Source of the DNA: Rhodobacterales bacterium HKCCE4037
GTDB lineage: Bacteria > Pseudomonadota > Alphaproteobacteria > Rhodobacterales > Rhodobacteraceae
NCBI GenBank assembly: GCA_015689645.1
Contig: WVSM01000001.1
Span: forward strand, 1-64,000
Length of the DNA stretch: 64,000 nt
Reading direction: 5' to 3'
Shown in pieces: positions 1 through 64,000 of the stretch (positions within the stretch are counted from its first letter, which is position 1; each line of letters starts with the position of its first letter). A model generated the notes under the pieces. The model made no database searches. It was not told where the DNA came from and was given only the letters and a program-made list of their open reading frames with translations. The position numbers and the translations under genes are program-made.

Positions 1-413
1 TGGCGCAGGCCGGCGCCGACGCCATGGGGGCCGGGGGCCTGTTCTCGACCCGCGCGGGCGATGCGTTCGACACGATGGAGGCGCTGGCCGCCGAAGGTGC
101 GCGCTTCGACCTCGTCATCGCCGATCCGCCCGCCTTTGCCCCGTCGAAAGCCGCTTTGGAAAAGGGCCTGCGCGCCTATGAGCGGGTGGCCCGGCTTGCC
201 GCGCCGCTGGTGGCCGAGGGCGGCACGCTGGTGCTCTGCTCCTGTTCGCACGCCGCGACGCTCGACAAGTTCCGCGCCTCCTGCCTGCGGGGCATGGGCC
301 GCGCGGGGCGCGATCCGCGTATCCTCTACACCGGCTTCGCGGGGCCCGATCACCCGGTCCATCCTGCGCTGAGCGAGACCGGCTACCTCAAGGCCATCGC
401 GTTCCGCCTATGA
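1..413 (+). CDS. Class I SAM-dependent rRNA methyltransferase, C-terminal part (5' end outside window)
   Basis: The frame is open from base 3, so about 136 C-terminal residues are visible and the start lies upstream of the window. The stretch DPPAFAPSK matches the DPPxF motif IV of RlmI/RlmK-type 23S rRNA cytosine-C5 methyltransferases, and LVLCSCSHA matches their motif around the catalytic region. The protein probably methylates large-subunit rRNA using S-adenosylmethionine. An N-terminal PUA domain, expected in RlmI, cannot be checked here. The stop overlaps the start of the PIN gene (ATGA at 410-413), which suggests translational coupling. A non-RlmI member of the same fold is possible. 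Confidence 0.85.
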   Translation, partial: AQAGADAMGAGGLFSTRAGDAFDTMEALAAEGARFDLVIADPPAFAPSKAALEKGLRAYERVARLAAPLVAEGGTLVLCSCSHAATLDKFRASCLRGMGRAGRDPRILYTGFAGPDHPVHPALSETGYLKAIAFRL

Positions 414-949
414 TCGCCGTCCTCGACGCCTGCGTTCTCTACCCGACGGTGCTGCGCGAAATTCTTCTGGGCTGCGCCGAGCGGGGCCTCTACACGCCGG
501 TCTGGTCCGAGCGTCTGCTGGAGGAATGGCGCCGCGCCGCCCTGCGCAATGGCGGGCCGGGCGATGCTGCCTTGGCGGAGGCCGAGATCGCGCGCGCGAC
601 GGCCCGTTTTCCCGACGCCCTGACCGCGCCGGGGGACGAGGCGCCGCTCTGGCTGCCGGATCCGGCCGATATCCACGTCCTCGCCACCGCCGTCGCGTCC
701 GGGGCCGACACGATCCTCACCCAGAACCTACGCGACTTTCCGGCGCGGGAGTTGTCCGGTCACGGGATCAGCGCGCGAGCGCCCGATGCCGTGCTGATGG
801 ACTTCTGGCTCGGCGACTCCGCGCCGGTGGAGGAGGTCGTCGCGGCCACCCATGCGGAGGCGGAACGCCTTTCGGCAGAAACCCTCGATCTGCGGGCGCT
901 CCTGAAACGCGCCCGCCTTCCGCGCCTCGGCAAGGCACTTGGGCGCTGA
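410..949 (+). CDS. PIN domain protein (RSP_2648-like family)
   Basis: A 179-residue protein beginning MIAVLDACVLYP, where Asp6 sits at the usual position of the first PIN-domain metal ligand. The segment DPADIHVLATAVASGAD followed by ILTQNLRDF fits the second half of the PIN fold, with acidic residues that would complete the Mg/Mn site of an RNase. It resembles the PIN family named after Rhodobacter sphaeroides RSP_2648, which also sits next to a methyltransferase gene. PIN proteins are often VapC toxins, but no antitoxin gene is adjacent, and overlap with the methyltransferase gene suggests a housekeeping RNA-related role. That role is inferred. Confidence 0.8.
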   Translation: MIAVLDACVLYPTVLREILLGCAERGLYTPVWSERLLEEWRRAALRNGGPGDAALAEAEIARATARFPDALTAPGDEAPLWLPDPADIHVLATAVASGADTILTQNLRDFPARELSGHGISARAPDAVLMDFWLGDSAPVEEVVAATHAEAERLSAETLDLRALLKRARLPRLGKALGR

Positions 950-954
950 GCCAA

Positions 955-992
955 GAGCATGTCGCGTTCATGTGCATTCACGCGACATGCTC
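955..992. repeat. 12-bp-arm inverted repeat after the PIN gene
   Basis: GAGCATGTCGCG at 955-966 is perfectly complementary to CGCGACATGCTC at 981-992, leaving a 14-base loop. It starts six bases after the PIN stop codon. The arms share the core GCATGTCGCG with the outer arms of the 47-bp element that follows, so both look like parts of one repeat family. It may end transcription of the PIN gene, but there is no T tract. Confidence 0.65.
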
Positions 993-1007
993 TAACCTAT
1001 TGAGTCC

Positions 1008-1054
1008 GCATGTCCGGGAAGCGCAAAGCCGGTTCCCACTTTTGCGCGACATGC
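1008..1054. repeat. Dispersed 47-bp palindromic repeat, copy 1
   Basis: This 47-bp element has outer arms GCATGTC and GACATGC and inner arms GCGCAAA and TTTGCGC around a centre containing CCGGTTCCCAC. A copy of identical length lies at 38051-38097, with 40 of 47 positions the same by eye. Length, nested palindromy and intergenic position suggest a chromosomal REP-like element of alphaproteobacteria. It sits between the convergent PIN and M48 genes. Confidence 0.75.
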
Positions 1055-1103
1055 GCGAGGCATCTTTGTTCCATGAAAATGCAAAAACCCGGCGTCGCCG
1101 CGC

Positions 1104-1802
1104 TCACTTCGGCTGATCGCCCTCGCGCCAGCGCGCCTCGAGTGCTTCGATGGCCGAGATCCGCTCTGCGGTTTTCGGGTGGCTCATCAGCCACGCGGGC
1201 GCGCCGCCGCCTTTCAGGCCGGTCAGGTGTTCCAGCTTGGTGAAGAGTGACTTCTGCGGCGCGGTGCCGATCCCGGCGGAGGTCAGCAGGGCGGAGGCAT
1301 AGGCGTCGGCCTCGTATTCGTCCTGCCGGCTGAGGCGCGCGGCGAGAAGCGAGGCGACCATGCCGGCGAGCCACGCGCCAAGGCCGGGGATGAACCGCCC
1401 GAGGACGCCCGCCAGAACGGCGCGCACGGCGTTCTGGCCGGAAAAGTCGATCATCCGCCGCCGGGAATGGCCAAGGGCGACGTGGCCGAGTTCGTGGGCG
1501 ATGACGCTGGCCATCTCCTCGGCGGTGACTTCGCCCGCGCGGTAGCGGTTGTAGAAGCCCCGGGTGATGAAGATGCGGCCGTCCGGAGCGGCCAGCCCGT
1601 TCACCGCGTCGACCTCGTAGATGTTCACCCGGATGCGGTCGACACCGAGCACGTCGGCGAAGCGGTCGGTCAGGGCCTTCAGGGGACGGTCGGCCAGTTC
1701 CGTCGAGCGCGCGTCCAGCTCCCGTTTCGTGCGCCACGACGAAAACAGGTACATCACGAGGCCATAGCCCACGGCCAGCAGGATCGGGGTCAGCTTCAAC
1801 AT
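1104..1802 (-). CDS. M48 family zinc metallopeptidase
   Basis: A 232-residue protein with one N-terminal membrane segment (about residues 4-21) and the zinc-protease signature HELGH at 103-107. Glu164 in EYEADAY is the likely third zinc ligand, as in HtpX/Oma1-type M48 enzymes. A second hydrophobic stretch at about 126-155 lies between the zinc motifs. M48 membrane proteases degrade damaged or misfolded membrane or periplasmic proteins. The gene is the last of a minus-strand run that includes a VWA protein and a MoxR ATPase, 86 bp after the VWA gene. The substrate is unknown. Confidence 0.88.
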   Translation of the reverse strand: MLKLTPILLAVGYGLVMYLFSSWRTKRELDARSTELADRPLKALTDRFADVLGVDRIRVNIYEVDAVNGLAAPDGRIFITRGFYNRYRAGEVTAEEMASVIAHELGHVALGHSRRRMIDFSGQNAVRAVLAGVLGRFIPGLGAWLAGMVASLLAARLSRQDEYEADAYASALLTSAGIGTAPQKSLFTKLEHLTGLKGGGAPAWLMSHPKTAERISAIEALEARWREGDQPK

Positions 1803-1888
1803 GGCTCAGATATGGGGCGCGCGGGGGCCTTCGGCAATGCAACCGGCCACCGGTTCGGCCGGATAAAGGCGCGGGTCCGCGGCGCCGT

Positions 1889-3073
1889 TCACTTTCCCAG
1901 CTCGCGCATGCCGCGGTCGATGCCTTCCAGGGTCATCGGCACCATGCGGCCTTCGAAAATTTCGGAGATCATCTGCGTCGATTGCGTGTAGCGCCAGTGT
2001 TTCTCGGGCGTGGGGTTGATCCACAGGTGATCGGGCCATTGGGTGCGGGCGCGTTGCAGCCAGGTGCTGCCGGCCTCGGCGTTCCAATGTTCGTTGGCGC
2101 CGCCGGGAAACGCGATCTCGTAGGGGGACATGGCGGCGTCACCGACGAAGATACATTTGTAGTCGGGGCCGTAGGTGTTCATCACCTCGTAGGTGGGGAT
2201 CTGCTCGGACCAGCGGCGGCGGTTGTCGCGCCAGACGGCCTCGTAGAGGCAGTTGTGGAAATAGTAATATTCGAGGTGCTTGAACTCCGCCTTGGCGGCT
2301 GAGAACAGCTCTTCCACCACCTTGACGTGGTCATCCATGGAGCCGCCGACGTCGAGGAACAGCAGCACCTTCACGGCGTTGCGCCGCTCGGGCCGCGTCT
2401 TGACATCGAGCCAGCCCTGTTCGGCGGTGGCGCGAATGGTGCCGTCGAGGTCGAGCTCTTCCGCCGCGCCGTCGCGGGCCCATTGACGCAGGCGCTTGAG
2501 CGCGACCTTGATGTTGCGGGTGCCCAGTTCGACGTCGCCGTCGAGGTTGCGGAATTCGCGCTTGTCCCAAACCTTTACGGCGCGGCGGTGGCGGCTTTCG
2601 TGCTGGCCGATGCGGACGCCCTCGGGGTTGTAGCCGTAGGCGCCGAAAGGCGAGGTGCCCGCTGTGCCGATCCACTTGGAGCCGCCCTGGTGGCGGCCCT
2701 CCTGTTCCTTCAGGCGCTCGCGCAGGGTTTCCATGAGCTTCTCGAAGCCGCCCATCGCCTCGATCTCGGCGCGTTCTTCTTCGGTCAGGTGTTTCTCGGC
2801 GAGCTTTTCCAGCCACTCCGCCGGGATCTCGGTGGCTTCCAGAACGTCGTCGCAGCTGATGGATTCCAGCCCGGAAAAGGCGTGGGCGAAGGCCTGGTCG
2901 AAGCGGTCGAGGTGGCGCTCGTCCTTCACCATCGCGGTGCGGGCGAGGTAGTAGAAGCCGTCGACGTCGTAGGTCACGAGGCCACGGCTCATCCCCTCCA
3001 GGAAGGCGAGGTATTCCCGCAGGGAGACCGGGATGCGGGCGGCGCGGAGGGCTTCGAAGAAGGGCAGGAACAT
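1889..3073 (-). CDS. VWA domain-containing CoxE-like protein
   Basis: Start taken at ATG 3073, giving 394 residues beginning MFLPFFEALRAARIP. This is the conserved N-terminus of CoxE-like proteins, so an upstream in-frame extension to 3142 is unlikely. GTAGTSPFGAYG (about 136-147) is typical of this family. The VWA part carries a degenerate MIDAS, DVGGS at 241-245, with glycine in place of the first serine of DxSxS. Such proteins work with MoxR AAA+ ATPases in metal-dependent maturation or chaperone functions. The matching MoxR gene lies about 2.5 kb upstream on the same strand. The target complex is not evident. Confidence 0.85.
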   Translation of the reverse strand: MFLPFFEALRAARIPVSLREYLAFLEGMSRGLVTYDVDGFYYLARTAMVKDERHLDRFDQAFAHAFSGLESISCDDVLEATEIPAEWLEKLAEKHLTEEERAEIEAMGGFEKLMETLRERLKEQEGRHQGGSKWIGTAGTSPFGAYGYNPEGVRIGQHESRHRRAVKVWDKREFRNLDGDVELGTRNIKVALKRLRQWARDGAAEELDLDGTIRATAEQGWLDVKTRPERRNAVKVLLFLDVGGSMDDHVKVVEELFSAAKAEFKHLEYYYFHNCLYEAVWRDNRRRWSEQIPTYEVMNTYGPDYKCIFVGDAAMSPYEIAFPGGANEHWNAEAGSTWLQRARTQWPDHLWINPTPEKHWRYTQSTQMISEIFEGRMVPMTLEGIDRGMRELGK

Positions 3074-3123
3074 GGGGCAAGGGTAGCGCGATTGCGGGGC
3101 GGGGTCGAATGGGAAATCAGGGC

Positions 3124-3143
3124 CTTGTGCACGCGTGCACAAG
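3124..3143. promoter_or_regulatory. 20-bp perfect palindrome upstream of the VWA gene
   Basis: CTTGTGCACGCGTGCACAAG reads identically on both strands over 20 bases. It lies 51 bp upstream of the VWA gene start, a position that suits an operator for a dimeric regulator. It is not followed by a T tract, so a terminator role is less likely. The cognate regulator is unknown. Confidence 0.5.
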
Positions 3144-3194
3144 CTGGCAGATCATGGTTAATGTGTTGGAAAACAAAGGGTTGCCGGGTTCGTT

Positions 3195-3214
3195 ATTTCT
3201 ATGATTGTAGAAAT
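3195..3214. promoter_or_regulatory. Inverted repeat ATTTCTA-N6-TAGAAAT
   Basis: Two perfect 7-base arms flank TGATTG in the AT-richer part of the gap between the 54-residue membrane protein gene and the VWA gene. The geometry resembles an operator. No promoter consensus could be placed confidently beside it. Confidence 0.35.
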
Positions 3215-3299
3215 GATTGCAAGATCTGGGTTGTGGCCATGCCTTTGCGAGGAACGCCACACAGCTCGGGGAGCGATGGTGAGGGAGGAACGTGAATTC

Positions 3300-3349
3300 G
3301 CCCTCAAAGGTGCACGATGAATGTGCCCTCGAAGGTGCACAATGAATGT
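3300..3349. repeat. Two tandem copies of a 25-bp repeat
   Basis: Bases 3300-3324 and 3325-3349 are back-to-back copies differing at two positions. Each carries GGTGCAC and ends in GATGAATGT or AATGAATGT. The unit is not a multiple of three and the sequence does not look coding. Confidence 0.7.
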
Positions 3350-3366
3350 GCACCCTACGTGGGTGC
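3334..3366. terminator. Overlapping hairpins after the 54-residue ORF
   Basis: GGTGCAC (3334-3340) pairs with GTGCACC (3348-3354), and GCACCC (3350-3355) pairs with GGGTGC (3361-3366). The two stems share 3350-3354, so they are mutually exclusive folds. They overlap or follow the stop codon of the minus-strand small ORF and may act as its terminator or as an alternating RNA switch. There is no clear U tract. Confidence 0.35.
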
Positions 3367-3519
3367 GGGGACCAGCAGCATGACGATGGTGCCGAGCAGG
3401 AATCCGATCAGCGCGAAGACGGCGGCCCATTGTGCCATGTCCTGCCAGTTGCCGCCGCGCCGCCATGCAAGTGCTGCGCCAAGCAGGATGCCGATCGCGG
3501 CCCCGATGAAGTTCAGCAT
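3355..3519 (-). CDS. Small two-helix membrane protein (54 aa)
   Basis: An ATG at 3519, preceded by GAGGCGGA at suitable spacing, opens a 54-residue frame that begins MLNFIGAAIGILLG and stops at 3355. It has two hydrophobic helices (about 2-18 and 32-50) separated by a basic and polar linker, WRRGGNWQDMAQ. It follows the DUF2927 lipoprotein gene by 15 bp on the same strand, so the two are probably cotranscribed. I do not recognise the family. Start signal, membrane pattern and spacing support a real gene. Confidence 0.6.
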   Translation of the reverse strand: MLNFIGAAIGILLGAALAWRRGGNWQDMAQWAAVFALIGFLLGTIVMLLVPAPT

Positions 3520-3534
3520 GTTCCGCCTCAGCCG

Positions 3535-4935
3535 TTAGCGTCTTGGCGACAGGGCCGCCACTTCCGTCAGGCGCGCGCCGACGGCGGCCTGACCGCCGAA
3601 GCCATAACGGCCCCATGCGAGGCTGTCGAGGCGAACGGAGCGGGCCTCGGAGGCGCGGCCAGCGGCCTCCAGCGCTTCGGCCCGGATCATCATCAGGGTC
3701 GAAAGGAGCGATGCGTTCTGTGCGCGCGTCGCCGCTGGCATGGCGCGGGCGGTCAGGGTCAGCGCCTCGTCGATCTGGCCCGCCGAAAGCGCGAAGGCGG
3801 CCAGTTGCATGTCGACATGGGCGGACTGGATGCCGCCGGGCGAGACGCGGTCGAAGATCACCGATGCCTGCTGGAACGCCTGGATAGAGGCCTCGACATC
3901 GCGGCTCAGGGTCAGGCGCCCCAGCGCGAAATAGGCGAATGCGGTGCGGCTGTCGTTCCAGTTCTGCTGGCGCGCCAGACGCACGGCGCGTTCGGCGGCC
4001 TGGATGCGGGCGTTGTCGGACGAACCGGGCCCGAGGGCGGTTTCGATGGCGCTGATCCAGGGGCGCGGGGTCGGTGAGCCTGTGCCGCCGCCAGCCGCCG
4101 AGCCGCCGCCGGGGTTCACGCGCGACAGGATCGCGGGCAGGCGGGCGGCCACTTCGCCGCGCGTCATGCCCGATCGCAGCGCATCGTCGTAATAGGCGCT
4201 GAGAATCACCATGTCGAAGCCGGTCAGCACGGCGTTGAAGTTGTCGTCGTTGAAGACGCTGTCGGGCAGGCGGTAGAGGTCGTTGAGCGGACCGAGCGCC
4301 TGGGCGATTTCCTCGTGCAGGCAATCGCGCATCTCCTGCGGGGAGACGTCGGAGGGGATGAAGACGGCAACCCGTTCGCGGGTGTCGAGCGTCGTCCAGT
4401 CCAGCGTTCCGCCGGAGCGGTTGCGCCGGAACTCGGCCCAGGAACTGACGCGGGGCACGACGAAGCAGGCGGCCTGCGGCACGACGCGCTGCATGCGCGC
4501 GCGCGGCATCGTCTCGATGGTGATCGAGGCGTTGTCTGCGACGCGGGTGATGGGAATTCCGGCCTCGGCGCGCAGGCGCGCCAGAAGCTGGTCGAGATCC
4601 GCGCTCATCGCGGGGGGCACGGAGCCATTGATCGCGACGGAGATCGGCCCTTCGAAGCGGCTGAGGCGCTCGATGACGCGGCCCGATTCCATCTGGAAGC
4701 TGAGGTCGAGGAAATCCGCGGCGATGGAGGCGTTCGACCGCGTGGGCGCCTGCGCGCGGGCTTGCCCGAAGGTGTTCATCGGCGGCAGCGCGGAGGGCAG
4801 GACGGCGGCGCTGCGTTCGGCCACGTCGGCTCCGGTCGTCGGCGCGCAGGCCGCAAGCACGAGGGCAAGGGCCGGGGCAGCGACGGCGCGGAGCGGGGAA
4901 CGGGTTGGGAAACGCAACAAGGTCAGGGGCCTCAC
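3535..4935 (-). CDS. DUF2927 domain lipoprotein
   Basis: A 466-residue exported protein starting at GTG 4935. A hydrophobic signal ends in LVLAAC, a lipobox that predicts a lipid-anchored cysteine near residue 29. The central DUF2927 region contains CLHEEIAQALGPLNDLY. Its HEEIxQ pattern resembles a zincin-like metalloprotease core, although the classical HExxH second histidine is absent. The C-terminal third is helical and repeat-like, reminiscent of TPR-type segments. The start codon overlaps the GNAT stop (GTGA, 4932-4935), which indicates coupling. The function is unknown; an envelope role is inferred from the lipobox. Confidence 0.8.
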   Translation of the reverse strand: MRPLTLLRFPTRSPLRAVAAPALALVLAACAPTTGADVAERSAAVLPSALPPMNTFGQARAQAPTRSNASIAADFLDLSFQMESGRVIERLSRFEGPISVAINGSVPPAMSADLDQLLARLRAEAGIPITRVADNASITIETMPRARMQRVVPQAACFVVPRVSSWAEFRRNRSGGTLDWTTLDTRERVAVFIPSDVSPQEMRDCLHEEIAQALGPLNDLYRLPDSVFNDDNFNAVLTGFDMVILSAYYDDALRSGMTRGEVAARLPAILSRVNPGGGSAAGGGTGSPTPRPWISAIETALGPGSSDNARIQAAERAVRLARQQNWNDSRTAFAYFALGRLTLSRDVEASIQAFQQASVIFDRVSPGGIQSAHVDMQLAAFALSAGQIDEALTLTARAMPAATRAQNASLLSTLMMIRAEALEAAGRASEARSVRLDSLAWGRYGFGGQAAVGARLTEVAALSPRR

Positions 4936-5381
4936 GCTCGGGAGTATTTCATGAAATCGGTGGCTTGCGCGATCCGGTCGTAGAGCGCGCGGGCGGTCGT
5001 GTTGCCCGTCTGGGTCAGCCAGTAGACCGAGCCGCGCCCGGCCCTGTCGGCATCCGCGTAGACCGCTTCGATCAGTGCGCGGGCAACGCCACGGCCCCGC
5101 GCTTCCGGCGCGGTGAAGAGATCCTGCAGGTAGGTGACCGGGTCGGCCTGCCAGCCATGGGGATGGGCGATGGAATGCACCAATCCAAGGGCGGTGTCGC
5201 CGTCCCAGGCCATGAAGGCGACCATGTCGCTACGATCCGGGTCGGTGTAGCGGGCGAAGGTCAGATCGTAGAGGTCGTCCGGCCGCTCGGCCCCGTAAAA
5301 CGCAAGGTAATCGTGCCACAACTTGCCCCACGCGGCGCGATCCCGCCGCCCGAGGGGGCGAATGTCGATGGACTTGGTCAA
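4932..5381 (-). CDS. GNAT family N-acetyltransferase
   Basis: About 149 residues with the acetyl-CoA binding signature ARGRGVARAL and the preceding beta-strand VTYLQDLFTAPEA, both typical of GNAT acetyltransferases. Near the C-terminus, YWLTQTGNTTARALYDR fits the conserved motif B region. TTG 5381 is preferred because it begins TKSIDIRPL, the usual start of the fold. An in-frame GTG at 5441 would add 20 residues lacking family features. No strong Shine-Dalgarno is visible for either. The substrate is unknown. The gene is coupled to the DUF2927 gene downstream. Confidence 0.82.
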   Translation of the reverse strand: MTKSIDIRPLGRRDRAAWGKLWHDYLAFYGAERPDDLYDLTFARYTDPDRSDMVAFMAWDGDTALGLVHSIAHPHGWQADPVTYLQDLFTAPEARGRGVARALIEAVYADADRAGRGSVYWLTQTGNTTARALYDRIAQATDFMKYSRA

Positions 5382-5555
5382 GCTACTGCTACCCTGTTTT
5401 TGGTGCTGCGTTCTAACGTGCGGCGCGGGTCCTCGACGCACTGTGCGGAAGGATTATGGCAGGAATCGGGCAAGGTGTAGTGGGGTCACCGGGTTTTGAA
5501 GCGGTCTGTGGCGCATAGGCCATGGGTATCGGCGGAGGACCGCCTTACCGCTGTC

Positions 5556-6395
5556 TCAGCGCTGGCCCCGCGCCATGAAAGCAAGGCGTTCGAAGAGGGC
5601 CACGTCCTGTTCGTTCTTCAGGAGCGCGCCGTGCAGTTTCGGCAAGGCATTGGCCCCGTCGCGGCGCAGATCCTCGGGCGAGAGATCCTCGGCCAGCAGG
5701 AGTTTCAGCCAGTCGAGCACTTCGGAGGTCGACGGTTTCTTCTTCAGGCCCTGCTGCTCGCGAATCTCGTAGAATTGGGTCAGCGCGGTGGCCAGGAGAT
5801 CCTGCTTGATGCCGGGGTGGTGCACCTCGACGATCTTCTTCATCGTCTCGGCATCGGGGAAGCGGATGTAATGGAAGAAGCAGCGGCGCAGGAAGGCGTC
5901 GGGCAGTTCTTTCTCGTTGTTCGACGTGATGATGACGATGGGCCGGGTTTTGGCCGTGATCGTCTCGCCGGTTTCGTAGACGAAGAATTCCATCCGGTCG
6001 AGTTCCTGCAGCAGGTCGTTCGGAAACTCGATATCGGCCTTGTCGATCTCGTCGATCAGCAGCACGACCCTCTCGCCCGCTTCGAAGGCCTGCCAGAGCT
6101 TTCCCTTGCGGATGTAGTTCTTCACGTCATTGACACGTTCGTCACCCAGCTGGCTGTCGCGCAGGCGCGAGACGGCATCGTATTCGTAGAGGCCCTGCTG
6201 CGCGCGGGTGGTGGATTTGATGTGCCATTCGATGATCGGCAGGCCGAGCGCACCGGCCACCTGGCGGGCCAGTTCGGTCTTGCCGGTGCCGGGTTCGCCC
6301 TTGACCAGAAGTGGCCGTTCCAGCGTGACGGCGGCATTGACCGCGACGGTCAGATCTTCGGTTGCGACGTAATCCTCGGTGCCCTGGAAACGCAT
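5556..6395 (-). CDS. MoxR family AAA+ ATPase
   Basis: A 279-residue AAA+ ATPase. Walker A is GEPGTGKT (33-40), Walker B is LLIDEID (112-118) and sensor 1 is TSNN (157-160). The start at ATG 6395 is chosen because AGGATCAGGG lies upstream. The longer frame to 6524 adds low-complexity sequence with no family match. MoxR ATPases act as chaperones that, with VWA partners, insert metals or cofactors or remodel complexes. The VWA/CoxE gene at 1889-3073 on the same strand is the probable partner. The gene is divergent from dksA across a 260-bp gap that should hold both promoters. Confidence 0.9.
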   Translation of the reverse strand: MRFQGTEDYVATEDLTVAVNAAVTLERPLLVKGEPGTGKTELARQVAGALGLPIIEWHIKSTTRAQQGLYEYDAVSRLRDSQLGDERVNDVKNYIRKGKLWQAFEAGERVVLLIDEIDKADIEFPNDLLQELDRMEFFVYETGETITAKTRPIVIITSNNEKELPDAFLRRCFFHYIRFPDAETMKKIVEVHHPGIKQDLLATALTQFYEIREQQGLKKKPSTSEVLDWLKLLLAEDLSPEDLRRDGANALPKLHGALLKNEQDVALFERLAFMARGQR

Positions 6396-6655
6396 GACGC
6401 CCTGATCCTTTCGGTGCTCGAACCCCGTTTCGGGTAATGGTCCGGCCCGCGAAACGCAAGCGGGGGGCACCGGTTCACAAATCTGCGCATATCCTGCGCT
6501 AAAGCTTTGAATACGGGTATACATCTGGTAGGAGCCCGATGTGTTTGCACGCGTGACATTACCGGACGCAGGGTGTAAGCGGTCACCGAGGCCAGACCCG
6601 ATGGCCGGTTATGCGAGGCACCATGGCAAACACAGGCGCCATCGAGGGGAGCAAC

Positions 6656-7078
6656 ATGAAAGCAGAAACGTTTCTGGCCGATGATTACCGGCCGGCCGAA
6701 GACGAACCATTCATGAACGATCGTCAGCTGGAGTATTTCCGCCGCAAGCTGCTGACGTGGAAAAACGATTTGCTGGACGAGAGCCGGTCCACCGTCACGA
6801 CGCTTCAGGACGGCACGCGCAACATCCCCGACGTGGCCGACCGCGCCAGCGAGGAGACGGACCGCGCGCTGGAACTCCGCACGCGCGACCGCCAGCGCAA
6901 GCTGATCGCCAAGATCGACTCGGCCCTGCGCCGTATCGAGGACGGCGAATACGGCTATTGCGAAGTGACCGGCGAGCCGATCAGCCTCAAGCGGCTCGAC
7001 GCGCGTCCGATCGCCACGATGAGCCTCGAAGCGCAGGAACGTCATGAACGCCGCGAAAAGGTCCACCGCGACGACTGA
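6656..7078 (+). CDS. dksA: DksA-type RNA polymerase-binding protein lacking the zinc-finger cysteines
   Basis: A 140-residue protein starting at ATG 6656 behind GAGGGG. A coiled-coil region carries DVADRA (59-64), equivalent to the DxxDxA tip that enters the RNA polymerase secondary channel. The C-terminal globular part reads YCEVTGEPIS, so only one of the four zinc cysteines remains (Cys102); the others are Thr, Ser and Ala. This replacement is known in alphaproteobacterial DksA, including the Rhodobacter sphaeroides protein studied as a functional DksA equivalent. The protein should modulate transcription with ppGpp. It ends in a strong terminator. Confidence 0.93.
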   Translation: MKAETFLADDYRPAEDEPFMNDRQLEYFRRKLLTWKNDLLDESRSTVTTLQDGTRNIPDVADRASEETDRALELRTRDRQRKLIAKIDSALRRIEDGEYGYCEVTGEPISLKRLDARPIATMSLEAQERHERREKVHRDD

Positions 7079-7103
7079 CCGCTTGGCGGAACCGACACGG
7101 AAG

Positions 7104-7130
7104 GGGCATCCAGCGGGTGCCCTTTTTCTT
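7104..7130 (+). terminator. Rho-independent terminator after dksA
   Basis: GGGCATCC (7104-7111) pairs with GGGTGCCC (7115-7122) through seven Watson-Crick pairs and one G-U pair around a 3-base loop, followed by TTTTTCTT. The next gene begins within 20 bp, so its promoter or ribosome site overlaps this region. Confidence 0.8.
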
Positions 7131-7144
7131 ATGTGGAGACATCC

Positions 7145-8296
7145 TTGCTGATCGGCAGACCCATCAGTGTGATCGGCGGCGGCATCGGCGGGCTGGCCGT
7201 GGCGCTGGCCTGTGCGCAGCGCGGCGCGCAGGTCACGGTGCTGGAACAGGCGGAGGCGATTGCCGAGGTGGGGGCGGGGATACAGATCTCGCCCAACGGC
7301 TGGGTCGTGCTGGAGGCGCTGGGAGTGGCCGGGGCGCTTGCGGATCGCTCGATGCGGTCCACCGCCGTGCGCCTGCGGGACTTCCGCCGGGGCGCGGAGG
7401 TCTTCACGATGGCCCTGCGCGGCGATTTCTACCTGGTCCACCGGGCCGACCTGATCGAGGTGCTGCGCGCGGCCTGCGTCTCCGCCGGTGTCACGATCCG
7501 GCTCGGCGTGCAGGTGACGGAGATCACGCCGGACGGCCGTGCCAACCGCCTTGCGCTTGGTGATGGCAGCAGCGAGACACACGGTCTGACGCTGGCCGCT
7601 GACGGCCTGAATTCCGCCGCGCGCCGGGCGTTGAACGCGAAAAGCCGTGCGTTCTTCACCGGGCAGGTGGCGTGGCGTGCGACACTTCCGGGCCGTGACC
7701 TGCCGGCGGAGGCCCATGTCTTCATGGGGCCGGGCCGCCACCTGGTGCGGTATCCGCTGAGGGGCGGCGCGCTCACCAATATCGTCGCCGTGGAAGAGCG
7801 GGACCAGTGGGCCGCCGAGGGCTGGCACCACGCGGACGACCCGGAAAATCTGCGCGTCGCGTTCACGGATTTCTGCCCTGAGATCAGGGAGATGTTGGAC
7901 GACGTTCAAGCGCCGAAGCTGTGGGGGCTCTACCGGCATCCGGTGGCGCGCCACTGGCATGCGGAGGCGCTGGCGCTGTTGGGTGACGCCGCGCATCCGA
8001 CGCTGCCGTTCCTCGCCCAGGGTGCGAATCTCGCCCTTGAAGACGCTTACGTCCTGAGCCGCATTCTCGCCGATGAGCCCGACACGGCCACGGCGCTGGC
8101 CCGTTACCAGGCGGCGCGGAAAACCCGCACGGCCCGGGTGATCGAAGCCGCCAACGACAATGCCACGAATTACCACCTGCGGCCCGGCCCGCTGCGCTTC
8201 GCGGCCCACAGCGCCCTGCGCATCGCTTCCCGCGTGGCGCCGCATGTCGTCGCCAACCGCTATCGCTGGATTCACAGCCACGACGTGACGCGTTGA
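7145..8296 (+). CDS. FAD-dependent aromatic-ring monooxygenase family protein
   Basis: About 383 residues. The N-terminal dinucleotide fold SVIGGGIGGLAVALA binds FAD (GxGxxG near residues 11-16). GDAAHPTLPFLAQGANLALEDA is the second FAD-ribityl motif of class A flavoprotein monooxygenases such as salicylate or 3-hydroxybenzoate 6-hydroxylases. The TTG at 7145 has GGAGA six bases upstream and is preferred over GTG 7133. NAD(P)H-dependent hydroxylation of an aromatic acid is the likely reaction, but the substrate cannot be told from sequence. No ring-cleavage or transport genes are nearby, so the enzyme may act in cofactor or secondary metabolism. Confidence 0.85.
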   Translation: MLIGRPISVIGGGIGGLAVALACAQRGAQVTVLEQAEAIAEVGAGIQISPNGWVVLEALGVAGALADRSMRSTAVRLRDFRRGAEVFTMALRGDFYLVHRADLIEVLRAACVSAGVTIRLGVQVTEITPDGRANRLALGDGSSETHGLTLAADGLNSAARRALNAKSRAFFTGQVAWRATLPGRDLPAEAHVFMGPGRHLVRYPLRGGALTNIVAVEERDQWAAEGWHHADDPENLRVAFTDFCPEIREMLDDVQAPKLWGLYRHPVARHWHAEALALLGDAAHPTLPFLAQGANLALEDAYVLSRILADEPDTATALARYQAARKTRTARVIEAANDNATNYHLRPGPLRFAAHSALRIASRVAPHVVANRYRWIHSHDVTR

Positions 8297-8366
8297 TCCG
8301 GTCACGCGGCTTGCCTGTTTCAGAGACACGGTAGTGGTCGGGGGCAGCGCCCCGTCCGGAAGGGAC

Positions 8367-9107
8367 CTATTCGAAAGAATAATCCGGCAGCGAGTTCACC
8401 GCCTCGCGCAGCTTGTCGCCCCAGCCCGAGGAGATCCTGGTGTAGAACGCATCGTCTGCCGCGATTCGCCGGATATACCCGTGGCGATAGGTGTCGGCCT
8501 CGTAGATATGCACATCGAGCGGCATGCCGACGCTGAGATTGGCCTTCACGGTCGAATCGAAACTCAGCATCAGGAGCTTCACGGCGGCCTCGAACGTCAT
8601 CGCCGGATCGTAGGCCCGCACGAGTATCGGTTTGCCGTATTTCGTTTCGCCGATCTGGAAAAACGGTGTGTCGTCACAGGCTTCGACGAAATTGCCTTCC
8701 GGGTAGATCATGAAAAGGCGCGGCTCGCCGCCGCGCACCTGGCCGCCGAGGATCAGGGTGGCGCCGAAGGAACTGTCGGCCTGCGGCCCCTCGATCCCGG
8801 ATTGTTCGGCGATCACCTCGCGGAGGGTTTCCCCCACGAGCTTGGCGATCTGGAACATCGACGGCGCTTCGATGATCGACAGACGCCCGCGCTCCTCGGC
8901 GGGAAGCGACCGTTCGTTCAGCAGGCTGACCACGGCCTGAGTCGTGGCGAGGTTGCCTGCCGTCATCAGGGTGATGGAGCGCTCGCCCTCAACCTCCCAT
9001 TGGAACATCTTCTTGAAAACGCTGATGTTATCGACGCCCGCGTTGGTCCGGGTGTCCGACATGAACACCAGCCCGCGGTCCAGTTTCAATCCCACGCAAT
9101 AGGTCAC
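8367..9107 (-). CDS. Proteasome-type Ntn-hydrolase protease
   Basis: A 246-residue member of the stand-alone bacterial 20S-like family (COG3484). Starting at GTG 9107, behind GGGGGATC, gives the N-terminus MTYCVGLKLDRG. Removal of Met exposes Thr2 as the N-terminal nucleophile. Asp18 (SDTRT) and Lys32/33 (VFKKM) fill the other catalytic positions of proteasome beta subunits. A longer in-frame start at TTG 9122 would bury Thr and is rejected. It is the last gene of the ATP-grasp, alpha-E and transglutaminase block, where it may process or recycle products of the peptide ligase. The substrate is unknown. Confidence 0.88.
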   Translation of the reverse strand: MTYCVGLKLDRGLVFMSDTRTNAGVDNISVFKKMFQWEVEGERSITLMTAGNLATTQAVVSLLNERSLPAEERGRLSIIEAPSMFQIAKLVGETLREVIAEQSGIEGPQADSSFGATLILGGQVRGGEPRLFMIYPEGNFVEACDDTPFFQIGETKYGKPILVRAYDPAMTFEAAVKLLMLSFDSTVKANLSVGMPLDVHIYEADTYRHGYIRRIAADDAFYTRISSGWGDKLREAVNSLPDYSFE

Positions 9108-9164
9108 GGCCCGATCCCCCAAGACACCTGCAGTCGTTCATAGCGCCGCAGGGTTAACCATCAT

Positions 9165-9968
9165 TTACTGCTGTGCCACCTGGATGTCGACGGCCATCGC
9201 CTCGCCCTCCGCACCGTAATGCAATCCGGCGATCGGCGCGGCTTCGGCATAATCGAGCCCGGTGGCCACGCGCACGTAACGCGGATCGGGAGAATAGCCG
9301 TTCGACACGTCGAAGCCGACCCAGCCGAGCCCGTCGATATGCGCCTCGGCCCAGGCGTGGGAGGCATCCTGGTGGATGCGGTCGGTCATCATCAGGTAAC
9401 CGGACACGTAGCGCGCCGGGTGCCCCAGCGCCCGCGCCCCGGCGAGGAAGATATGGGCGTGGTCCTGGCAGACGCCCGCACCGATGCCGAGCGCGTCTTC
9501 GGCGGTCGTCCCGGCCTCGGTACGCCCGATCTCGTAGGGGACGGCCTTGAGGATACGCGCCGAGAGCGCGTGCAGGCGTGGCAGATCCTCGGCATGTTCG
9601 TCGCGCAGCCCCTTGATCAGCGACCGGACCTTCTGGCCGGCCCGCGTCAGGTCGGTGGATCGTTTGAAATACCACAAGGGGGCAAAGCCGCCGTGCTTGC
9701 CGATGACCCCGGCGGTATCCTCGGTCTCCACGTCGCCCTTGCAGGTGATCGTGACCTCGGTCGCCTGCGGATCGAGCGACACCAGCGTCACGCGGTTGGA
9801 ATGGTGATCGATGAAGGAGGTCTCGATCTTGCCGCCTTCAACCTCCATCCGCCAGTCCGCGATGGTCTGGCCGTTGTGGTCCTTGGGCGTCAGCCGCAAT
9901 TGTTGCAGCCCGTAGAAGGCGGGCGTGTCGAAGCGATAGCTCGTGGTGTGCTGAATCGATAGTTTCAT
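9165..9968 (-). CDS. Transglutaminase-like cysteine peptidase-fold protein
   Basis: A 267-residue protein with an N-terminal beta-rich domain (about 1-90) and a C-terminal transglutaminase core. The catalytic triad is visible: Cys167 in GAGVCQDHAH, His204 in ASHAWAEAH and Asp220 in GWVGFDVSNG. Bacterial members act as peptidases or as amide-forming transferases. The gene lies 21 bp after the alpha-E gene and 57 bp before the protease gene on the same strand. Linked alpha-E and ATP-grasp genes suggest a role in a peptide-tag or crosslinking pathway; that role is inference from conserved neighbourhoods. Confidence 0.9.
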   Translation of the reverse strand: MKLSIQHTTSYRFDTPAFYGLQQLRLTPKDHNGQTIADWRMEVEGGKIETSFIDHHSNRVTLVSLDPQATEVTITCKGDVETEDTAGVIGKHGGFAPLWYFKRSTDLTRAGQKVRSLIKGLRDEHAEDLPRLHALSARILKAVPYEIGRTEAGTTAEDALGIGAGVCQDHAHIFLAGARALGHPARYVSGYLMMTDRIHQDASHAWAEAHIDGLGWVGFDVSNGYSPDPRYVRVATGLDYAEAAPIAGLHYGAEGEAMAVDIQVAQQ

Positions 9969-9989
9969 GTCATCTGCCTTGCCGTCCGC

Positions 9990-10931
9990 TTACCCGAGGA
10001 ACCTGTAGTCGCGCTCGATCTCGCCGCCGAGATGGCCGAGGTTGTTGAGGAAGTCGGTGAGGAATTCATGCAGGCCTTCTTCGAACACGTCCTCGATCGT
10101 GCCGTGCCGCAGTTGTGCTGCCAGGATGTCGATCTGGTCATGGCACGGGTGGCGCTGGCCATAATTCTCTTCGAGATAGGCGAGGTTGGTGGCGATCTTG
10201 CGCACCGTGAACCGCAGCGAGCGGGGCATGCGGCCGTCGAAGATCAGGAAATCGGCGATGCCGCGCGGCGTAATCTCGCCCTGGGTCAGCCAGCGATAGG
10301 CGCGGGAGCCTGCCACGGCGCGCAGGATCGTCTCCCATTGCACGTTGTCGAGGCTCGATCCGATCTGCGTGACCGAGGGCAGCAGGACGTAATATTTCAC
10401 GTCGAGGATGCGCGCGGTGTTGTCGGCCCGTTCGAGAAAGGTGCCGAGGCGGCAGAAATCGAAGATGTCGTTGCGCAGCATCGTGCCGTGCATCGCGCCG
10501 CGCACAAGGCCGGAATGCTGGCGCACGGTGGCCAGCACCTCGGGCAGGTGTTTCGGCGCGATGGGGCGGGCGAGGGTGTACTTCAGGGCCATGTAGGCCT
10601 CGTTGATGGCCTCCCACACTTCGCGGGTCAGGGCGGTGCGGGTCAGCCGCGCGTTCTGCCGTGCGGCGGCGATCGACGACATGACCGAGGACGGGTTGTC
10701 GGTGTCGCGCAGCAGGAAGTCGATGGCCTTGGCCTGGTCGACATCGCCGTGCTTGGCCCGGTAGAGCTGGTCGACCGCCGCGGTCTGCAGCACCGATTGC
10801 CATTCGTCATCGGCGCCCGCCGGACGGGTCAGCGCGATGCGGAAGCCGGTTTCGATGAGGCGCGCGGTATTTTCCGAGCGTTCGAGGTAGCGGAAGAGCC
10901 AGAAGAGGCCGCCTGCGGTTTTGCCTAGCAT
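9990..10931 (-). CDS. Alpha-E domain protein
   Basis: A 313-residue, largely helical protein with no membrane segment. The N-terminus MLGKTAGGLFWLFRYLERSE is characteristic of the alpha-E superfamily, which is nearly always found beside circularly permuted ATP-grasp ligases and transglutaminase-like proteins. Conserved ERSENTAR-type acidic and basic positions recur internally (ERADNTARILD near the middle), as expected for the helical repeat. No enzymatic activity is established for the family; it may be a scaffold or substrate-handling subunit. The start lies 4 bp after the ATP-grasp stop. Confidence 0.9.
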   Translation of the reverse strand: MLGKTAGGLFWLFRYLERSENTARLIETGFRIALTRPAGADDEWQSVLQTAAVDQLYRAKHGDVDQAKAIDFLLRDTDNPSSVMSSIAAARQNARLTRTALTREVWEAINEAYMALKYTLARPIAPKHLPEVLATVRQHSGLVRGAMHGTMLRNDIFDFCRLGTFLERADNTARILDVKYYVLLPSVTQIGSSLDNVQWETILRAVAGSRAYRWLTQGEITPRGIADFLIFDGRMPRSLRFTVRKIATNLAYLEENYGQRHPCHDQIDILAAQLRHGTIEDVFEEGLHEFLTDFLNNLGHLGGEIERDYRFLG

Positions 10932-10935
10932 CGCG

Positions 10936-12363
10936 TTACTCCTCCAACACCCAGGTGTCCTTGGTGCCGCCGCCCTGCGACGAGTTCACCACGAGGCTGC
11001 CCGCCTTGAGCGCGACCCGCGTCAGCCCGCCGGGCGTGAGCGTGATCCGGTCGGGCGACATCAGCGCGAAGGGGCGCAGGTCGACGTGGCGCGGGGCGAG
11101 GCCCTTGGCCGTCAGGATCGGGCAGGTCGAAAGCGCCAGCGTGGGCTGCGCGATGTAGTTCCCGGGCTTGGCCTCCAGCTTCTTGCGGAATTCGGCGATC
11201 TCCTTTTTCGAGGCGGCGGGACCCACGAGCATGCCGTAGCCGCCCGAGCCGTGCACCTCCTTGACGACCAGCTCGGGCAGGTTGTCGAGGACGTATTTCA
11301 GGCTGTCCTTCTCGGAGCAGCGCCATGTCGGCACGTTCTGCAGGATCGCCTTCTCGCCGGTGTAGAACTCGACGATATCCGGCATGTAGCTGTAGATCGC
11401 CTTGTCGTCGGAAATCCCGGTGCCCGGCGCGTTGGCGATGGTGATCCCGCCCGCGCGGTAGACATCCATGATGCCGGGCACGCCGAGCATCGAGTCGGGG
11501 TTGAAGTTCAGCGGGTCGAGGAAATCGTCGTCGACACGGCGGTAGATCACGTCGATGGGCTTGTAGCCTTCGGTCGTGCGCATGGCGATGCGGCCATCGA
11601 CGACGCGCAGGTCGTGGCCTTCGACCAGCTCCACGCCCATCTGGTCGGCGAGGAAGGCGTGTTCGAAATAAGCGGAGTTGTGAATGCCGGGCGTGAGCAC
11701 CGCGACGGTCGGGTCGCCGTCACACGCCGTGGGCGCGCAGGCGGCAAGCGAGCGGCGCAGGCTGGTGGGGTAGTTGCCGACCGGCTGCACCTTGATGCGC
11801 GAAAACAGCTCGGGGAACATCTGCAGCATCGTCTCGCGGTTTTCGAGCATGTAGCTGACGCCCGAGGGCGTGCGGGCGTTGTCTTCGAGGACGAAGAAAT
11901 CATCCTCGCCGGTGCGCACGAGGTCGGTGCCGACGATATGGGTGTAGACGCCGCCGGGCGGCTCCACCCCGATCATCTGCGGCAGGAACGCCTCGTTCCG
12001 GTCGATGAGTTCCTTGGGCACGCGGCCCGCGCGTAGGATCTCCTGCCGGTGGTAGATGTCGTAGAGGAAGGCGTTGATGGCGCGCACGCGCTGTTCGATG
12101 CCGCGGGTCAGCTTGGACCATTCGCGGCCCGAGATGATGCGCGGCACGATGTCGAAGGGGATCAGGCGCTCTTCCGCCTCGGCCTGTCCGTAGACGTTGA
12201 AGGTGATCCCGGTGCGCCGGAAAAAGGTTTCGGCGTCGGTCGATTTACGGCGGAGATCGTCGAGGTCTTCGCTGTCGAACCATTCGGCGTAAGACGCGTA
12301 AGGTGCGCGGGCCTCGGATTGCCCGGCATACATCTCGTCGAAAAAACGGCTTTGGTCGTTCAT
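10936..12363 (-). CDS. Circularly permuted type 2 ATP-grasp ligase
   Basis: A 475-residue protein starting at ATG 12363 behind AGGAGGAGAC. FVLEDNARTPSGVSYMLENR is the conserved acidic and basic segment of the DUF404/DUF407 permuted ATP-grasp family, and LVVKEVHGSGGYGMLVGP provides the ATP-binding lysine and glycine-rich loop. ATP-grasp enzymes activate a carboxylate as an acyl phosphate and join it to an amine. This branch is predicted to make or attach peptides. It heads the four-gene block with alpha-E, transglutaminase and proteasome-type protease. Its promoter should lie in the 226-bp gap upstream. Confidence 0.92.
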   Translation of the reverse strand: MNDQSRFFDEMYAGQSEARAPYASYAEWFDSEDLDDLRRKSTDAETFFRRTGITFNVYGQAEAEERLIPFDIVPRIISGREWSKLTRGIEQRVRAINAFLYDIYHRQEILRAGRVPKELIDRNEAFLPQMIGVEPPGGVYTHIVGTDLVRTGEDDFFVLEDNARTPSGVSYMLENRETMLQMFPELFSRIKVQPVGNYPTSLRRSLAACAPTACDGDPTVAVLTPGIHNSAYFEHAFLADQMGVELVEGHDLRVVDGRIAMRTTEGYKPIDVIYRRVDDDFLDPLNFNPDSMLGVPGIMDVYRAGGITIANAPGTGISDDKAIYSYMPDIVEFYTGEKAILQNVPTWRCSEKDSLKYVLDNLPELVVKEVHGSGGYGMLVGPAASKKEIAEFRKKLEAKPGNYIAQPTLALSTCPILTAKGLAPRHVDLRPFALMSPDRITLTPGGLTRVALKAGSLVVNSSQGGGTKDTWVLEE

Positions 12364-12589
12364 GTCTCCTCCTAGCGTAAGGGTAGCAGACGAGGTCTTG
12401 AGGGAAAGGGCCAGTCTTTTCAGTCGCCTTTATTGAGTTACGTCGGTGCTTTGCCTATTTTTTGGGCAATATCGCAGGTCTCGGATTCGGCAAAATCCGT
12501 AAGGAAAACCGCAGCTTCCCGGTGGCGATGGGTGGGCGGCGTTGCAAACGGCGCTTCTGGCGAAAATCTTGCGACCGGCGGGCAATAAG

Positions 12590-13033
12590 CTAGCCGGCCG
12601 TGTCGAGCCAGAGCGTGACCGGGCCGTCGTTGACGAGGCTCACGGCCATGTCCGCGCCGAATTCCCCTGTCTCGACCACGATGCCTTCGGCCCGCAGCGC
12701 CTCGGCAAAGTGGAGGTAGAGACGTTCTCCGTCCGCCGGGGGCGCGGCGGTGGAAAATCCGGGGCGATTGCCGCGGGAGGTATCACCGGCAAGGGTGAAC
12801 TGGCTGACAACAAGCGCGCCGCCGCCCGTGTCGATCAGTGACCGGTTCATCTTGCCGGCGTCGTCCTTGAAGATGCGCAGCTTGGCGATCTTGGCGGCGA
12901 GCTTGTCGGCCTCGGCCTCGGTATCGCCCTGCATGGCGCAGACGAGGATCAGCAGCCCCGCGCCGCATTGGCCGATCAGTTCGCCCGCGACCTCGACCTT
13001 CGCGTGGCTGACGCGCTGGATCAGCGCCCTCAC
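12590..13033 (-). CDS. dtd: D-aminoacyl-tRNA deacylase
   Basis: A 147-residue protein of full family length. It has VSQFTLAGD (about 76-84), the SQFTL motif of the active site, and [11 protein letters not shown] near the C-terminus, the Gly-Pro motif that reads D-chirality. The enzyme hydrolyses D-amino acids mischarged on tRNA, and Gly-tRNA-Ala, in the cytoplasm. Its ATG overlaps the stop of the sugar kinase gene (13030-13033), so the two are coupled. A D-amino-acid quality-control enzyme directly upstream of an unusual peptide ligase block may be chance or functional. Confidence 0.95.
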
Positions 13034-13959
13034 GACAATTCGGCCGTGCGCGGCGGGTTCGCGCCCGCGCGGCTCACGGTGACGGCGGCAGCCTTCACGC
13101 CAAGGGTCATGGCGTCAGACAGTGTCGCCTCGGTCAGCCCGGCGCGGATCATGCTCTTGTCGAGCGCCCCCGCCTTGGCCAGGCCCGCAAGCACGCCGGC
13201 ATTGAAGGTGTCGCCCGCGCCCACGGTATCGACAACCTCGACCCGTTCGGCGGCGACGTGGACCTCGCCCCCCTTGTAAAAGCCGGTCACACCCTCGGCG
13301 CCCTGCGTGACCAGAACCAGCGCTGGGCCCTTGTCGAGCATCCGTTCGGCCAGTTTCGGCAGACCGGTGTCGTCGCCCATCAGCCAATGCAGGTCTTCGT
13401 CCGACACTTTCACGATATCGGAGGCCGCGAGCATCCGGTCGATCCGGGCGCGATAGACCTCTTCGTCGAGGATGAAGCCGGGGCGGATGTTGGGGTCAAG
13501 CATCACGACATGGCTTTGCGTGGCGCGGTCGGCGAGGGCGGCATAAGCCTCGGCACACGGCTCCACGGCGAGGGAGATGCCGCCGAAGAAGCAGGCCTCG
13601 GCGTCTGCTGGAATCTCGGGAAGGTCATCGGGGGTGAGCATCCGGCCCGCCGTGTTCTCATCGTAGAAGGCGTAACTCGCCTGCCCGTCGGTGAGGGTCA
13701 CGAAGGCCAGCGTCGTGGGGCGGTCGGAGCGGTGCGCGAGTTTGGAGCCGACGCCATTGGCCATCATCACGCTGGCCAGCCGCTCACCGAACAGGTCTTT
13801 GGACAGGCCGGTGAAGAACTCGACCTTCTGGTCGAGCCGCGCCAGCGCGACGGCGGTGTTGAAGACCGAGCCGCCGGGGTAGGGCGCGAAGGCCGATTCG
13901 CCGCCTTCGGTCTTGCGGGGCAGCATGTCGATCAGGGCTTCGCCGGCGCAGAGGATCAT
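13030..13959 (-). CDS. PfkB-family carbohydrate kinase (fructokinase-like)
   Basis: A 309-residue ribokinase-fold kinase. The N-terminus has [12 protein letters not shown] and [16 protein letters not shown] for sugar binding, and the C-terminal signature [13 protein letters not shown] carries the catalytic aspartate and anion hole. Family members phosphorylate fructose, 2-keto-3-deoxygluconate or related sugars with ATP. The frcBCA transporter at 52-55 kb has no kinase of its own, so this enzyme is one candidate for fructose phosphorylation, but that link is inferred. The stop overlaps dtd by 4 bp. Confidence 0.85.
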
Positions 13960-13992
13960 CGGGCCATCCTTGTCTGATTGGTCCCGATGTTG

Positions 13993-14292
13993 TTAGCGGC
14001 CGCAGTCGGCCTCGTCCATATCAGGTTGGGCGTCGAGCCGCGTGTCGCGTGCGTTGATCCATGAATGTTCGCCTCGGGCGTCCTGTTCGCATTCGGCGAA
14101 GGTGCTGAAGTAGCCGGACATGCCGCCCTCGGTCCAGTACCCGGCGCCGATCGCTCCTTCATCCTCGGGTGCTGCGTCGACCCAGAAAAAGGCGCGGTGA
14201 CGGTAGAGTTGGCCATCGGGGCTGCGGTGCAGGTCGAGCCTGCGCCGGTCTGCGGCATCGCGGTAGCGTCTGATCGGGGCCCAGTTCGGCAT
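13993..14292 (-). CDS. Small conserved-looking hypothetical protein (99 aa)
   Basis: A 99-residue soluble protein starting MPNWAPIRRYRDAADRRRL, with an acidic C-terminus and two cysteines (one in FAECEQD, one near the end). No signal peptide or membrane segment is seen, and I do not recognise a domain. It begins 3 bp after the stop of the zinc-ribbon membrane protein on the same strand, which strongly suggests cotranscription and supports it being a gene. Aromatic residues are frequent (FFWVD, GYWTEGG, GYFSTF), compatible with a compact fold. Confidence 0.65.
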   Translation of the reverse strand: MPNWAPIRRYRDAADRRRLDLHRSPDGQLYRHRAFFWVDAAPEDEGAIGAGYWTEGGMSGYFSTFAECEQDARGEHSWINARDTRLDAQPDMDEADCGR

Positions 14293-14295
14293 GGT

Positions 14296-15417
14296 TCAGC
14301 GGTCCATGACTTCCAGGCCGTAGAACACGGCGGCGGCCAGGAGGATCGCGCCGATGACGGCGATGGCGATCTTGCCCGCGCTCCACGGGCGTTCGCCCTG
14401 CACCTTGCCAGATTGGGCGTTGACCACGAAGCGGTAGCTTTTGCCGCGATACTTGTAGGCCGCGATCCAGACCGGCAGCAGGATATGCTTGAAGGTGGTC
14501 TTGTCGACATGCGTATTCATGGCGTCGATCTTCTGCGCGTCGCCGCCGATGTCGCGGCGGATGTCGCGCTGGATCTGCGCATCCATGATCTGGCGCGCCT
14601 CGACCATGCCTTCCTCCAGCTCGACCGTGTAGCCTTCGGCCATGAAGCCTGACAGGAACTCGGGCCGGTATTCGGCGAGGCCCGACAGGTCCCACGGCGC
14701 CAGCGCATCGGTGTAGCGCTTGGGCAGGGATTTGGATGCGAGCACAAGGATATCGTCGAAGAAGCGGCTGACGCGGCCCGAGACGCGGGTCCAGCGGATG
14801 CGGCGCTCCTGTCGCGGTTTGCCGTCGGGGCCCTGCACGGTGACGTAATAGGCGGTACCGCGCTGGCCGCGATAGGTGGTGTCGGTATCGGCGTCATAGG
14901 TCCAGTAGGGCACGTAGATGCCGTCGAGCTTGCGGCCCTGGCGGGCGTATTCCTTCAGCCCGTTGGGCGCGAACCAGAGCCGGCCGAGCCAGTTCTCCAT
15001 GGCCTTGTGGGCCTCGCGTTCCGAAAGCTGGAAGGGGACGAGGCCCTTGGGCTTGATATGGCGGTGGGTGCCGGTGTCCGTCACCACGGGGGTGGCGCAG
15101 AACGGGCATTCCTTGCTGTGGGAATCGGCGTCGAAGGTGACCTGCGCGCCGCAGGAGGGGCATTGCGAGACGCGGGTTTCCTCGATCTCCACATTGCCCA
15201 TCTGGCCGCGAAGGGCGGCTTCGAAATCGTTCTCGACAAGGCCTTCGCCGCCCTGATCCTCGGGGACCTCGATGGCTTCCTCGTTGCCGCAGTGGTCGCA
15301 GATCATCTTCCCCTCGGCAGGGGCATAGCGCATGTCCGATCCGCAATTGGAGCACGGGAAGCGATGTTCGTCGGCTGGGCGGGCGGTCTCGGGGTCTTGG
15401 TCGAATGTGTCGGACAT
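14296..15417 (-). CDS. Zinc-ribbon protein with C-terminal membrane anchor (TFIIB-type zinc finger)
   Basis: A 373-residue protein from ATG 15417 with two zinc ribbons near the N-terminus: CSNCG paired with CDHCG, then CPSCG paired with CPFC. A long soluble middle follows. The C-terminal helix AIAVIGAILLAAAVFYGL would anchor it in the inner membrane with the ribbons in the cytoplasm. Related proteins are annotated as TFIIB-type zinc finger or PriA-like, but no helicase motifs are present, so a replication role is unsupported. The upstream in-frame extension to 15483 is not used because it lacks homology-like features. Confidence 0.75.
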   Translation of the reverse strand: MSDTFDQDPETARPADEHRFPCSNCGSDMRYAPAEGKMICDHCGNEEAIEVPEDQGGEGLVENDFEAALRGQMGNVEIEETRVSQCPSCGAQVTFDADSHSKECPFCATPVVTDTGTHRHIKPKGLVPFQLSEREAHKAMENWLGRLWFAPNGLKEYARQGRKLDGIYVPYWTYDADTDTTYRGQRGTAYYVTVQGPDGKPRQERRIRWTRVSGRVSRFFDDILVLASKSLPKRYTDALAPWDLSGLAEYRPEFLSGFMAEGYTVELEEGMVEARQIMDAQIQRDIRRDIGGDAQKIDAMNTHVDKTTFKHILLPVWIAAYKYRGKSYRFVVNAQSGKVQGERPWSAGKIAIAVIGAILLAAAVFYGLEVMDR

Positions 15418-15522
15418 TGGAAAAGTCTTTGCGCAGTGAAGGGTGCGCGCACTGTTTCGCGACTGGGCGCGTAACTCAAGCATGGAAAACCGGAAATTTG
15501 TCGCGACGGGGCGCTCGACAGC

Positions 15523-16035
15523 TCAGAGGAAGCGGTGCAGGGCGCGCGGTGCCATGATCCTGAGCGCGTTGTCGCGCAGGTGCAGGTGGCGCCAGACGTG
15601 GAAGCCTGCGTGGGCGAGAACGATCACGCCAAGCGCGTAGAACTGGTAGACATGCAGCCACGAGACGATCGCATGGGCGCGGGGCAGGTCGAGCGGTGGC
15701 GCGATGGGAAGGATGCCACCCGCCCGGAGCAGGACGGCCGAGGTCAGGCCGAGGCCGAAGCCGCCGAGGGCCACGAGGAACAGTCCCCAGATCAGGGTCT
15801 TGTGCAGGACCGGATGCAGGCGCCGCGCGGTGGGCGGCAGTTTCGGGCCGGGGCGGGAGGCGAGCCCCTTCTGCAGGTGTGTGCCGGTCCAAACCAGCGC
15901 GAGCGTCACGAAGATCAGCCCGTTCACGGAATGCAGCCGGAACCATCCCGGCCCCATCCGCCGAAGCGCGTCCGGGTCGGCGAAGAGAAACCAGACGAAG
16001 AACGGCACGATGCCCCAATGCAGCCATTTCAGCAT
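15523..16035 (-). CDS. Cytochrome b561-like membrane protein
   Basis: About 170 residues with four predicted transmembrane helices. MLKWLHWGIVPFF opens the first, and histidines recur at helix ends (LHWG, LHSVNG, THLQ, LHPVLHK, AHAIVSWLH, AHAGFHVWRH), a pattern expected for di-haem b-type cytochromes of the b561 or hydrogenase cytochrome b type. It should sit in the inner membrane and pass electrons between quinone and a soluble partner. The start is uncertain: a TTG at 16080 would add LFAHTTRSRLPHRRT, which resembles the basic lead-in of some homologues. No partner gene is adjacent. Confidence 0.72.
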   Translation of the reverse strand: MLKWLHWGIVPFFVWFLFADPDALRRMGPGWFRLHSVNGLIFVTLALVWTGTHLQKGLASRPGPKLPPTARRLHPVLHKTLIWGLFLVALGGFGLGLTSAVLLRAGGILPIAPPLDLPRAHAIVSWLHVYQFYALGVIVLAHAGFHVWRHLHLRDNALRIMAPRALHRFL

Positions 16036-16209
16036 TGTGCGGCGGTGCGGCAGGCGTGATCTGGTCGTATGTGCGAACAATCGCGGGCCCCGTGCTGGTG
16101 GTTTTCCCAATTTAAGGCACGGTCTGCCCGGCGGCAAAGTTTCACCATGGCCGCTTGTCATTGCGCGCGCTCTGCCCGAAGCATGGGGCGGCATGACAGG
16201 AGCGCCCCG

Positions 16210-16602
16210 ATGACATCTTCCGACCGACGCCTGATCTCCTCCGGCTCGCCTTTCGAGGCCGAGATCGGCTATTCCCGCGCCGTGGTGCAGGGCGGCTGGG
16301 TCTTTGTCGCCGGCACCACCGGCTTCGACTACGCGACGATGGAGATTTCCGACGACGTGGCCGCGCAGGCCGATCAGACCTTCCGCAACATCGACGCGGC
16401 GCTGCGCGAGGCCGGGGCGGGAATGGAGAACGTGGTGCGCGTGACCTACATCCTGCCCGATCCGGGGCTTTGGGAGGCGTGCTGGCCCGTCACCCGCAAG
16501 TGGCTGGGTGAGGCGCGTCCGGCGGCGACGATGATCTCGGCGGCGTTGCAGGATCCGCGGATGAAGATCGAGATCGAGATCACCGCGAAACTGCCCGAAT
16601 AA
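16210..16602 (+). CDS. RidA family protein
   Basis: A 130-residue YjgF/RidA-fold protein starting at ATG 16210 behind ACAGGAG. The core GWVFVAGTTGFDYATM and DQTFRNIDAALREAGAGMENVVRVTYI is typical. At the C-terminus, LQDPRMKIEIEITA aligns with the region holding the catalytic arginine of E. coli RidA. By eye the equivalent position appears to be leucine, so imine deaminase activity is doubtful and this may be a non-RidA (Rid4-7-like) subgroup. The stop codon is embedded in a 10-bp-arm hairpin. Function beyond the family fold is not known. Confidence 0.88.
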   Translation: MTSSDRRLISSGSPFEAEIGYSRAVVQGGWVFVAGTTGFDYATMEISDDVAAQADQTFRNIDAALREAGAGMENVVRVTYILPDPGLWEACWPVTRKWLGEARPAATMISAALQDPRMKIEIEITAKLPE

Positions 16603-16702
16603 CCGCGTTATTCGGGTGGATTTCCGCGAAATCCGGTTGCGCGCGGCATTGGCGACGTGCAGTGGAAAACGCGGTTTTCCACACGGATTTCGCGGAAATC
16701 CG
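16594..16702. repeat. Array of four short hairpins with 3-base CGC/GCG loops
   Basis: Four perfect stems follow each other: CCCGAATAAC/GTTATTCGGG (16594-16616), GGATTTC/GAAATCC (16618-16634), GTGGAAAAC/GTTTTCCAC (16662-16682) and CGGATTTC/GAAATCCG (16684-16702). Every loop is CGC or GCG. The array separates the convergent ridA-like and P450 genes and could terminate both. Arms GGATTTC and GGAAAAC recur in the palindromes at 26692-26756, so this is a repeat family. Confidence 0.8.
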
Positions 16703-16707
16703 GGCGT

Positions 16708-17910
16708 TTACAGCATGAGCTTTACACCGGCCGGTGCACGCAGGCCGGGGCGGTTGAGGTAACGCGCGGGCTCGGACAATTGCAAGTCGGGGTGGCGGGC
16801 GAAGAGGCGCTCGAGTGCCACGGCAGCCTCGATCCGCGCGAGTTGCATGCCGAGGCAGACGTGGGGGCCGAAGCCGAAGCCCAGGTGTGCGTTGGGGCGG
16901 CGCTCCGGGTCGAAGGTTTCGGGGGCATCGAACCGCGCCGGGTCATGGTTGGCCGCAAGCAACAGCGGTGCGATCTGCGCGCCCTTGCGGACCGGCGCGC
17001 CGAGAATGTCGGTGTCTTCCGCCGCGAACATCATCTTCGTGGTCATCACCGGCGAGCCATGGCGCATGAATTCCTCGATCATCAGGGCGCGGGTGTCGGG
17101 GTTTTCGACGAAATGCGCCCGCAGCTTCGGTTCCGAGGCCAGCGCGACGATGGCGCTGTTGATGAGATGCACCGTGGTTTCGTGGCCTGCGAGAAACAGC
17201 AGCATGACCATCGAGAGAAGCTGCTGTTCGGTCAGGCGTGAGCCGTCCTCCTCGGCATGGACAAGGGCGGAGATCAGGCCGGGGCCGGGGGATCGGCGTG
17301 CCTCGGCGAAAAGATCGCGGAACTCGGCCAGCACGCCGCGCAGTCGGAAAATCGCGAAGACCGCCAGAACCGGGTTGGTGACGGCGCTGATCGGGGCGAT
17401 GCGGCGGGCGAGGCTGGCGTGGCGATCCTCGGGGATGCCCAGAAGCGCGCAGATCGCGCGAAAGGGCAGCGGGCGCGTGTAGTGGCGGACGATGTCGACG
17501 GTGCCGGTCGGCGTCGCGTCCAGAAGCGCGTCGGCCGTGCGGGTCAGGTGCGGGCGCAGATCCTCGATCGTGGCGCGGGCGAAGGCCAGCTCGACCAGCT
17601 TGCGCATCCGGCGATGTTCGGGGTCGTCCTTCACGATCATCGTGTCGAGCAGTGGCTTGAAGAAGCCCGGCATCCACCAGAAGCGGCGCGAGAGCGGCTT
17701 GCCGGTGATCGGCCCGGGGTCGCGGCGGAACAGGTCCGGATTTTTCAGGAGCGTTCGGGACGCCGCGTCCGTCGTGGTCATCCAGATCGTGCCGATGATC
17801 GGCATCTTCACCTGCACCAGCGGCCCCTCGGCCCGCATCTGCGCCAGAACCGGGGCCGGGTCGGCCAGAAACTCTGGATCATTCAACCGATAGACCATCG
17901 AACTGCCCAT
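16708..17910 (-). CDS. Cytochrome P450
   Basis: A 400-residue soluble P450 of bacterial class length. The I-helix oxygen-activation motif is AGHETT (241-246), the K-helix ExxR is Glu280 to Arg283, and the haem loop FGFGPHVCLG places the thiolate ligand at Cys352. No membrane anchor is present. It should catalyse monooxygenation with electrons from a ferredoxin and reductase, which are not encoded next to it. The substrate is unknown. The gene ends 5 bp after the hairpin array and its start lies 104 bp from the divergent amidotransferase gene. Confidence 0.95.
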   Translation of the reverse strand: MGSSMVYRLNDPEFLADPAPVLAQMRAEGPLVQVKMPIIGTIWMTTTDAASRTLLKNPDLFRRDPGPITGKPLSRRFWWMPGFFKPLLDTMIVKDDPEHRRMRKLVELAFARATIEDLRPHLTRTADALLDATPTGTVDIVRHYTRPLPFRAICALLGIPEDRHASLARRIAPISAVTNPVLAVFAIFRLRGVLAEFRDLFAEARRSPGPGLISALVHAEEDGSRLTEQQLLSMVMLLFLAGHETTVHLINSAIVALASEPKLRAHFVENPDTRALMIEEFMRHGSPVMTTKMMFAAEDTDILGAPVRKGAQIAPLLLAANHDPARFDAPETFDPERRPNAHLGFGFGPHVCLGMQLARIEAAVALERLFARHPDLQLSEPARYLNRPGLRAPAGVKLML

Positions 17911-18014
17911 TTTTACGTCATGTGCGCAATTGCGACGCTTCTGCGCGCGGCCATGTCTTTTCCTTCGGGCGCCGGAAGGATAGATAGGAAGCGATCACAG
18001 GAATTGGAACAGCA

Positions 18015-18794
18015 ATGGCCCGCCCCGTCATCGGCATCATCGGCAATCATCACCTCATCAACGATGAGTATCCGACCCATGCGGGCGGCACGATGAATTC
18101 CGAGGCCATCGCCGAAGTTTCCGGCGGTATCCCGATGATCATCCCCTGCGATCCGCGTCTCGTTCGGGTCGAAGATCTGCTGGAGGTCTGCGACGGCTTC
18201 CTGTTCACCGGCGGGCGGCCCAACGTCCACCCGGAAGAATACGGCGAAGATTACACCGACGCCCACGGCACGATGGACCGCAATCGCGATGCGGTGGCCC
18301 TTGGCCTGATCCGCGCCTGCGTGGAGCGGGGGCAGCCATTCTTCGGCGTTTGCCGCGGCTTCCAGGAGGTCAACGTGGCCATGGGCGGTTCGCTCTATCC
18401 CGAGATCCGGGATCTGCCGGGGCGAATGAACCACCGCATGCCGCCAGATGGCACGATCGAAGAGAAATTCGCCCTGCGCCACGAGGTGACCTTTACCGAG
18501 AACGGGCCGTTCCATCGGCTGATGGGCTCGCGCACTGTGATGACGAACACGCTGCACGGGCAGGGGATCAAGGTGCCCGGTCCGCGCGTCGTGATCGACG
18601 GCCATGCACCGGACGGCACGCCCGAGGCGATCTACATCGCTGATGCGCCGGGTTTTACCCTGTCGGTGCAATGGCACCCAGAATACCGCGCTGCGGATGA
18701 CGCCGTGAGCCGCGTGCTGTTCGGCGCCTTTGGCGAGGCCGCGCGGGCCTGGGCAGCGGGCCAGCGCCCGGTCGCCGTGGGCGATGTGGCCTGA
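18015..18794 (+). CDS. Class I glutamine amidotransferase-like hydrolase (PuuD/GATase1 family)
   Basis: A 259-residue protein starting behind AGGAATTGG. GVCRGFQEVNVAMGG contains the nucleophile Cys113, and QWHPEY supplies His221 and Glu223, completing the triad. FLFTGGRPNVHPEEY is the pattern seen in gamma-glutamyl-gamma-aminobutyrate hydrolases of putrescine breakdown, which cleave gamma-glutamyl amides in the cytoplasm. No other puu genes are adjacent, so the natural substrate could be another gamma-glutamyl compound. Assignment to the family is firm; the exact substrate is inferred. Confidence 0.9.
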   Translation: MARPVIGIIGNHHLINDEYPTHAGGTMNSEAIAEVSGGIPMIIPCDPRLVRVEDLLEVCDGFLFTGGRPNVHPEEYGEDYTDAHGTMDRNRDAVALGLIRACVERGQPFFGVCRGFQEVNVAMGGSLYPEIRDLPGRMNHRMPPDGTIEEKFALRHEVTFTENGPFHRLMGSRTVMTNTLHGQGIKVPGPRVVIDGHAPDGTPEAIYIADAPGFTLSVQWHPEYRAADDAVSRVLFGAFGEAARAWAAGQRPVAVGDVA

Positions 18795-18909
18795 TCGCGC
18801 CGGTTTTCCCCCCTGATTTTTCTTGATTTCGACGCCCACCGGTCGTCAGCTTCCCTTACGTTACTTGAGCCGCGCGGTCCCGGCCCGCGCACCGCATTGG
18901 GAGATTACC

Positions 18910-19605
18910 ATGAATTTCACGAAAACCGTTCAGGCCGCGCTGGCCGCTCTCGCCCTTGGCGCCACGCCTGCGCTGGCGGATTGGAGCACGACCCTGATCA
19001 CGCTCGGCGCGACCGATCCCGGCGCGACCGGCGAAGTGGAATGCCAGCCGAACGGGTCGTTCGGAACCGTCTGGGGAACCGGCACCTACACCTCGGACAG
19101 CTCGATTTGCACCGCGGCCGTTCACTACGGCTGGATCCAGCATAGCGAGGGTGGCACCGTCACCGTCCGGCAGGTCCCCGGTATGGAGGCCTACCAGGGC
19201 TCGGCCAACAACGGTGTGACCAGTTCGGATTACGGCTCGTGGAGTGCGAGCTTCCAGATCACCGGCGCCGTGCCTCTGGGTGGCGGCGGCGGTGGCGGTG
19301 CGACCGGGATCGACTGGACCACAAGCCTCGACGGTGCCGGACAGGCCACGGACGCCGGCAGCCTGCACACTTACCTGTGCCCGCCGGGCGGCAGCACCAA
19401 CTCGACGATCTGGGGAACCGACGTCTATACCTCGGACAGCGCGATTTGCGTGGCAGCGGCCCATCGCGGCCTCATCAGCACCGCGAACGGCGGCCCGGTC
19501 ACCGTGCTCGTCCTGGGCAGCCAGCCGGCCTATACCGGTTCGTCGCGCAACGGCGTGACGTCGAGCGATTATCCGTCCTGGGACCGCAGCTACGTGTTCC
19601 AGTAA
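18910..19605 (+). CDS. Secreted protein with two LCCL domains
   Basis: A 231-residue protein with a clear Sec signal peptide ending ATPALA (residues 1-23) and a start preceded by GGGAG. Two similar halves follow (about 24-118 and 135-231), joined by a polyglycine linker. Each contains YTSDSSICTAAVH or YTSDSAICVAAAH and ends in NGVTSSDY-type sequence. This is the hallmark of the LCCL fold first described in Limulus factor C and cochlin. Cysteines pair plausibly within each half. It should be periplasmic or extracellular, perhaps binding carbohydrate or lipid, but that is not established. Confidence 0.85.
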   Translation: MNFTKTVQAALAALALGATPALADWSTTLITLGATDPGATGEVECQPNGSFGTVWGTGTYTSDSSICTAAVHYGWIQHSEGGTVTVRQVPGMEAYQGSANNGVTSSDYGSWSASFQITGAVPLGGGGGGGATGIDWTTSLDGAGQATDAGSLHTYLCPPGGSTNSTIWGTDVYTSDSAICVAAAHRGLISTANGGPVTVLVLGSQPAYTGSSRNGVTSSDYPSWDRSYVFQ

Positions 19606-19620
19606 CGCTCTCGGGCTGAA

Positions 19621-19656
19621 AAGCGCCCCGGTTCGCACGCGCGCACCGGGGCGCTT
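19621..19656. terminator. Bidirectional terminator hairpin
   Basis: AAGCGCCCCGGT (19621-19632) pairs perfectly with ACCGGGGCGCTT (19645-19656) across a 12-base loop, between the convergent LCCL gene and the 57-residue ORF. In the minus direction it is followed by TTTT; in the plus direction the T run is short. Confidence 0.75.
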
Positions 19657-19662
19657 GGCGCG

Positions 19663-19836
19663 TCAGCTCTGCCGTGCGCCGCGCAGTTCCTTTATGTGGA
19701 GCCTGATCTTGTCCCACTTCCGGCTTTCGGCGGAATTCTGGGCATTGCGCGCCTTCTGAGCGGCCTCGGCTTCGGCCTTGTCACCGTGGGCTTCGTAAAG
19801 GGCGTGGGCGTATTGCGTGATATCGCTTTGCAGCAT
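19663..19836 (-). CDS. Small conserved-looking protein (57 aa)
   Basis: ATG 19836 preceded by GGAGGATCC opens a 57-residue frame beginning MLQSDITQYAHALYEAHGDK and ending in IRLHIKELRGARQS. It is a charged, mostly helical protein with an alanine- and glutamate-rich centre (AEAEAAQKARN) and one tryptophan, with no membrane segment or signal. The strong ribosome site, amphipathic pattern and a terminator placed exactly past its stop support a genuine gene. Its family was not recognised; a structural or nucleic-acid-associated role cannot be assigned. Confidence 0.7.
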   Translation of the reverse strand: MLQSDITQYAHALYEAHGDKAEAEAAQKARNAQNSAESRKWDKIRLHIKELRGARQS

Positions 19837-19945
19837 CGTCCGGATCCTCCATCCAAAGGGTACGGGAGGCTCAGGATAGCACGGTTTCTAGGGTTCCCTT
19901 AGCGCGGGTCTCCGCCATCGGCGGTGTTCGGACCATGAGGTCGGA

Positions 19946-21544
19946 TTATCCATATATTTCCAGCATCTGGTTCAGATCATCGAGCGTGTTTGCCTCCTGC
20001 AAGGGCTTGTCCTTGCGCCAGCGGGCGATGCGGGGAAAGCGCAGGGCGACGCCGGATTTGTGCCGGGGGGAGGGCTGGATGCCTTCGAAGGCGATCTCGA
20101 AGACGTGGTGCGGGGTGACCGCGCGAACGGGGCCGAACCGGTCGGTGGTGTTCTTGCGCACCCAGGCCGTGATCTGGCGGAATTCGGCGTCGGTCAGGCC
20201 GGAATAGGCCTTGGTGAAGGGGACGAGGTCGTTCCCGTTCCACACGGCGAAGGTGAAATCCGTATAGAGCGTGGCGCGGCGGCCCGATCCGGCCTGCGCA
20301 TAGATCATCACCGCGTCGATGGTGAGCGGATCGACCTTCCATTTCCACCAATCGCCCTTCTTGCGGCCCGCGAGGTAGGGCGCGTTCAGCCGCTTGAGCA
20401 TCAGCCCCTCGGCGCCGATGTCGCGGCTGATGGCGCGGGCTTGCGCCAGGCCGTCCCAATCCTTGGCCTCGACGCGGGGGGAGATACGAATGGGCAGCTC
20501 GGGCGGCAGGGCTTCGATTGCCGACTCAAGCGTTGCGCGCCGCTCCGCCAGCGGGGCCTGCCGCAGGTCCGCGCCGTGCCATTCCAGCAGGTCATAGGCC
20601 ATGAGGATCACCGGCGCTTCGGTCAGCAGCTTCTTCGGCACGGTCTTGCGCCCGATGCGGGCCTGCAGCTTGTTGAAGCTGAGCGGCGCGTCGGCGGCAT
20701 GGTCATAGGCCAGGACCTCGCCGTCGATGACCGTGCCGGACGGCAGGAAATCGACCAGCTGCGCGAATTCCGGGAAGCGGTCGGTCATCAGGTCTTCGCC
20801 GCGCGACCAGAGATAACGCTCACCTTCGCGCAGGATCAGCTGCCCCCTGATACCATCCCACTTTCTCTCGGCCAGCCAGTCGTTTACGGGGCCAAGTTCA
20901 TGTGGTTCCTGTTCCAGCTGGTAGGCGAGGTAGAACGGATACGGGCGGCTCAGGTCGGCGGTCGGATCGGGGGCTTCGATCAGGCTGTCCCACGAGACGC
21001 TGTCGGGCGTCCAGTCGCCCATCAGGCGGTGGGTCAGTTCGGCATCGTCGATGCCGGTGGCCTTGGCGAGCGCGCGGGTCATCAGCTTCTGGCTGACCCC
21101 CATCCGCCAGCCGCCGGTGATGAGCTTGTTGAAGACGAAGCGCTCGGTCGGCGGCAGGCCGTTCCAGGCGGCGAGGATGGTTTCCTTGCGCTCCGCCTCA
21201 TCGGCCTTGTCGAGGGCGCGCAATGTGGCGATCCAGTCCGACAGGCTGCGCTCGATCCGCGTTTCCGGTTCGGGAAGGACCAGCGCGATGGTCTCCGAGA
21301 GGTCGCCCACGACCGGGTAGCAGGCTTCGAACAGCCAAAGCGGGATGCCCGCGCGCTCTGCTGCCCATTCGCGCAGCTTCGTGGTGGTGATCGCGCGGCG
21401 GGGGCGGCGGCCGGACAGAAGCGCGATGGTCCAGACCCGGTCCTCCTCGCGCGCGGCGGCTAAATACTCGGTCAGCGCGGCGGTCTTCACGCTGGTCTTG
21501 GTGGTCTGGTCCAGCGCGGTGAAAAGGGCGGCGAAGTCCTTCAT
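19946..21544 (-). CDS. ATP-dependent DNA ligase
   Basis: A 532-residue ligase starting at ATG 21544. ERKWDGIRG carries the adenylated Lys228 of the KxDGxR motif. Further nucleotidyltransferase motifs are FLPSGTVIDGEVLAYD, EGLMLKRLNAPY and KGDWWKWKVDP. The C-terminal OB-fold segment includes RATLYTDFTFAVW. An N-terminal helical DNA-binding region (about 1-200) precedes the core, as in bacterial LigB/LigC-type ATP ligases. It seals nicks in duplex DNA, probably in repair. It is the third gene of a coupled operon with an MBL exonuclease and an alpha/beta hydrolase; its ATG overlaps the hydrolase stop. Confidence 0.93.
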   Translation of the reverse strand: MKDFAALFTALDQTTKTSVKTAALTEYLAAAREEDRVWTIALLSGRRPRRAITTTKLREWAAERAGIPLWLFEACYPVVGDLSETIALVLPEPETRIERSLSDWIATLRALDKADEAERKETILAAWNGLPPTERFVFNKLITGGWRMGVSQKLMTRALAKATGIDDAELTHRLMGDWTPDSVSWDSLIEAPDPTADLSRPYPFYLAYQLEQEPHELGPVNDWLAERKWDGIRGQLILREGERYLWSRGEDLMTDRFPEFAQLVDFLPSGTVIDGEVLAYDHAADAPLSFNKLQARIGRKTVPKKLLTEAPVILMAYDLLEWHGADLRQAPLAERRATLESAIEALPPELPIRISPRVEAKDWDGLAQARAISRDIGAEGLMLKRLNAPYLAGRKKGDWWKWKVDPLTIDAVMIYAQAGSGRRATLYTDFTFAVWNGNDLVPFTKAYSGLTDAEFRQITAWVRKNTTDRFGPVRAVTPHHVFEIAFEGIQPSPRHKSGVALRFPRIARWRKDKPLQEANTLDDLNQMLEIYG

Positions 21545-22422
21545 GCGTGGGCTTTGATGAAGGCGGAAAGCTTCGAGATCGCGCGGTCCGCCGAGGGCAT
21601 CCGCCCGGCGTGCAGATGCCAGACATGCTGAAGACCCGGCCAGAGATCCAGCGTCGCCTCGTCCATCGCCTCGGCCACGCGGGCGCTGTCCTGCGCCAGG
21701 GCCTCGCCCTCGGCGGCATGGATCAGGGTCGGAGGCAGGCCGGTCAAATCGCCGAACAGGGGCGAGATCTTCGGGTCGGTCGGGTCGAGGCCCGGAAGGT
21801 AGAGGTCGCGGATACGGGCAGGCCATTGCGGCGGTATCAGCAACTCGTTGGTCGCACCGGCAAAGCGGTCCTCGACGCTGCCGGAGAGGTCGGCGATCGG
21901 GCCGATCAGGCAGGCGGCCCGTGGCAGGGGCAGGCCGGTGTCCCGGGCGTGTTGAAGGACGCTGAGGGCCAGGCATCCACCGGCGCTGTCGCCGCCGATT
22001 GCGACGGGTGGCGTCCCGGCCTCGACCAGCCGCGTGTAGGCCGCGATGACATCGTCGCGCGCGGCGGGAAAGGGATGCTCGGGCGCAAGGCGATATGGTG
22101 CGGCATAGGCGCGGAGGCCGGTCTGTTCGGCCAGCGCAGCGACGAGGGCGGCGTGGGTCCGGGGATTGCCGATGGTGAAGCCGCCGCCGTGGACATAGAA
22201 AATCACCGGGGCGTCGGGGTTGACCTTCTCGGGCTGAAACCAAAGCCCGCCATGGACATCGGGCGTCACCGCGACGCCTCGTGGCACCTTTCCGCCCATG
22301 CGCGCCGTGAACGCGAACATCACGCGCAGGATCCGCTGCGGGGCGATGAAGCGCAGGGCCGCGCGTTCCAGTGTCCTGGTCTGGAAGAGGTAGAAGCGAT
22401 CGGCGAAACTCAACGCTGTCAT
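21541..22422 (-). CDS. Alpha/beta hydrolase of the hormone-sensitive lipase family
   Basis: A 293-residue hydrolase with the oxyanion motif HGGGF (78-82) and the nucleophile Ser146 in GDSAGG. The late histidine in LQHVWHLH completes the HSL-family triad with an aspartate before it. No signal peptide is present, so it should act on small esters in the cytoplasm. It overlaps the exonuclease gene upstream (22419-22422) and the ligase gene downstream (21541-21544) by ATGA junctions. An esterase between two DNA-repair genes is unusual and its role there is not known. Confidence 0.9.
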   Translation of the reverse strand: MTALSFADRFYLFQTRTLERAALRFIAPQRILRVMFAFTARMGGKVPRGVAVTPDVHGGLWFQPEKVNPDAPVIFYVHGGGFTIGNPRTHAALVAALAEQTGLRAYAAPYRLAPEHPFPAARDDVIAAYTRLVEAGTPPVAIGGDSAGGCLALSVLQHARDTGLPLPRAACLIGPIADLSGSVEDRFAGATNELLIPPQWPARIRDLYLPGLDPTDPKISPLFGDLTGLPPTLIHAAEGEALAQDSARVAEAMDEATLDLWPGLQHVWHLHAGRMPSADRAISKLSAFIKAHA

Positions 22423-23429
22423 GCGGCATTTTCCTCCGCTTCATCAAGGTCTTCACCGCCGAATTCGGTCTGGACGATTCCCGCGTCATAGCCCTGCTCG
22501 CGCAGCCATTGGCTGAATTGCGCGGTGTAGCCGTGGGTCACGAACACGCGCTCGGCCCCGGTCTGTTCGATGGCCCAGTTCAGGCCTTTCCAGTCCGCGT
22601 GGTCGCTGACGACGAAGCCCCGGTCGGCGGCACGGCGGCGCCGAACCCCGCGCAGGCGCATCCAGCCGGAGGCGAACCCGGTGGAGACCGCGCCGAAGCG
22701 CTTCATCCAGGGCGTGCCGAGGGCAGAGGGCGGAGCGAGCACGATGGCATCCGGGTGCGATTTCGCGTCGATCCCGTCGACAACCTGCACCGTGTCGGGC
22801 AGGGCGAGGCCCTGCGCGCGTAACACGCTGTTCGTGGCTTCCACCGCGCCGTGGGTAAGGATCGGGCCGATGGACGGGTCGAGCAGGCGCAGGATACGCT
22901 GCGCCTTGCCTAGCGCGTAGACGCCAAGCACCGCGCGTTTTCCCTCGGCCACGCATCCGCGCCACCAGTCGTTGAGGTCACGGGCCAGCACGTCCTGATC
23001 GGGCCAGTCGTAGATCGGCAGGCCGAACGTGCTTTCGGTGATGAAGGTGTGGCATTTGACCGGTTCGAACGGCTCGGACAGGCCATCGTCGATCACCTTG
23101 TAATCGCCCGAGGCGACCCAGACCTCGCCATCCACCTCGACCCGGATCTGGGCGGAGCCCGGCACGTGGCCCGCGGGATGGAAGCTGATATCGGCGTCAC
23201 CGATCCGGTGGGTGACACCGTAGTCTGTTGTTTCCATTCGGATATCGCCGCCGAGGCGGTGGTGGATCACAGGGGCGGCGGCCTTCGTCGCCATGTAGGC
23301 ACCCATACCGGGGCGGGCGTGGTCGGAATGGCCATGGGTGATCAGCGCGCGCGGCACCGGGCGCCACGGATCGATATAGGCATCGGCAGCGGGGCAATAG
23401 ATGCCACTGGGCGTGAATTCCAGAACCAT
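22419..23429 (-). CDS. Ligase-associated DNA exonuclease (metallo-beta-lactamase fold)
   Basis: A 336-residue protein of the MBL/beta-CASP group often named ligase-associated exonuclease or mRNA 3'-end processing factor homologue. The metal motif THGHSDHARPG carries His32, His34, Asp36 and His37, followed by FHPAGHVPGSAQ and GDYK for the remaining ligands. VVSDHADWKGL and VFVTHGY fit the beta-CASP motifs. It is predicted to trim DNA ends for the ligase encoded two genes downstream. All three genes overlap by 4 bp, so they form one translationally coupled operon. Confidence 0.92.
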   Translation of the reverse strand: MVLEFTPSGIYCPAADAYIDPWRPVPRALITHGHSDHARPGMGAYMATKAAAPVIHHRLGGDIRMETTDYGVTHRIGDADISFHPAGHVPGSAQIRVEVDGEVWVASGDYKVIDDGLSEPFEPVKCHTFITESTFGLPIYDWPDQDVLARDLNDWWRGCVAEGKRAVLGVYALGKAQRILRLLDPSIGPILTHGAVEATNSVLRAQGLALPDTVQVVDGIDAKSHPDAIVLAPPSALGTPWMKRFGAVSTGFASGWMRLRGVRRRRAADRGFVVSDHADWKGLNWAIEQTGAERVFVTHGYTAQFSQWLREQGYDAGIVQTEFGGEDLDEAEENAA

Positions 23430-23484
23430 GTGGATCTAGATAGGGCGTCTGGCGGGCCACGGCGAGGGGGGAGCGCGCAGGCGC

Positions 23485-24564
23485 TCAATCGTCGGGGACG
23501 ATCAGCGTCAACTCTCCCTCGGCCTCCAGCGCGCGGATCGCCGCGATGACGTCGGCCATGGCGGCCTCGCCTTCCTCGGGCTTCGGGGCATTGCGCGCCT
23601 CGGCATCGTCGCGGAGCTGTTCGGCAAGGCGTTTCGACATGTTTTCCAGCAGGAATTCGACCGACAGGGGGGCCGCGGTCTTGGCCGCCGCCAGCGCGGT
23701 GACCGCCGTATCGCCGTTCACGCGGCGCATGATGATCGGCACGTCCGCCGGTTCGACCCGGTTCGGAATATGTTCGAAGGTGAAGATGTTCTTGCGCACT
23801 TCGACCGCAAACGGCGCGTCGCGCGTATCGAGGCTTTCCAGCATCCGGTCGCGCATCTCCTGCGGGGAGGCGTTGAGGATCGCGCCAACGCGCACCGCCG
23901 CGGCCTTGTCGAAGGCGTTGATCGGGGCGGAATCGATCACGGCGGCGACGTGCAGGCCGATACGGTCGACGAGGTCCGGCGTGATGGTCTCGGTCAGCGC
24001 CATGGAATGCGCGAGGATGTCGGAGCGGTCGGGGGGCAGGCCGCCCAGAAGCTCCGCCGCCATGGCGACGCTGAGCTTGGAAAGCAGTACGGCGCAGACC
24101 TCGGCACTTTCGGTGGCCAGAAGCGGGCGCAGCCGTTCGATGGGCTGGCGCGCGATGCGGCCCCACGGGTCGTTGCTGTCTGTCCGCTCGGCCGCGGATC
24201 GCAATTTGCCGAGCGCGCCGGGGGCGAGATAGGGTTCCAGCAATTCGACGGTTTCCGACAGGCTGCGCGGAAAGCTGAGGGCGAGATTGTCGATCTGCCG
24301 GGTAAACTCACGCACCACTTCGGACAGGGTCGGCTTGTCGATATCGCCAAGCGCGGCAATGGTATGGGCGAGCGTCGCCTGGTCGTCGGGGGAGAGCTTG
24401 CTGACGCCGAGCGAGACACCGTGCCCCAGCAGCAAACGCACGATCACCGCCGCCTTTTGCTTCTTGCTGAGCCGGCGCGGTGTGACGTCGACCATGCGGA
24501 AGTCATGCTCGATTTCCCCGTCGAGCACCGTGGAAGCCGTGTTGGCGTCGAATGCACTGCGCAA
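23485..24564 (-). CDS. fliG: Flagellar motor switch protein FliG-like
   Basis: A 359-residue protein in the FliG family. The C-terminal domain has VRKNIFTFEHIPN and later AAKTAAPLSVEFLLENMSKRLAEQLRDD-like helices (motor domain), with charged residues where FliG contacts MotA. The middle region carries armadillo-like helices. TTG 24564 has GAGGG eight bases upstream and is chosen over ATG 24495. FliG couples stator force to rotor direction at the cytoplasmic face. No other flagellar gene is in this window, so it is a detached copy or a paralogue with another function. Confidence 0.8.
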   Translation of the reverse strand: MRSAFDANTASTVLDGEIEHDFRMVDVTPRRLSKKQKAAVIVRLLLGHGVSLGVSKLSPDDQATLAHTIAALGDIDKPTLSEVVREFTRQIDNLALSFPRSLSETVELLEPYLAPGALGKLRSAAERTDSNDPWGRIARQPIERLRPLLATESAEVCAVLLSKLSVAMAAELLGGLPPDRSDILAHSMALTETITPDLVDRIGLHVAAVIDSAPINAFDKAAAVRVGAILNASPQEMRDRMLESLDTRDAPFAVEVRKNIFTFEHIPNRVEPADVPIIMRRVNGDTAVTALAAAKTAAPLSVEFLLENMSKRLAEQLRDDAEARNAPKPEEGEAAMADVIAAIRALEAEGELTLIVPDD

Positions 24565-24637
24565 GGACGTGCCCTCGTGATTTCGGAACGGGGCGAGCCT
24601 AGCGCAGGAGGATTAACAGGAGGTGTCGGCGCGGGCC

Positions 24638-24793
24638 TCAGCTTGTCGGCGCGGCCACGCAGGTCATCGTCTCGGTATCATACGTCGTGCCCTCGGCGCA
24701 GCTGACATTCAGTCTACTCGACTCGCACTGGGCCTGCGCGATCATTGGGACCAGCACCAGAACGGATGCGGCCAGCAAGGTCTTGAGCGTCAT
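24638..24793 (-). CDS. Small secreted cysteine-containing protein (51 aa)
   Basis: ATG 24793, preceded by GGGGGATCA, opens a 51-residue protein with a signal peptide ending IAQAQ (about 1-21). The mature part is only about 29 residues and has three cysteines (QCESSRL, VSCAEGT, MTCVAAP), ending in CAEGTTYDTETMTC. That spacing recalls half of a chitin-binding or peritrophin-like disulphide motif, but it is too short to assign. It lies 64 bp downstream of purB on the same strand and probably forms a periplasmic or secreted peptide. Confidence 0.62.
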   Translation of the reverse strand: MTLKTLLAASVLVLVPMIAQAQCESSRLNVSCAEGTTYDTETMTCVAAPTS

Positions 24794-24857
24794 GATGTGA
24801 TCCCCCGTGTCATGCGTCACGAAACGGAGGATACCACGACTTTCTGCACCCGCAAAA

Positions 24858-26165
24858 TCAAGCTTCGCCGAAGACCCGCCGGAAGATCGTGTCGACATGC
24901 TTGGTGTGGTAGCCCATGTCGAATTTCTCGCGGATCGTGTCTTCGCCAAGGACGGCGACGACCTCGGCATCGGCCAGCAGAAGCTCTTGAAAATCGAGGC
25001 GTTCTTCCCAAACCTTCAGCGCGTTGCGCTGCACCATGGCGTAGGCGTCCTCGCGGCTGACGCCGGCCTGCGTCAGGGCCAGAAGCACCCGCTGGCTCAT
25101 CACAAGACCGGGAAACTTGTTCATGTTTTCCAGCATGTTCTCGGGGAAGATCAACATCTTCTCGACCACGCCGGCCAGGCGGTGAAGGGCGAAATCCAGC
25201 GTCACGGTGGCGTCCGGCCCGATCATCCGTTCGACCGAGGAATGCGAGATGTCCCGCTCGTGCCAGAGCGCCACGTTCTCCATCGCCGGAATCACGGCCA
25301 TACGCACCAGACGCGCGAGGCCGGTCAGGTTCTCGGTCAGCACAGGGTTCTTCTTGTGCGGCATCGCCGAGGAGCCCTTCTGCCCCATCGAGAAGAATTC
25401 CGCCCCTTCCAGCACCTCGGTCCGCTGCATGTGGCGGATCTCGATGGCGATGTTCTCGATGGAACTCGCGATCACGCCAAGCGTGGCGAAGAAGGCGGCG
25501 TGGCGGTCGCGCGGGATGACCTGCGTGCTGATCGGCTCCGGTTCCAGCCCCAGTTTCTCGCAGACATGTTCCTCGACGCGCGGGTCGATGTTGGCGAATG
25601 TGCCGACAGCGCCCGAAATGGCCCCGGTAGCGATTTCCCACTTGGCCTTTTCCATGCGGTTCCGGTTGCGGTCCATCTCGGCATAGAAGCGGGCGAAAGT
25701 CAGGCCCATCGTGGTCGGCTCGGCGTGGATGCCATGGCTGCGGCCCACGCGCAGGGTCATCTTGTGCTCCATCGCCCGGGTCTTCAGCGCGGCCAAGACC
25801 CGGTCGATCCCTTCGAGCAGCAGGTCAGCGGCGCGCACGAGCTGCACGTTGAAACAGGTGTCGAGCACGTCCGACGAGGTCATGCCCTGGTGGACGAAGC
25901 GGGCCTCGTCGCTGCCCACATGCTCGGCCAGGTGCGTAAGGAACGCGATCACGTCGTGCTTTGTGACGGCCTCGATCTCGTCGATGCGGGCGACGTCGAA
26001 CTCGACGTCCCTGGCTTTCCACACCGCCTCCGCGTTCTCGCGCGGGATCACGCCCAGGTCGGCCATAGCGTCGCAGGCATGGGCCTCGATCTCGAACCAG
26101 ATGCGGAACTTGGTGGCGGGCTCCCAGATCTGGGTCATCTCGGGGCGGGAATAGCGGGGGATCAT
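24858..26165 (-). CDS. purB: Adenylosuccinate lyase
   Basis: A 435-residue enzyme starting at ATG 26165. The fumarase/aspartase superfamily signature SSAMPHKKNP lies at 265-274, and GRSHGIHAEP (141-150) supplies a catalytic histidine. It cleaves adenylosuccinate to AMP and fumarate, and SAICAR to AICAR, in purine synthesis. The open frame continues upstream to 27212, but that part is antisense to other genes and lacks family features. Length and motif order match bacterial PurB fully. Confidence 0.97.
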   Translation of the reverse strand: MIPRYSRPEMTQIWEPATKFRIWFEIEAHACDAMADLGVIPRENAEAVWKARDVEFDVARIDEIEAVTKHDVIAFLTHLAEHVGSDEARFVHQGMTSSDVLDTCFNVQLVRAADLLLEGIDRVLAALKTRAMEHKMTLRVGRSHGIHAEPTTMGLTFARFYAEMDRNRNRMEKAKWEIATGAISGAVGTFANIDPRVEEHVCEKLGLEPEPISTQVIPRDRHAAFFATLGVIASSIENIAIEIRHMQRTEVLEGAEFFSMGQKGSSAMPHKKNPVLTENLTGLARLVRMAVIPAMENVALWHERDISHSSVERMIGPDATVTLDFALHRLAGVVEKMLIFPENMLENMNKFPGLVMSQRVLLALTQAGVSREDAYAMVQRNALKVWEERLDFQELLLADAEVVAVLGEDTIREKFDMGYHTKHVDTIFRRVFGEA

Positions 26166-26273
26166 GGGCTTGCCTTTCGCTGCGGCGTTCGGCTGTCTGA
26201 TAGGCGGAAGGACCGGGGGGAACAAGGCGATGGAGCGGAAATTGCGGGCTTTCAGCGGGGGCGGGGCGCGGAA

Positions 26274-26681
26274 ATGATCACCCTTGCGGATCTCGAAGGG
26301 CGCTGGCGGCTTGACCGCGTGATCGAGGATGCCCGCGCCGGTGTCACCGGTCGGCTGGAGGGTGCGGCCCTGTGGCGGCCCGATGCCGCCGGGCTGGTGC
26401 AGGAAGAAAGCGGCGTGCTGCATTACGGGGACGCGCCGCCGATGCAGGCGACGCGCTGCTACCTGTGGCGGGCGACCGCGGACACGCTGGATGTGTTCTT
26501 CGAGGACGGGCGGCCGTTTCACGTCGTTCCGCAGGCGGGCGCGGAGGCCGTGCATCACTGTGATCCCGATCTTTACCGCGTGACCTATGACTTCGACCTG
26601 CCCAAGCGGTTCACGCACGTCTGGCGCGTCACCGGCCCTCGCAAGGATGCGCGGATCACCAGTCATTTCACCCGTCTCTGA
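26274..26681 (+). CDS. DUF6314 family protein
   Basis: A 135-residue protein from ATG 26274 (upstream GCGGGGCGCGGAA). It opens ITLADLEGRWRLDRVIED and is rich in aromatic beta-strand pattern (CYLWRATADTLDVFFEDGRPFH, YDFDLPKRFTHVWRVTGPRKD), suggesting a lipocalin- or calycin-like barrel. It matches my recollection of DUF6314, a family of unknown function common in Rhodobacteraceae. The gene is divergent from purB and ends 10 bp before the palindrome array. No signal peptide is present. Confidence 0.75.
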   Translation: MITLADLEGRWRLDRVIEDARAGVTGRLEGAALWRPDAAGLVQEESGVLHYGDAPPMQATRCYLWRATADTLDVFFEDGRPFHVVPQAGAEAVHHCDPDLYRVTYDFDLPKRFTHVWRVTGPRKDARITSHFTRL

Positions 26682-26691
26682 GCGCGCGGTG

Positions 26692-26756
26692 CCGGAAAAC
26701 TGCAGTTTTCCGGAAGGAAATCTCGAGATTTCCAGACGGATTTCGCGCGAAATCCG
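26692..26756. repeat. Array of three perfect palindromes
   Basis: Bases 26692-26713 form a 22-bp perfect palindrome with arms CCGGAAAACT. Bases 26716-26733 form an 18-bp palindrome (GGAAATCTCGAGATTTCC). Bases 26737-26756 form a 20-bp palindrome (CGGATTTCGCGCGAAATCCG). Arm sequences GGAAAAC and GGATTTC are shared with the array at 16594-16702. It lies just after the DUF6314 gene and may terminate it or bind a protein. Confidence 0.8.
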
Positions 26757-26841
26757 GCCCCTTGGCCGCGCCTGCGCGGAATGTCTTGCCTCAAGGCGCG
26801 CAAGGGCGTTTGCTTTCGCCATTCGTCTCAGGAGTTTTCCA

Positions 26842-28221
26842 ATGTCCCTTTCCCGTGCCCTTCCACTGGCCCTGTGCCTCGCGGCCCCTGCTTCCGCGCA
26901 GGAGGCCTTCACATGGGTCTTCAATTCCCATTCCCCTTTCGGCGGAGGCGCACCTGCGCTCGACCTCGTGGCGACGCAGACCTTCGACGCCGAACAGGCC
27001 GAGGCCGAGGGCGCCCGCGTGCCGCGCGGGCTGATCTGGGCCCGCTGCGCGCCGGGCGGCGCGGCGCATATCAGGTTCGAGGCTTTCACGGGCGCGGCGC
27101 AGGCGGGCGATACCGTCGCCTTCCAGTTGACCGATGACGCGGGCACGGTGCTGACCCACCCGGCGCAGATTTTCAACGCCGAGACCGATCCGGTGGGCGG
27201 CCCGGAAATCACCGTGCAGGCCGACGGACCGGAGCTGGCGATGCTCGCCTCCGTCCCGGTTGTGCGCTACGGCGTCGTGGGATTGACTGATTTCAACATC
27301 GCCTTTGACCTGAGCGCGAACCAGTCCTATGTCTCGGACTTCATCACCGCCTGCGCGGGCAGTCCGGCCGAGACCGCGCCGCCGCCGGCAGGGGAGGCCC
27401 CGGTGGCACAGGCGCTGACGCCCGACCTCGGCCCGGACATCTCCGGGCACACATGGACGCGCTTCACGCAGGTCGACGCGGAGAACCCGGCCGAGACCTA
27501 CATCGCGATCAGCTACGCCGTGCCGGAAACCGACGACGTGGTGATCTCGGGCGAATGTATCATCGGGGAACGTGACCCGTTCGTCCGTTTCGAGATCGCG
27601 GCCGATATCTCCGGCCTGCAGAACGGCGCGCCCGTGCAGGTGCAAGCGCGCATTCCCGACGGGCGTACTGCGCTTCTGGACGGAACGGTTGCGGGCGTCG
27701 GCGCGGAATTCGGGATCAGCGGCATCGCCATCGAAGCCGAGGTCAGTGATCCGGCCTGGCTGGTGATTGCCGGCGACCGCACGGTTCGGTTCGACCGGCC
27801 GGACACCGGCAACGGCTTCACGATCACCGGCAATGGCCCGAACAGCATCGGCCCCTTCCTGGCCGATTGCGCCGAGGCCGCGCAGCTTGACGCGCTGAGC
27901 GGCAGCGTGCCCTCGGCCCCCATCGACGCCTCGCCGGGCTTCCTCGCCTGCGACAATCTCGGGCGGGTTTCGTCGCGCGATACCGGCACGCAGCAGGTGG
28001 TCAATTTCATCAACTCGTCCGACGGGCTGCGTCGCCTCGTCTGGATCGACCCTAACGGGGGACGTGTGGCCATCACCGCGCTCAACCCCGGTCAGGCGGC
28101 GGCCTATACCACCGATCCGGGCCATATCTGGATGGTCACGGACGAAACTGACGCCTGCATGGAGATGGCCCAAGTGCCACCCGGCGTGACGGATTACCGG
28201 ATCAGGACAATCCGGCAATAA
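26842..28221 (+). CDS. Exported protein with VHL-like C-terminal domain
   Basis: A 459-residue protein from ATG 26842 (CAGGAG upstream) with a signal peptide ending PASAQ (about 1-19). The middle is beta-rich and unassigned. The last ~80 residues read QQVVNFINSSDGLRRLVW, then IDPNGGRVAITALNPGQA and TTDPGHIWMVTDETDACM. This resembles the beta domain of von Hippel-Lindau tumour suppressor (FxNxS, xWxDxxG, LxPG, HxWxVxD). Secretion argues against any ubiquitin-related role. Function is unknown; binding of a peptide or ligand is possible. Confidence 0.75.
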   Translation: MSLSRALPLALCLAAPASAQEAFTWVFNSHSPFGGGAPALDLVATQTFDAEQAEAEGARVPRGLIWARCAPGGAAHIRFEAFTGAAQAGDTVAFQLTDDAGTVLTHPAQIFNAETDPVGGPEITVQADGPELAMLASVPVVRYGVVGLTDFNIAFDLSANQSYVSDFITACAGSPAETAPPPAGEAPVAQALTPDLGPDISGHTWTRFTQVDAENPAETYIAISYAVPETDDVVISGECIIGERDPFVRFEIAADISGLQNGAPVQVQARIPDGRTALLDGTVAGVGAEFGISGIAIEAEVSDPAWLVIAGDRTVRFDRPDTGNGFTITGNGPNSIGPFLADCAEAAQLDALSGSVPSAPIDASPGFLACDNLGRVSSRDTGTQQVVNFINSSDGLRRLVWIDPNGGRVAITALNPGQAAAYTTDPGHIWMVTDETDACMEMAQVPPGVTDYRIRTIRQ

Positions 28222-28249
28222 CACTCAAAAACAAACGGTTGCAAGGAGT

Positions 28250-28270
28250 AGCTAAAGTATCACTTTAGCT
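28250..28270. terminator. Hairpin between convergent genes
   Basis: AGCTAAAGT (28250-28258) pairs perfectly with ACTTTAGCT (28262-28270) around the loop ATC. It overlaps the stop codon of the minus-strand gene and follows the VHL-like gene by 28 bp, so it may end transcripts from both sides. Confidence 0.6.
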
Positions 28271-28691
28271 ATTCCGCCGCCTCCTCGGCCGCCTTGGCAG
28301 CAATCACCCGGTCGGCCTTCTTGCGCACGAGCACGCCGCGCAGGTCGTGCATCGCCAGAAGCAGGCGATCCGTCACCTCTTCGAGGTCGTCGTCGCTTGC
28401 ACGGCTTTGTGCCCAGTGGGTCGTCAGGTTCAGGTAGTCGATGGCCCGGTGAATATCGTCGATGTCCCGTTCGGCCAGGACGGCCTGCCGCTCCGCCATC
28501 CAATCCGCGATGACGGCGTTCTCCTCGTCGGTCAGGACATGATCGCCATGGGGTTTGACGTTCCCGTTGCGCACGTTGACGACGGCAATTTCGTCCATCT
28601 CGATGCGCCGCTGGCGGTTGTCGGTCGACACCCGGAACACGGCGGCCCCGTTCTCTCGGATGCGGAAGTAATATTCGGGAAGTTCCGTCAT
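28269..28691 (-). CDS. Conserved hypothetical protein (140 aa)
   Basis: A 140-residue soluble protein beginning MTELPEYYFRIRENGAAVFR, with a beta-strand opening and a helical, charged C-terminus (LLLAMHDLRGVLVRKKADRVIAAKAAEEAAE-like). No cysteines, signal or membrane segment. The N-terminal pattern suggests a small beta-sheet followed by a long helix (DEENAVIADWMAERQAVLAERDID). I recall similar hypothetical proteins in Rhodobacteraceae but no assigned domain. The stop lies in a hairpin. It is transcribed alone; the next minus-strand gene starts downstream. Confidence 0.7.
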   Translation of the reverse strand: MTELPEYYFRIRENGAAVFRVSTDNRQRRIEMDEIAVVNVRNGNVKPHGDHVLTDEENAVIADWMAERQAVLAERDIDDIHRAIDYLNLTTHWAQSRASDDDLEEVTDRLLLAMHDLRGVLVRKKADRVIAAKAAEEAAE

Positions 28692-28764
28692 GGGGAGCCG
28701 ATCGCACGCTTGGTTACGTGCCGGCGACCTTCCCGCTAAAGCGCTCGAGGGTCAAGGTTGCCGC

Positions 28765-29403
28765 CTAAGGTTTGCGGGCCACCACGAAATGCGAGGGCAT
28801 CCTGCGGGGGTAATCGCCCGTCTCCACGATCTCGAACCCGGTGTCGGAGATCATCCGTTCCAGGCTGTCCGTGCGGAACAGGTGCACGTGCGTCGGTGCC
28901 CGCCCGAACAGGCGCAGCCCGGCGATGAGCGGCGCGAAGATCCAGCGTTTTCCCGCCATGCAGGGCGTCTTGGAGATGAAGCGACCGCCCGACGGCAGCT
29001 GCGCGAAGGCGCGGGCAATCGTGGCCTCGGGGTCGGGCACAAGGTGCAGCAGGTTGAAGGCAAGGATCACGTCGAACGGGCCGTCGAGCCCCGGATCGCC
29101 GATCACGCCTTGCACGGGGGTCACGTTGCGGATGCCGCCGTCCCACACCTTTTCCTTGCCGATCTCGATCATCTCTGCCGAGATGTCGGAGGCGGTGACA
29201 TGGGCCACGTCCGGCGCCAGCAGCAGGGCGGTCGACGACGTCCCGCAACCCAGTTCGAACACCCTGTCCGAGGCAGCAAGATGCGCCCGGGTGCGCGCCA
29301 TCGTGGTCTGGTAGGCCTCCATGTCGCTGATCTTGCTCTGGGCGTATTTTCGGGCGGCACGGTCCCAGAACTGGGCATCGGTCGATTGGGTCATGGCGGT
29401 CAC
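28765..29403 (-). CDS. Class I SAM-dependent methyltransferase
   Basis: A 212-residue methyltransferase. VFELGCGTSSTALLLA is motif I for S-adenosylmethionine, and VTASDISAEMIEIGK and FDVILAFNLLHLVPD are motifs II and IV of the UbiE/Coq5-like group. GTG 29403 has GGAGA five bases upstream and is chosen over ATG 29394. The small-molecule substrate is unknown. The gene is divergent from a LysR regulator, the usual layout for a LysR-controlled target, so regulation by that protein is a reasonable inference. Confidence 0.85.
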   Translation of the reverse strand: MTAMTQSTDAQFWDRAARKYAQSKISDMEAYQTTMARTRAHLAASDRVFELGCGTSSTALLLAPDVAHVTASDISAEMIEIGKEKVWDGGIRNVTPVQGVIGDPGLDGPFDVILAFNLLHLVPDPEATIARAFAQLPSGGRFISKTPCMAGKRWIFAPLIAGLRLFGRAPTHVHLFRTDSLERMISDTGFEIVETGDYPRRMPSHFVVARKP

Positions 29404-29492
29404 GGCACTCTCCTTGAGCGGTTGTCGCTGTATACCGCCGGACACGCCCAAACGAAATTGCATGGCCGCGAATGTGTGCTATGCGTTCGCGC

Positions 29493-30380
29493 ATGAATTG
29501 GGATGCGATACGCTTCGACTGGAACCAGGTCCGCGCGTTTCTGGCGACGGCGGAAGAGGGGAGCCTGTCCGGCGCAGCGCGCGTCCTGCACACGACCCAG
29601 CCGACGGTCGGGCGGCAGGTGACGGCGCTGGAGGCCGCCTTGGGTGTCGCGTTGTTCGAGCGGGTCGGGCGGGGCCTCGTGCTGACCCCCTCGGGCGCGG
29701 ACGTGCTGGCCGAAGTGCGCGCCATGGGAGAGGCCGCCGCGCGCGTCTCGCTGGTGGCGGCCGGCCGCAACGACACCATCGCGGGCCGCGTGTCGATCAG
29801 CGTGTCGGACATGCTGGCGATCCATGTGATGCCGGAAATCCTTGAGAAACTGGCCGCGGCGGCGCCGGAGCTGGAGGTCGAGCTGATCGTGACCAACGAC
29901 ATTTCGGATCTTCTGCGGCGCGAGGCGGACATCGCGGTGCGCCACATGCGCCCGACCGAGCCGGAGCTGATCGGGCGGGAGCTGACCGGCAGCCGCGCGC
30001 GGTTCTACGCCAGCCAGGGGTTCGTGCAGCGCCACGGAAACCCGCGCGTGATGGCCGAGGCGCAAACGATGCCCTTCATCGGCTTCGGCCCGCCCGAGGA
30101 GATGGCGCGCGAGATGGGCCTGCGCGGCTTCGACCTGCCGCCCGGGTCGGGGCGGCTCTATTCCCGGACGATCTTCGCGGCCTGGCAGATGGTCTGCGCA
30201 GGTCTCGGCATCGGGATGATGTCCGACGACATCGCCGCCCGCTCGCCCGGCGTGGTCGCCGTGCTGGAAGGCGAGCCGTCGATGCCCGTCGACATGTGGA
30301 TCGTCACCCACCGCGAGTTGCGGCGGTCGCGTCGCATCCGGCTGGTCTGGAATATCCTGCTGGAAGAGCTGTCGCGCTAG
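29493..30380 (+). CDS. LysR family transcriptional regulator
   Basis: About 295 residues. The N-terminal winged helix-turn-helix contains SLSGAARVLHTTQPTVGRQV, and a two-lobed effector domain follows from about residue 90. ATG 29493 begins MNWDAIRFDWNQVRAFLA; an in-frame ATG at 29472 would add seven residues. ATGCG-TTCG-CGCAT (29481-29494) is an inverted repeat at the start codon and could be an autoregulatory site. It is divergent from the methyltransferase. Its last codon shares CTAG with the stop of the convergent permease gene. Confidence 0.9.
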   Translation: MNWDAIRFDWNQVRAFLATAEEGSLSGAARVLHTTQPTVGRQVTALEAALGVALFERVGRGLVLTPSGADVLAEVRAMGEAAARVSLVAAGRNDTIAGRVSISVSDMLAIHVMPEILEKLAAAAPELEVELIVTNDISDLLRREADIAVRHMRPTEPELIGRELTGSRARFYASQGFVQRHGNPRVMAEAQTMPFIGFGPPEEMAREMGLRGFDLPPGSGRLYSRTIFAAWQMVCAGLGIGMMSDDIAARSPGVVAVLEGEPSMPVDMWIVTHRELRRSRRIRLVWNILLEELSR

Positions 30381-31135
30381 TCGCGCATCGGCGCGAGGCC
30401 GCGCACGATCCAGCGTTGCGCCACCACGAAGACCACGAGCGGCGGCAGCATCGCGACGGCGGCGAGCGCGAGGGACGGGCGTGAGCCAATGCTCAGAAGC
30501 GCCAGCCCGCTGACAACGGTCGCGCGGTCGGGGAGGGATGGGCTGGCGACGAGCGGCCAGAGGTACTGGTTCCACCCCAGCACGAAGAAGAACGCCAGCA
30601 GCGCCGCGATGGCGGGCAGGCAGAGCGGGAGGTAAATTTCCCACAGAGCGCGGAACGGGCCGGCGCCGTCGAGGCGAGCGGCCTCCAAGATCTCGGGCGG
30701 CATCTGAAGGATCTGGGCGCGGAGGATCAGCGTGCCGAGGCCGGTGGCCGTCACCGGCAGGATCAGGCCGGTGTAGCTGTTCAGAAGCCCGAGCGCGTCC
30801 GTGATCAGGATCGTCGGCAGGATGCGGCTTTCGATCGGCAGGAACAGCGGCAGCAGCAGGAGCGCCATGATCGTCGAGGCGTGCCGAAGGCGGAAGACCG
30901 ACAGCGCGTAGGCGGCGAGGAAGGAGACGGCGGTCTTGACCAGCGCGACCCCGGTGGCGATGGCGAGCGAGGTGCCGAGCATCTGGCCGAGCGTGGGACG
31001 GTAGGGCTGGTCGGCGAGAAGCGGGGACATGGCCGATGGGGAGAGGCCGGCGGACAGGGCGAGGGCAAGCGGCCCCAGCATCGCGAGGCAGCCGAGGATC
31101 AGGATCAGGTGGTCAACGAGGCTCGCGCGCGGCAT
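30377..31135 (-). CDS. ABC transporter permease (carbohydrate-type), orphan
   Basis: About 252 residues from ATG 31135, with six predicted helices. The cytoplasmic EAA loop ILEAARLDGAGPFRALWEIY contacts the ATPase in binding-protein-dependent sugar importers (UgpE/MalG type). No ATP-binding, solute-binding or second permease gene is adjacent, which is odd because these permeases normally work as heterodimers. The gene may be a remnant or may use partners elsewhere. The frame can extend upstream to 31234, but that part is proline-rich and lacks family sequence. The 290-bp gap upstream holds the NUDIX promoter. Confidence 0.78.
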   Translation of the reverse strand: MPRASLVDHLILILGCLAMLGPLALALSAGLSPSAMSPLLADQPYRPTLGQMLGTSLAIATGVALVKTAVSFLAAYALSVFRLRHASTIMALLLLPLFLPIESRILPTILITDALGLLNSYTGLILPVTATGLGTLILRAQILQMPPEILEAARLDGAGPFRALWEIYLPLCLPAIAALLAFFFVLGWNQYLWPLVASPSLPDRATVVSGLALLSIGSRPSLALAAVAMLPPLVVFVVAQRWIVRGLAPMRD

Positions 31136-31365
31136 GGATGCGGCGTAACGGGCAGCGGAGACATGGGCAAGAGGGCGCGCGGTTTGGATGGGTGGGCTCA
31201 CGCGCGGTGACGGAGTTGAAGGCATTGAAAACATTAAGTAAAGGTAATTTTGTCAGGCTTTTGTCAAGGGTGGGCTGGTCGCAGGTGAGCCACCCCGCCA
31301 TGGTGTGGGCCGCTCGGCCCGTGGCCCATCGGGCTGGCCGGTTGCGCCCGTATCTTTTGAATAAG

Positions 31366-31394
31366 TTGCAGTTTCTGACCTATTCCGTTATATT
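31366..31394 (+). promoter_or_regulatory. Predicted sigma-70-type promoter for the NUDIX gene
   Basis: TTGCAG (31366-31371) and TATATT (31389-31394) are separated by 17 bases, and the NUDIX start lies 33 bases after the -10 element. The surrounding 31136-31426 region is AT-rich near this site. It also contains a GGGCCG-CT-CGGCCC hairpin around 31305-31318. Confidence 0.45.
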
Positions 31395-31426
31395 CATAAA
31401 AAACAAAATCTTGAGCGGTTTCGATT

Positions 31427-31891
31427 GTGACCAATGTCCTCCAGAAGACCTGGGCCGAGTTCCTCGCGCCCCTCTTGCAGCGTCCCAAGCGACTGCAGGT
31501 TGCGGCCCTGTGCCATCGGGGCGATGCGGACAATCGGGAATACCTGCTCGTCACCAGCCGCGAGACCAAGCGCTGGATCATTCCGAAAGGCTGGCCGATC
31601 CGGGGGATGACATCCCACGAAGCCGCCTTGCAGGAAGCGTGGGAAGAAGCGGGCGTCAAAACCGGCAATGCCAACAGCCGCCCGGAAGGCACCTACGTTT
31701 ACCAGAAACGGCAACCGACGGGCTGGAGCTACCCGGTGGAGACGCTGGTCTATTCGGTCGCGGTGACCGAATTGTCGAAGGATTACCCCGAAGCGGGGGA
31801 GCGCACCCGCAAATGGGTCACGGCCGAGGACGCCGCCGAGATGGTGGACGAGCCGGAGTTGCAGGAAATCTTCCATTCCCAAGCATCCTGA
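31427..31891 (+). CDS. NUDIX hydrolase
   Basis: A 154-residue protein starting at GTG 31427. The NUDIX box region is GWPIRGMTSHEAALQEAWEEAGV. The catalytic core QEAWEEAG keeps the metal-binding glutamates, but the first glutamate of the GX5E part is replaced by methionine. The fold around WIIPKGWP resembles diphosphoinositol- or diadenosine-polyphosphate hydrolases, which remove nucleoside or inositol diphosphates in the cytoplasm. The substrate is not determined. It is transcribed from a predicted promoter 33 bp upstream and precedes the phosphate transporter gene. Confidence 0.87.
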   Translation: MTNVLQKTWAEFLAPLLQRPKRLQVAALCHRGDADNREYLLVTSRETKRWIIPKGWPIRGMTSHEAALQEAWEEAGVKTGNANSRPEGTYVYQKRQPTGWSYPVETLVYSVAVTELSKDYPEAGERTRKWVTAEDAAEMVDEPELQEIFHSQAS

Positions 31892-31967
31892 CCCCACGGG
31901 GCGGGAGGCGTTGAATCCCCGGCGCGGCCTGCGCTAAGGGGCTGCGAACCTCTGGGGGGAGACAGGC

Positions 31968-33458
31968 ATGACCAACGAACACACCGATCCGCGCCACCTC
32001 GAGACGCTGGACCGCGACCTTGGGCGTCTGTCCAACCTCGAGATGGCGACGCAATATGTCGGGCGCCCGCTGGTGGGGCCGGGCATCTCGCTGGTGTTCG
32101 TGGTGCTTGCGGGCCTCGTGGCGATGCTGTTCTTCGGGCAGACCTCCAATTCCCTGATCGTGGTCGTCGCGGCCTGTTTCGGCGCCTACATGGCGCTGAA
32201 TATCGGGGCCAACGACGTCGCCAACAACATGGGGCCTGCCGTGGGCGCGAACGCGCTGAGCATGGGCGGAGCCATTGCGATCGCGGCGATTTTCGAAAGT
32301 GCCGGGGCGCTGATCGCCGGGGGTGACGTGGTCTCGACCATCGCGAAGGGCATCATCGCGCCCGAAAGCATGGGCACGGCGGAGGTGTTCATCTGGGCGA
32401 TGATGGCGGCGCTTCTGTCCGCAGCGCTGTGGGTGAACCTTGCCACGTGGGTCGGCGCGCCGGTCTCGACCACGCATTCGGTCGTGGGCGGCGTGATGGG
32501 CGCCGGTATTGCTGCGGCTGGTTTTGCGGCCGTGAACTGGCCCACGATGAGCGCGATTGCCGCCAGCTGGGTGATCTCGCCGGTTCTGGGCGGCGTGGTC
32601 GCCGCGCTGTTCCTTGCGCTCATCAAGTCGCGGATCATCTACCAGGACGACAAGATCGCCGCCGCCCGCCGCTGGGTGCCGATGCTGGTGGGCATCATGG
32701 CGGGGGCTTTCGCGTCCTACCTCGCGCTGAAGGGTCTGAACCGGATCATCAGCATCGACATGGCGACGGCGCTTCTGATCGGGGCAGGTATCGGCGCGCT
32801 GACGTGGATCGTGATGATTCCGGTGATCGCCAAGCAATCCGAGGGGCTGGAGAACCGCAACAAGTCGCTGAAGGTGCTGTTCGGCATTCCGCTGGTCGTC
32901 TCGGCGGCGCTCTTGAGTTTCGCCCATGGCGCGAACGACGTGGCCAATGCGGTGGGTCCGCTGGCGGCGATCGTGCAGGCCTCGCAATCGGGGAATTTCA
33001 CCGATGCGGTCAGCATCCCGGTCTGGGTGATGGTGATCGGGGCCTTCGGGATCTCGTTCGGCCTGTTCCTGTTCGGGCCGAAGCTGATCCGCATGGTGGG
33101 CAGCCAGATCACCAAGCTGAACCCGATGCGGGCCTATTGCGTGGCGCTGTCGGCGGCGATCACGGTGATCGTGGCAAGCTGGCTGGGGTTGCCCGTCAGC
33201 TCGACCCACATCGCGGTGGGGGCGGTCTTCGGCGTGGGCTTCTTCCGCGAATGGGACACGGAGCGGCGGATCCGAAAGGCGCGTCTGGCGATGCCCGTGC
33301 CGCCGAGATACGCGCCGGAGGAGCGGCGCCGGCGCAAGCTTGTGCGGCGCTCGCATTTCATGACCATCGTCGCGGCATGGGTCGTCACGGTGCCGGCGGC
33401 GGCGGCGATCTCGGCGGTGATCTTCTTCCTGATCTCCTCGGTGCTCGGCACGGCCTGA
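31968..33458 (+). CDS. PiT family inorganic phosphate transporter
   Basis: A 496-residue membrane protein with about ten helices, starting behind GGGGGGAGACAGG. The two inverted signature repeats are present: ALNIGANDVANNMGPAVG in the first half and FAHGANDVANAVGPLAA in the second, each with the GANDVAN motif that coordinates phosphate. GAPVSTTHSVVGG and GLPVSSTHIAVGA flank them. It imports inorganic phosphate (usually as metal-phosphate with protons or sodium). It is 76 bp after the NUDIX gene and ends near a strong bidirectional terminator. Confidence 0.95.
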   Translation: MTNEHTDPRHLETLDRDLGRLSNLEMATQYVGRPLVGPGISLVFVVLAGLVAMLFFGQTSNSLIVVVAACFGAYMALNIGANDVANNMGPAVGANALSMGGAIAIAAIFESAGALIAGGDVVSTIAKGIIAPESMGTAEVFIWAMMAALLSAALWVNLATWVGAPVSTTHSVVGGVMGAGIAAAGFAAVNWPTMSAIAASWVISPVLGGVVAALFLALIKSRIIYQDDKIAAARRWVPMLVGIMAGAFASYLALKGLNRIISIDMATALLIGAGIGALTWIVMIPVIAKQSEGLENRNKSLKVLFGIPLVVSAALLSFAHGANDVANAVGPLAAIVQASQSGNFTDAVSIPVWVMVIGAFGISFGLFLFGPKLIRMVGSQITKLNPMRAYCVALSAAITVIVASWLGLPVSSTHIAVGAVFGVGFFREWDTERRIRKARLAMPVPPRYAPEERRRRKLVRRSHFMTIVAAWVVTVPAAAAISAVIFFLISSVLGTA

Positions 33459-33482
33459 GGCCGAAAGGGCGGAACGTGTGTC

Positions 33483-33508
33483 ACCCCGCCCTAAGGTTCG
33501 GGCGGGGT
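33483..33508. terminator. Bidirectional terminator between pit-type and aspC-type genes
   Basis: ACCCCGCCC (33483-33491) pairs perfectly with GGGCGGGGT (33500-33508) around an 8-base loop. It lies exactly between the convergent phosphate transporter and aminotransferase genes. No long T run flanks it. Confidence 0.7.
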
Positions 33509-33515
33509 AGCATCG

Positions 33516-34757
<1,242 letters not shown>

Positions 34758-34823
34758 CTATATGTCTGAGGGCAACTGATACGAGCGTGTCCGCACGCAT
34801 TCAACCTGTACGAGGGAAATAAC

Positions 34824-35228
34824 ATGAGCGATCTGTCGCTGCCGTCTGCCGACTGGTTCGATGCGGAAACCACCACTTTCGGCGACCGGGTGACTGGCGC
34901 GCGCGAGGCCGCAGGGCTGAGCCAGTCGGACCTGTCCAAGCGCCTGGGCGTGAAGGTGAAGACCATCCGCGCGTGGGAGAACGACCAGGCCGAACCGCGC
35001 GCCAACAAGCTGTCGATGCTGGCCGGGATCCTGGGCGTGTCGATGATGTGGCTTCTGAGCGGTCGCGGCGAAGGGCTGGACAGCCCGGAGGTGATCGAGG
35101 GGATCGACGAGGACATGGAAAAGCTGCTGCTCGACATCCGCCAGATGCGGCAGGAGCAGACGGCGTTGGCCGAGCGCATGGGGCGGCTGGAAAAGCGTCT
35201 GCGCATGGCGCTGTCGGGCGGCGCATGA
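34824..35228 (+). CDS. XRE-family helix-turn-helix regulator
   Basis: A 134-residue protein with a Cro/C1-type helix-turn-helix (about 20-75; LSQSDLSKRLGVKVKTIRAW) and a C-terminal coiled coil (about 90-128; EDMEKLLLDIRQMRQEQTAL) likely for oligomerisation. It starts behind GAGGGAAAT. Its stop overlaps the sdhE ATG by ATGA. In the 105-bp gap upstream, CAGACA-N10-TGTCTG (34747-34768) is an inverted repeat that could be an autoregulatory operator. The regulon is unknown. Confidence 0.88.
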   Translation: MSDLSLPSADWFDAETTTFGDRVTGAREAAGLSQSDLSKRLGVKVKTIRAWENDQAEPRANKLSMLAGILGVSMMWLLSGRGEGLDSPEVIEGIDEDMEKLLLDIRQMRQEQTALAERMGRLEKRLRMALSGGA

Positions 35229-35500
35229 GCGAGACTGCCGAGACACGGCTCAAGCGGCTGCGGATGCGGGCCTGGCACCGGGGGATCAAGGAGATGGACC
35301 TGATCCTCGGCGGCTGGGCCGATGCTAACCTCGCCACGGCCGATGCGGCCACGCTGGACGCGTTCGAGGCGGTGCTGGCCGAGGCCGATCACGACCTTTA
35401 CCAATGGGTCTCGGGGCAGGCCGAGCCGCCGGCGTCGCTGGCCCCGATGATCGGGCGGCTGTCGGCGGAAATGCAGCCGACATTGGGCAGAGGCGCCTGA
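35225..35500 (+). CDS. sdhE: Succinate dehydrogenase assembly factor 2
   Basis: A 91-residue helical protein with the SDHAF2/Sdh5 signature RAWHRGIKEMD, containing the RGxxE motif (Arg19, Gly20, Glu23) needed for covalent flavin attachment to the SdhA subunit. Length fits bacterial SdhE. It links the TCA cycle to respiration. Its start overlaps the stop of the XRE regulator gene, so the two are coupled. The sdh structural genes are not in the window. Confidence 0.93.
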   Translation: MSETAETRLKRLRMRAWHRGIKEMDLILGGWADANLATADAATLDAFEAVLAEADHDLYQWVSGQAEPPASLAPMIGRLSAEMQPTLGRGA

Positions 35501-35584
35501 TTTCACGAGCTTTCCGGCGCTTAACCGAATTTTTTCGTTTTTCACCGAATCTTGGGCGAAAGCAGTATTTGCGGAGCCCAAATC

Positions 35585-36082
35585 ATGAGTATGCACGCGC
35601 CCCTAGCGACGCCCGCCCAGACCGGTTTTCTGGGGGCGTACCTGGAATCCCTGTCCATGGTGGAGCGCCTGCATCGGCTTCTGCTCGACGTCATCAAGGA
35701 TGAGTTCGAGCGGCTGGGAATCCTCGACATCAACGCTGTGCAGGCGCTTTTGCTGTTCAACATCGGCGAGAACGAGGTCACGGCGGGCGAGCTGAAATCG
35801 CGCGGCTATTACCAGGGCTCCAACGTCAGCTACAATCTCAAGAAGCTCGTGGACATGGGCTACATGCACCACCAGCGCTGCGAGATCGACCGCCGGTCCG
35901 TGCGCGTGCGCCTGACCGAGAAGGGGCGCAATGTGCGCAAGACCGTCGACCAGCTGTTCCTGCGCCACGCGGAGGGCCTGGAACGGCAGGGCGTGATGGA
36001 TGCAGATGGCGTGGACCGGATGAACCATTCGCTGAAACGGATCGAGCGGTTCTGGACGGACCAGATCCGGTATATCTACTGA
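35585..36082 (+). CDS. ldtR: MarR-type winged-helix regulator, LdtR-like
   Basis: A 165-residue regulator starting at ATG 35585 (GGAGCCC upstream). The winged helix includes ITA-type recognition GELKSRGYYQGSNVSYNLKKLVDMGYM, and the beta-wing has CEIDRRSVRVRLTEKG. That sequence closely recalls LdtR regulators of alphaproteobacteria that control an L,D-transpeptidase gene. It should bind DNA as a dimer and sense small ligands or envelope stress. No ldt gene is nearby, and binding sites are not visible. Confidence 0.8.
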   Translation: MSMHAPLATPAQTGFLGAYLESLSMVERLHRLLLDVIKDEFERLGILDINAVQALLLFNIGENEVTAGELKSRGYYQGSNVSYNLKKLVDMGYMHHQRCEIDRRSVRVRLTEKGRNVRKTVDQLFLRHAEGLERQGVMDADGVDRMNHSLKRIERFWTDQIRYIY

Positions 36083-36453
36083 GGGCGGGCGGATTGCGGC
36101 GTTGACGTGGACGAGCGCAAACGCGGCGTTGGCGTCGGTGATCTGGAGCTCTGTCAGATGGCGTATGGTCGCCTGAACGCCACGCCTGCCTGGGTTGGCG
36201 GGCCTCGTCTGCACTGATTTCGGAAGTGCGGATCGTGGGCGCCGTCACGTTGCTGGCCGCTCCCGTCGGCTTATTCCGCAGTCCCGATCCCGACGTCTCA
36301 ATACCGGCGTGCCAGTTCCGACGTCGCGATCCCGACGTCCCAATCCCGGTTTCGTGCGATCACAGGTCGATGGCGGGGCTGCTGCCCGGGGCGGGATGCC
36401 CTTTGTGGGGACGGGATGGGGTTTGCCGGTGAGACCCGACGTCTCGCGAAGGC
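36083..36453. repeat. Intergenic region with a near-perfect 22-bp direct repeat
   Basis: This 371-bp gap between ldtR and ccmG holds no convincing gene. Bases 36286-36307 and 36328-36349 repeat GATCCCGACGTC plus ten further bases with two differences, spaced 42 bp start to start. Several other CGACGTC-type words occur between them. An open frame on the plus strand over this region shows repetitive SRSRR-like translation and no ribosome site, so I regard it as non-coding. Confidence 0.55.
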
Positions 36454-37053
36454 TCAGTTCGTCTCGACTTCGTTGAGCGGGGGCAGCTCAGGCAGGGAAT
36501 AGCCGGCTTCGGCCAGCGCCGGGCGGACCTGGTTCTCCAGCGAGCGGCGCACGATTGGGCCGCGGAAGTGCAGCACGACGACGCCTTCGGAATTGACGAA
36601 GAAGGTTTCCGGCATGGCGACCACGCCCCAGTCGCGCCCGTTCGTCGCCTGCGGATCGGCGCCGATCAGGTCGTAGGGATTGCCCAGTTCGTCGAGGAAG
36701 TCGAGGGCCTGCGCCTCGATATCGCGGTAGTTCACGCCGTAAAGCGGCACGCCGGCGTCGGCCAACGCGGTGAGCGTCGGATGTTCGGCGCGGCAGGGCG
36801 GGCACCAGGACGCAAAGAAATTCACGATCACGAGGCCCTCGCCCTCGAGCGCGTCGCGGGTCAGCACGGGCGTGTCGCCGAGCGCCACCAGCTCCAGCGG
36901 CGGGGCCGGGTGCCCCTCCTGCGCGGAGCGCAGCGCGGTGGTGTCGACCCCGGCGGTGAGGTCATCGCTGTTGCGCATCAATTGCCAGCCCGCCATCCCG
37001 AAGAAGCCGAGCGTCAGCGCCAGCGGCAGCACCATGAGCCAGTTGACCTTCAT
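36454..37053 (-). CDS. ccmG: Thiol:disulphide interchange protein CcmG/DsbE
   Basis: A 199-residue periplasmic thioredoxin with an uncleaved N-terminal anchor (about 5-24). The redox motif ASWCPPC has Cys84 and Cys87. GVVAMPETFFVNSEG contains the cis-proline loop typical of CcmG. It reduces the cysteines of apocytochrome c before haem attachment. The ATG overlaps the ccmD stop (37050-37053). It is the last gene of the ccmABCDG operon on this strand. Confidence 0.95.
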   Translation of the reverse strand: MKVNWLMVLPLALTLGFFGMAGWQLMRNSDDLTAGVDTTALRSAQEGHPAPPLELVALGDTPVLTRDALEGEGLVIVNFFASWCPPCRAEHPTLTALADAGVPLYGVNYRDIEAQALDFLDELGNPYDLIGADPQATNGRDWGVVAMPETFFVNSEGVVVLHFRGPIVRRSLENQVRPALAEAGYSLPELPPLNEVETN

Positions 37054-37211
37054 TTCGCCCGCACCCCGCGCCGCTGTTCGGTTTCCGCCAGCCGCCGCGC
37101 GACCGAACGCGCGCGCAGGACCGAGGCCACGATCAGCACCAACAGAAGCCCGAGCGCCCCGGCATAGGCCGACAGGACCGGCACCGCGTATTGGCCGAGG
37201 TCGAGACTCAT
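37050..37211 (-). CDS. ccmD: Haem exporter protein CcmD
   Basis: A 53-residue protein beginning MSLDLGQYAVPVLSAYAGAL, with one transmembrane helix (about 12-32) and a basic, charged cytoplasmic tail (RARSVARRLAETEQRRG). Size, topology and position between ccmC and ccmG identify CcmD, the small subunit that stabilises haem release from CcmC to CcmE. It overlaps both neighbours by 4 bp (37050-37053 and 37208-37211). It is shorter than most gene-calling thresholds. Confidence 0.9.
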   Translation of the reverse strand: MSLDLGQYAVPVLSAYAGALGLLLVLIVASVLRARSVARRLAETEQRRGVRAK

Positions 37212-37954
37212 GCCATCTGCTCCTGCGCGATGAGGGCCTTAAGGCGACGGGCGCGGATTTCCGTGCGCGTGCGGTAGAGGACCAGCGTGATGAACAGGAA
37301 AACGAAGCCGGTCAGGCAGGTCAGCATCGGGTAGAGGAAGACGCTCGAAACGCCCTCGTTCTCCTCCACGCCGACGCCGACGGTGCTGACCGTCGTGCCC
37401 TGGTGCAGGCCCTGGTTCCAGAACACCAGCGCGTAGCGCGACAGGATCGCGAAGACCGATCCCACGAGGCAAAGAACCGCGGTCAGGTCAGCGGCCTGGT
37501 CGGGGTTCTCGATCGCTTCCCACAGGGCGATATAGCCGAGGTAGAAGAGGAACAGGATCAGAAAGGACGTGAGCCGCGGATCCCATTCCCACCACGTGCC
37601 CCACATCGGCTGCCCCCAGACCGCGCCGGTGAACAGCGCGATGAGGGTGAAGACCATGCCCACGGGGGCCGCGGCCTTGGCGGCGAGTGCCGAGACATGG
37701 TGGCGGCGGATGAACCAGATCAGCGAGCAGACCAGCATCATGAACCATGCGTTCACGGCCATGATGGCCGAGGGCACGTGGATGTAGATGATCTTGACGG
37801 TCGAGCCTTGGCGGAAGTCGTTGGGGGTGAAGAAGAAGCCCCAGACCAGGCCGCCGAGCAGGCACAGGGCCGCAATCGCCGTCACCCATGGCAACAGCGC
37901 CGCGGAGGTCCCCATGAACTTGCGTGGGTTCGCATATTCCCAGATCGATGCCAT
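37208..37954 (-). CDS. ccmC: Haem exporter protein CcmC
   Basis: A 248-residue, six-helix membrane protein from ATG 37954. The tryptophan-rich periplasmic motif WGTWWEWDPRLT is diagnostic of CcmC and handles haem. Two conserved histidines flank it (IYIHVPSA and the later LHQGTT segment). It loads haem onto CcmE for cytochrome c maturation. The start lies only 144 bp downstream of ccmB, but that gap holds a dispersed repeat copy. Upstream in-frame sequence to 38095 overlaps the repeat and is not used. Confidence 0.95.
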   Translation of the reverse strand: MASIWEYANPRKFMGTSAALLPWVTAIAALCLLGGLVWGFFFTPNDFRQGSTVKIIYIHVPSAIMAVNAWFMMLVCSLIWFIRRHHVSALAAKAAAPVGMVFTLIALFTGAVWGQPMWGTWWEWDPRLTSFLILFLFYLGYIALWEAIENPDQAADLTAVLCLVGSVFAILSRYALVFWNQGLHQGTTVSTVGVGVEENEGVSSVFLYPMLTCLTGFVFLFITLVLYRTRTEIRARRLKALIAQEQMA

Positions 37955-38050
37955 GGGCCGGACAATATGCGGGGGGGTGCACCCCCACAATGGGGCGATG
38001 CGGCGCAAGGGATAGACAAAGGGTCGCGGGTCCGGCGGTGTCTTGGTGCC

Positions 38051-38097
38051 GCATGTCCTCGGGGCGCAAAACCGGTGCCCACTTTTGCGCGACATTC
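38051..38097. repeat. Dispersed 47-bp palindromic repeat, copy 2, within the ccm operon
   Basis: Same length and layout as the element at 1008-1054, with 40 of 47 bases identical by eye. Inner arms GCGCAAAA and TTTTGCGC flank a CCGG-containing centre. It lies between ccmB and ccmC, where every other ccm junction overlaps, so it probably inserted or expanded there. It could attenuate or stabilise the operon mRNA. Confidence 0.75.
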
Positions 38098-38098
38098 T

Positions 38099-38755
38099 CT
38101 AGCGAAGGTTTATCCGGAGCGCGCCAGCGGCGGCGAAGGGCAGCAGCGCGACGCAGCCGAGCGTGATGCCGAGAGTCAGCGCGAGGGTCGGGGTGGGGTC
38201 GAGGCCCTGCGCCCCTCGGGTGGCGGCCATGGCGCCGAAAAGCAGCGTGGGCACGTAAAGCGGCAGGACCAGCAGCGACAGCAGAAGGCCGCCACGCTTG
38301 ATGCCGACGGTCAGGGCCGCGCCGAAGGTGCCGATGGCCGAGAGGGCAGGGGTCCCGGCGAGAAGCGAAAGGACCAGCGGCACGAAGGCAGGGCCGGGGA
38401 GGTTGAGGATCAGGCCGAGGATGGGCGCGGCGACGACGAGCGGCAGGCCGGTGGTGAGCCAATGGGCGAGGGCCTTGATGGCGGCGAGGGCTTCGAGTGG
38501 CAGGGGGGAGGTTGCGAGGAGGTCGAGCGAGCCGTCTTCCCAGTCGAGCTGGAAGATGCGGTCGAGCGACAGGAGGCAAGCCAGAAGCGCGCCGAGCCAG
38601 AGCAGGCCCGCCGCGATCTCGGACAGGCGCCCGGTCTCGGGGCCGATACCGAAGGGGACCAGCGCGGTGAAGATCAGGAAGAAGGCCAGCGACAGGCCGA
38701 AGCCGCCGCCCGCGCGGATCGCCAGCGCGAGGTCGCGTTTCAGCAGCCCCATCAT
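38099..38755 (-). CDS. ccmB: Haem exporter protein CcmB
   Basis: A 218-residue inner-membrane protein with six predicted helices. The CcmB signature [16 protein letters not shown] and [14 protein letters not shown]-like region in the C-terminal half is present ([18 protein letters not shown]). It is the membrane partner of the CcmA ATPase in the complex that supports haem handling for cytochrome c. Its start overlaps the ccmA stop (38752-38755), and its stop ends just after the dispersed repeat. Confidence 0.94.
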
Positions 38756-39372
38756 GTCAGCGCATCCGCGAAGGGATCGTCCTGCCTGAGCCGGCGGGAG
38801 ATGAAGGGCGTGATGTCGAGGGTGCGCGCGGTGGGCAGGCCGAGGTCGATATGGGTGGCGATGATTGCGGAGCCGCCCGTGGCGAGATGGGCTTCGACGG
38901 CGGCGGCAAAGCGCGCGGTGTTCCCAGCGTCGAGCGAAACCGTCGGCTCGTCAAGACACCAGATCGGGCGGCCGGTGACGAGGAGACGCGCGAGCGACAG
39001 GCGGCGTTTCTGCCCGGCGGACAACTCTCCCGCGCGGCGGCTGGCGAGATCGTGCAAGTCGAAGGCGTCGAGGGCCGCCGTGATGGAGGGCGCGCCGAAC
39101 ACACCGGCCCAGAAGGTCAGGTTCTCGGCCACCGAAAGCTGGGTCTTCAGCCCGTCGGCATGGGCGGCGTAGGCGATGGCGCCGTCTGCGTGCTCGATCG
39201 TGCCGGAAAGCGGCGGCGTCAGGCCCGCAAGGGTGCGCAAAAGCGTGGTTTTCCCGGCGCCGTTGGGGCCGCGCAAGATCAGCGCCTCACCTGCGGCCAC
39301 GGAGAAGGTGACACCGGCCAGAACCTGCGCAGGCCCGCGTGCGCAGGCGATATCTGTGACACTCAGGGCCAT
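38752..39372 (-). CDS. ccmA: Haem exporter ATP-binding protein CcmA
   Basis: A 206-residue ABC ATPase from ATG 39372. Walker A is GPNGAGKT (about 35-42), the ABC signature is LSAGQKRRL (about 117-125) and Walker B ends [10 protein letters not shown] (139-148). The short length is usual for CcmA. With CcmB it powers release of haem-loaded CcmE. It is the first gene of ccmABCDG, which lies divergent from acnA across 245 bp. The frame extends upstream to 39597, but that part overlaps the acnA promoter region. Confidence 0.95.
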
Positions 39373-39473
39373 GGCGACAAGCGGTAGCCGGTTTGCGGGC
39401 AAGGGAAAAGGGGCGCGGGGGGAACTTCGCGCTTGCGGGTCCGTTGATTTTTCATGCGGCGTGCGGTTGCGGA

Positions 39474-39511
39474 TTGCGGAGCGTCGCCGGAGATAGTATA
39501 CAATGGTATAC
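39474..39511 (+). promoter_or_regulatory. acnA promoter with GTATAC operator
   Basis: TTGCGG (39474-39479) and TATACA (39497-39502) have 17-bp spacing. The inverted repeat GTATAC-AATG-GTATAC (39496-39511) overlaps the -10 and predicted start point, so its binder would block polymerase. GntR-type (FadR/VanR-like) regulators bind related sequences, so that class is a candidate. The acnA start is 107 bp downstream. Confidence 0.55.
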
Positions 39512-39617
39512 ATACGGGGCGAGAGGCCACATGCCCGCTTGATCGGCGCGGCGATGGATGGCACTTCAACCTCGGACGAGACAATTCGCAGCGACACCCG
39601 GACAGGAGGCAGACGCC

Positions 39618-42410
39618 ATGCCCATTACCGTTGGCCACGATTCATCGAAGACCCGCAAGACATTGACCGTGGGGGACCAGTCGGTCGCCTATTACTCGGT
39701 CGCCGCCGCCGAAGAGGCCGGACTTGGAGATTTCTCCAAGCTGCCCGCCGCGCTGAAGGTGGTGCTGGAGAACATGCTGCGGTTCGAGGATGGCAACACG
39801 GTCACCACGGATGACATCCGCGCCTTCGCCGAATGGGCGGAGAAGGGCGGCAAGAACCCGCGCGAGATCGCCTATCGCCCGGCGCGCGTGCTGATGCAGG
39901 ATTTCACCGGCGTTCCGGCGGTCGTCGACCTTGCCGCGATGCGCGACGGGATCAAGGCGCTGGGCGGCGATCCGCAGAAGATCAACCCGCTCAACCCCGT
40001 CGACCTCGTGATCGACCACTCGGTGATGATCGACGAATTCGGCAACCCGCGCGCGTTCCAGATGAACGTGGACCGCGAATATGAGCGCAACATGGAGCGC
40101 TACACGTTCCTGAAATGGGGCCAGACCGCGTTCAACAATTTTCGCGTCGTGCCGCCGGGCACCGGTATCTGCCACCAGGTGAACCTCGAATACCTCGCGC
40201 AGACGGTCTGGACCGACAAGGACCAGAACGGCGAGATGGTGGCCTACCCCGATACGCTGGTGGGCACCGACAGCCACACGACCATGGTCAACGGCGCAGC
40301 CGTGCTGGGCTGGGGCGTGGGTGGCATCGAGGCAGAGGCCGCGATGCTGGGTCAGCCGATCTCGATGCTGATCCCGGAAGTTGTCGGCTTCGAGCTGACC
40401 GGCGCGATGATGGAAGGCACGACCGGCACCGACCTCGTGCTGAAGGTGGTGGAGATGCTGCGCGAGAAGGGCGTGGTGAACAAGTTCGTCGAATTCTATG
40501 GCGACGGCCTTGACTCGCTGCCGCTGGCCGACCGCGCGACGATTGCCAACATGGCGCCGGAATACGGCGCGACCTGCGGCTTCTTCCCGATCGACCAGGA
40601 AACGCTGCGCTACCTGCGCACCACGGGCCGTGACGAGGACCGGATCGCGCTGGTGGAAGCCTATGCCAAGGAAAACGGCTTCTGGCGCGACGAAACCTAC
40701 GCGCCGGTCTACACCGATACGCTGCACCTCGACATGGGCACCATCGTGCCCGCGATCTCGGGGCCGAAGCGGCCGCAGGATTACATCTCGCTCGACAAGG
40801 CGGCCAAGACCTTCCACGAGTATGTCAAGGGCCAGCGCGCGGCCAAGGATGCCGGCGAGAAGCAGGAAATCGCATGGGAAGGTGAGGGCGGCGCACCCGA
40901 GCCGCGCGAGATTCCGGGCGATGAGGGCAGCCACGCGCGGGCCTACGTGAACGACGGAAAAGGCGGCTACCAGATCCACGACGGGTCCATCGTGATCGCC
41001 TCCATCACCTCGTGCACAAACACGTCGAACCCCTACGTGATGATCGGCGCGGGCCTCGTGGCGCGGAAGGCGCACGAAAAGGGCCTGACCCGGAAGCCGT
41101 GGGTGAAAACCTCGCTCGCACCGGGGAGCCAGGTCGTGTCGGCCTACCTCGAGGCGGCCGAGCTTCAGGACGATCTCGATGCCATCGGCTTCAACCTCGT
41201 CGGCTATGGCTGCACGACCTGCATCGGCAACTCCGGCCCGCTGGATGCGCCGATTTCCAAGGCGATCAACGACAATGACCTGATCGGCGTGTCGGTCCTG
41301 TCAGGCAACCGCAACTTCGAGGGTCGGATCAGCCCCGACGTGCGCGCCAACTACCTCGCGTCGCCGCCGCTGGTCGTGGCCTATGCGCTGGTGGGCGACA
41401 TGAATGTCGACATCACGACCGAGCCGCTGGGTCAGGACAAGGACGGCAATGACGTTTACCTCAAGGATATCTGGCCGTCGCAGAAGGAAATCGCCGACCT
41501 GGTCGAGAAGACCGTGACGCGCGAGGCCTTCCAGGAGAAATACGCGGAGGTCTTCACCGGCGACGAGAAGTGGCAGGGCGTGGACGTTCCCAAGCAGGAA
41601 ACCTACGACTGGCCGCCGACCTCGACCTACATCCAGAACCCGCCCTATTTCCAGGGCATGACAATGGACACCAAAGATATCGAGAATATCGAAGGGGCCA
41701 AGGTTCTGGCGCTTCTGGGCGACATGATCACGACCGACCACATCAGCCCGGCCGGGTCGTTCAAGGAATCCTCGCCTGCCGGTCAGTACCTGGTCGAGCG
41801 TCAGGTGCCGGTTCGGGAGTTCAACTCCTACGGGTCGCGGCGCGGCAACCACGAGGTGATGATGCGCGGCACGTTCGCCAACATCCGGATCAAGAACGAA
41901 ATGCTGGATGGCGTCGAAGGCGGATATACCCTCGGGCCGGACGGCAAGCAGACCTCGATCTACGATGCGGCCATGGCCTACCAGGAGCAGGGTGTGCCGC
42001 TGGTGATCTTCGGCGGTGAGCAATACGGGGCCGGGTCGTCGCGCGACTGGGCCGCGAAAGGCACCAACCTTCTGGGCGTGAAGGCCGTGATCGCCGAGAG
42101 CTTCGAGCGTATCCACCGGTCGAACCTCGTCGGCATGGGCGTGATCCCGTTCGAGTTCACAGGCGGCGATACCCGCAAGACGCTGGGTCTGAAGGGCGAC
42201 GAGACGGTGGATATCAAGGGGCTCGACTCCGTGACGCCGCTGGCCGAGGTGCCTTGCACGATCACCTATGGCGACGGCTCCACCAAGGAGATCACGCTGA
42301 AGTGCCGGATCGATACCGGCGTGGAGATCGAGTACATCGAGAACGGCGGCGTGCTGCATTACGTCCTGCGCAACCTTGCCCGCGAGGATGCGCCGATGGC
42401 GGCCGAATAA
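39618..42410 (+). CDS. acnA: Aconitate hydratase A
   Basis: A 930-residue monomeric aconitase starting at ATG 39618 with AGGAGG upstream. The [4Fe-4S] ligands are in SCTNTSNP and [10 protein letters not shown]. Substrate residues appear in [22 protein letters not shown] and [10 protein letters not shown]. It converts citrate to isocitrate in the TCA cycle and, in apo form, can bind mRNA in some bacteria. It is divergent from ccmA, with a predicted operator over its -10. A strong rho-independent terminator follows. Confidence 0.97.
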
Positions 42411-42432
42411 GCCGCTGATACAACGGTGATTT

Positions 42433-42460
42433 CGGGGCCCCGCGTGGGCCCCGTTTTCGT
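42433..42460 (+). terminator. Rho-independent terminator after acnA
   Basis: CGGGGCCC (42433-42440) pairs perfectly with GGGCCCCG (42446-42453) around a 5-base loop, followed by TTTTCGTT. It overlaps the end of the convergent phosphatase gene only at the T tract. Confidence 0.85.
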
Positions 42461-43075
42461 TCAGGGAAGCGTTGCCGGGTCGTAATGGTCGCGCACCCAC
42501 TCCTCCATCCCGATACCGGTTTCGGCGTGGGCCTTCGCATAGGCATCGAGCAGGCGGTTGACGATCCGGGCCTTGCCCCACGGATTGTGGATATAGCGCA
42601 AAGACAGTTGCTTGCGGGCTTCGTCCAGCGGCACGCCCTTGAAAGCGTGCAGATAGATCAACGAGGCGAGGCCGGTCCGGTCCGAGCCGGACTTGCAGTG
42701 GATGACCATGGGTTTGGGCATCTCGCGGAAGGCATCGAAGAGCATGAGCAATTGCGCGCGCTTCGGCAGAGTCAGCGCCCGGAGGGACACCGTGTGAAAC
42801 GGCAGCCCGATCTTGGCGCAGGCGGCAGCTTCCATCCGGCTGACCACCGCGCCCGGTCCACGCAGGGACAGGACCGAGGCCGCACCCATCGCCTTGAGTT
42901 GTGCCAGCCGTGCGGGGCTGGGATGATTTTGACGCCAGACCTGATCGTCGAGCTTGTAGAAATTCGTCCAGAGCGCGCGCAGCAGACCGTGATCCTTGAG
43001 CCAATAGAAACGCAGGATCTCGGAGGGTGAGAAGGTCGGCGGGGTTTCCGGCGGTGTGGGGGCGGCAGGCTCCAT
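42461..43075 (-). CDS. Dual-specificity/tyrosine phosphatase-like protein
   Basis: A 204-residue protein from ATG 43075. The catalytic P-loop VIHCKSGSDRTGLAS carries Cys127 and Arg133 of the CX5R motif, and an aspartate-containing loop precedes it (about 50-60). The family covers protein-tyrosine and inositol or polyphosphate phosphatases. The N-terminus is proline-rich and probably flexible. It is cytoplasmic with no signal. The target is unknown. An in-frame upstream region to 43306 was not used because it overlaps the divergent ICMT-like gene. Confidence 0.87.
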   Translation of the reverse strand: MEPAAPTPPETPPTFSPSEILRFYWLKDHGLLRALWTNFYKLDDQVWRQNHPSPARLAQLKAMGAASVLSLRGPGAVVSRMEAAACAKIGLPFHTVSLRALTLPKRAQLLMLFDAFREMPKPMVIHCKSGSDRTGLASLIYLHAFKGVPLDEARKQLSLRYIHNPWGKARIVNRLLDAYAKAHAETGIGMEEWVRDHYDPATLP

Positions 43076-43154
43076 GGGGCGCGCGGTATCACGGCCAGTA
43101 TCCGGTCGTCCAGCGGGGCTTGCGCTCGGCCACGGCGCGGGGCCAGATGTGTGG

Positions 43155-43604
43155 ATGAAAGGTTTCCCCGATCTTCCGCCCCTTTGGCTGGCGCTGTTCA
43201 TGGCCCTCGGCTGGGGGCTGGCGCGGTTCCTGCCAGTTGCGGGCGCTCCGGATCCGGTTCTGCACCGGCTCGGGTTGCTGGTTGCCTGTGTCGGACTGGG
43301 GTTCATCGCATGGGCGGCGCTATGGTTCTGGAAAAAGAAAACGACGATCGAGCCGCACCACGCGCCGGAGACGTTGATCGTGGAGGGGCCTTATCGTATC
43401 AGCCGCAATCCGATCTACCTCGGGATGGTGCTGATCCTGTCGGGGCAAGTCCTGTGGCAAGGCATGCTGAGCCCCGCCGTTCTGATCCCGTTGCACGTGG
43501 CTGTTCTCACGGTGCGATTCATCCTGCCCGAGGAGGCGGCGCTGGTGAGAGCATTCGGCGAGGAGGGAGAACGATACCTGGCGGGAACGCGGCGATGGCT
43601 GTGA
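43155..43604 (+). CDS. Isoprenylcysteine carboxyl methyltransferase (ICMT)-family membrane methyltransferase
   Basis: A 149-residue membrane protein with four or five helices, from ATG 43155. RISRNPIYLGMVLILSG and the C-terminal FGEEGERYLAGTRRW are the SAM and substrate motifs of the ICMT/phospholipid methyltransferase family. In bacteria such proteins methylate lipids or isoprenoid-linked molecules, often in carotenoid or membrane lipid pathways. The substrate is unknown. A GTG at 43149 is an alternative start. Upstream in-frame sequence to 43056 lacks family features. Confidence 0.82.
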   Translation: MKGFPDLPPLWLALFMALGWGLARFLPVAGAPDPVLHRLGLLVACVGLGFIAWAALWFWKKKTTIEPHHAPETLIVEGPYRISRNPIYLGMVLILSGQVLWQGMLSPAVLIPLHVAVLTVRFILPEEAALVRAFGEEGERYLAGTRRWL

Positions 43605-43704
43605 CGGGCTCGTGCGTTACGGAGCCTCTCGAACGCTTGATTGGCTTATCCCGGCGACATCCCCTAGATCGGAAGCACTGGCGGAACAACGGATCGACGG
43701 ATAG

Positions 43705-44409
43705 ATGATGCGACGAACCTCACTCATGGCTGTGCTGGCCAGCGGTTTAACGGTTTTCCCGGCGCTGGCAGACGGGCCGGTGGTCGTGGAACTGTTTACA
43801 TCGCAGGGCTGTTCGTCCTGTCCGCCGGCCGATGCGCTGCTTGCCGAGCTGGCCGGGCGCGAGGATGTCATCGCCCTCGCCCTGCACGTCGATTACTGGG
43901 ATTACATTGGCTGGCCGGACACGTTTGCCGACCCGGCCTACACGGCGCGCCAGAATGGCTATGCCCATGCCGCCGGATCGACCGTTGTCTACACGCCGCA
44001 GATGGTGATCGGCGGTGTCGATCACGTGGTGGGCACGCGACCGATGGAAGTGGCCGACCGGATCAATGCACAGCGTGCCTCGGATCAGCCTGTCACGGTG
44101 GAGGCTGAACCCACCGACGGGGGATGGCTGGTGCGCGCGGTCTGGACTGAAAGCTCCGGAGACATGCCCCGCATGGTGGTGCAGGTCGTGGGCTACATGC
44201 CGATGCAGGAGGTCGAGATCACCCGAGGTGAGAACGCCGGGCTGACCACCGAATATTACAACATCGTCCAGTCCTGGCGCGTCGCCGGAGAATGGTCCGA
44301 ACCCGCCCCGTTCGAAACGGAAGTCACCGCGGCTGGTGACATGCCGCATGTGGTCATCGTGCAAGCCAGCGGCTTCGGCGAAATCCTCGGTGCTGCGCGG
44401 CTCGACTGA
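43705..44409 (+). CDS. DUF1223 thioredoxin-fold exported protein
   Basis: A 234-residue protein with a signal peptide ending FPALA (1-22). VVVELFTSQGCSSCPPADALL is the DUF1223 signature: a thioredoxin-like fold with CSSC (Cys36, Cys39). ALHVDYWDYIGWPDTF and TPQMVIGG follow in the usual order. The protein should be periplasmic and redox-active or metal-binding, but its role is not established. It stands alone between two gene pairs. Confidence 0.9.
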   Translation: MMRRTSLMAVLASGLTVFPALADGPVVVELFTSQGCSSCPPADALLAELAGREDVIALALHVDYWDYIGWPDTFADPAYTARQNGYAHAAGSTVVYTPQMVIGGVDHVVGTRPMEVADRINAQRASDQPVTVEAEPTDGGWLVRAVWTESSGDMPRMVVQVVGYMPMQEVEITRGENAGLTTEYYNIVQSWRVAGEWSEPAPFETEVTAAGDMPHVVIVQASGFGEILGAARLD

Positions 44410-44528
44410 GCGTGATGAGCTCTTCCTGCCAAGCTTTGTGACCCAAGACCTTACCGTCTCGCCACGGTCAGCCTCCGGCCTGTGACCGGAGCAGATTTCA
44501 GCTTTCATTCGTTTCCAAGGCCCGAGGC

Positions 44529-44963
44529 TCAGGCCGTGTTGCGCGCGGCGGCGGCTTCGAGCGCGGGGCGCAACTGCTCGAACGGGTAGCCGTAGGAGGT
44601 TGCGGTCGCGATGATCTCGTCCACCGGCACGTCACCGGCGGCCCCGAAGGCCCAGACCACCGTGGAGCGGTTGCCAGAAGCACAATAGGCCACGACCGGC
44701 CCTTCGGAGCCCGCGATGGCGTCGGCCTGTTCGTCGACGTTGTCTTGGGTCATCGTGCCGCCCGAGAACGGGTTGTAGACGTAGGCGATGCCGTGGGCTT
44801 CGGCCTCTGCCTGGATGGCGGCAGCTTGAAGGGCGGGCGGGTTCTCGGCATCGGGACGGTTGCAGATCAGCGTCTTGACGCCCTGCGCGGCGAGCGTGGC
44901 GACATCCGACGGCTCGATCTGGGGGGTGACGCTGTATCCGTCGGTGATCTGGCGAAGGTCCAT
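44529..44963 (-). CDS. TIGR01244-family phosphatase-fold sulphur-transferase-like protein
   Basis: A 144-residue protein from ATG 44963 with GAGAGG upstream. CASGNRS (Cys94, Arg99) is the active-site loop of the DUF442/TIGR01244 group, a phosphatase-fold family linked in some proteins to persulphide dioxygenases and sulphide metabolism. TLICNRPDAENPP is conserved before it. It lies divergent from a zinc-finger DksA-like gene, and an FNR-type box sits in the 169-bp gap between them. Whether it acts as a phosphatase or on sulphur species is unresolved. Confidence 0.82.
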   Translation of the reverse strand: MDLRQITDGYSVTPQIEPSDVATLAAQGVKTLICNRPDAENPPALQAAAIQAEAEAHGIAYVYNPFSGGTMTQDNVDEQADAIAGSEGPVVAYCASGNRSTVVWAFGAAGDVPVDEIIATATSYGYPFEQLRPALEAAAARNTA

Positions 44964-45034
44964 GGCGGCCTCTCTTTCGTGCTGGAACTCGTGGCGCGCA
45001 ACCTGCCCCATTCGCCGCGCGAGGGAAAGCCGGG

Positions 45035-45048
45035 TTGACGCAGGTCAA
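45035..45048. promoter_or_regulatory. FNR/FnrL-type binding site
   Basis: TTGAC-GCAG-GTCAA is a perfect inverted repeat matching the alphaproteobacterial FNR consensus TTGAT-N4-ATCAA at eight of ten half-site positions. It sits between divergent genes: 71 bp from the TIGR01244 start and 84 bp from the DksA-like start. Oxygen-dependent control of one or both is likely. Confidence 0.65.
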
Positions 45049-45132
45049 TGCGGGCAAACGGAGGCGATGGCACGTTCGACCCGGTCACGCCCGGTTTCGC
45101 GGATGTCCGGGCGGCCATCACGGAGGTGAGCC

Positions 45133-45408
45133 ATGCGCAACGATCTCAAGGCGCGTCGGCAGGCGTTGAAACAGCGGCTGCGGGAGCTGTCAGCGGTGCT
45201 GGCGGGCGAACCGGAGGCGGCGCCGGAGCCGTCCCTTGCGGCGCATGCGGCCGAGGCCGAGATCGCGTCGATCCACGCCGCACTTGGCCGGATGGACCGG
45301 GGAGAATACGGCTGCTGTGCGTCCTGCGGGGAGGAAATCGAGGACGCGCGTCTCGACCGGCTGCCATTCACCGCCCATTGCGGAAGCTGCGCGGCGCAAC
45401 TGCGCTGA
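45133..45408 (+). CDS. TraR/DksA-type zinc finger protein
   Basis: A 91-residue protein starting behind GGAGG. The full four-cysteine zinc site is present (Cys62-x2-Cys65 and Cys83-x2-Cys86, CASCG and CGSC), and a short coiled coil precedes it (about 1-58), smaller than DksA and more like TraR. Such proteins bind the RNA polymerase secondary channel. It contrasts with the zinc-less DksA at 6656. The upstream FNR-type box suggests induction under low oxygen. Confidence 0.87.
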   Translation: MRNDLKARRQALKQRLRELSAVLAGEPEAAPEPSLAAHAAEAEIASIHAALGRMDRGEYGCCASCGEEIEDARLDRLPFTAHCGSCAAQLR

Positions 45409-45464
45409 ACGGGTAGGGATGCCCTGACTGCCACGCGCGCCGGGGGCGGGGTAGGGTTCCGGCC

Positions 45465-45830
45465 ATGAAGGTCGGACACAGATACCGCGATTGGAGGGCA
45501 TTTCACGCGCCCCGGCCCAATCCACGCGCGTTCACGCCGAAATTCCTGTGTCCGGCCTGCCGACGCCTGTTCAATCGTCCTTCGCATGGCGATCAGGCAG
45601 AGCGGCCATGCCCCCATTGCGGCGGTGTCGCTGTGCGCATGGGGCGGAATTTCCGCCCGCCGCCGCTTTCTGATGCGCGGCGCTGGAAAATGGTGCTGTT
45701 CCTCGTGGCGCACGGGTTCCGATACGGACGCTACATGCCGCAGCCGATGCCGCAAACGATGGGTGCGGCAAGGGCTTACGTGGCGCGGTATCGGCCCGAT
45801 GAGGGGCGTGCGGGATCACGATATTTCTGA
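45465..45830 (+). CDS. Zinc-ribbon hypothetical protein (121 aa)
   Basis: A 121-residue basic protein from ATG 45465. Paired CPAC (FLCPACRRLF) and CPHC (ERPCPHCGGVAVRMG) form a zinc ribbon at about 28-60, followed by a basic, aromatic C-terminus (ARRWKMVLFLVAHGFRYGRYM). This pattern fits nucleic-acid binding, but no known family is recognised. It starts 56 bp after the DksA-like gene on the same strand and may be cotranscribed, so it could share the FNR-type control. Confidence 0.7.
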   Translation: MKVGHRYRDWRAFHAPRPNPRAFTPKFLCPACRRLFNRPSHGDQAERPCPHCGGVAVRMGRNFRPPPLSDARRWKMVLFLVAHGFRYGRYMPQPMPQTMGAARAYVARYRPDEGRAGSRYF

Positions 45831-45846
45831 CGGGTCAGGGGAACGC

Positions 45847-46062
45847 TCAGCCGAGGAAGACGCCAAGCACCACGCACATCAGGCCGAGCACGGCTAAAAG
45901 CAGCGCGCCCATGTTGATGGCGACGATCTTCTGGAGTTGCGCGCGCATCGCGACATCGTCGAGGCCGGCGCGTTTGATGGCGAAGGCCGAGTAGATGCAA
46001 TACCCCAGCAGGCCGATGCCGGTCAGCGCCATGGCCGTGCCCAACAATACCAACCAACCCAT
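45847..46062 (-). CDS. Small two-helix membrane protein (71 aa)
   Basis: A 71-residue protein starting MGWLVLLGTAMALTGIG, with two hydrophobic helices (about 2-24 and 44-68) separated by a short charged cytoplasmic loop (KRAGLDDVAMRAQLQK). It has no signal cleavage site and should be an inner-membrane protein. It is convergent with the zinc-ribbon gene. No family is recognised; the pattern is common among small conserved membrane proteins in this group. Confidence 0.68.
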   Translation of the reverse strand: MGWLVLLGTAMALTGIGLLGYCIYSAFAIKRAGLDDVAMRAQLQKIVAINMGALLLAVLGLMCVVLGVFLG

Positions 46063-46117
46063 CGCACCTGCTCCGTTTCGCTTTTGAAGACCTTATAGCG
46101 TTTCGAAAAAATATTGA

Positions 46118-46163
46118 ATCGCAAATGCCTTGCCGCGCTTCGCGCTCTCAGGACATTTGCGAT
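46118..46163. promoter_or_regulatory. Long hairpin with nested stem upstream of gapR
   Basis: ATCGCAAATG (46118-46127) pairs perfectly with CATTTGCGAT (46154-46163). Within the 26-base interior, GCGC-TTC-GCGC (46135-46145) makes a second stem. The structure begins 172 bp before gapR and could be part of its leader, a small RNA or the end of an untranslated region. Expression is unproven. Confidence 0.4.
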
Positions 46164-46289
46164 CCATGAAATCTGGCAGTTCTTGCGAAACGCACAATCG
46201 CCACGGGCGGTCACCGCAAGTCTTGCGGCGCGTCGTCTGCGATTGTATCCGGTGCCTCCAGCCGTATTGCACCCGAAAGGTCGCCTTCC

Positions 46290-46562
46290 ATGGATGATAT
46301 GTCCGACGCCTCCGCCCGCCCCGACAGCTACCGCGTGACCGCCGACGAGTTGCGCCAGTTCATCGAGCGGTTCGAGCGGCTCGAAATCGAGAAGAAGGAC
46401 CTGGCGGACCAGCAGAAAGAGGTCATGGCCGAGGCGAAATCGCGCGGTTACGACACCAAGGTGATGCGCAAGGTCATCGCGCTGCGCAAGCGCGAGCCCG
46501 ACGATATTGCCGAGGAAGAGGCGGTGCTGGAGATGTACAAGGAAGCGCTGGGAATGCGCTGA
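46290..46562 (+). CDS. gapR: GapR-family nucleoid protein (DUF2312)
   Basis: A 90-residue helical protein. ADELRQFIERFERLEIEKKD and AEAKSRGYDTKVMRKVIALR match the DUF2312 family, which includes Caulobacter GapR. GapR binds over-twisted DNA ahead of replication forks and RNA polymerase and aids topoisomerases; the coiled-coil dimerisation and lysine-rich DNA contact are visible. ATG 46290 has AAAGG upstream; a second in-frame ATG at 46299 is possible. A long hairpin lies in the upstream gap. Confidence 0.9.
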   Translation: MDDMSDASARPDSYRVTADELRQFIERFERLEIEKKDLADQQKEVMAEAKSRGYDTKVMRKVIALRKREPDDIAEEEAVLEMYKEALGMR

Positions 46563-46580
46563 CCCGGCGCAGGAGAAGCT

Positions 46581-47456
46581 TCACGGGGTCAGAAGTGTGA
46601 CCCCGGGAATGCGCCGGATGACGTCGAGATCAGCGTCGTAGCTTTCAGACATCTCGGACATGAGTGCCTCGCTCCAGCCCGGCAGGTTCAGGGTTTCCTC
46701 GATCTCGGTATCGAGCGCGTAGCGTTCGAGGAAAGCGGCGAGGACGCGGCGGCGCTGCGTCTCGGTCTCGGGCGGGTTGTCGTCGAGCCAGCGCTTCATG
46801 CGCATGAAGCCCTGTTCTTCCATGATCCCTTGGACAAGATCGTCGATCCCGTCGAGATCGGCGTCCGGGCCGACGCCCGCGATCTCGCGCATGATCTGGC
46901 CCCACAGAAGCGGCGTATCTTCGTTGCACCAGACAGTGATCCGCGCATCGGGATGGGCGGTCGACAGGCGGCGCAGCATCTCGGACCAGGCGACGGCGTG
47001 GGGCTGCATGTTCTCGGTGAATTCGTTGAAATCGGAGAATCGCGAGGCCTTGAAGAGGGCCGGGATCAGGGTCGCCGGGTCTCGCATGCCGATGAAGAAT
47101 TCGGCCGGTGACTCGGGGAAGAGGGCGCGCAGCTGCGTGGTGGTCCGTTCGATCATCGGCCAGATCTGGGCGCCCTGGACCACGAGCCGGTTGATGCAGA
47201 TGAAGCGCGGGTCGGACAGGATCAGGCGGTCGACGCTGGCATCGTCGAGGATCGCGTCCAGAAGCGCCTCCTGCACCTCTTCGCCGGCGGCGCGCCCTTT
47301 CAGCGCGCGGGCGGTGTCGCGCACAACGGCGCGGTAGCGGCCCGGCGGCGGCACGGCAATGCCGGCCTGCGCCAGCCTCAGACGGTTCTTGAGCAGCGAC
47401 AGGATCAGCTGGTCGCCATCGGTGCAGGGGGCGCCGAGGTGAAAGACAACCTGCAT
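46581..47456 (-). CDS. Hypothetical protein, possibly sulphotransferase-related (291 aa)
   Basis: A 291-residue protein from ATG 47456, opening MQVVFHLGAPCTDGDQLILS. The start HLGAPCTDGDQ resembles the P-loop position of sulphotransferase-like proteins (HxGxxKTGT), but the loop is degenerate. The interior is helical with FFIGMRDPATLIPALFK resembling later sulphotransferase segments. No signal or membrane helix is seen. An open upstream frame to 47573 lacks matching sequence. Function is not assigned, and a structural homology search would be needed to support a sulphotransferase fold. Confidence 0.6.
   Translation of the reverse strand: MQVVFHLGAPCTDGDQLILSLLKNRLRLAQAGIAVPPPGRYRAVVRDTARALKGRAAGEEVQEALLDAILDDASVDRLILSDPRFICINRLVVQGAQIWPMIERTTTQLRALFPESPAEFFIGMRDPATLIPALFKASRFSDFNEFTENMQPHAVAWSEMLRRLSTAHPDARITVWCNEDTPLLWGQIMREIAGVGPDADLDGIDDLVQGIMEEQGFMRMKRWLDDNPPETETQRRRVLAAFLERYALDTEIEETLNLPGWSEALMSEMSESYDADLDVIRRIPGVTLLTP
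46584..46605 (-). terminator. Hairpin at the end of the 291-residue gene
   Basis: CGGGGTCA (46584-46591) pairs perfectly with TGACCCCG (46598-46605) around a 6-base loop, within the last codons of the minus-strand gene. The T run is short. It may also stop gapR readthrough from the other side. Confidence 0.45.
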
Positions 47457-47630
47457 GTTGATGATATCGCCTGTCTGGTAGTGGTTCGGGCCTGTCGCAA
47501 GGATGTATAGTCGCGCGCGCAGGAGGGTGCAAACCCAAGTGGCGTGCCGCGCCGTCGGCCGCGCATTGCCCATTGCCGCACCGGCCCAAACTTGCTATCG
47601 CGCCGCCATGCATCGCGTGGTGATGCCAGT

Positions 47631-47706
47631 GCCCCTATAGCTCAGCTGGTAGAGCAACTGATTTGTAATCAGTAGGTCCGCGGTTCGAGTCCGTGTGGGG
47701 GCACCA
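47631..47706 (+). tRNA. tRNA-Thr (anticodon UGU)
   Basis: A 76-nt cloverleaf including an encoded CCA end. The acceptor stem pairs GCCCCTA with TGGGGGC, leaving A-CCA; the anticodon arm ACTGA/TCAGT encloses the loop TTTGTAA, giving anticodon TGT, which reads ACA threonine codons. The T-arm carries GGTTCGAGTCC. It lies between the 291-residue hypothetical gene and the DUF1772 gene, with no other RNA gene nearby. Confidence 0.95.
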
Positions 47707-47852
47707 TTCTCCGACCTCTGGCTCTCCGGACCACGACCGTGTTCGAAACGGATTGGAATGCATTGGCGGTTTCACCCAGAACGCGCATCGGCACATGGCG
47801 TCGGGCCACAAGCGGGGCAACGTCGTGGTTGTGTCGTGATGCCCCGCTGTCT

Positions 47853-48356
47853 TCACGCCTGTTGCCCCTGCGCGAGGAGCAGCAGACCGAAGAGGAGCAG
47901 GGCCGAGGCGACGGCCGCGGCGGTGGTCCGCACGGAGTTCCAGAAGGTCCAGCGCGGGACGTAGCTGCGCAGCCAGTATTCCCGCGTGGCCTCCTGTGAC
48001 AGGTCCATGCCCGCCAGCGCCTCGTTCATCGGCACGTTGAAAACCACGGTGACCCCGAAACAGCCAAACAGGTAGATCACTGCGCCTAGCACGATCAGGG
48101 TTCCCGCCGTTCCGTCAAGCGACAGCGAGCCGTAGCCCGCGATCACGAGCGATCCCGCGGCCATGCCGAGAAACAGCGGCATGAAGATCCAGCGGAAGAC
48201 TTCGCGGTTGATGATCTGCATCGCCTCCGCTCCGCCGGCGCCGCCGGTCAGGGAGAGCGCGCGCATGATGAAATCGGAAAAGGCGAGGAAGACACCGGCG
48301 ACAAGGGCGTATGCGAGAATTGCGAATTGCAGGAGGACGAGGACGATAGGGGACAT
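47853..48356 (-). CDS. DUF1772 membrane protein
   Basis: A 167-residue, four-helix inner-membrane protein. VFLAFSDFIMRALS near the N-terminus and VVFNVPMNEALAGMD in the third helix region match the DUF1772 family, and the C-terminal TREYWLRSYVPRWTFWNSVRT is typical. Function is unknown. It is the fourth gene of a minus-strand series with the AraC regulator, an NmrA-like protein and a DUF4345 protein. Confidence 0.85.
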   Translation of the reverse strand: MSPIVLVLLQFAILAYALVAGVFLAFSDFIMRALSLTGGAGGAEAMQIINREVFRWIFMPLFLGMAAGSLVIAGYGSLSLDGTAGTLIVLGAVIYLFGCFGVTVVFNVPMNEALAGMDLSQEATREYWLRSYVPRWTFWNSVRTTAAAVASALLLFGLLLLAQGQQA

Positions 48357-48422
48357 GTGACGGGTCCTTTCGAAAGGGGAGAGGGGGGCGGGTGACCGGG
48401 GCCACCCGCCGGTTCGGTCTGA

Positions 48423-48833
48423 TCAGCGCAGGGCGAGGGGCGCAGTTGGACGAAGGCTGCCCGGCCGGAAGGCCACGAGAAGCAGCGCGCCGATGGCCAG
48501 TTCCACGAAGAGCGCGGCGAGGATGCCGGGCGAGGGCGCACCGTCCATGACAAGGCTGACAAGTCGGCCCGCCGGAAAAGCGAGAAACACACTCAGCGCC
48601 ACGACGATGGCCGCACTTCGAAGGGCTGTGCGGAAAAGGCCCGCCAGCATCACCAGACCGAAGGCCGCGAGACCGGCACCGGGCGCGCGCAGCTCGCTCA
48701 GAAGGCTCGCGTCGGCGCGCAGAATGATGCCGTAGCTGGCGAAAAAGGCATGGGGCAGGGCGAGGATTGCGGCCCCGATGCCGAGGGATGTGAGCCCTGC
48801 GAGGCCAAGCGCCGATTTCTGGATGAAGGTCAT
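48423..48833 (-). CDS. DUF4345-like membrane protein
   Basis: A 136-residue, four-helix protein from ATG 48833 with ACAGGAGAC upstream. The pattern of ADASLLSELRAPGAGLAAFG in the second helix matches the DUF4345 type of small membrane protein. The longer in-frame start at 48935 runs into the NmrA gene and is not used. It lies 66 bp after the DUF1772 start and 25 bp before the NmrA stop, so the genes are likely cotranscribed. Function is unknown. Confidence 0.8.
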   Translation of the reverse strand: MTFIQKSALGLAGLTSLGIGAAILALPHAFFASYGIILRADASLLSELRAPGAGLAAFGLVMLAGLFRTALRSAAIVVALSVFLAFPAGRLVSLVMDGAPSPGILAALFVELAIGALLLVAFRPGSLRPTAPLALR

Positions 48834-48858
48834 TGGAATGGTCTCCTGTCGTGTGAGG

Positions 48859-49686
48859 TCACGCCGCCACTGTCCATGCACCGGCACGGGTGGCATCACG
48901 CGCGAAGTCCGCGAAATCGCGGGGCGGACGGCCAAGGGCCTGCATCACGCCGTCGCTGGTCCGGGCGTTGCGACCGTCGAGCGTTTCACGGGCGATGGCG
49001 GTGAAGACATCGGCCACGAACGTGCCGCCCGATTGCGCGATATTGGCGTGGAACTCGTCGAACGAGATCGGAACGTGGCGGATCGGGCGACCCGTGGCTT
49101 GCGCCAATTCCCCGGCCATGTCGGCGAATGACAGCAGGCGTGGGCCGGTCACCTCGTACAGTCGGCCACGATGGCCGGGTTCGGTCAGGGCCGCGACGAC
49201 CACGTCGGCGATGTCGTCGATGTCGATGATCGGCTCGCGAATATCACCGCCGGGCATGGGTAGCACACCGGCAAGGATCGGGTCCCGCAGGTAGCCTTCG
49301 GAGAAATTCTGGGCAAACCACGCGGCGCGGACGATGGTATGATCCATGCCGGAGTTGCGCAGCACGTCTTCGCCCATCCGGGCGTGATGCTCGCCTCGGC
49401 CGGACAGGAGGACAAGATGCTCGACACCGACATCGCGGGCCGTCTCGATCAGCGACCCGAGCTTGTCCACGGCCCCTGGGAAGGCGAGGTCGGGGAAGTA
49501 GGTGACGTAGGCCGCGCGGGCCCCTGCGAGGGCCGGCGCCCAGGTTTCGGGGGCCTCCCAGTCGAAGGGCGTGGCGGAGGAGCGTGCCCCGCGCCGGACG
49601 GGCAGGCCCTTTGATTCCAGCCTGGCGGCGACACGACGACCGGTCTTGCCGGTGGCGCCGATGACGAGGATGGGTTGGTCTTTCAT
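48859..49686 (-). CDS. NmrA-like NAD(P)H-binding protein
   Basis: A 275-residue atypical short-chain dehydrogenase of the NmrA family. The Rossmann motif VIGATGKTGRRVAARL binds NAD(P), and HLVLLSGRGEHH stands where catalytic Ser/Tyr-Lys pairs would be in true dehydrogenases. Many relatives sense redox state rather than catalyse. It starts 105 bp from the AraC regulator start, on the same strand, and is probably its target operon's first gene. Confidence 0.88.
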   Translation of the reverse strand: MKDQPILVIGATGKTGRRVAARLESKGLPVRRGARSSATPFDWEAPETWAPALAGARAAYVTYFPDLAFPGAVDKLGSLIETARDVGVEHLVLLSGRGEHHARMGEDVLRNSGMDHTIVRAAWFAQNFSEGYLRDPILAGVLPMPGGDIREPIIDIDDIADVVVAALTEPGHRGRLYEVTGPRLLSFADMAGELAQATGRPIRHVPISFDEFHANIAQSGGTFVADVFTAIARETLDGRNARTSDGVMQALGRPPRDFADFARDATRAGAWTVAA

Positions 49687-49790
49687 GATATATCTCCTTG
49701 GTGCAGTGAATGGACCAAGGGATAGGACCGGGCGGCGGGCGCGGTATTGACCGGTGTCGCCAGCGTTTTGACCTGCGCCGTCAAGCGCGC

Positions 49791-50795
49791 TCAGCGGATC
49801 GCCTTGTCCTTGCGATAACTGGCCGGGGTCACGCCGACCCAGCGTTTGAACGCGCGCGTGAACGAGCTCTGCTCGGCGAAGCCGGTGAGGAATGCGATCT
49901 CGGCCAGTGAATGCTCGTTGTCGCGCAGCAGCCCCTCGGCGAGGTCGCGGCGGGTCTCCTCGGTGAGGGTCTGGAAGCTGACGCCAAGTTCCGAAAGCCT
50001 ACGGTGAAAGGACCGCGCGCTCAGCCCCATGTCACGCGCGATCTCGGCCATTTTGGGTGTGCCCTCGCTGAGGGCCTGCGCAATCGCATCCCGGGTTCGG
50101 CTGACCAAAGGCGGCGCTTGCGGTGCCTCCGACAGTTCGAGGTCGAGATGCGAGCCGAGGTATCGGGATATCCCGACGTCGCCGAGTATGTTCGGTTGCG
50201 CGAGGGTTTCGTGCGAAAACAGGATCGCGTCGAGGTCGGCGCCGAAACGGACCGGACAGCCGAACCAGGCGAGATGGGCTGCGGTGGATGGTGGAGCCGC
50301 GTGGCGGACCAGAACCTCCAACGGGCGGACGGGCACCGGGCTGACCTGCCGCGCGATCGAGATGGCGCTGGCCAAGGTCGCCTCGTTCGACAGACGCAGG
50401 CCAAGACGGCGCGGGCCAGCCCGATGCAGGATGAACAAGGTGCCCCTCTCTGCCTCGCGCAATTCGTACTCCACGACGCTGGTCCAGAGCCGCGCATATC
50501 GTTCGATGCGCGCATAGGAGGCGCGAAGCGTGGGTGCCGCCTTGAACGCCAGGCCCAGTGCGCCGTATTCGTCGAGCCGCATGGAGGCGCCGACGCGCAC
50601 CGGGAGGTCGGTGACGTCGGTCTGGACCGCGATACATTCCAGAAGGTCATAGTAAGCCGTGTCGGGCAGCATCACCTTCGGATCCCAGGGCCCGCCGGGA
50701 TCGAGATCGACCGAGCGAAGCAGCGCGTCCGGGTCCACGGCGGTGCCAGCCGCCGCCACGACTTTCCGCGCGAAAAGGGATGTGACGTAACCCAT
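49791..50795 (-). CDS. AraC family transcriptional regulator
   Basis: A 334-residue regulator from ATG 50795. The N-terminal AraC-binding/OruR-like ligand domain (about 1-220) precedes a C-terminal double helix-turn-helix (about 240-330). Its first helix-turn-helix is in PKMAEIARDMGLSARSFHRRL, and SLAEIAFLTGFAEQSSFTRA is the AraC-family signature. It lies upstream of the NmrA, DUF4345 and DUF1772 genes on the same strand, which it probably activates. Effector unknown. Confidence 0.92.
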   Translation of the reverse strand: MGYVTSLFARKVVAAAGTAVDPDALLRSVDLDPGGPWDPKVMLPDTAYYDLLECIAVQTDVTDLPVRVGASMRLDEYGALGLAFKAAPTLRASYARIERYARLWTSVVEYELREAERGTLFILHRAGPRRLGLRLSNEATLASAISIARQVSPVPVRPLEVLVRHAAPPSTAAHLAWFGCPVRFGADLDAILFSHETLAQPNILGDVGISRYLGSHLDLELSEAPQAPPLVSRTRDAIAQALSEGTPKMAEIARDMGLSARSFHRRLSELGVSFQTLTEETRRDLAEGLLRDNEHSLAEIAFLTGFAEQSSFTRAFKRWVGVTPASYRKDKAIR

Positions 50796-50843
50796 GGGCA
50801 CGATCCTATGACGGACCGGTGCCTCGGCAAAGAGGCTCGCGCC

Positions 50844-52031
50844 TTACTCCTGAAGCAGTTTTTGCGCGATGGGCTGGAATGCGGAGCCGAGCGCGCCGGC
50901 GTAACGTCCGAACTTTCCCTGGACGACGGAGGGCACGTCGATGCCGCGCGTATCGGCCTTGCCGATGGCCGTGGTGACCCGCGCGACAAGCTCGGCGCGG
51001 ATCGCGGGCGGGGCGCTGCAATCAATCACGACCTGCGGCAGGTCGAAGGCAACCACAGCCGACAGCGCGGCATAGGCGAGGCCGTCGGCGGTGCGCTCGA
51101 ACCACGGCTCGAGCAGATCGTCGAACCCGGCCCAATCGTCCGATTGCAGGAGCGCGCTGGCGCGGTCCGGCCACCGGGCGCGCAGGGCTTCTTCAAGCTG
51201 GATGAGCGACGCTTGCGTGTTGAGCTGCCGCCATGTCCCGTCGCTGCCGAGAACCGGCAGCGACCCGTACGCTGCGGCATTGCCCTTGGGGCCGAGGTAG
51301 ACGCGATTGTTCAGAACCACGCCCGCGCCGACGAGCGAGCCGACGTAGAGGTAGACGAAATCGGTCTGTCCCGCTCCGCCACCGAAAGCATGCTCGCCAT
51401 TACAGGCCATCGAACTGTCGTTGGCCACCAGCACCGGCAGGTCGGTGAAATCGGCAAAGGCGCCTGCGAGATCGAAATCCCGCCACGCGAGCAATTCGTC
51501 GCTGGGGGTCGACTCGAGTTCCGGCCAATTCCAGATTTCGAACGGCATTCCGACGCCAAGCCCGACGATCCGCGACCGGGCCTCGGGCGGCAGGCTTCCC
51601 ACGAGGTTGCCGAGACCCATCGCGGCGAAGTCGACCAGCGCAGGCGGCGTGGGGAACGGGTAGGTGGTGCGGATATTGCCCTGCACTTCGCCCGAGAAAT
51701 TCATCAGGACCATCTCGGCCGAGCGTCGACCGATCCGCAGCCCGACGGAAAATGCGCCGGAGGGGTTCAGCAGAAACGGGGTCAGCGGCTTGCCCACCTT
51801 GCCGCGGGATGGCTCGCCTTTCTGGATCAGGCCGTCGGCCTCCAGCGCGCGGGTAATGACCGATGCGGATTGCGCCGAAAGCTCTGCAAGACGAGCGATT
51901 TCGGCCGACGACAGGCCGCCCGCTGACTTGATGATCGACAGGATGCGCCGCTCGTTCGCACTGCGCTCGAACAGGTCTGCATATTGGGCCTGCCTGATGT
52001 CCACCCGCTCAACGGGCGCGCCATCTTCCAT
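50844..52031 (-). CDS. frcR: ROK-family transcriptional repressor, FrcR-like
   Basis: A 395-residue ROK (repressor, ORF, kinase) protein. An N-terminal winged helix (about 25-70; LSSAEIARLAELSAQSASVITRAL) precedes a sugar-kinase-like fold with GLGVGMPFEIWN. It is divergent from frcB across a 169-bp gap holding a 9-bp-arm palindrome, its probable operator. In Sinorhizobium a ROK protein controls the FrcBCA fructose importer, and this layout is the same. The inducer is probably fructose or its phosphate, by inference. The symbol is a name by analogy. Confidence 0.8.
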   Translation of the reverse strand: MEDGAPVERVDIRQAQYADLFERSANERRILSIIKSAGGLSSAEIARLAELSAQSASVITRALEADGLIQKGEPSRGKVGKPLTPFLLNPSGAFSVGLRIGRRSAEMVLMNFSGEVQGNIRTTYPFPTPPALVDFAAMGLGNLVGSLPPEARSRIVGLGVGMPFEIWNWPELESTPSDELLAWRDFDLAGAFADFTDLPVLVANDSSMACNGEHAFGGGAGQTDFVYLYVGSLVGAGVVLNNRVYLGPKGNAAAYGSLPVLGSDGTWRQLNTQASLIQLEEALRARWPDRASALLQSDDWAGFDDLLEPWFERTADGLAYAALSAVVAFDLPQVVIDCSAPPAIRAELVARVTTAIGKADTRGIDVPSVVQGKFGRYAGALGSAFQPIAQKLLQE

Positions 52032-52068
52032 ACCGAATCCTCCCCCGTCACTGTTGCAGGTGTCATAT

Positions 52069-52087
52069 ATAAATCAAGTTGATTTAT
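52069..52087. promoter_or_regulatory. Operator palindrome ATAAATCAA-G-TTGATTTAT
   Basis: Nine-base perfect arms flank a single G in the frcR-frcB gap. A -35-like TTGACG (52091-52096) begins 4 bases after the palindrome, so binding would block the frcB promoter. The frcR start is 38 bp away on the other side. Confidence 0.65.
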
Positions 52088-52200
52088 TTATTGACGCAAC
52101 GGCGCGGCTTTGGTTTCCTGAAGGCTCACTTGGGAGAGTGAGTCGTTAAAGCTCGGCGGTCCGCCATAGGGTCGGGTCCGCCAAAGGGAGGACAATCCAG

Positions 52201-53262
52201 ATGAAAAACCTGCTCGCAGGAACCGCTGCCGCAGCCTTCGCCGCTGCTGGCGTGATCGGCATGACCGGCGGCTTCGTTGCCGTTTCGACCGGACCGGCGT
52301 CCGCCGATGCCCATGGCACCAGCGCATGCCTGATCACCAAGACCGACACCAACCCGTTCTTCGTGAAGATGCGCGAAGGCGCCGAAGCTGCCGCCGAGGA
52401 ACTGGGCATCACGCTCAACTCCTATGCCGGCCAGATCGACGGCGACCATGAAACGCAGGTCGCGGCCATCGAGACCTGCATCGCCAACGGCGCATCGGGT
52501 ATCCTGATCACTGCATCGGACACCGCAGCCATCGTCGATGCCGTTCAGCAGGCACGCGACGCCGGGCTTCTGGTCATCGCGCTCGACACGCCGCTGGAAC
52601 CGATCGACGCCGCCGACGCGACCTTCGCCACGGACAATTTCGAGGCCGGTCGCCTGATCGGCGCCTGGGCCGCAGCACAACTGGGTGACGAGGCCGATAA
52701 CGCCGTGATCGCGATGCTCGACCTTGCGGTGAACCAGCCTTCCGTCGGCGTTCTGCGCGACCAGGGCTTCCTGACCGGTTTCGGCATCGACATCGCCGAC
52801 CCGAACATGTGGGGCGACGAAACCGACCCGCGCGTCATCTGCCACGAGCCCACCGCCGGCAACGAAGAGGGCGGGCGCACGGCGATGGAGAACTGCCTTG
52901 CGATCAACCCCGACGTGAACGTGGTCTACACGATCAACGAACCGGCCGCTGCCGGTGCCTACGAGGCGCTGCGCGCGGTGGGCCGTGAAAACGACGTGCT
53001 GATCGTGTCGGTCGACGGCGGCTGCCCCGGCGTGCAGAACGTCGCGGACGGCGTGATCGGTGCCACCTCGCAGCAATATCCGCTGCTGATGGCCTCGCTT
53101 GGCATCGAGGCGATCGCCCAGTACGCCGCTGACGGGACCGTGCCGCAGCCGTCCGAAGGGCTGGAGTTCTTCAACACCGGTGTCGCGCTGGTGACGGACC
53201 AGCCGGTTGACGGGATCGAGTCGATCTCGGTGGCCGAGGGCACCGAGCTCTGCTGGGGCTAA
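52201..53262 (+). CDS. frcB: ABC transporter sugar-binding protein, FrcB-like
   Basis: A 353-residue periplasmic protein with a signal peptide ending near residue 37 (GPASADA). [20 protein letters not shown] and [12 protein letters not shown] are the two-lobed periplasmic binding (type 1, ribose/fructose-like) fold, and [13 protein letters not shown] contains hinge and sugar-contact residues. With FrcC and FrcA it imports fructose, and perhaps mannose or ribose. Its mRNA is followed by a terminator-like hairpin, which may reduce expression of the membrane components relative to this receptor. Confidence 0.92.
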
Positions 53263-53270
53263 GGCCCAGG

Positions 53271-53300
53271 ACCCGGCGCTGAAAAAGCCGCCGGGTTTCC
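53271..53300 (+). terminator. Hairpin between frcB and frcC
   Basis: ACCCGGCG (53271-53278) pairs perfectly with CGCCGGGT (53289-53296), followed by TTCCTT. It lies 9 bp after the frcB stop and 88 bp before frcC. Partial termination or 3'-end protection would yield more frcB mRNA than downstream mRNA. Confidence 0.6.
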
Positions 53301-53383
53301 TTCTGACTTGAGATCATCCTGCCGCCGGCCTCCAAAATGGGTCGGCGGCTCGATAGGACCTTACGGGGACGGAGAGCCGCACC

Positions 53384-54598
53384 ATGACCAGCCAGGACAA
53401 CTACGAATCGGCCGTCAACGCCAGCGAGCGCGTCGCGGAATTCGTCGACACCCGCCGTGGCTTCGTGCACCGGCTGCAGCACACGCTGCACACCAATCCG
53501 GCACTCGTGCCGCTGATCGTGCTGGTCGCCTCGATCGCGATCTTCGGCATCCTGCTCGGTTCGCGGTTTTTCTCACCCGGCACGCTTACGTTGATCCTGC
53601 AACAGGTGCAGATCGTCGGCATTCTCGCCGCGGCGCAGTCTCTCATCATCCTGACGGCAGGCATCGACCTGTCGGTGGGGGCCATCGCCGTTCTGTGTTC
53701 GGTCCTCATGGGCCGCATCGCGTTCTACGGGTTCGGCTTGTGGATCCCGTGGTTCAACGAGGCGGGCTGGCTGTTCGTCGGCCTGCCGCCGATGCCCGCC
53801 ACGATCGCGATTTTCATGGCACTGGCCATCGGCACCGGCATCGGCGCGGTATCGGGCTGGCTGGTCAGCCGTGTGAAGCTGCCACCGTTCATCGTGACGC
53901 TCGGCATGTGGCAGATCGTGCTGGCCACCAACTACCTCTACAGTCGCAACGAGACCATCCGGAGCCAGGAGATCGAGGCCGACCGCCCGATGCTCCAGTG
54001 GATGGGCGAGTTGATCAACCGCCAGATCGTCAATGGCATCGAAGGTCTGCGTGGCATCGAATACGCCAACGACCGCAGGCCATCGGACACTGGCCAGCCC
54101 ATTCTCGACTTCATCTGGGAGGTCAACATCTCCTACGGCATCCTCCTGATGATCCTGCTCGTTGTGGGCCTCGCCTTCGCGCTGCGCTCAACCGCATGGG
54201 GCCGCCATGTCTATGCCGTGGGCGACGACCCTGATGCCGCCGAACTGGCGGGCGTCAGCACCCGAAAGACGCTGATGTCGGTCTACATGCTGGCGGGCTT
54301 CATCTGTGCACTGGCGGGTTGGGTCATGATCGGTCGCTTCGGTTCGGTTTCGCCCTCGGCCTCCACCGGCGTGGTGGGCAACATCCAGGCCATCACCGCC
54401 GTGGTGATCGGGGGCATATCGCTTTTCGGGGGTCGTGGCTCGATCTGGGGGGCCTTCTTCGGCGCGCTGATCGTGGGCGTCTTCGAACTCGGACTGCGGA
54501 TGATGGGTGCAAATGCGCAATGGACGCTGCTGCTGATCGGTATCCTGATCATTGCCGCCGTGTCGGTGGACCAATGGATCAGAAAGGTGAGCACCTGA
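53384..54598 (+). CDS. frcC: ABC sugar transporter permease FrcC
   Basis: A 404-residue inner-membrane permease with about ten helices of the RbsC/XylH class. LVGLAFALRSTAWGRHVYAVGDDPDAAELAGVS-type sequence forms the ATPase-contact loop (GRHVYAVGDDPDAAELAG), and VVIGGISLFGGRGSIWGAF is conserved near the C-terminus. It forms a homodimeric channel for the sugar handed over by FrcB. Its stop overlaps the frcA start (54596-54600, TGATG). Confidence 0.93.
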   Translation: MTSQDNYESAVNASERVAEFVDTRRGFVHRLQHTLHTNPALVPLIVLVASIAIFGILLGSRFFSPGTLTLILQQVQIVGILAAAQSLIILTAGIDLSVGAIAVLCSVLMGRIAFYGFGLWIPWFNEAGWLFVGLPPMPATIAIFMALAIGTGIGAVSGWLVSRVKLPPFIVTLGMWQIVLATNYLYSRNETIRSQEIEADRPMLQWMGELINRQIVNGIEGLRGIEYANDRRPSDTGQPILDFIWEVNISYGILLMILLVVGLAFALRSTAWGRHVYAVGDDPDAAELAGVSTRKTLMSVYMLAGFICALAGWVMIGRFGSVSPSASTGVVGNIQAITAVVIGGISLFGGRGSIWGAFFGALIVGVFELGLRMMGANAQWTLLLIGILIIAAVSVDQWIRKVST

Positions 54599-55386
54599 TG
54601 GCACAGCAACCCATTCTCTACGCCCGCAACCTCGTGAAGCGCTACGGCAAGGTCACCGCCATCGACCATTGTGATTTCGACCTGATGCCGGGTGAAATCC
54701 TTGCCGTGATCGGTGACAACGGGGCCGGCAAATCCTCGATGATCAAGGCGGTGTCGGGCGCCGTTGTGCCCGATGAGGGGGAGATCTACCTCGAAGGCAA
54801 ACGGGTCATGTTCCACAGCCCGATCGAGGCGCGCGACGCGGGCATCGAGACGGTGTACCAGACGCTCGCCATGTCCCCGGCACTGAGCATCGCCGAGAAC
54901 ATGTTCATGGGGCGTGAGCTGCGGTCCAGCGGGCTGATGGGCAAGCTTTTCGGCAAGCTCGACAAGCCCGCGATGGAGGCCTTCGCCCGCCAGAAGCTGA
55001 ACGACCTGGGGCTGATGACGATCCAGAATATCAACCAGGCGGTCGAGTCCCTCTCGGGTGGTCAGCGGCAGGGCGTCGCCGTGGCCCGCGCGGCGGCTTT
55101 CGGGTCGAAGGTCATCATCCTTGACGAGCCGACGGCCGCGCTTGGCGTGAAGGAAAGCCGCAAGGTGCTGGAACTGATCCAGGACGTGAAATCACGCGGC
55201 ATTCCGATCATCCTGATCAGCCACAACATGCCCCATGTGTTCGAAGTCGCCGACCGCATTCACGTGCATCGCCTCGGCAAGCGACTTTGTGTCATCGACC
55301 CGAAGGACCATTCGATGTCCGACGCGGTCGCCTACATGACCGGCGCCAAGGTACCGGACGAGGCGCGCAAGGTCGAGCCGGCCTGA
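54598..55386 (+). CDS. frcA: ABC sugar transporter ATPase FrcA
   Basis: A 262-residue ATPase of one domain, unlike the double-domain RbsA, which is typical of FrcA. Walker A is GDNGAGKSS and the signature is SLSGGQRQGVAVARA. Walker B is VIILDEPTAAL. Its ATG is chosen at 54598 because the upstream frame is antisense to nothing meaningful and lacks family sequence. It energises fructose import with FrcC. A terminator follows. Confidence 0.93.
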   Translation: MAQQPILYARNLVKRYGKVTAIDHCDFDLMPGEILAVIGDNGAGKSSMIKAVSGAVVPDEGEIYLEGKRVMFHSPIEARDAGIETVYQTLAMSPALSIAENMFMGRELRSSGLMGKLFGKLDKPAMEAFARQKLNDLGLMTIQNINQAVESLSGGQRQGVAVARAAAFGSKVIILDEPTAALGVKESRKVLELIQDVKSRGIPIILISHNMPHVFEVADRIHVHRLGKRLCVIDPKDHSMSDAVAYMTGAKVPDEARKVEPA

Positions 55387-55416
55387 ACACGGGGGGAGCG
55401 TTCCGGCCGTCCCAAT

Positions 55417-55452
55417 GGCCCGTCGCTGGCAGAGCGGCGGGCCATTCTTTTT
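55417..55452 (+). terminator. Rho-independent terminator after frcA
   Basis: GGCCCGTCGCT (55417-55427) pairs with AGCGGCGGGCC (55433-55443) with one G-T pair and a 5-base loop, followed by ATTCTTTTT. It closes the frcBCA operon. Confidence 0.8.
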
Positions 55453-55990
55453 GCGCGGTATCCGTGGGTGGGGAGTGGGGCCCGGACGCGTTCCAGCGGG
55501 CCAATTGCGCGCCGCGCTGTCGTCTCGGCCCTGATGGTCGGCTCCGAACGCCAGAGGCCGGCCGGCCCGATTTTCGGCAAGTGGAATTTCCTTGCCGGAA
55601 CGGTGTGGTCGACGATTGATTCTTTCACCTAGGGGCGTGAAGGGCCACCTGTCCCGACCGTTAGCGCTAAGGGCGAGGGAGGTATCGGGCGCTTGACGAT
55701 TTGTCGCGCCAGCATGCGAGCATCTGGCAGCGCTAACATTGTATGCAAAAGCATACGAAACCTTTTCTTAACAAGTCTCTTCTTGCGCCAAAACTCCTTA
55801 AAATAATGTAAAATATCTCATGAAGTAAATTATTTTTCAGCCTAACTTACGAACATGAAGCGGTCTTTACCGGATCAAATCTGCATGATCTGGGTCAAAC
55901 CCGCGCTCCCTCCGGCTCGTGTAAATTGACGTAGGGGGAGCGACATCTGGGAAACAGCCTCCTCCGAAATGAACGCGAGGAGGAAGCTTC
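55453..55990. promoter_or_regulatory. Upstream region of acs with several operator-like palindromes
   Basis: This 538-bp gap holds no supported gene. TTAGCGCTAA (55661-55670) is a 10-bp palindrome and AGCGCTAA recurs at 55729-55736; such sequences are bound by LacI-type regulators. GTATGC-AAAA-GCATAC (55741-55756) is a perfect inverted repeat. An AT-rich segment (about 55755-55860) precedes ATGATCTGGGTCAA (55885-55898), a near-match to an FNR-type site. A CGGCAAG/CTTGCCG hairpin lies at 55575-55597. The acs promoter is presumably here. Confidence 0.5.
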
Positions 55991-57928
55991 ATGAAAGATA
56001 TCGCTCAAGGCCGCCCGACGCCCCATGCCGACGCAGAAACCTATGCGCGCATGTACGCGGAGTCGATCGAGGCGCCCGATGCCTTCTGGGGCGAACACGG
56101 CAAGCGGATCGACTGGATCAAGCCGTTTACCAAGGTCAAGAACACCAGCTTCGCGCCCGGCAATATCGACATCCGCTGGTTCGAGGACGGCACGCTGAAC
56201 GTCAGCGCCAACTGCATCGACCGCCACCTCGAGACGCGCGGAGATCAGACCGCGATCATCTGGGAACCCGATGAGCCGACCGACGAGGCGCTGCACATCA
56301 CCTATCGCCAGCTGCATTCCGAAGTCAGCAAGATGGCCAACGTCCTGAAGGACCTGGGCGTGGGCAAGGGCGACCGCGTGGTGCTTTACCTGCCGATGAT
56401 CCCCGAGGCCGCTTACGCCATGCTGGCCTGCGCGCGGATCGGCGCCATTCACTCCATCGTCTTTGCCGGTTTCTCCGCCGATGCGCTGGGTGCCCGGATC
56501 AATGCCTGCGACGCGAAGCTTGTCATTACCTCCGATGGCGCGCCGCGCGGCGGGCGGGTCACCAAGCTGAAGGACAACGTGAACCAGGCGCTTCTGCACG
56601 ATGTCGATGACGTGAAATGCCTTGTCGTGCGCCGGACCGGCCAGCAGATCGCATGGCGCGACGGCTTCGATTACTGGCTGCACGAGATGAAGGAGAAGGT
56701 CTCCGACGAGTGCGCGCCGGAAGAGATGGCCGCAGAAGACCCGCTGTTCATCCTCTATACCAGTGGCTCCACCGGCCAGCCCAAGGGCGTGGTGCACAGC
56801 TCCGGCGGCTATCTCGTCTACGCGTCGATGACCCATCAATACACGTTCGATTACCATGACGGAGACGTGTTCTGGTGCACCGCTGACGTGGGCTGGGTGA
56901 CCGGCCACAGCTACATCGTCTACGGCCCGCTCGCCAATGGTGGCACCACGATCATGTTCGAAGGTGTGCCGACCTACCCGGATGCGGGGCGCTTCTGGGC
57001 CGTCTGCGAAAAGCACAAGGTCAACCAGTTCTACACCGCGCCGACCGCGATCCGCGCCCTGATGGGCAAGGGCAACGAATGGGTCGAGAAGTATGACCTG
57101 AGCGATCTGGTGGTGCTGGGTTCCGTCGGTGAGCCGATCAACCCGGAAGCCTGGAACTGGTACAACGACGTCGTGGGCAAGGGGAAATGCCCCATCGTCG
57201 ACACCTTCTGGCAGACCGAAACCGGGGGCCATATGCTGACGCCGCTGCCCTTCGCGACCGAGCTGAAGCCTGGCGCGGCGCAGCAGCCGTTCTTCGGCGT
57301 GAAGCCCGTCGTACTGGAACCGCAGAGCGGCAAGGTCATCGAAGGCGATGGTGTCGAAGGCGTGCTCTGCATCGCCGACAGCTGGCCGGGCCAGATGCGC
57401 ACCGTCTGGGGCGATCATGAGCGGTTCGAGAAGACGTATTTCAGCGATTACAAGGGCTACTACTTCTCGGGCGACGGCTGCCGCCGCGATGAGGGCGGCG
57501 ATTACTGGATCACCGGTCGCGTCGATGACGTCATCAACGTCTCCGGTCACAGGATGGGCACAGCCGAGGTCGAAAGCGCGCTCGTGGCCCATGCCAAGGT
57601 CGCCGAAGCCGCCGTGGTCGGCTACCCGCACGACCTGAAGGGGCAGGGCATCTACGCCTACGTGACCCTGATGCAGGGCGAGGAGCCTTCGGACGATCTA
57701 CGCAAGGAGCTGGAGACCTGGGTCCGCCAGGAAATCGGCCCCATCGCCAAGCCCGACCTGATCCAGTGGGCTCCCGGCCTTCCCAAGACCCGCTCGGGAA
57801 AGATCATGCGCCGCATCCTGCGCAAGATCGCCGAGGATGATTTCGGCGCGCTCGGCGACACCTCGACGCTGGCCGAGCCCGAGGTGGTCGATGACCTCAT
57901 CGCGAACCGCATGAACCGGAAGGATTGA
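55991..57928 (+). CDS. acs: Acetate-CoA ligase (acetyl-CoA synthetase)
   Basis: A 645-residue AMP-forming ligase with GGAGG upstream. The P-loop-like motif [15 protein letters not shown] and the C-terminal motif [11 protein letters not shown], whose lysine is the reversible acetylation target, are intact. [11 protein letters not shown] and [13 protein letters not shown] complete the family motifs. It converts acetate, ATP and CoA to acetyl-CoA. It heads a plus-strand series with adk and a symporter gene pair that would import acetate or another solute. Confidence 0.97.
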
Positions 57929-57931
57929 GCC

Positions 57932-58612
57932 ATGGACGGCGCTACCACACCGACCACTACTCCGATCCTGATCCTGCTCGGGCCTCCGGGCGCGGGCAAG
58001 GGCACGCAGGCGCGCAAGCTGGAGGAAGGCTTCGGCCTGATCCAGCTGTCGACAGGCGACCTGCTGCGGGCCGCCGTGAAGGACGGCACCGAAGCGGGGC
58101 GCGCGGCCGAAGCCGTCATGAAGGCGGGCGGGCTGGTCAGCGACGACATCGTGCTGGCGATCCTGACCGACCGGCTGGCGCAGGAGGATTGCGCCAGGGG
58201 CGTCGTGCTCGATGGCTTCCCGCGCACCACCGCGCAGGCCGAGGCACTCGACGCCATGCTGGCCGAGCGGGGGCAGGGCATCCGCGCCGTGATCTCGCTG
58301 GAGGTCGACGACGAAGCGATGGTCAAGCGCGTCTCGGGCCGGTTCACCTGCGGCACCTGCGGCGAGGGCTTCCACGAAGAGTTCAAGCCGACCGCCATCA
58401 CCGGCGTCTGCGATGCCTGCGGCTCGCGCAACATGACCCGCCGTGCCGACGACAACGCCGAAACCGCCCGCTCGCGGCTTGAGGCCTACACCGAACAGAC
58501 CGCGCCGCTGGTCGCCTATTACGACGCGCGCGGCACGCTCGCCCGCGTCGACGCCATGGGCGACATCGACGCGATCGGGGCGCAGATCAACCAGATCGTA
58601 TCCGGCGCCTGA
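57932..58612 (+). CDS. adk: Adenylate kinase with zinc-type lid
   Basis: A 226-residue adenylate kinase. The P-loop is GPPGAGKG (17-24). DGFPRT is the AMP-binding motif. The lid carries four cysteines (Cys140, Cys143, Cys160, Cys163; CGTC and CDAC), as in zinc-binding long-form enzymes. It converts AMP and ATP to two ADP, which would recycle AMP made by acs. It starts 3 bp after the acs stop, suggesting coupling. Another adk near ribosomal genes probably exists but is not in this window. Confidence 0.95.
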   Translation: MDGATTPTTTPILILLGPPGAGKGTQARKLEEGFGLIQLSTGDLLRAAVKDGTEAGRAAEAVMKAGGLVSDDIVLAILTDRLAQEDCARGVVLDGFPRTTAQAEALDAMLAERGQGIRAVISLEVDDEAMVKRVSGRFTCGTCGEGFHEEFKPTAITGVCDACGSRNMTRRADDNAETARSRLEAYTEQTAPLVAYYDARGTLARVDAMGDIDAIGAQINQIVSGA

Positions 58613-58690
58613 GAAGACAGCCGCCGCGTCCGCGCGACGGCCCCGCAATCCTGCAAACACGACCCTGAACAGAAAAAGAGGAGGACAGTC

Positions 58691-58975
58691 ATGGTCGACA
58701 ATACATCAAGCACTCCAGTCGTAACCGAAGAGGACTCGGTCTACTGGAAAACCAACCTTCGCATCATCACCGTGTGCCTGGTCATCTGGGCCCTGGTGTC
58801 ATTCGGCTTCGGCATCATCCTGCGCCCCATGCTTTCGGGTATCGAGGTGGGCGGCGCCGATCTCGGGTTCTGGTTCGCGCAGCAAGGCTCGATCCTGTGC
58901 TTCCTGGCACTGATCTTCTTCTACGCCTGGCGGATGAACCGGCTCGACAAGCAATATGGCGTGGACGAGGAGTAA
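58691..58975 (+). CDS. DUF4212 symporter small subunit
   Basis: A 94-residue protein with two membrane helices (about 23-48 and 62-82) and a charged C-terminus (AWRMNRLDKQYGVDEE). This is the DUF4212 signature, a small protein encoded before certain sodium:solute symporters. It probably forms a subunit with the symporter encoded 6 bp downstream. AGAGGAGGACAG before the start gives a strong ribosome site. Confidence 0.92.
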   Translation: MVDNTSSTPVVTEEDSVYWKTNLRIITVCLVIWALVSFGFGIILRPMLSGIEVGGADLGFWFAQQGSILCFLALIFFYAWRMNRLDKQYGVDEE

Positions 58976-58981
58976 CCTTCC

Positions 58982-60763
58982 ATGGACCAGTTTACCCTGA
59001 ACCTGCTGTTCGTAGGCGCGTCCTTCGCGCTCTACATCGGCATCGCGATCTGGGCCCGCGCGGGCTCCACATCGGAATTCTACGCCGCCGGCCGCGGTGT
59101 TCACCCCGTCATGAACGGGATGGCCACGGCGGCTGACTGGATGTCGGCGGCCTCGTTCATCTCGATGGCGGGCCTGATCGCCTTCACCGGCTACGACAAC
59201 TCGTCCTACCTGATGGGCTGGACCGGCGGTTACGTGCTTCTGGCCCTTCTGCTTGCGCCCTACCTGCGCAAATTCGGCAAGTTCACCGTGTCCGAGTTCA
59301 TCGGCGACCGCTTCTACTCCAAGACCGCGCGCCTCGTGGCCGTGATCTGCCTGCTGGTGGCCTCCATCACCTACGTGATCGGCCAGATGCAGGGTGTTGG
59401 CATCGCCTTTGGCCGTTTCCTCGAGATCGACGCCTTCTGGGGTCTGCTCATCGGGGCCTGTGTGGTGTTCGCCTATGCCGTGTTCGGCGGCATGAAAGGT
59501 GTGACCTACACGCAGGTGGCGCAATATGTCGTTCTGATCACCGCCTACACGATCCCGGCGGTCTTCATCTCGCTGCAACTGACAGGCAACCCGATCCCGG
59601 CGCTTGGTCTGTTCGGTGATACCGCGGATGGTGAGCCTCTCCTGGCCACGCTGAACCAGATCGTCACCGACCTGGGCTTCAACGAATACACCGCCGCCCA
59701 CGGCTCGACCGTCAACATGGTGCTCTTCACCCTGTCGCTGATGATCGGGACCGCGGGTCTGCCCCACGTCATCATGCGCTTCTTTACGGTGCCCAAGGTG
59801 TCCGACGCCCGCTGGTCGGCTGGCTGGTCGTTGGTGTTCATCGCCCTGCTTTACCTGACGGCCCCGGCCGTTGGCGCAATGGCCCGCCTGAACATCTCGG
59901 ACCAGTTCTGGCCCAACGGCACCGATGGCGAAGCTGTCAGCATCGAGACCATCGAGAACGATCCGGCCTATTCCTGGATGGGCACCTGGCAGCAGACCGG
60001 CCTTCTGGGCTGGGAAGACCGCAACGGCGACGGCCTGATCCAGTACTACAACGATGCGAACCCCGAACTTCAGGAACGGGCCGCGGCTGCGGGCTGGGAA
60101 GGCAACGAGCTGACCAACTTCAACCGAGACATCCTCGTGCTGGCCAACCCGGAAATCGCCAACCTGCCCGGTTGGGTGATCGGCCTCGTGGCGGCGGGCG
60201 GCCTTGCGGCGGCTCTGTCCACGGCGGCAGGTCTCCTGCTGGCGATCTCTTCGGCGGTCTCGCACGACCTTCTGAAGGGGCAGCTGACGCCGAACATGTC
60301 CGAAAAGTCCGAGCTGATGGCGGCGCGGGTCTCGATGGCAGCGGCGATCGTCGTGTCGGTTCTTCTGGGCCTCAACCCGCCGGGCTTCGCGGCACAGACC
60401 GTGGCACTGGCCTTCGGCCTCGCGGCGGCTTCGATCTTCCCGGCACTGATGATGGGCATCTTCTCGAAGCGCATCAACAACTCGGGCGCGGTTGCAGGGA
60501 TGCTGGCAGGCCTCGTGGTCACGCTGGTCTACATCTTCCTGCACAAGGGCTGGCTGTTCATCCCGGACACCAACTCCTTCACCGATGCGAACCCGATGCT
60601 GGGTCCGATCCAGTCGACCTCGTTCGGCGCGGTCGGTGCACTGGTCAACTTCGCCGTGGCTTACATCGTGTCCGGCATGACGAAGGAGACGCCGCAGCAC
60701 ATCAAGGATCTCGTCGAAAGCGTTCGCATCCCCCGCGGTGCGGGTGGTGCTGTCGACCACTGA
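58982..60763 (+). CDS. Sodium:solute symporter (acetate/monocarboxylate-type)
   Basis: A 593-residue membrane protein with about 13 helices in the SSS family. FYAAGRGVHPVMNGMATAADWMSAAS and LAAALSTAAGLLLAISSAVSHDL carry the sodium-site and core-helix patterns of ActP-like symporters. The pairing with DUF4212 and the acs/adk genes points to uptake of acetate or a related short acid. Substrate is inferred. A large periplasmic loop (about 310-380) is rich in acidic residues and lies between helices. Confidence 0.9.
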   Translation: MDQFTLNLLFVGASFALYIGIAIWARAGSTSEFYAAGRGVHPVMNGMATAADWMSAASFISMAGLIAFTGYDNSSYLMGWTGGYVLLALLLAPYLRKFGKFTVSEFIGDRFYSKTARLVAVICLLVASITYVIGQMQGVGIAFGRFLEIDAFWGLLIGACVVFAYAVFGGMKGVTYTQVAQYVVLITAYTIPAVFISLQLTGNPIPALGLFGDTADGEPLLATLNQIVTDLGFNEYTAAHGSTVNMVLFTLSLMIGTAGLPHVIMRFFTVPKVSDARWSAGWSLVFIALLYLTAPAVGAMARLNISDQFWPNGTDGEAVSIETIENDPAYSWMGTWQQTGLLGWEDRNGDGLIQYYNDANPELQERAAAAGWEGNELTNFNRDILVLANPEIANLPGWVIGLVAAGGLAAALSTAAGLLLAISSAVSHDLLKGQLTPNMSEKSELMAARVSMAAAIVVSVLLGLNPPGFAAQTVALAFGLAAASIFPALMMGIFSKRINNSGAVAGMLAGLVVTLVYIFLHKGWLFIPDTNSFTDANPMLGPIQSTSFGAVGALVNFAVAYIVSGMTKETPQHIKDLVESVRIPRGAGGAVDH

Positions 60764-60876
60764 GGGTCCGCATCGCATCGCCGCGGTCACTCCCTCCGCG
60801 GCGGTGCAATCTCCACCGAAACCATCCTGTCCGCCCCTTTCCGGGCGGGCAGGATCCCCACAAGGAAAGCCGTGAC

Positions 60877-62697
60877 ATGCCCCTTCCGGTCGACCTCATC
60901 CGCTTTCTTGCCTCCGTGCATCCCTACGACACGCTGACCGAGGCCGAGCTTTCGGCCCTTGCCGACAAGGCCAGTGTCGTCGACGAGACGGCAGGCACAC
61001 AGCTTTTCACGATCGGCGACGACGTCGAATTCCTCTATCTTCTGGTGGCCGGCGAAGTCGAAATCCTCGACGAGAGCGCCGCACCCCTGTCCCTTCTGGG
61101 ACCCCGAAATTCCTTCGGCGAACGTGCGATCCTGCGGTCCGAGAAGGCGAGCCGCACCGCGACCGTGCTGGCCGACGCCACGATGATCCGCATTCCCGCG
61201 CCGGTGCTGGTCGATCTGATCGCCAGCCATGCCGCCTTCGCAAAATTCTTCGACCGCTCGCGCCGCGCGCAATCGAAAGGCCGCGACCTCGCCCTCGTGC
61301 CGGTGGCCGAGGTGATGACGCGCGAGCCGGTGATCTGCCCGCCCGACATGTCGATCCGCACCGCGGCGGCGCTGATGCACACGCGGCGCATCTCGTCGGT
61401 CTGCGTCGGCGGCGAGCCGGACTTCATCGGCATCGCGACCCTGCGCGACCTGAACGGCAAGGTGATCGTCGCTGGCGCCGACCCGACCGCGCCGCTTTCA
61501 TCCATCATGACCGAGGCGCCGCTGGCCCTGCCGCCCAATGCCCTCGTCACCGATGTCCTGCACCTGATGGTGGAGCGTGGCATCGGCCATGTGCCCATCG
61601 TCGAGGAAGGGCGGCTCGTCGGCATCGTCACCCAGACCGACCTGACCCGCGCGCAGGCCATGACCTCCGCCGACCTCGTGGGCCGCGTGGCCAAGGCCGG
61701 TGATGCCACACAGATGGCCCGCGTGACCGCCGAGATCCCGCAACTTCTGGCGCAACTCATCGGCAGCGGGTCCCGGCATGAGGTCGTAACCCGCCTCATC
61801 ACCGACATCGCCGACACCGCCACCCGCCGCCTTCTGGCGCTGGCCGAGGAGGCCTTCGGCCCGCCGCCTGTGCCCTACCTGTGGCTCGCCTGCGGAAGCC
61901 AAGGCCGGCAGGAGCAAACCGGCGTCTCCGACCAGGACAATTGCCTGATCCTCTCGGACGACGTGACTGAAGCCGACATGGGCTATTTCGAGGGCCTCGC
62001 CCGCTTCGTCTGCGACGGGCTGAACGCAATCGGCTACGTCTATTGTCCGGGCGACATGATGGCGACCAACCCGCGCTGGCGGCAGCCCCTGCGCGTCTGG
62101 CGTGGCTATTTTAACGGCTGGATCGCCAAGCCCAACCCTGAGGCGCAGATGCTCGCCTCCGTCATGTTCGACCTGCGCCCGATCGGCGGCGACCGGAGCC
62201 TTTTCGACGGGCTGCACGCCGAAACGCTCAAGGCCGCCTCCGCCAATTCGATCTTCGTGGCGCACATGGTCTCGAATTCCCTTAAACACTACCCGCCACT
62301 CGGGCTGTTGCGCGGACTCGCGACCATCCGGGCGGGCGAGCATCGCAACCAGATCGACATGAAACACAACGGCGTCGTGCCGGTCACCGACCTCGGCCGC
62401 ATCTACGCGCTGCAGGGCCAGCTTGCCGCCGTGAACACCCGCGCCCGGCTGGAGGCCGCCATCGAAGCGGGCGTGTTGTCGACATCCGGCGGCGCCGACC
62501 TGATCGACGCGTACGACCTGATCGCGACCATGCGGCTGGAGGATCAGGTGACACAGATCAAGGCGGGCCAGCCGCCGGACAATTACCTTGACCCGGCGAC
62601 CCTTTCGGATTTCGAACGCAGCCATCTTCGTGACGCGTTTGTTGTGGTAAAGACCATGCAATCCGCCGCCGGGTCCGGGAAGGGAGCCTTGTCCTGA
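60877..62697 (+). CDS. cNMP-binding/CBS/nucleotidyltransferase-like regulator (DUF294)
   Basis: A 606-residue cytoplasmic protein. An N-terminal cyclic-nucleotide-binding fold (about 18-120; FGERAILRSEKASRTATV carries GE and Arg) is followed by two CBS domains (about 143-260) and a GlnD-like nucleotidyltransferase-fold region with ACGSQGRQEQTGVSDQDN (Gly340 to Asp354; Asp352 and Asp354 are the metal ligands). The C-terminal domain is DUF294_C. The family is tied to acetate symporter clusters. It may sense nucleotides and control the transporter. ATG 60877 has AAGGAAAG upstream. Confidence 0.92.
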   Translation: MPLPVDLIRFLASVHPYDTLTEAELSALADKASVVDETAGTQLFTIGDDVEFLYLLVAGEVEILDESAAPLSLLGPRNSFGERAILRSEKASRTATVLADATMIRIPAPVLVDLIASHAAFAKFFDRSRRAQSKGRDLALVPVAEVMTREPVICPPDMSIRTAAALMHTRRISSVCVGGEPDFIGIATLRDLNGKVIVAGADPTAPLSSIMTEAPLALPPNALVTDVLHLMVERGIGHVPIVEEGRLVGIVTQTDLTRAQAMTSADLVGRVAKAGDATQMARVTAEIPQLLAQLIGSGSRHEVVTRLITDIADTATRRLLALAEEAFGPPPVPYLWLACGSQGRQEQTGVSDQDNCLILSDDVTEADMGYFEGLARFVCDGLNAIGYVYCPGDMMATNPRWRQPLRVWRGYFNGWIAKPNPEAQMLASVMFDLRPIGGDRSLFDGLHAETLKAASANSIFVAHMVSNSLKHYPPLGLLRGLATIRAGEHRNQIDMKHNGVVPVTDLGRIYALQGQLAAVNTRARLEAAIEAGVLSTSGGADLIDAYDLIATMRLEDQVTQIKAGQPPDNYLDPATLSDFERSHLRDAFVVVKTMQSAAGSGKGALS

Positions 62698-63215
62698 TGT
62701 TCATCGAACTGATTGCCGTCATTTTTGCCGGTCTCGCCTGCGCGGGCATGGCCATGCTGCTGAACCGCGCAACGGGCGGCCGCCTGCCGCGCTGGATCGT
62801 GCCGGTCGCGGCGGGCCTTGGCATGCTCGCCGTCACAATCTCCAACGAATACACGTGGTTCAGCCGCACCGCCGCACAATTGCCCGACGGGCTGGAAGTG
62901 GTGATGACCGTCGAGAACGACAGCTGGTTCCGTCCCTGGACCCGCGCCTTTCCCTACGTGGAGCGTTTCGTGGCCGTCGACACAGGCACCGCGCGCACCA
63001 ACGCCGCCCTGCCGGACCTGCGCCTTGCCAACCTCTACTTCTTCGGCCGCTGGTCGCCGGTCAACGAGGCCCCGATGCTCTTCGACTGCGCCGGGGCGCG
63101 CTCGGCCCTGCTGATCGACGGCGCAAGCTTCGGCGTCGACGGAGCCGTCACCGACGCCCAATGGGAAGACATGCCGGAAGACGACCCGATCCTCGCGCTG
63201 GTCTGCGAGACCTGA
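62697..63215 (+). CDS. Membrane-anchored hypothetical protein (172 aa)
   Basis: A 172-residue protein starting at ATG 62697, overlapping the upstream stop (TGATG). The N-terminus has two hydrophobic stretches (about 3-20 and 33-48), and the remainder is soluble and acidic (DAQWEDMPEDDPILAL). Two cysteines sit in the mature part (FDCAGAR and VCET). It lies between the cNMP/CBS protein and the probable exonuclease in a coupled series, so it should belong to the same functional set. Its family was not recognised. Confidence 0.72.
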   Translation: MFIELIAVIFAGLACAGMAMLLNRATGGRLPRWIVPVAAGLGMLAVTISNEYTWFSRTAAQLPDGLEVVMTVENDSWFRPWTRAFPYVERFVAVDTGTARTNAALPDLRLANLYFFGRWSPVNEAPMLFDCAGARSALLIDGASFGVDGAVTDAQWEDMPEDDPILALVCET

Positions 63216-63216
63216 G

Positions 63217-64000
63217 ATGCTGACGCTGCTGCCCCTGCGCCTGCGCATCTTCCTGTTCTTCTGCCTTCTGGCATTGGGCGGGATCGCGGTGGCCGGTGGC
63301 GCGATCTGGGTCGGCGCGGCGCGGGACGGCGGACTGTTGCTGCCGCTGATCATCTTCACCTTCGTGAACACCGGTCTCATTCTTGGGGTCTGGCTGCTTT
63401 TCGACGAGAACGTCGCGAAGCCGATCCTCAACATGGCCGCGCAACTGCGCCTCAGCGCCCATGCCGGGGGCGGGGCAGGGGTCAACACCAAGGACGCCCG
63501 CTACCTCGGCGATCTTGCCCCCGCCGCCGATGCCCTGTCGCAGAAGGTCATCGAGGCGCTTTCGGCCACCGATGTCGCCGTCGCCACCCACACCAAGCGC
63601 CTGCAATCCGAGGCCGAGCGCCTGACCGCGATCCTCAGCGAGATTCCCATCGCCACGATCCTGCTGAACCCTGCCGGCGAGATCGTCCTCTACGATGCGC
63701 AGGCTGCTGCAATCCTTGGCGCGGTTGCGCCGCCCCGCCTGAAAGCCCGCCTGTCGGACTACTTCGAGGCGGAAGCCATCGAGGCCGCGCTAGGTGTCCT
63801 GAAGGACGGCGGGCATGACGCTGCGCTTCGTCTCAGCGATGCCGACGGCACGCATGTGTTTCACGGGCGGCTCATCACGCTCAGCAATGGCGGGCACATG
63901 GTACTGATCGACCCGCCGGATAATACAGGTCCGCGTCTTGCGCCGCGCCCGCTGGTCTACGATTTCGACCTGCTCGACCAGTCCCCGGATCGCGCCCTTG
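63217..64000 (+). CDS. Membrane-anchored PAS protein, probable DnaQ-type 3'-5' exonuclease (3' end outside window)
   Basis: An open frame from ATG 63217 runs off the window (261 codons). Two N-terminal helices (about 10-36 and 45-68) are followed by a coiled region and a PAS-like segment (IPIATILLNPAGEIVLYDAQ). Near the window end, PLVYDFDLLDQ resembles the lead-in to the DnaQ exonuclease domain found in related proteins of acetate-symporter clusters, but the catalytic motifs lie beyond the window, so the exonuclease call is inferred. It starts 1 bp after the upstream gene. Confidence 0.7.
   Translation, partial: MLTLLPLRLRIFLFFCLLALGGIAVAGGAIWVGAARDGGLLLPLIIFTFVNTGLILGVWLLFDENVAKPILNMAAQLRLSAHAGGGAGVNTKDARYLGDLAPAADALSQKVIEALSATDVAVATHTKRLQSEAERLTAILSEIPIATILLNPAGEIVLYDAQAAAILGAVAPPRLKARLSDYFEAEAIEAALGVLKDGGHDAALRLSDADGTHVFHGRLITLSNGGHMVLIDPPDNTGPRLAPRPLVYDFDLLDQSPDRAL

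Follow-up and report, generated by a model that had tools for sequence, protein, structure and literature searches.

Identity and layout of the Anbu operon

What is the system encoded by four adjacent genes on the minus strand of Rhodobacterales bacterium HKCCE4037, and at which point might its function be approached? The block occupies positions 12363-8367 of the 64,000 nucleotides analysed (the window), and its open frames were confirmed at this place. From first to last, the genes encode a circularly permuted ATP-grasp protein, an Alpha-E protein, a transglutaminase and the proteasome-like Ntn-hydrolase Anbu, with intergenic gaps of 4, 21 and 57 bp. The original prediction of four such families lying head to tail on one strand agrees with both the frames and the profile matches, and the comparative-genomics proposal to which it referred exists (Iyer et al. 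2009, via PMC5666114 and PMC6376114, both cited here and below from the text accessible to us). The published Anbu operon of Anbu-1 type is present here in full, and the block does not represent a new system. This operon is known from P. aeruginosa, Y. bercovieri and Hyphomicrobium (PMC5666114, PMC6376114); families, gene order, strand, Anbu active residues and Anbu-1 pocket residues are alike, no difference was found, and the window block is thus a member. A new or unusual gene block was ruled out because every tested feature agrees with the published operon. Completeness and intact active residues, which had also been claimed, are supported by the family matches and by the alignments of transglutaminase and Anbu.

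The first gene (10936-12363, minus strand) encodes a type 2 ATP-grasp protein of 475 aa (PF14403, E 1.9e-166; PDB match 3n6x, E 1.3e-197) that could also be aligned among 19 sequences. Phosphate release from ATP has been shown for the ATP-grasp protein of Y. bercovieri; in the accessible text of the same study, neither Gln, Glu nor Anbu raised this activity, and the operon proteins were not found to form a specific complex (PMC6376114). The Alpha-E protein (9990-10931, minus strand; 313 aa; PF04168, E 7.7e-93) is all-helical, and its predicted model has a mean pLDDT of 92. Neither sequence nor fold comparison gave a significant PDB match for it, and the attempt to derive its function from its fold was dropped, as no fold match reached E 0.001 (best E 0.75). 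The third gene (9165-9968, minus strand) encodes a transglutaminase-like protein of 267 aa (PF08379, E 2e-20; PF01841, E 2.4e-19; PDB match 3isr, E 7.7e-20) with a mean model pLDDT of 97. Its triad Cys167-His204-Asp220 is intact, as had been predicted: across 19 aligned sequences His and Asp never vary and Cys hardly does.

Anbu is encoded at 8367-9107 (minus strand). The longest frame opens at a TTG codon at 9122 and would place six residues ahead of the threonine. However, each of the 23 homologues read in relatives has a start codon immediately 5' of Thr-Tyr, so that the GTG codon at 9107 is the conserved start, and the mature N-terminal threonine attributed to this hydrolase directly follows it. 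Thr1, Asp17 and Lys32, whose roles are described in PMC5666114 and PMC6376114, are invariant in 18 aligned sequences, and a propeptide is absent. The S1 pocket residues T20, F30, T48 and L52 are those given for Anbu-1 in PMC5666114 and not those of the basic Anbu-2 pocket; position 55 is Thr in the window protein and Ser in the P. aeruginosa protein. Five PDB entries were matched (best E 7.8e-85), three of them named Anbu and one, 5nyw, named peptidase only; 5lox is the P. aeruginosa Anbu (PMC5666114). An open split-ring, dodecamer-like assembly belongs to the features of Anbu-1; the match to 5loy covers its whole chain (query residues 7-250). Thr1 of the P. aeruginosa protein reacts with proteasome inhibitors (PMC5666114).

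Genomic linkage of the four families

Anbu was present in 101 of 299 sampled Pseudomonadota genomes, about a third. Alpha-E was found in 100 of these 101 genomes as compared to 56 of the 198 Anbu-less ones; 27 of the 56 (28 with G036) were read, hand-picked towards unfused frames. In at least 84 of the 101 Anbu genomes Alpha-E lies no more than 6 kb from Anbu; at least 78 of the 101 have it within this distance, upstream and on the same strand. Among the matches listed, 16 of the 101 (17 less the linked G180) had no Alpha-E within 6 kb. Order and strand were shared in 74 of the best 80 of at least 597 confirmed Anbu loci, a selection that favours close relatives, and in 26 of 60 loci of the phylum sample, which were read out of 102 Anbu places and hand-picked towards distant genomes. 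In 13 of these 60 loci none of the other families lay inside the stretch fetched. The expected co-occurrence of the four families is therefore borne out by neighbourhood statistics, and linkage was not lost in most relatives. Recurrence of the gene order is more than chance, and the genomic linkage of the Anbu operon holds, though it is not universal.

A conserved C-terminal glutamine of the transglutaminase

The window transglutaminase ends in two glutamine codons (9168-9173, minus strand), the last of which is the conserved one. Removal of one duplicate from 125 Anbu-linked transglutaminases left 124 distinct proteins, and glutamine is the last residue in 111 of them; a separate count of C-termini gave 75 of 77. 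Among the 13 others the final residue is Ala, Ser, Gly or Val, and Glu does not occur. The terminal glutamine persists when proteins are grouped by identity (80/89 clusters at 70%, 46/55 at 60% and 15/21 at 50%). Its frequency, read backwards from the last position, is 0.90, 0.64, 0.22 and 0.43 against a background of 0.05. As controls, none of 129 ATP-grasp proteins, 4 of 142 Alpha-E proteins and 4 of 161 Anbu proteins end in glutamine.

Both glutamine codons are used for this residue, followed by any of the three stop codons. On a tree of the 124 proteins that was built without the tail, we counted 11 replacements of the final residue, along with 26 CAA/CAG changes and 35 stop-codon changes; the median alignment column changes 30 times, and 68 of 257 columns change no more than the last position. 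The C-terminal glutamine is under purifying selection. That the Gln-rich end arose by drift, as a functionless CAG repeat or stretch of low complexity, is hardly credible: some tails are indeed long and repetitive (QSQSQSQ, QQQQ), but the use of both codons and all three stops, the excess of synonymous over residue changes and the peak of glutamine frequency at the very last position speak against it.

Length variation of the tail bears on a different explanation, namely that the glutamine is structural, ends the last strand and packs on the protein or on a subunit contact while no enzyme acts on it. The AlphaFold model is ordered to the last residue (strand 257-266, mean pLDDT of the last block 97), and a structural end therefore also fits; in 78 of the 124 proteins the chain stops equally early, 4 or 5 residues past reference position 262. 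Glutamine is, however, still last in 33 of 41 tails of 6-15 residues, where it is unlikely to occupy the same place, and it is the last residue in none of 17 transglutaminases of the fused-ligase cluster. We consider a purely structural role rather doubtful. Over all tails of 4-15 residues the terminal glutamine is kept in 111 of 119, and the five tails of at least 17 residues are all without it.

To judge from the proteins compared, the C-terminal glutamine is a property of the Anbu-linked transglutaminase family in Pseudomonadota; no mention of it was found in the accessible Anbu operon literature. It is not bound strictly to the presence of Anbu, nor to catalysis by the transglutaminase. 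In clusters without adjacent Anbu 11 of 30 transglutaminases end in glutamine and 5 more are Gln-rich. The raw counts favour a tie to Anbu (112/125 with adjacent Anbu versus 11/30 without; Fisher 6e-9, relatedness ignored), but independent-pair tests on the tree give it no support. Transglutaminase frames above 345 aa, those truncated at a contig end and short profile matches are omitted from the underlying table, which holds six orphan transglutaminases outside the groups compared; three of these six end in glutamine. The triad is intact in all 125 transglutaminases with adjacent Anbu, and the cysteine is lost in 6 of the 30 unfused clusters without it; the genomes concerned (G036, G202, G229, G260, G266 and G278) gave zero Anbu matches. 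On the tree the cysteine changes just twice. Significance was not obtained in independent-pair tests, for which the number of pairs was too small to allow 0.05; the apparent coupling of Cys and Anbu rests on about two evolutionary events. Two of the six Cys-less proteins (L247 and L249) keep Gln-rich ends, which weakens the view that the tail is explained entirely by the protein's own transglutaminase activity acting on it.

Comparison with related systems

The original prediction likened the operon to Pup-proteasome systems. Both possess an amide ligase, a proteasome-like hydrolase and one protein ending in glutamine; mycobacterial Pup is synthesised with Gln at its C-terminus (PMC7947786). 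The ligases differ in fold, glutamine synthetase in PafA/Dop (PMC7947786 for PafA) and ATP-grasp in the window operon, and the terminal glutamine is located on a small modifier in the Pup system but on an enzyme in the Anbu operon. Profile searches of the window genome (99.93% complete) gave no match for Pup (PF05639) or for the Pup ligase PafA/Dop (PF03136), whereas C. glutamicum gave control matches for both, and gaps of only 4, 21 and 57 bp mean that a small Pup gene cannot fit in the operon. The likeness thus stands as an analogy only, strengthened by the conserved glutamine, while identity, completeness, active residues and linkage are upheld as predicted.

Unlike the Pup-proteasome system, the window operon contains no AAA+ gene, and among 23 relatives' loci no AAA+ partner of the kind known for HslV or the 20S proteasome is conserved beside it. 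An AAA gene at 5556-6524, separated from the operon by opposite-strand genes, was considered as the missing unfoldase downstream of Anbu; it was rejected because this neighbourhood is kept in only 8 of the 23 loci (one locus, L039, is cut before the place of the AAA gene), seven from the window's genus and one from another genus of the family. Besides Anbu, the window genome has one further proteasome-family gene, probably HslV.

The fused-ligase cluster shares the ATP-grasp, Alpha-E and transglutaminase families with the Anbu operon, but joins ATP-grasp and Alpha-E, which are separate in the window, within a single frame of some 800 aa, and its transglutaminases lack the terminal glutamine of the Anbu-linked ones. 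This cluster was not seen in the window genome, where Alpha-E, PF08379 and PF14403 gave one match each.

Proposed function of the operon

We propose that the operon makes and breaks amide bonds in a cycle in which the C-terminal glutamine of the transglutaminase takes a working role, and assign this model a probability of about 0.4. The ATP-grasp protein, aided by Alpha-E, would activate a carboxylate for amide bond formation; the transglutaminase would act on glutamine side-chain amides, and Anbu, by its N-terminal threonine, would cleave amide bonds of the products. The free glutamine end would be read by a partner; the ATP-grasp/Alpha-E pair and the site of the transglutaminase itself are the likeliest candidates. 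Both the cycle and the reading of the tail by a partner are inferred. The glutamine might serve as a substrate, as a handle resembling Pup, or as a docking or structural end. In a more specific variant, the tag is supplied by the operon itself. The last glutamine would then be the substrate; the transglutaminase together with the ATP-grasp/Alpha-E pair would deamidate or extend its side-chain amide or carboxylate, or join it to an amine, and Anbu would remove or cleave what results. We regard this variant as improbable; if true, it would amount to a modification system resembling that of Pup but assembled from unrelated enzymes, in which an enzyme plays the modifier.

The cycle competes with the assumption that Anbu is a peptidase of general turnover in nitrogen shortage, while the other three proteins make an unrelated amide or peptide and are joined to it by regulation only. 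Fuchs 2017 considered peptide synthesis less likely and protein degradation more likely on the basis of structure and inhibitor binding (PMC5666114), and the 16 Anbu genomes without a nearby Alpha-E as well as the 56 Alpha-E genomes without Anbu would be in line with separate functions. Yet Alpha-E is missing from a single Anbu genome, even where the genes are unlinked, and standard peptides were not cut by the Anbu proteins assayed (accessible text of PMC6376114 and PMC5666114); general turnover is therefore somewhat unlikely in our opinion.

For the amide cycle, the conserved glutamine tail offers a concrete place to look for the function of the Anbu operon, and one that is directly testable by modest experiments. 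The accessible literature names no substrate or product for the operon. Earlier assays relied on Gln or Glu as free amino acids, on fluorogenic peptides and on C-terminally tagged transglutaminase, and none of those described in the accessible text of PMC6376114 and PMC5666114 offered a free C-terminal Gln end. In the published pull-down the transglutaminase carried its tag at the C-terminus (PMC6376114), and the free glutamine end therefore went unprobed. Solved structures exist for Anbu and for close relatives of the ATP-grasp protein (PDB matches), and the window genome is a clean test bed, with single copies of ATP-grasp, Alpha-E and transglutaminase, the one further proteasome-family gene and no Pup.

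Upstream region

Anbu is induced in nitrogen-limited P. putida (PMC5666114), and a related Anbu-less cluster in B. cenocepacia shows lower expression in an ntrC mutant (PMC5491218); a link of the Anbu operon to nitrogen shortage is suggested by these reports. A sigma-54/NtrC promoter was rejected for the window operon: no sigma-54-like site (up to 2 mismatches to the consensus) was detected upstream of the first gene, and the 16 matches in the window are fewer than the mean of 25.8 in shuffled sequences. An alignment of the window with nine relatives revealed a block at 12382-12414 (minus strand), CTGGCCCTTTC...CTG.TA, which is possibly a promoter or control element and is conserved in eight of the nine, L050 being the one that diverges.

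Identity of the operon

The four-gene block on the minus strand of the window is the already known Anbu operon, which according to the accessible text of PMC5666114 and PMC6376114 was described in 2008 by Valas and Bourne and in 2009 by Iyer. The genes for the ATP-grasp protein (10936-12363, PF14403), Alpha-E (9990-10931, PF04168), the transglutaminase (9165-9968, PF08379) and the proteasome-like Ntn-hydrolase Anbu (8367-9107) are separated by gaps of 4, 21 and 57 bp. A Limimaricola variabilis plasmid record shows the same genes adjoining each other, annotated under those names. The genome (99.93% complete) contains one match each for Alpha-E, PF08379 and PF14403 and, on a different contig, a second proteasome-family gene which we infer is probably HslV.

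The longest Anbu frame opens at TTG (9122). Since a start codon directly precedes Thr-Tyr in all 23 Anbu homologues read from relatives, translation likely starts at GTG (9107), which would make Thr the first residue of the mature protein. Alignment places Thr1, Asp17 and Lys32 in this Anbu together with all four Anbu-1 pocket residues (T20, F30, T48, L52), the roles of active and pocket residues being those assigned in the part of PMC5666114 available. The transglutaminase triad Cys167, His204 and Asp220 named in the original prediction was likewise borne out by alignment.

The region preceding the ATP-grasp gene contains a block at 12382-12414 (CTGGCCCTTTC...CTG.TA) that is kept in eight of nine aligned relatives and diverges in locus L050. 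This block, which is no match for the sigma-54 consensus, may be the promoter. Downstream of Anbu, past genes on the opposite strand, lie an AAA ATPase gene (5556-6524), whose match to the MadB family is weak and below cut-off, and a gene for a CoxE-type VWA protein (1892-3142); the AAA gene is close to Anbu in 8 of 23 Anbu loci of relatives, seven of them from the genus of the window.

Linkage of the four families

Among 299 Pseudomonadota genomes, for which the same identifiers were returned by the Anbu and Alpha-E queries (both E 1e-20), Anbu is present in 101 and Alpha-E in 156. Alpha-E occurs in 100 of the 101 genomes with Anbu versus 56 of the 198 without it (Fisher p 3e-37, relatedness ignored). 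The two genes lie within 6 kb in at least 84 of the 101 genomes, G180 being one more linked genome, and Alpha-E is upstream of Anbu on the same strand in at least 78. All four genes stand in order in 74 of 80 Anbu loci from genome_contigs, the best 80 of at least 597 and biased to close relatives; of the remaining loci, L074, L078 and L107 end at contig ends and L096, L137 and L139 are exceptions. The plain order was found at 26 of 60 Anbu places chosen by hand from the 102 of the phylum sample, and at 13 of the 60 none of the other three families lay inside the stretch fetched. On these counts of co-occurrence, distance and order, the four families travel together, yet Anbu can stand apart and the other three occur without it.

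At eight loci (L203, L206, L207, L208, L210, L217, L218, L221) the neighbours of Anbu are a gene in which ATP-grasp and Alpha-E are fused and a transglutaminase gene on the opposite strand, with an extra transglutaminase-like frame past Anbu that continues beyond the stretch. A megaplasmid of Acidithiobacillus caldus (L280) carries two Anbu-like genes near glnL, which encodes a sensor kinase of nitrogen control.

The C-terminal glutamine of the transglutaminase

The transglutaminase of the window ends in ...VDIQVAQQ. The 125 transglutaminases whose genes share a strand with Anbu and an unfused Alpha-E gene comprise 112 with a terminal Gln, nine more with a Gln-rich end and four with neither; removal of one duplicate leaves 111 of 124, and by identity cluster the fractions are 80/89 (70%), 46/55 (60%) and 15/21 (50%). 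Counted backwards from the last residue, Gln frequency is 0.90, 0.64, 0.22 and 0.43, compared with 0.05 in the whole protein. Tails extend 4 to 35 residues past reference position 262, and terminal Gln is found in 111 of 119 with 4-15 residues (33/41 for 6-15) and in none of five longer ones. The 13 other ends are Ala (5), Ser (4), Gly (3) and Val (1), never Glu; counter-examples include Methylobacterium bullatum (...AAVQV) and loci L234, L239 and L270 with tails such as ...QSQSQS. The terminal codons are 68 CAG and 43 CAA, and all three stop codons are in use. Gln ends the control proteins rarely (ATP-grasp 0/129, Alpha-E 4/142, Anbu 4/161) and none of 17 transglutaminases of the fused-ligase cluster. 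The sample comprises Pseudomonadota and a small number of genome_contigs records whose titles name other phyla; outside Alphaproteobacteria, Gln ends occur in Caballeronia (...QATADQ), Aeromonas caviae (...DGQQQ) and Klebsiella pneumoniae (...QAQQQ). The accessible parts of the Anbu-operon literature, a scope outside which Iyer 2009 falls, do not mention this residue, which may nevertheless be published.

Selection acts on the last residue. On FastTree trees, with that of the transglutaminase built without the tail, 11 changes fall on it, compared with 26 in the Gln codon, 35 in the stop codon and 30 in the median column. Because 68 of 257 columns change no more than the last residue, it is well conserved, but outside the most conserved positions of the protein.

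Of the 30 transglutaminases of unfused clusters lacking adjacent Anbu, 11 end in Gln and five are Gln-rich; the tail is therefore not dependent on Anbu. For clusters without Anbu, stretches were hand-chosen from 27 of the 56 genomes that have Alpha-E but no Anbu. Six of these 30 proteins have lost the catalytic Cys, compared with none of the 125 encoded beside Anbu (Fisher p 3e-5); on the tree this amounts to two Cys changes, and independent-pair tests, which had too few pairs to reach significance, did not reach it. The six proteins (L055, L251, L252 and L254 of one genus, L247 and L249) retain His and Asp, and their clusters possibly represent a natural decay series of the system. Gln-rich ends persist in two of the six, which means that serving as a substrate for its own transglutaminase is not all that the tail does.

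Possible function of the operon

According to the accessible parts of PMC5666114 and PMC6376114, Anbu assembles into an open split ring and the Anbu proteins tested leave standard proteasome peptides uncut; epoxomicin and MG132 react with Thr1 of P. aeruginosa Anbu (PMC5666114). The same portion of PMC6376114 reports that the Y. bercovieri ATP-grasp protein releases phosphate from ATP without stimulation by Gln, Glu or Anbu, and that no specific complex among operon proteins was found. A role in peptide synthesis was judged less likely by Fuchs 2017 (PMC5666114, in the text available).

We tentatively favour, at a probability of about 0.42, an amide-bond cycle in which ATP-grasp and Alpha-E would make the bond, the transglutaminase would exchange or deamidate, and Anbu would cleave, with the C-terminal Gln as a functional element that a partner would recognise. 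It is rather doubtful that this Gln has a structural role instead. Such a role would account for the AlphaFold model of the window protein, where order extends through the whole of the last strand (mean pLDDT 97), but in longer tails the last Gln is unlikely to be at the same place, which is hard to reconcile with it. In the boldest version of our reading, which we consider unlikely, the Gln itself would be the substrate, and the operon would resemble the Pup system but have an enzyme as its modifier. Mycobacterial Pup carries a C-terminal Gln when synthesised, and this residue is deamidated ahead of ligation (PMC7947786, as far as accessible), whereas here the C-terminal Gln is borne by an enzyme; a profile search of the 99.93% complete genome gave no match for Pup or Pup ligase. 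As far as the accessible text of PMC6376114 describes them, the interaction test used a transglutaminase tagged at its C-terminal end, and in the phosphate assay the additions were free amino acids or other proteins and included no Gln-ending protein or peptide; the negative results therefore do not bear on the Gln as substrate.

Besides the amide-bond cycle and the partner that reads the Gln, we infer a link to nitrogen. In the available parts of the sources, Anbu is up in P. putida under nitrogen limitation and unchanged in several other conditions (PMC5666114), and an ntrC mutant of Burkholderia cenocepacia shows lower expression of a related Anbu-less cluster, in which ATP-grasp, Alpha-E and transglutaminase are joined by a large transglutaminase-like protein where Anbu would otherwise be (PMC5491218).

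Alpha-E and ATP-grasp proteins

Alpha-E is the least understood member of the operon. Its model is all-helical and confident (mean pLDDT 92; residues 185-190 below 50), and comparison with the PDB gave nothing significant by fold (best E 0.75) or by sequence (best E 0.068). In a Klebsiella pneumoniae record (L282) the Alpha-E match is split over two overlapping frames, and its place has no listed gene in the PLSDB table, which is incomplete and lists the other three.

Asp or Glu is the last residue in 103 of 129 distinct ATP-grasp proteins, mostly, by alignment, directly after the conserved KDTWVL core. The accessible part of PMC6376114 sets the C-terminal region of ATP-grasp in comparison with that of HslU.
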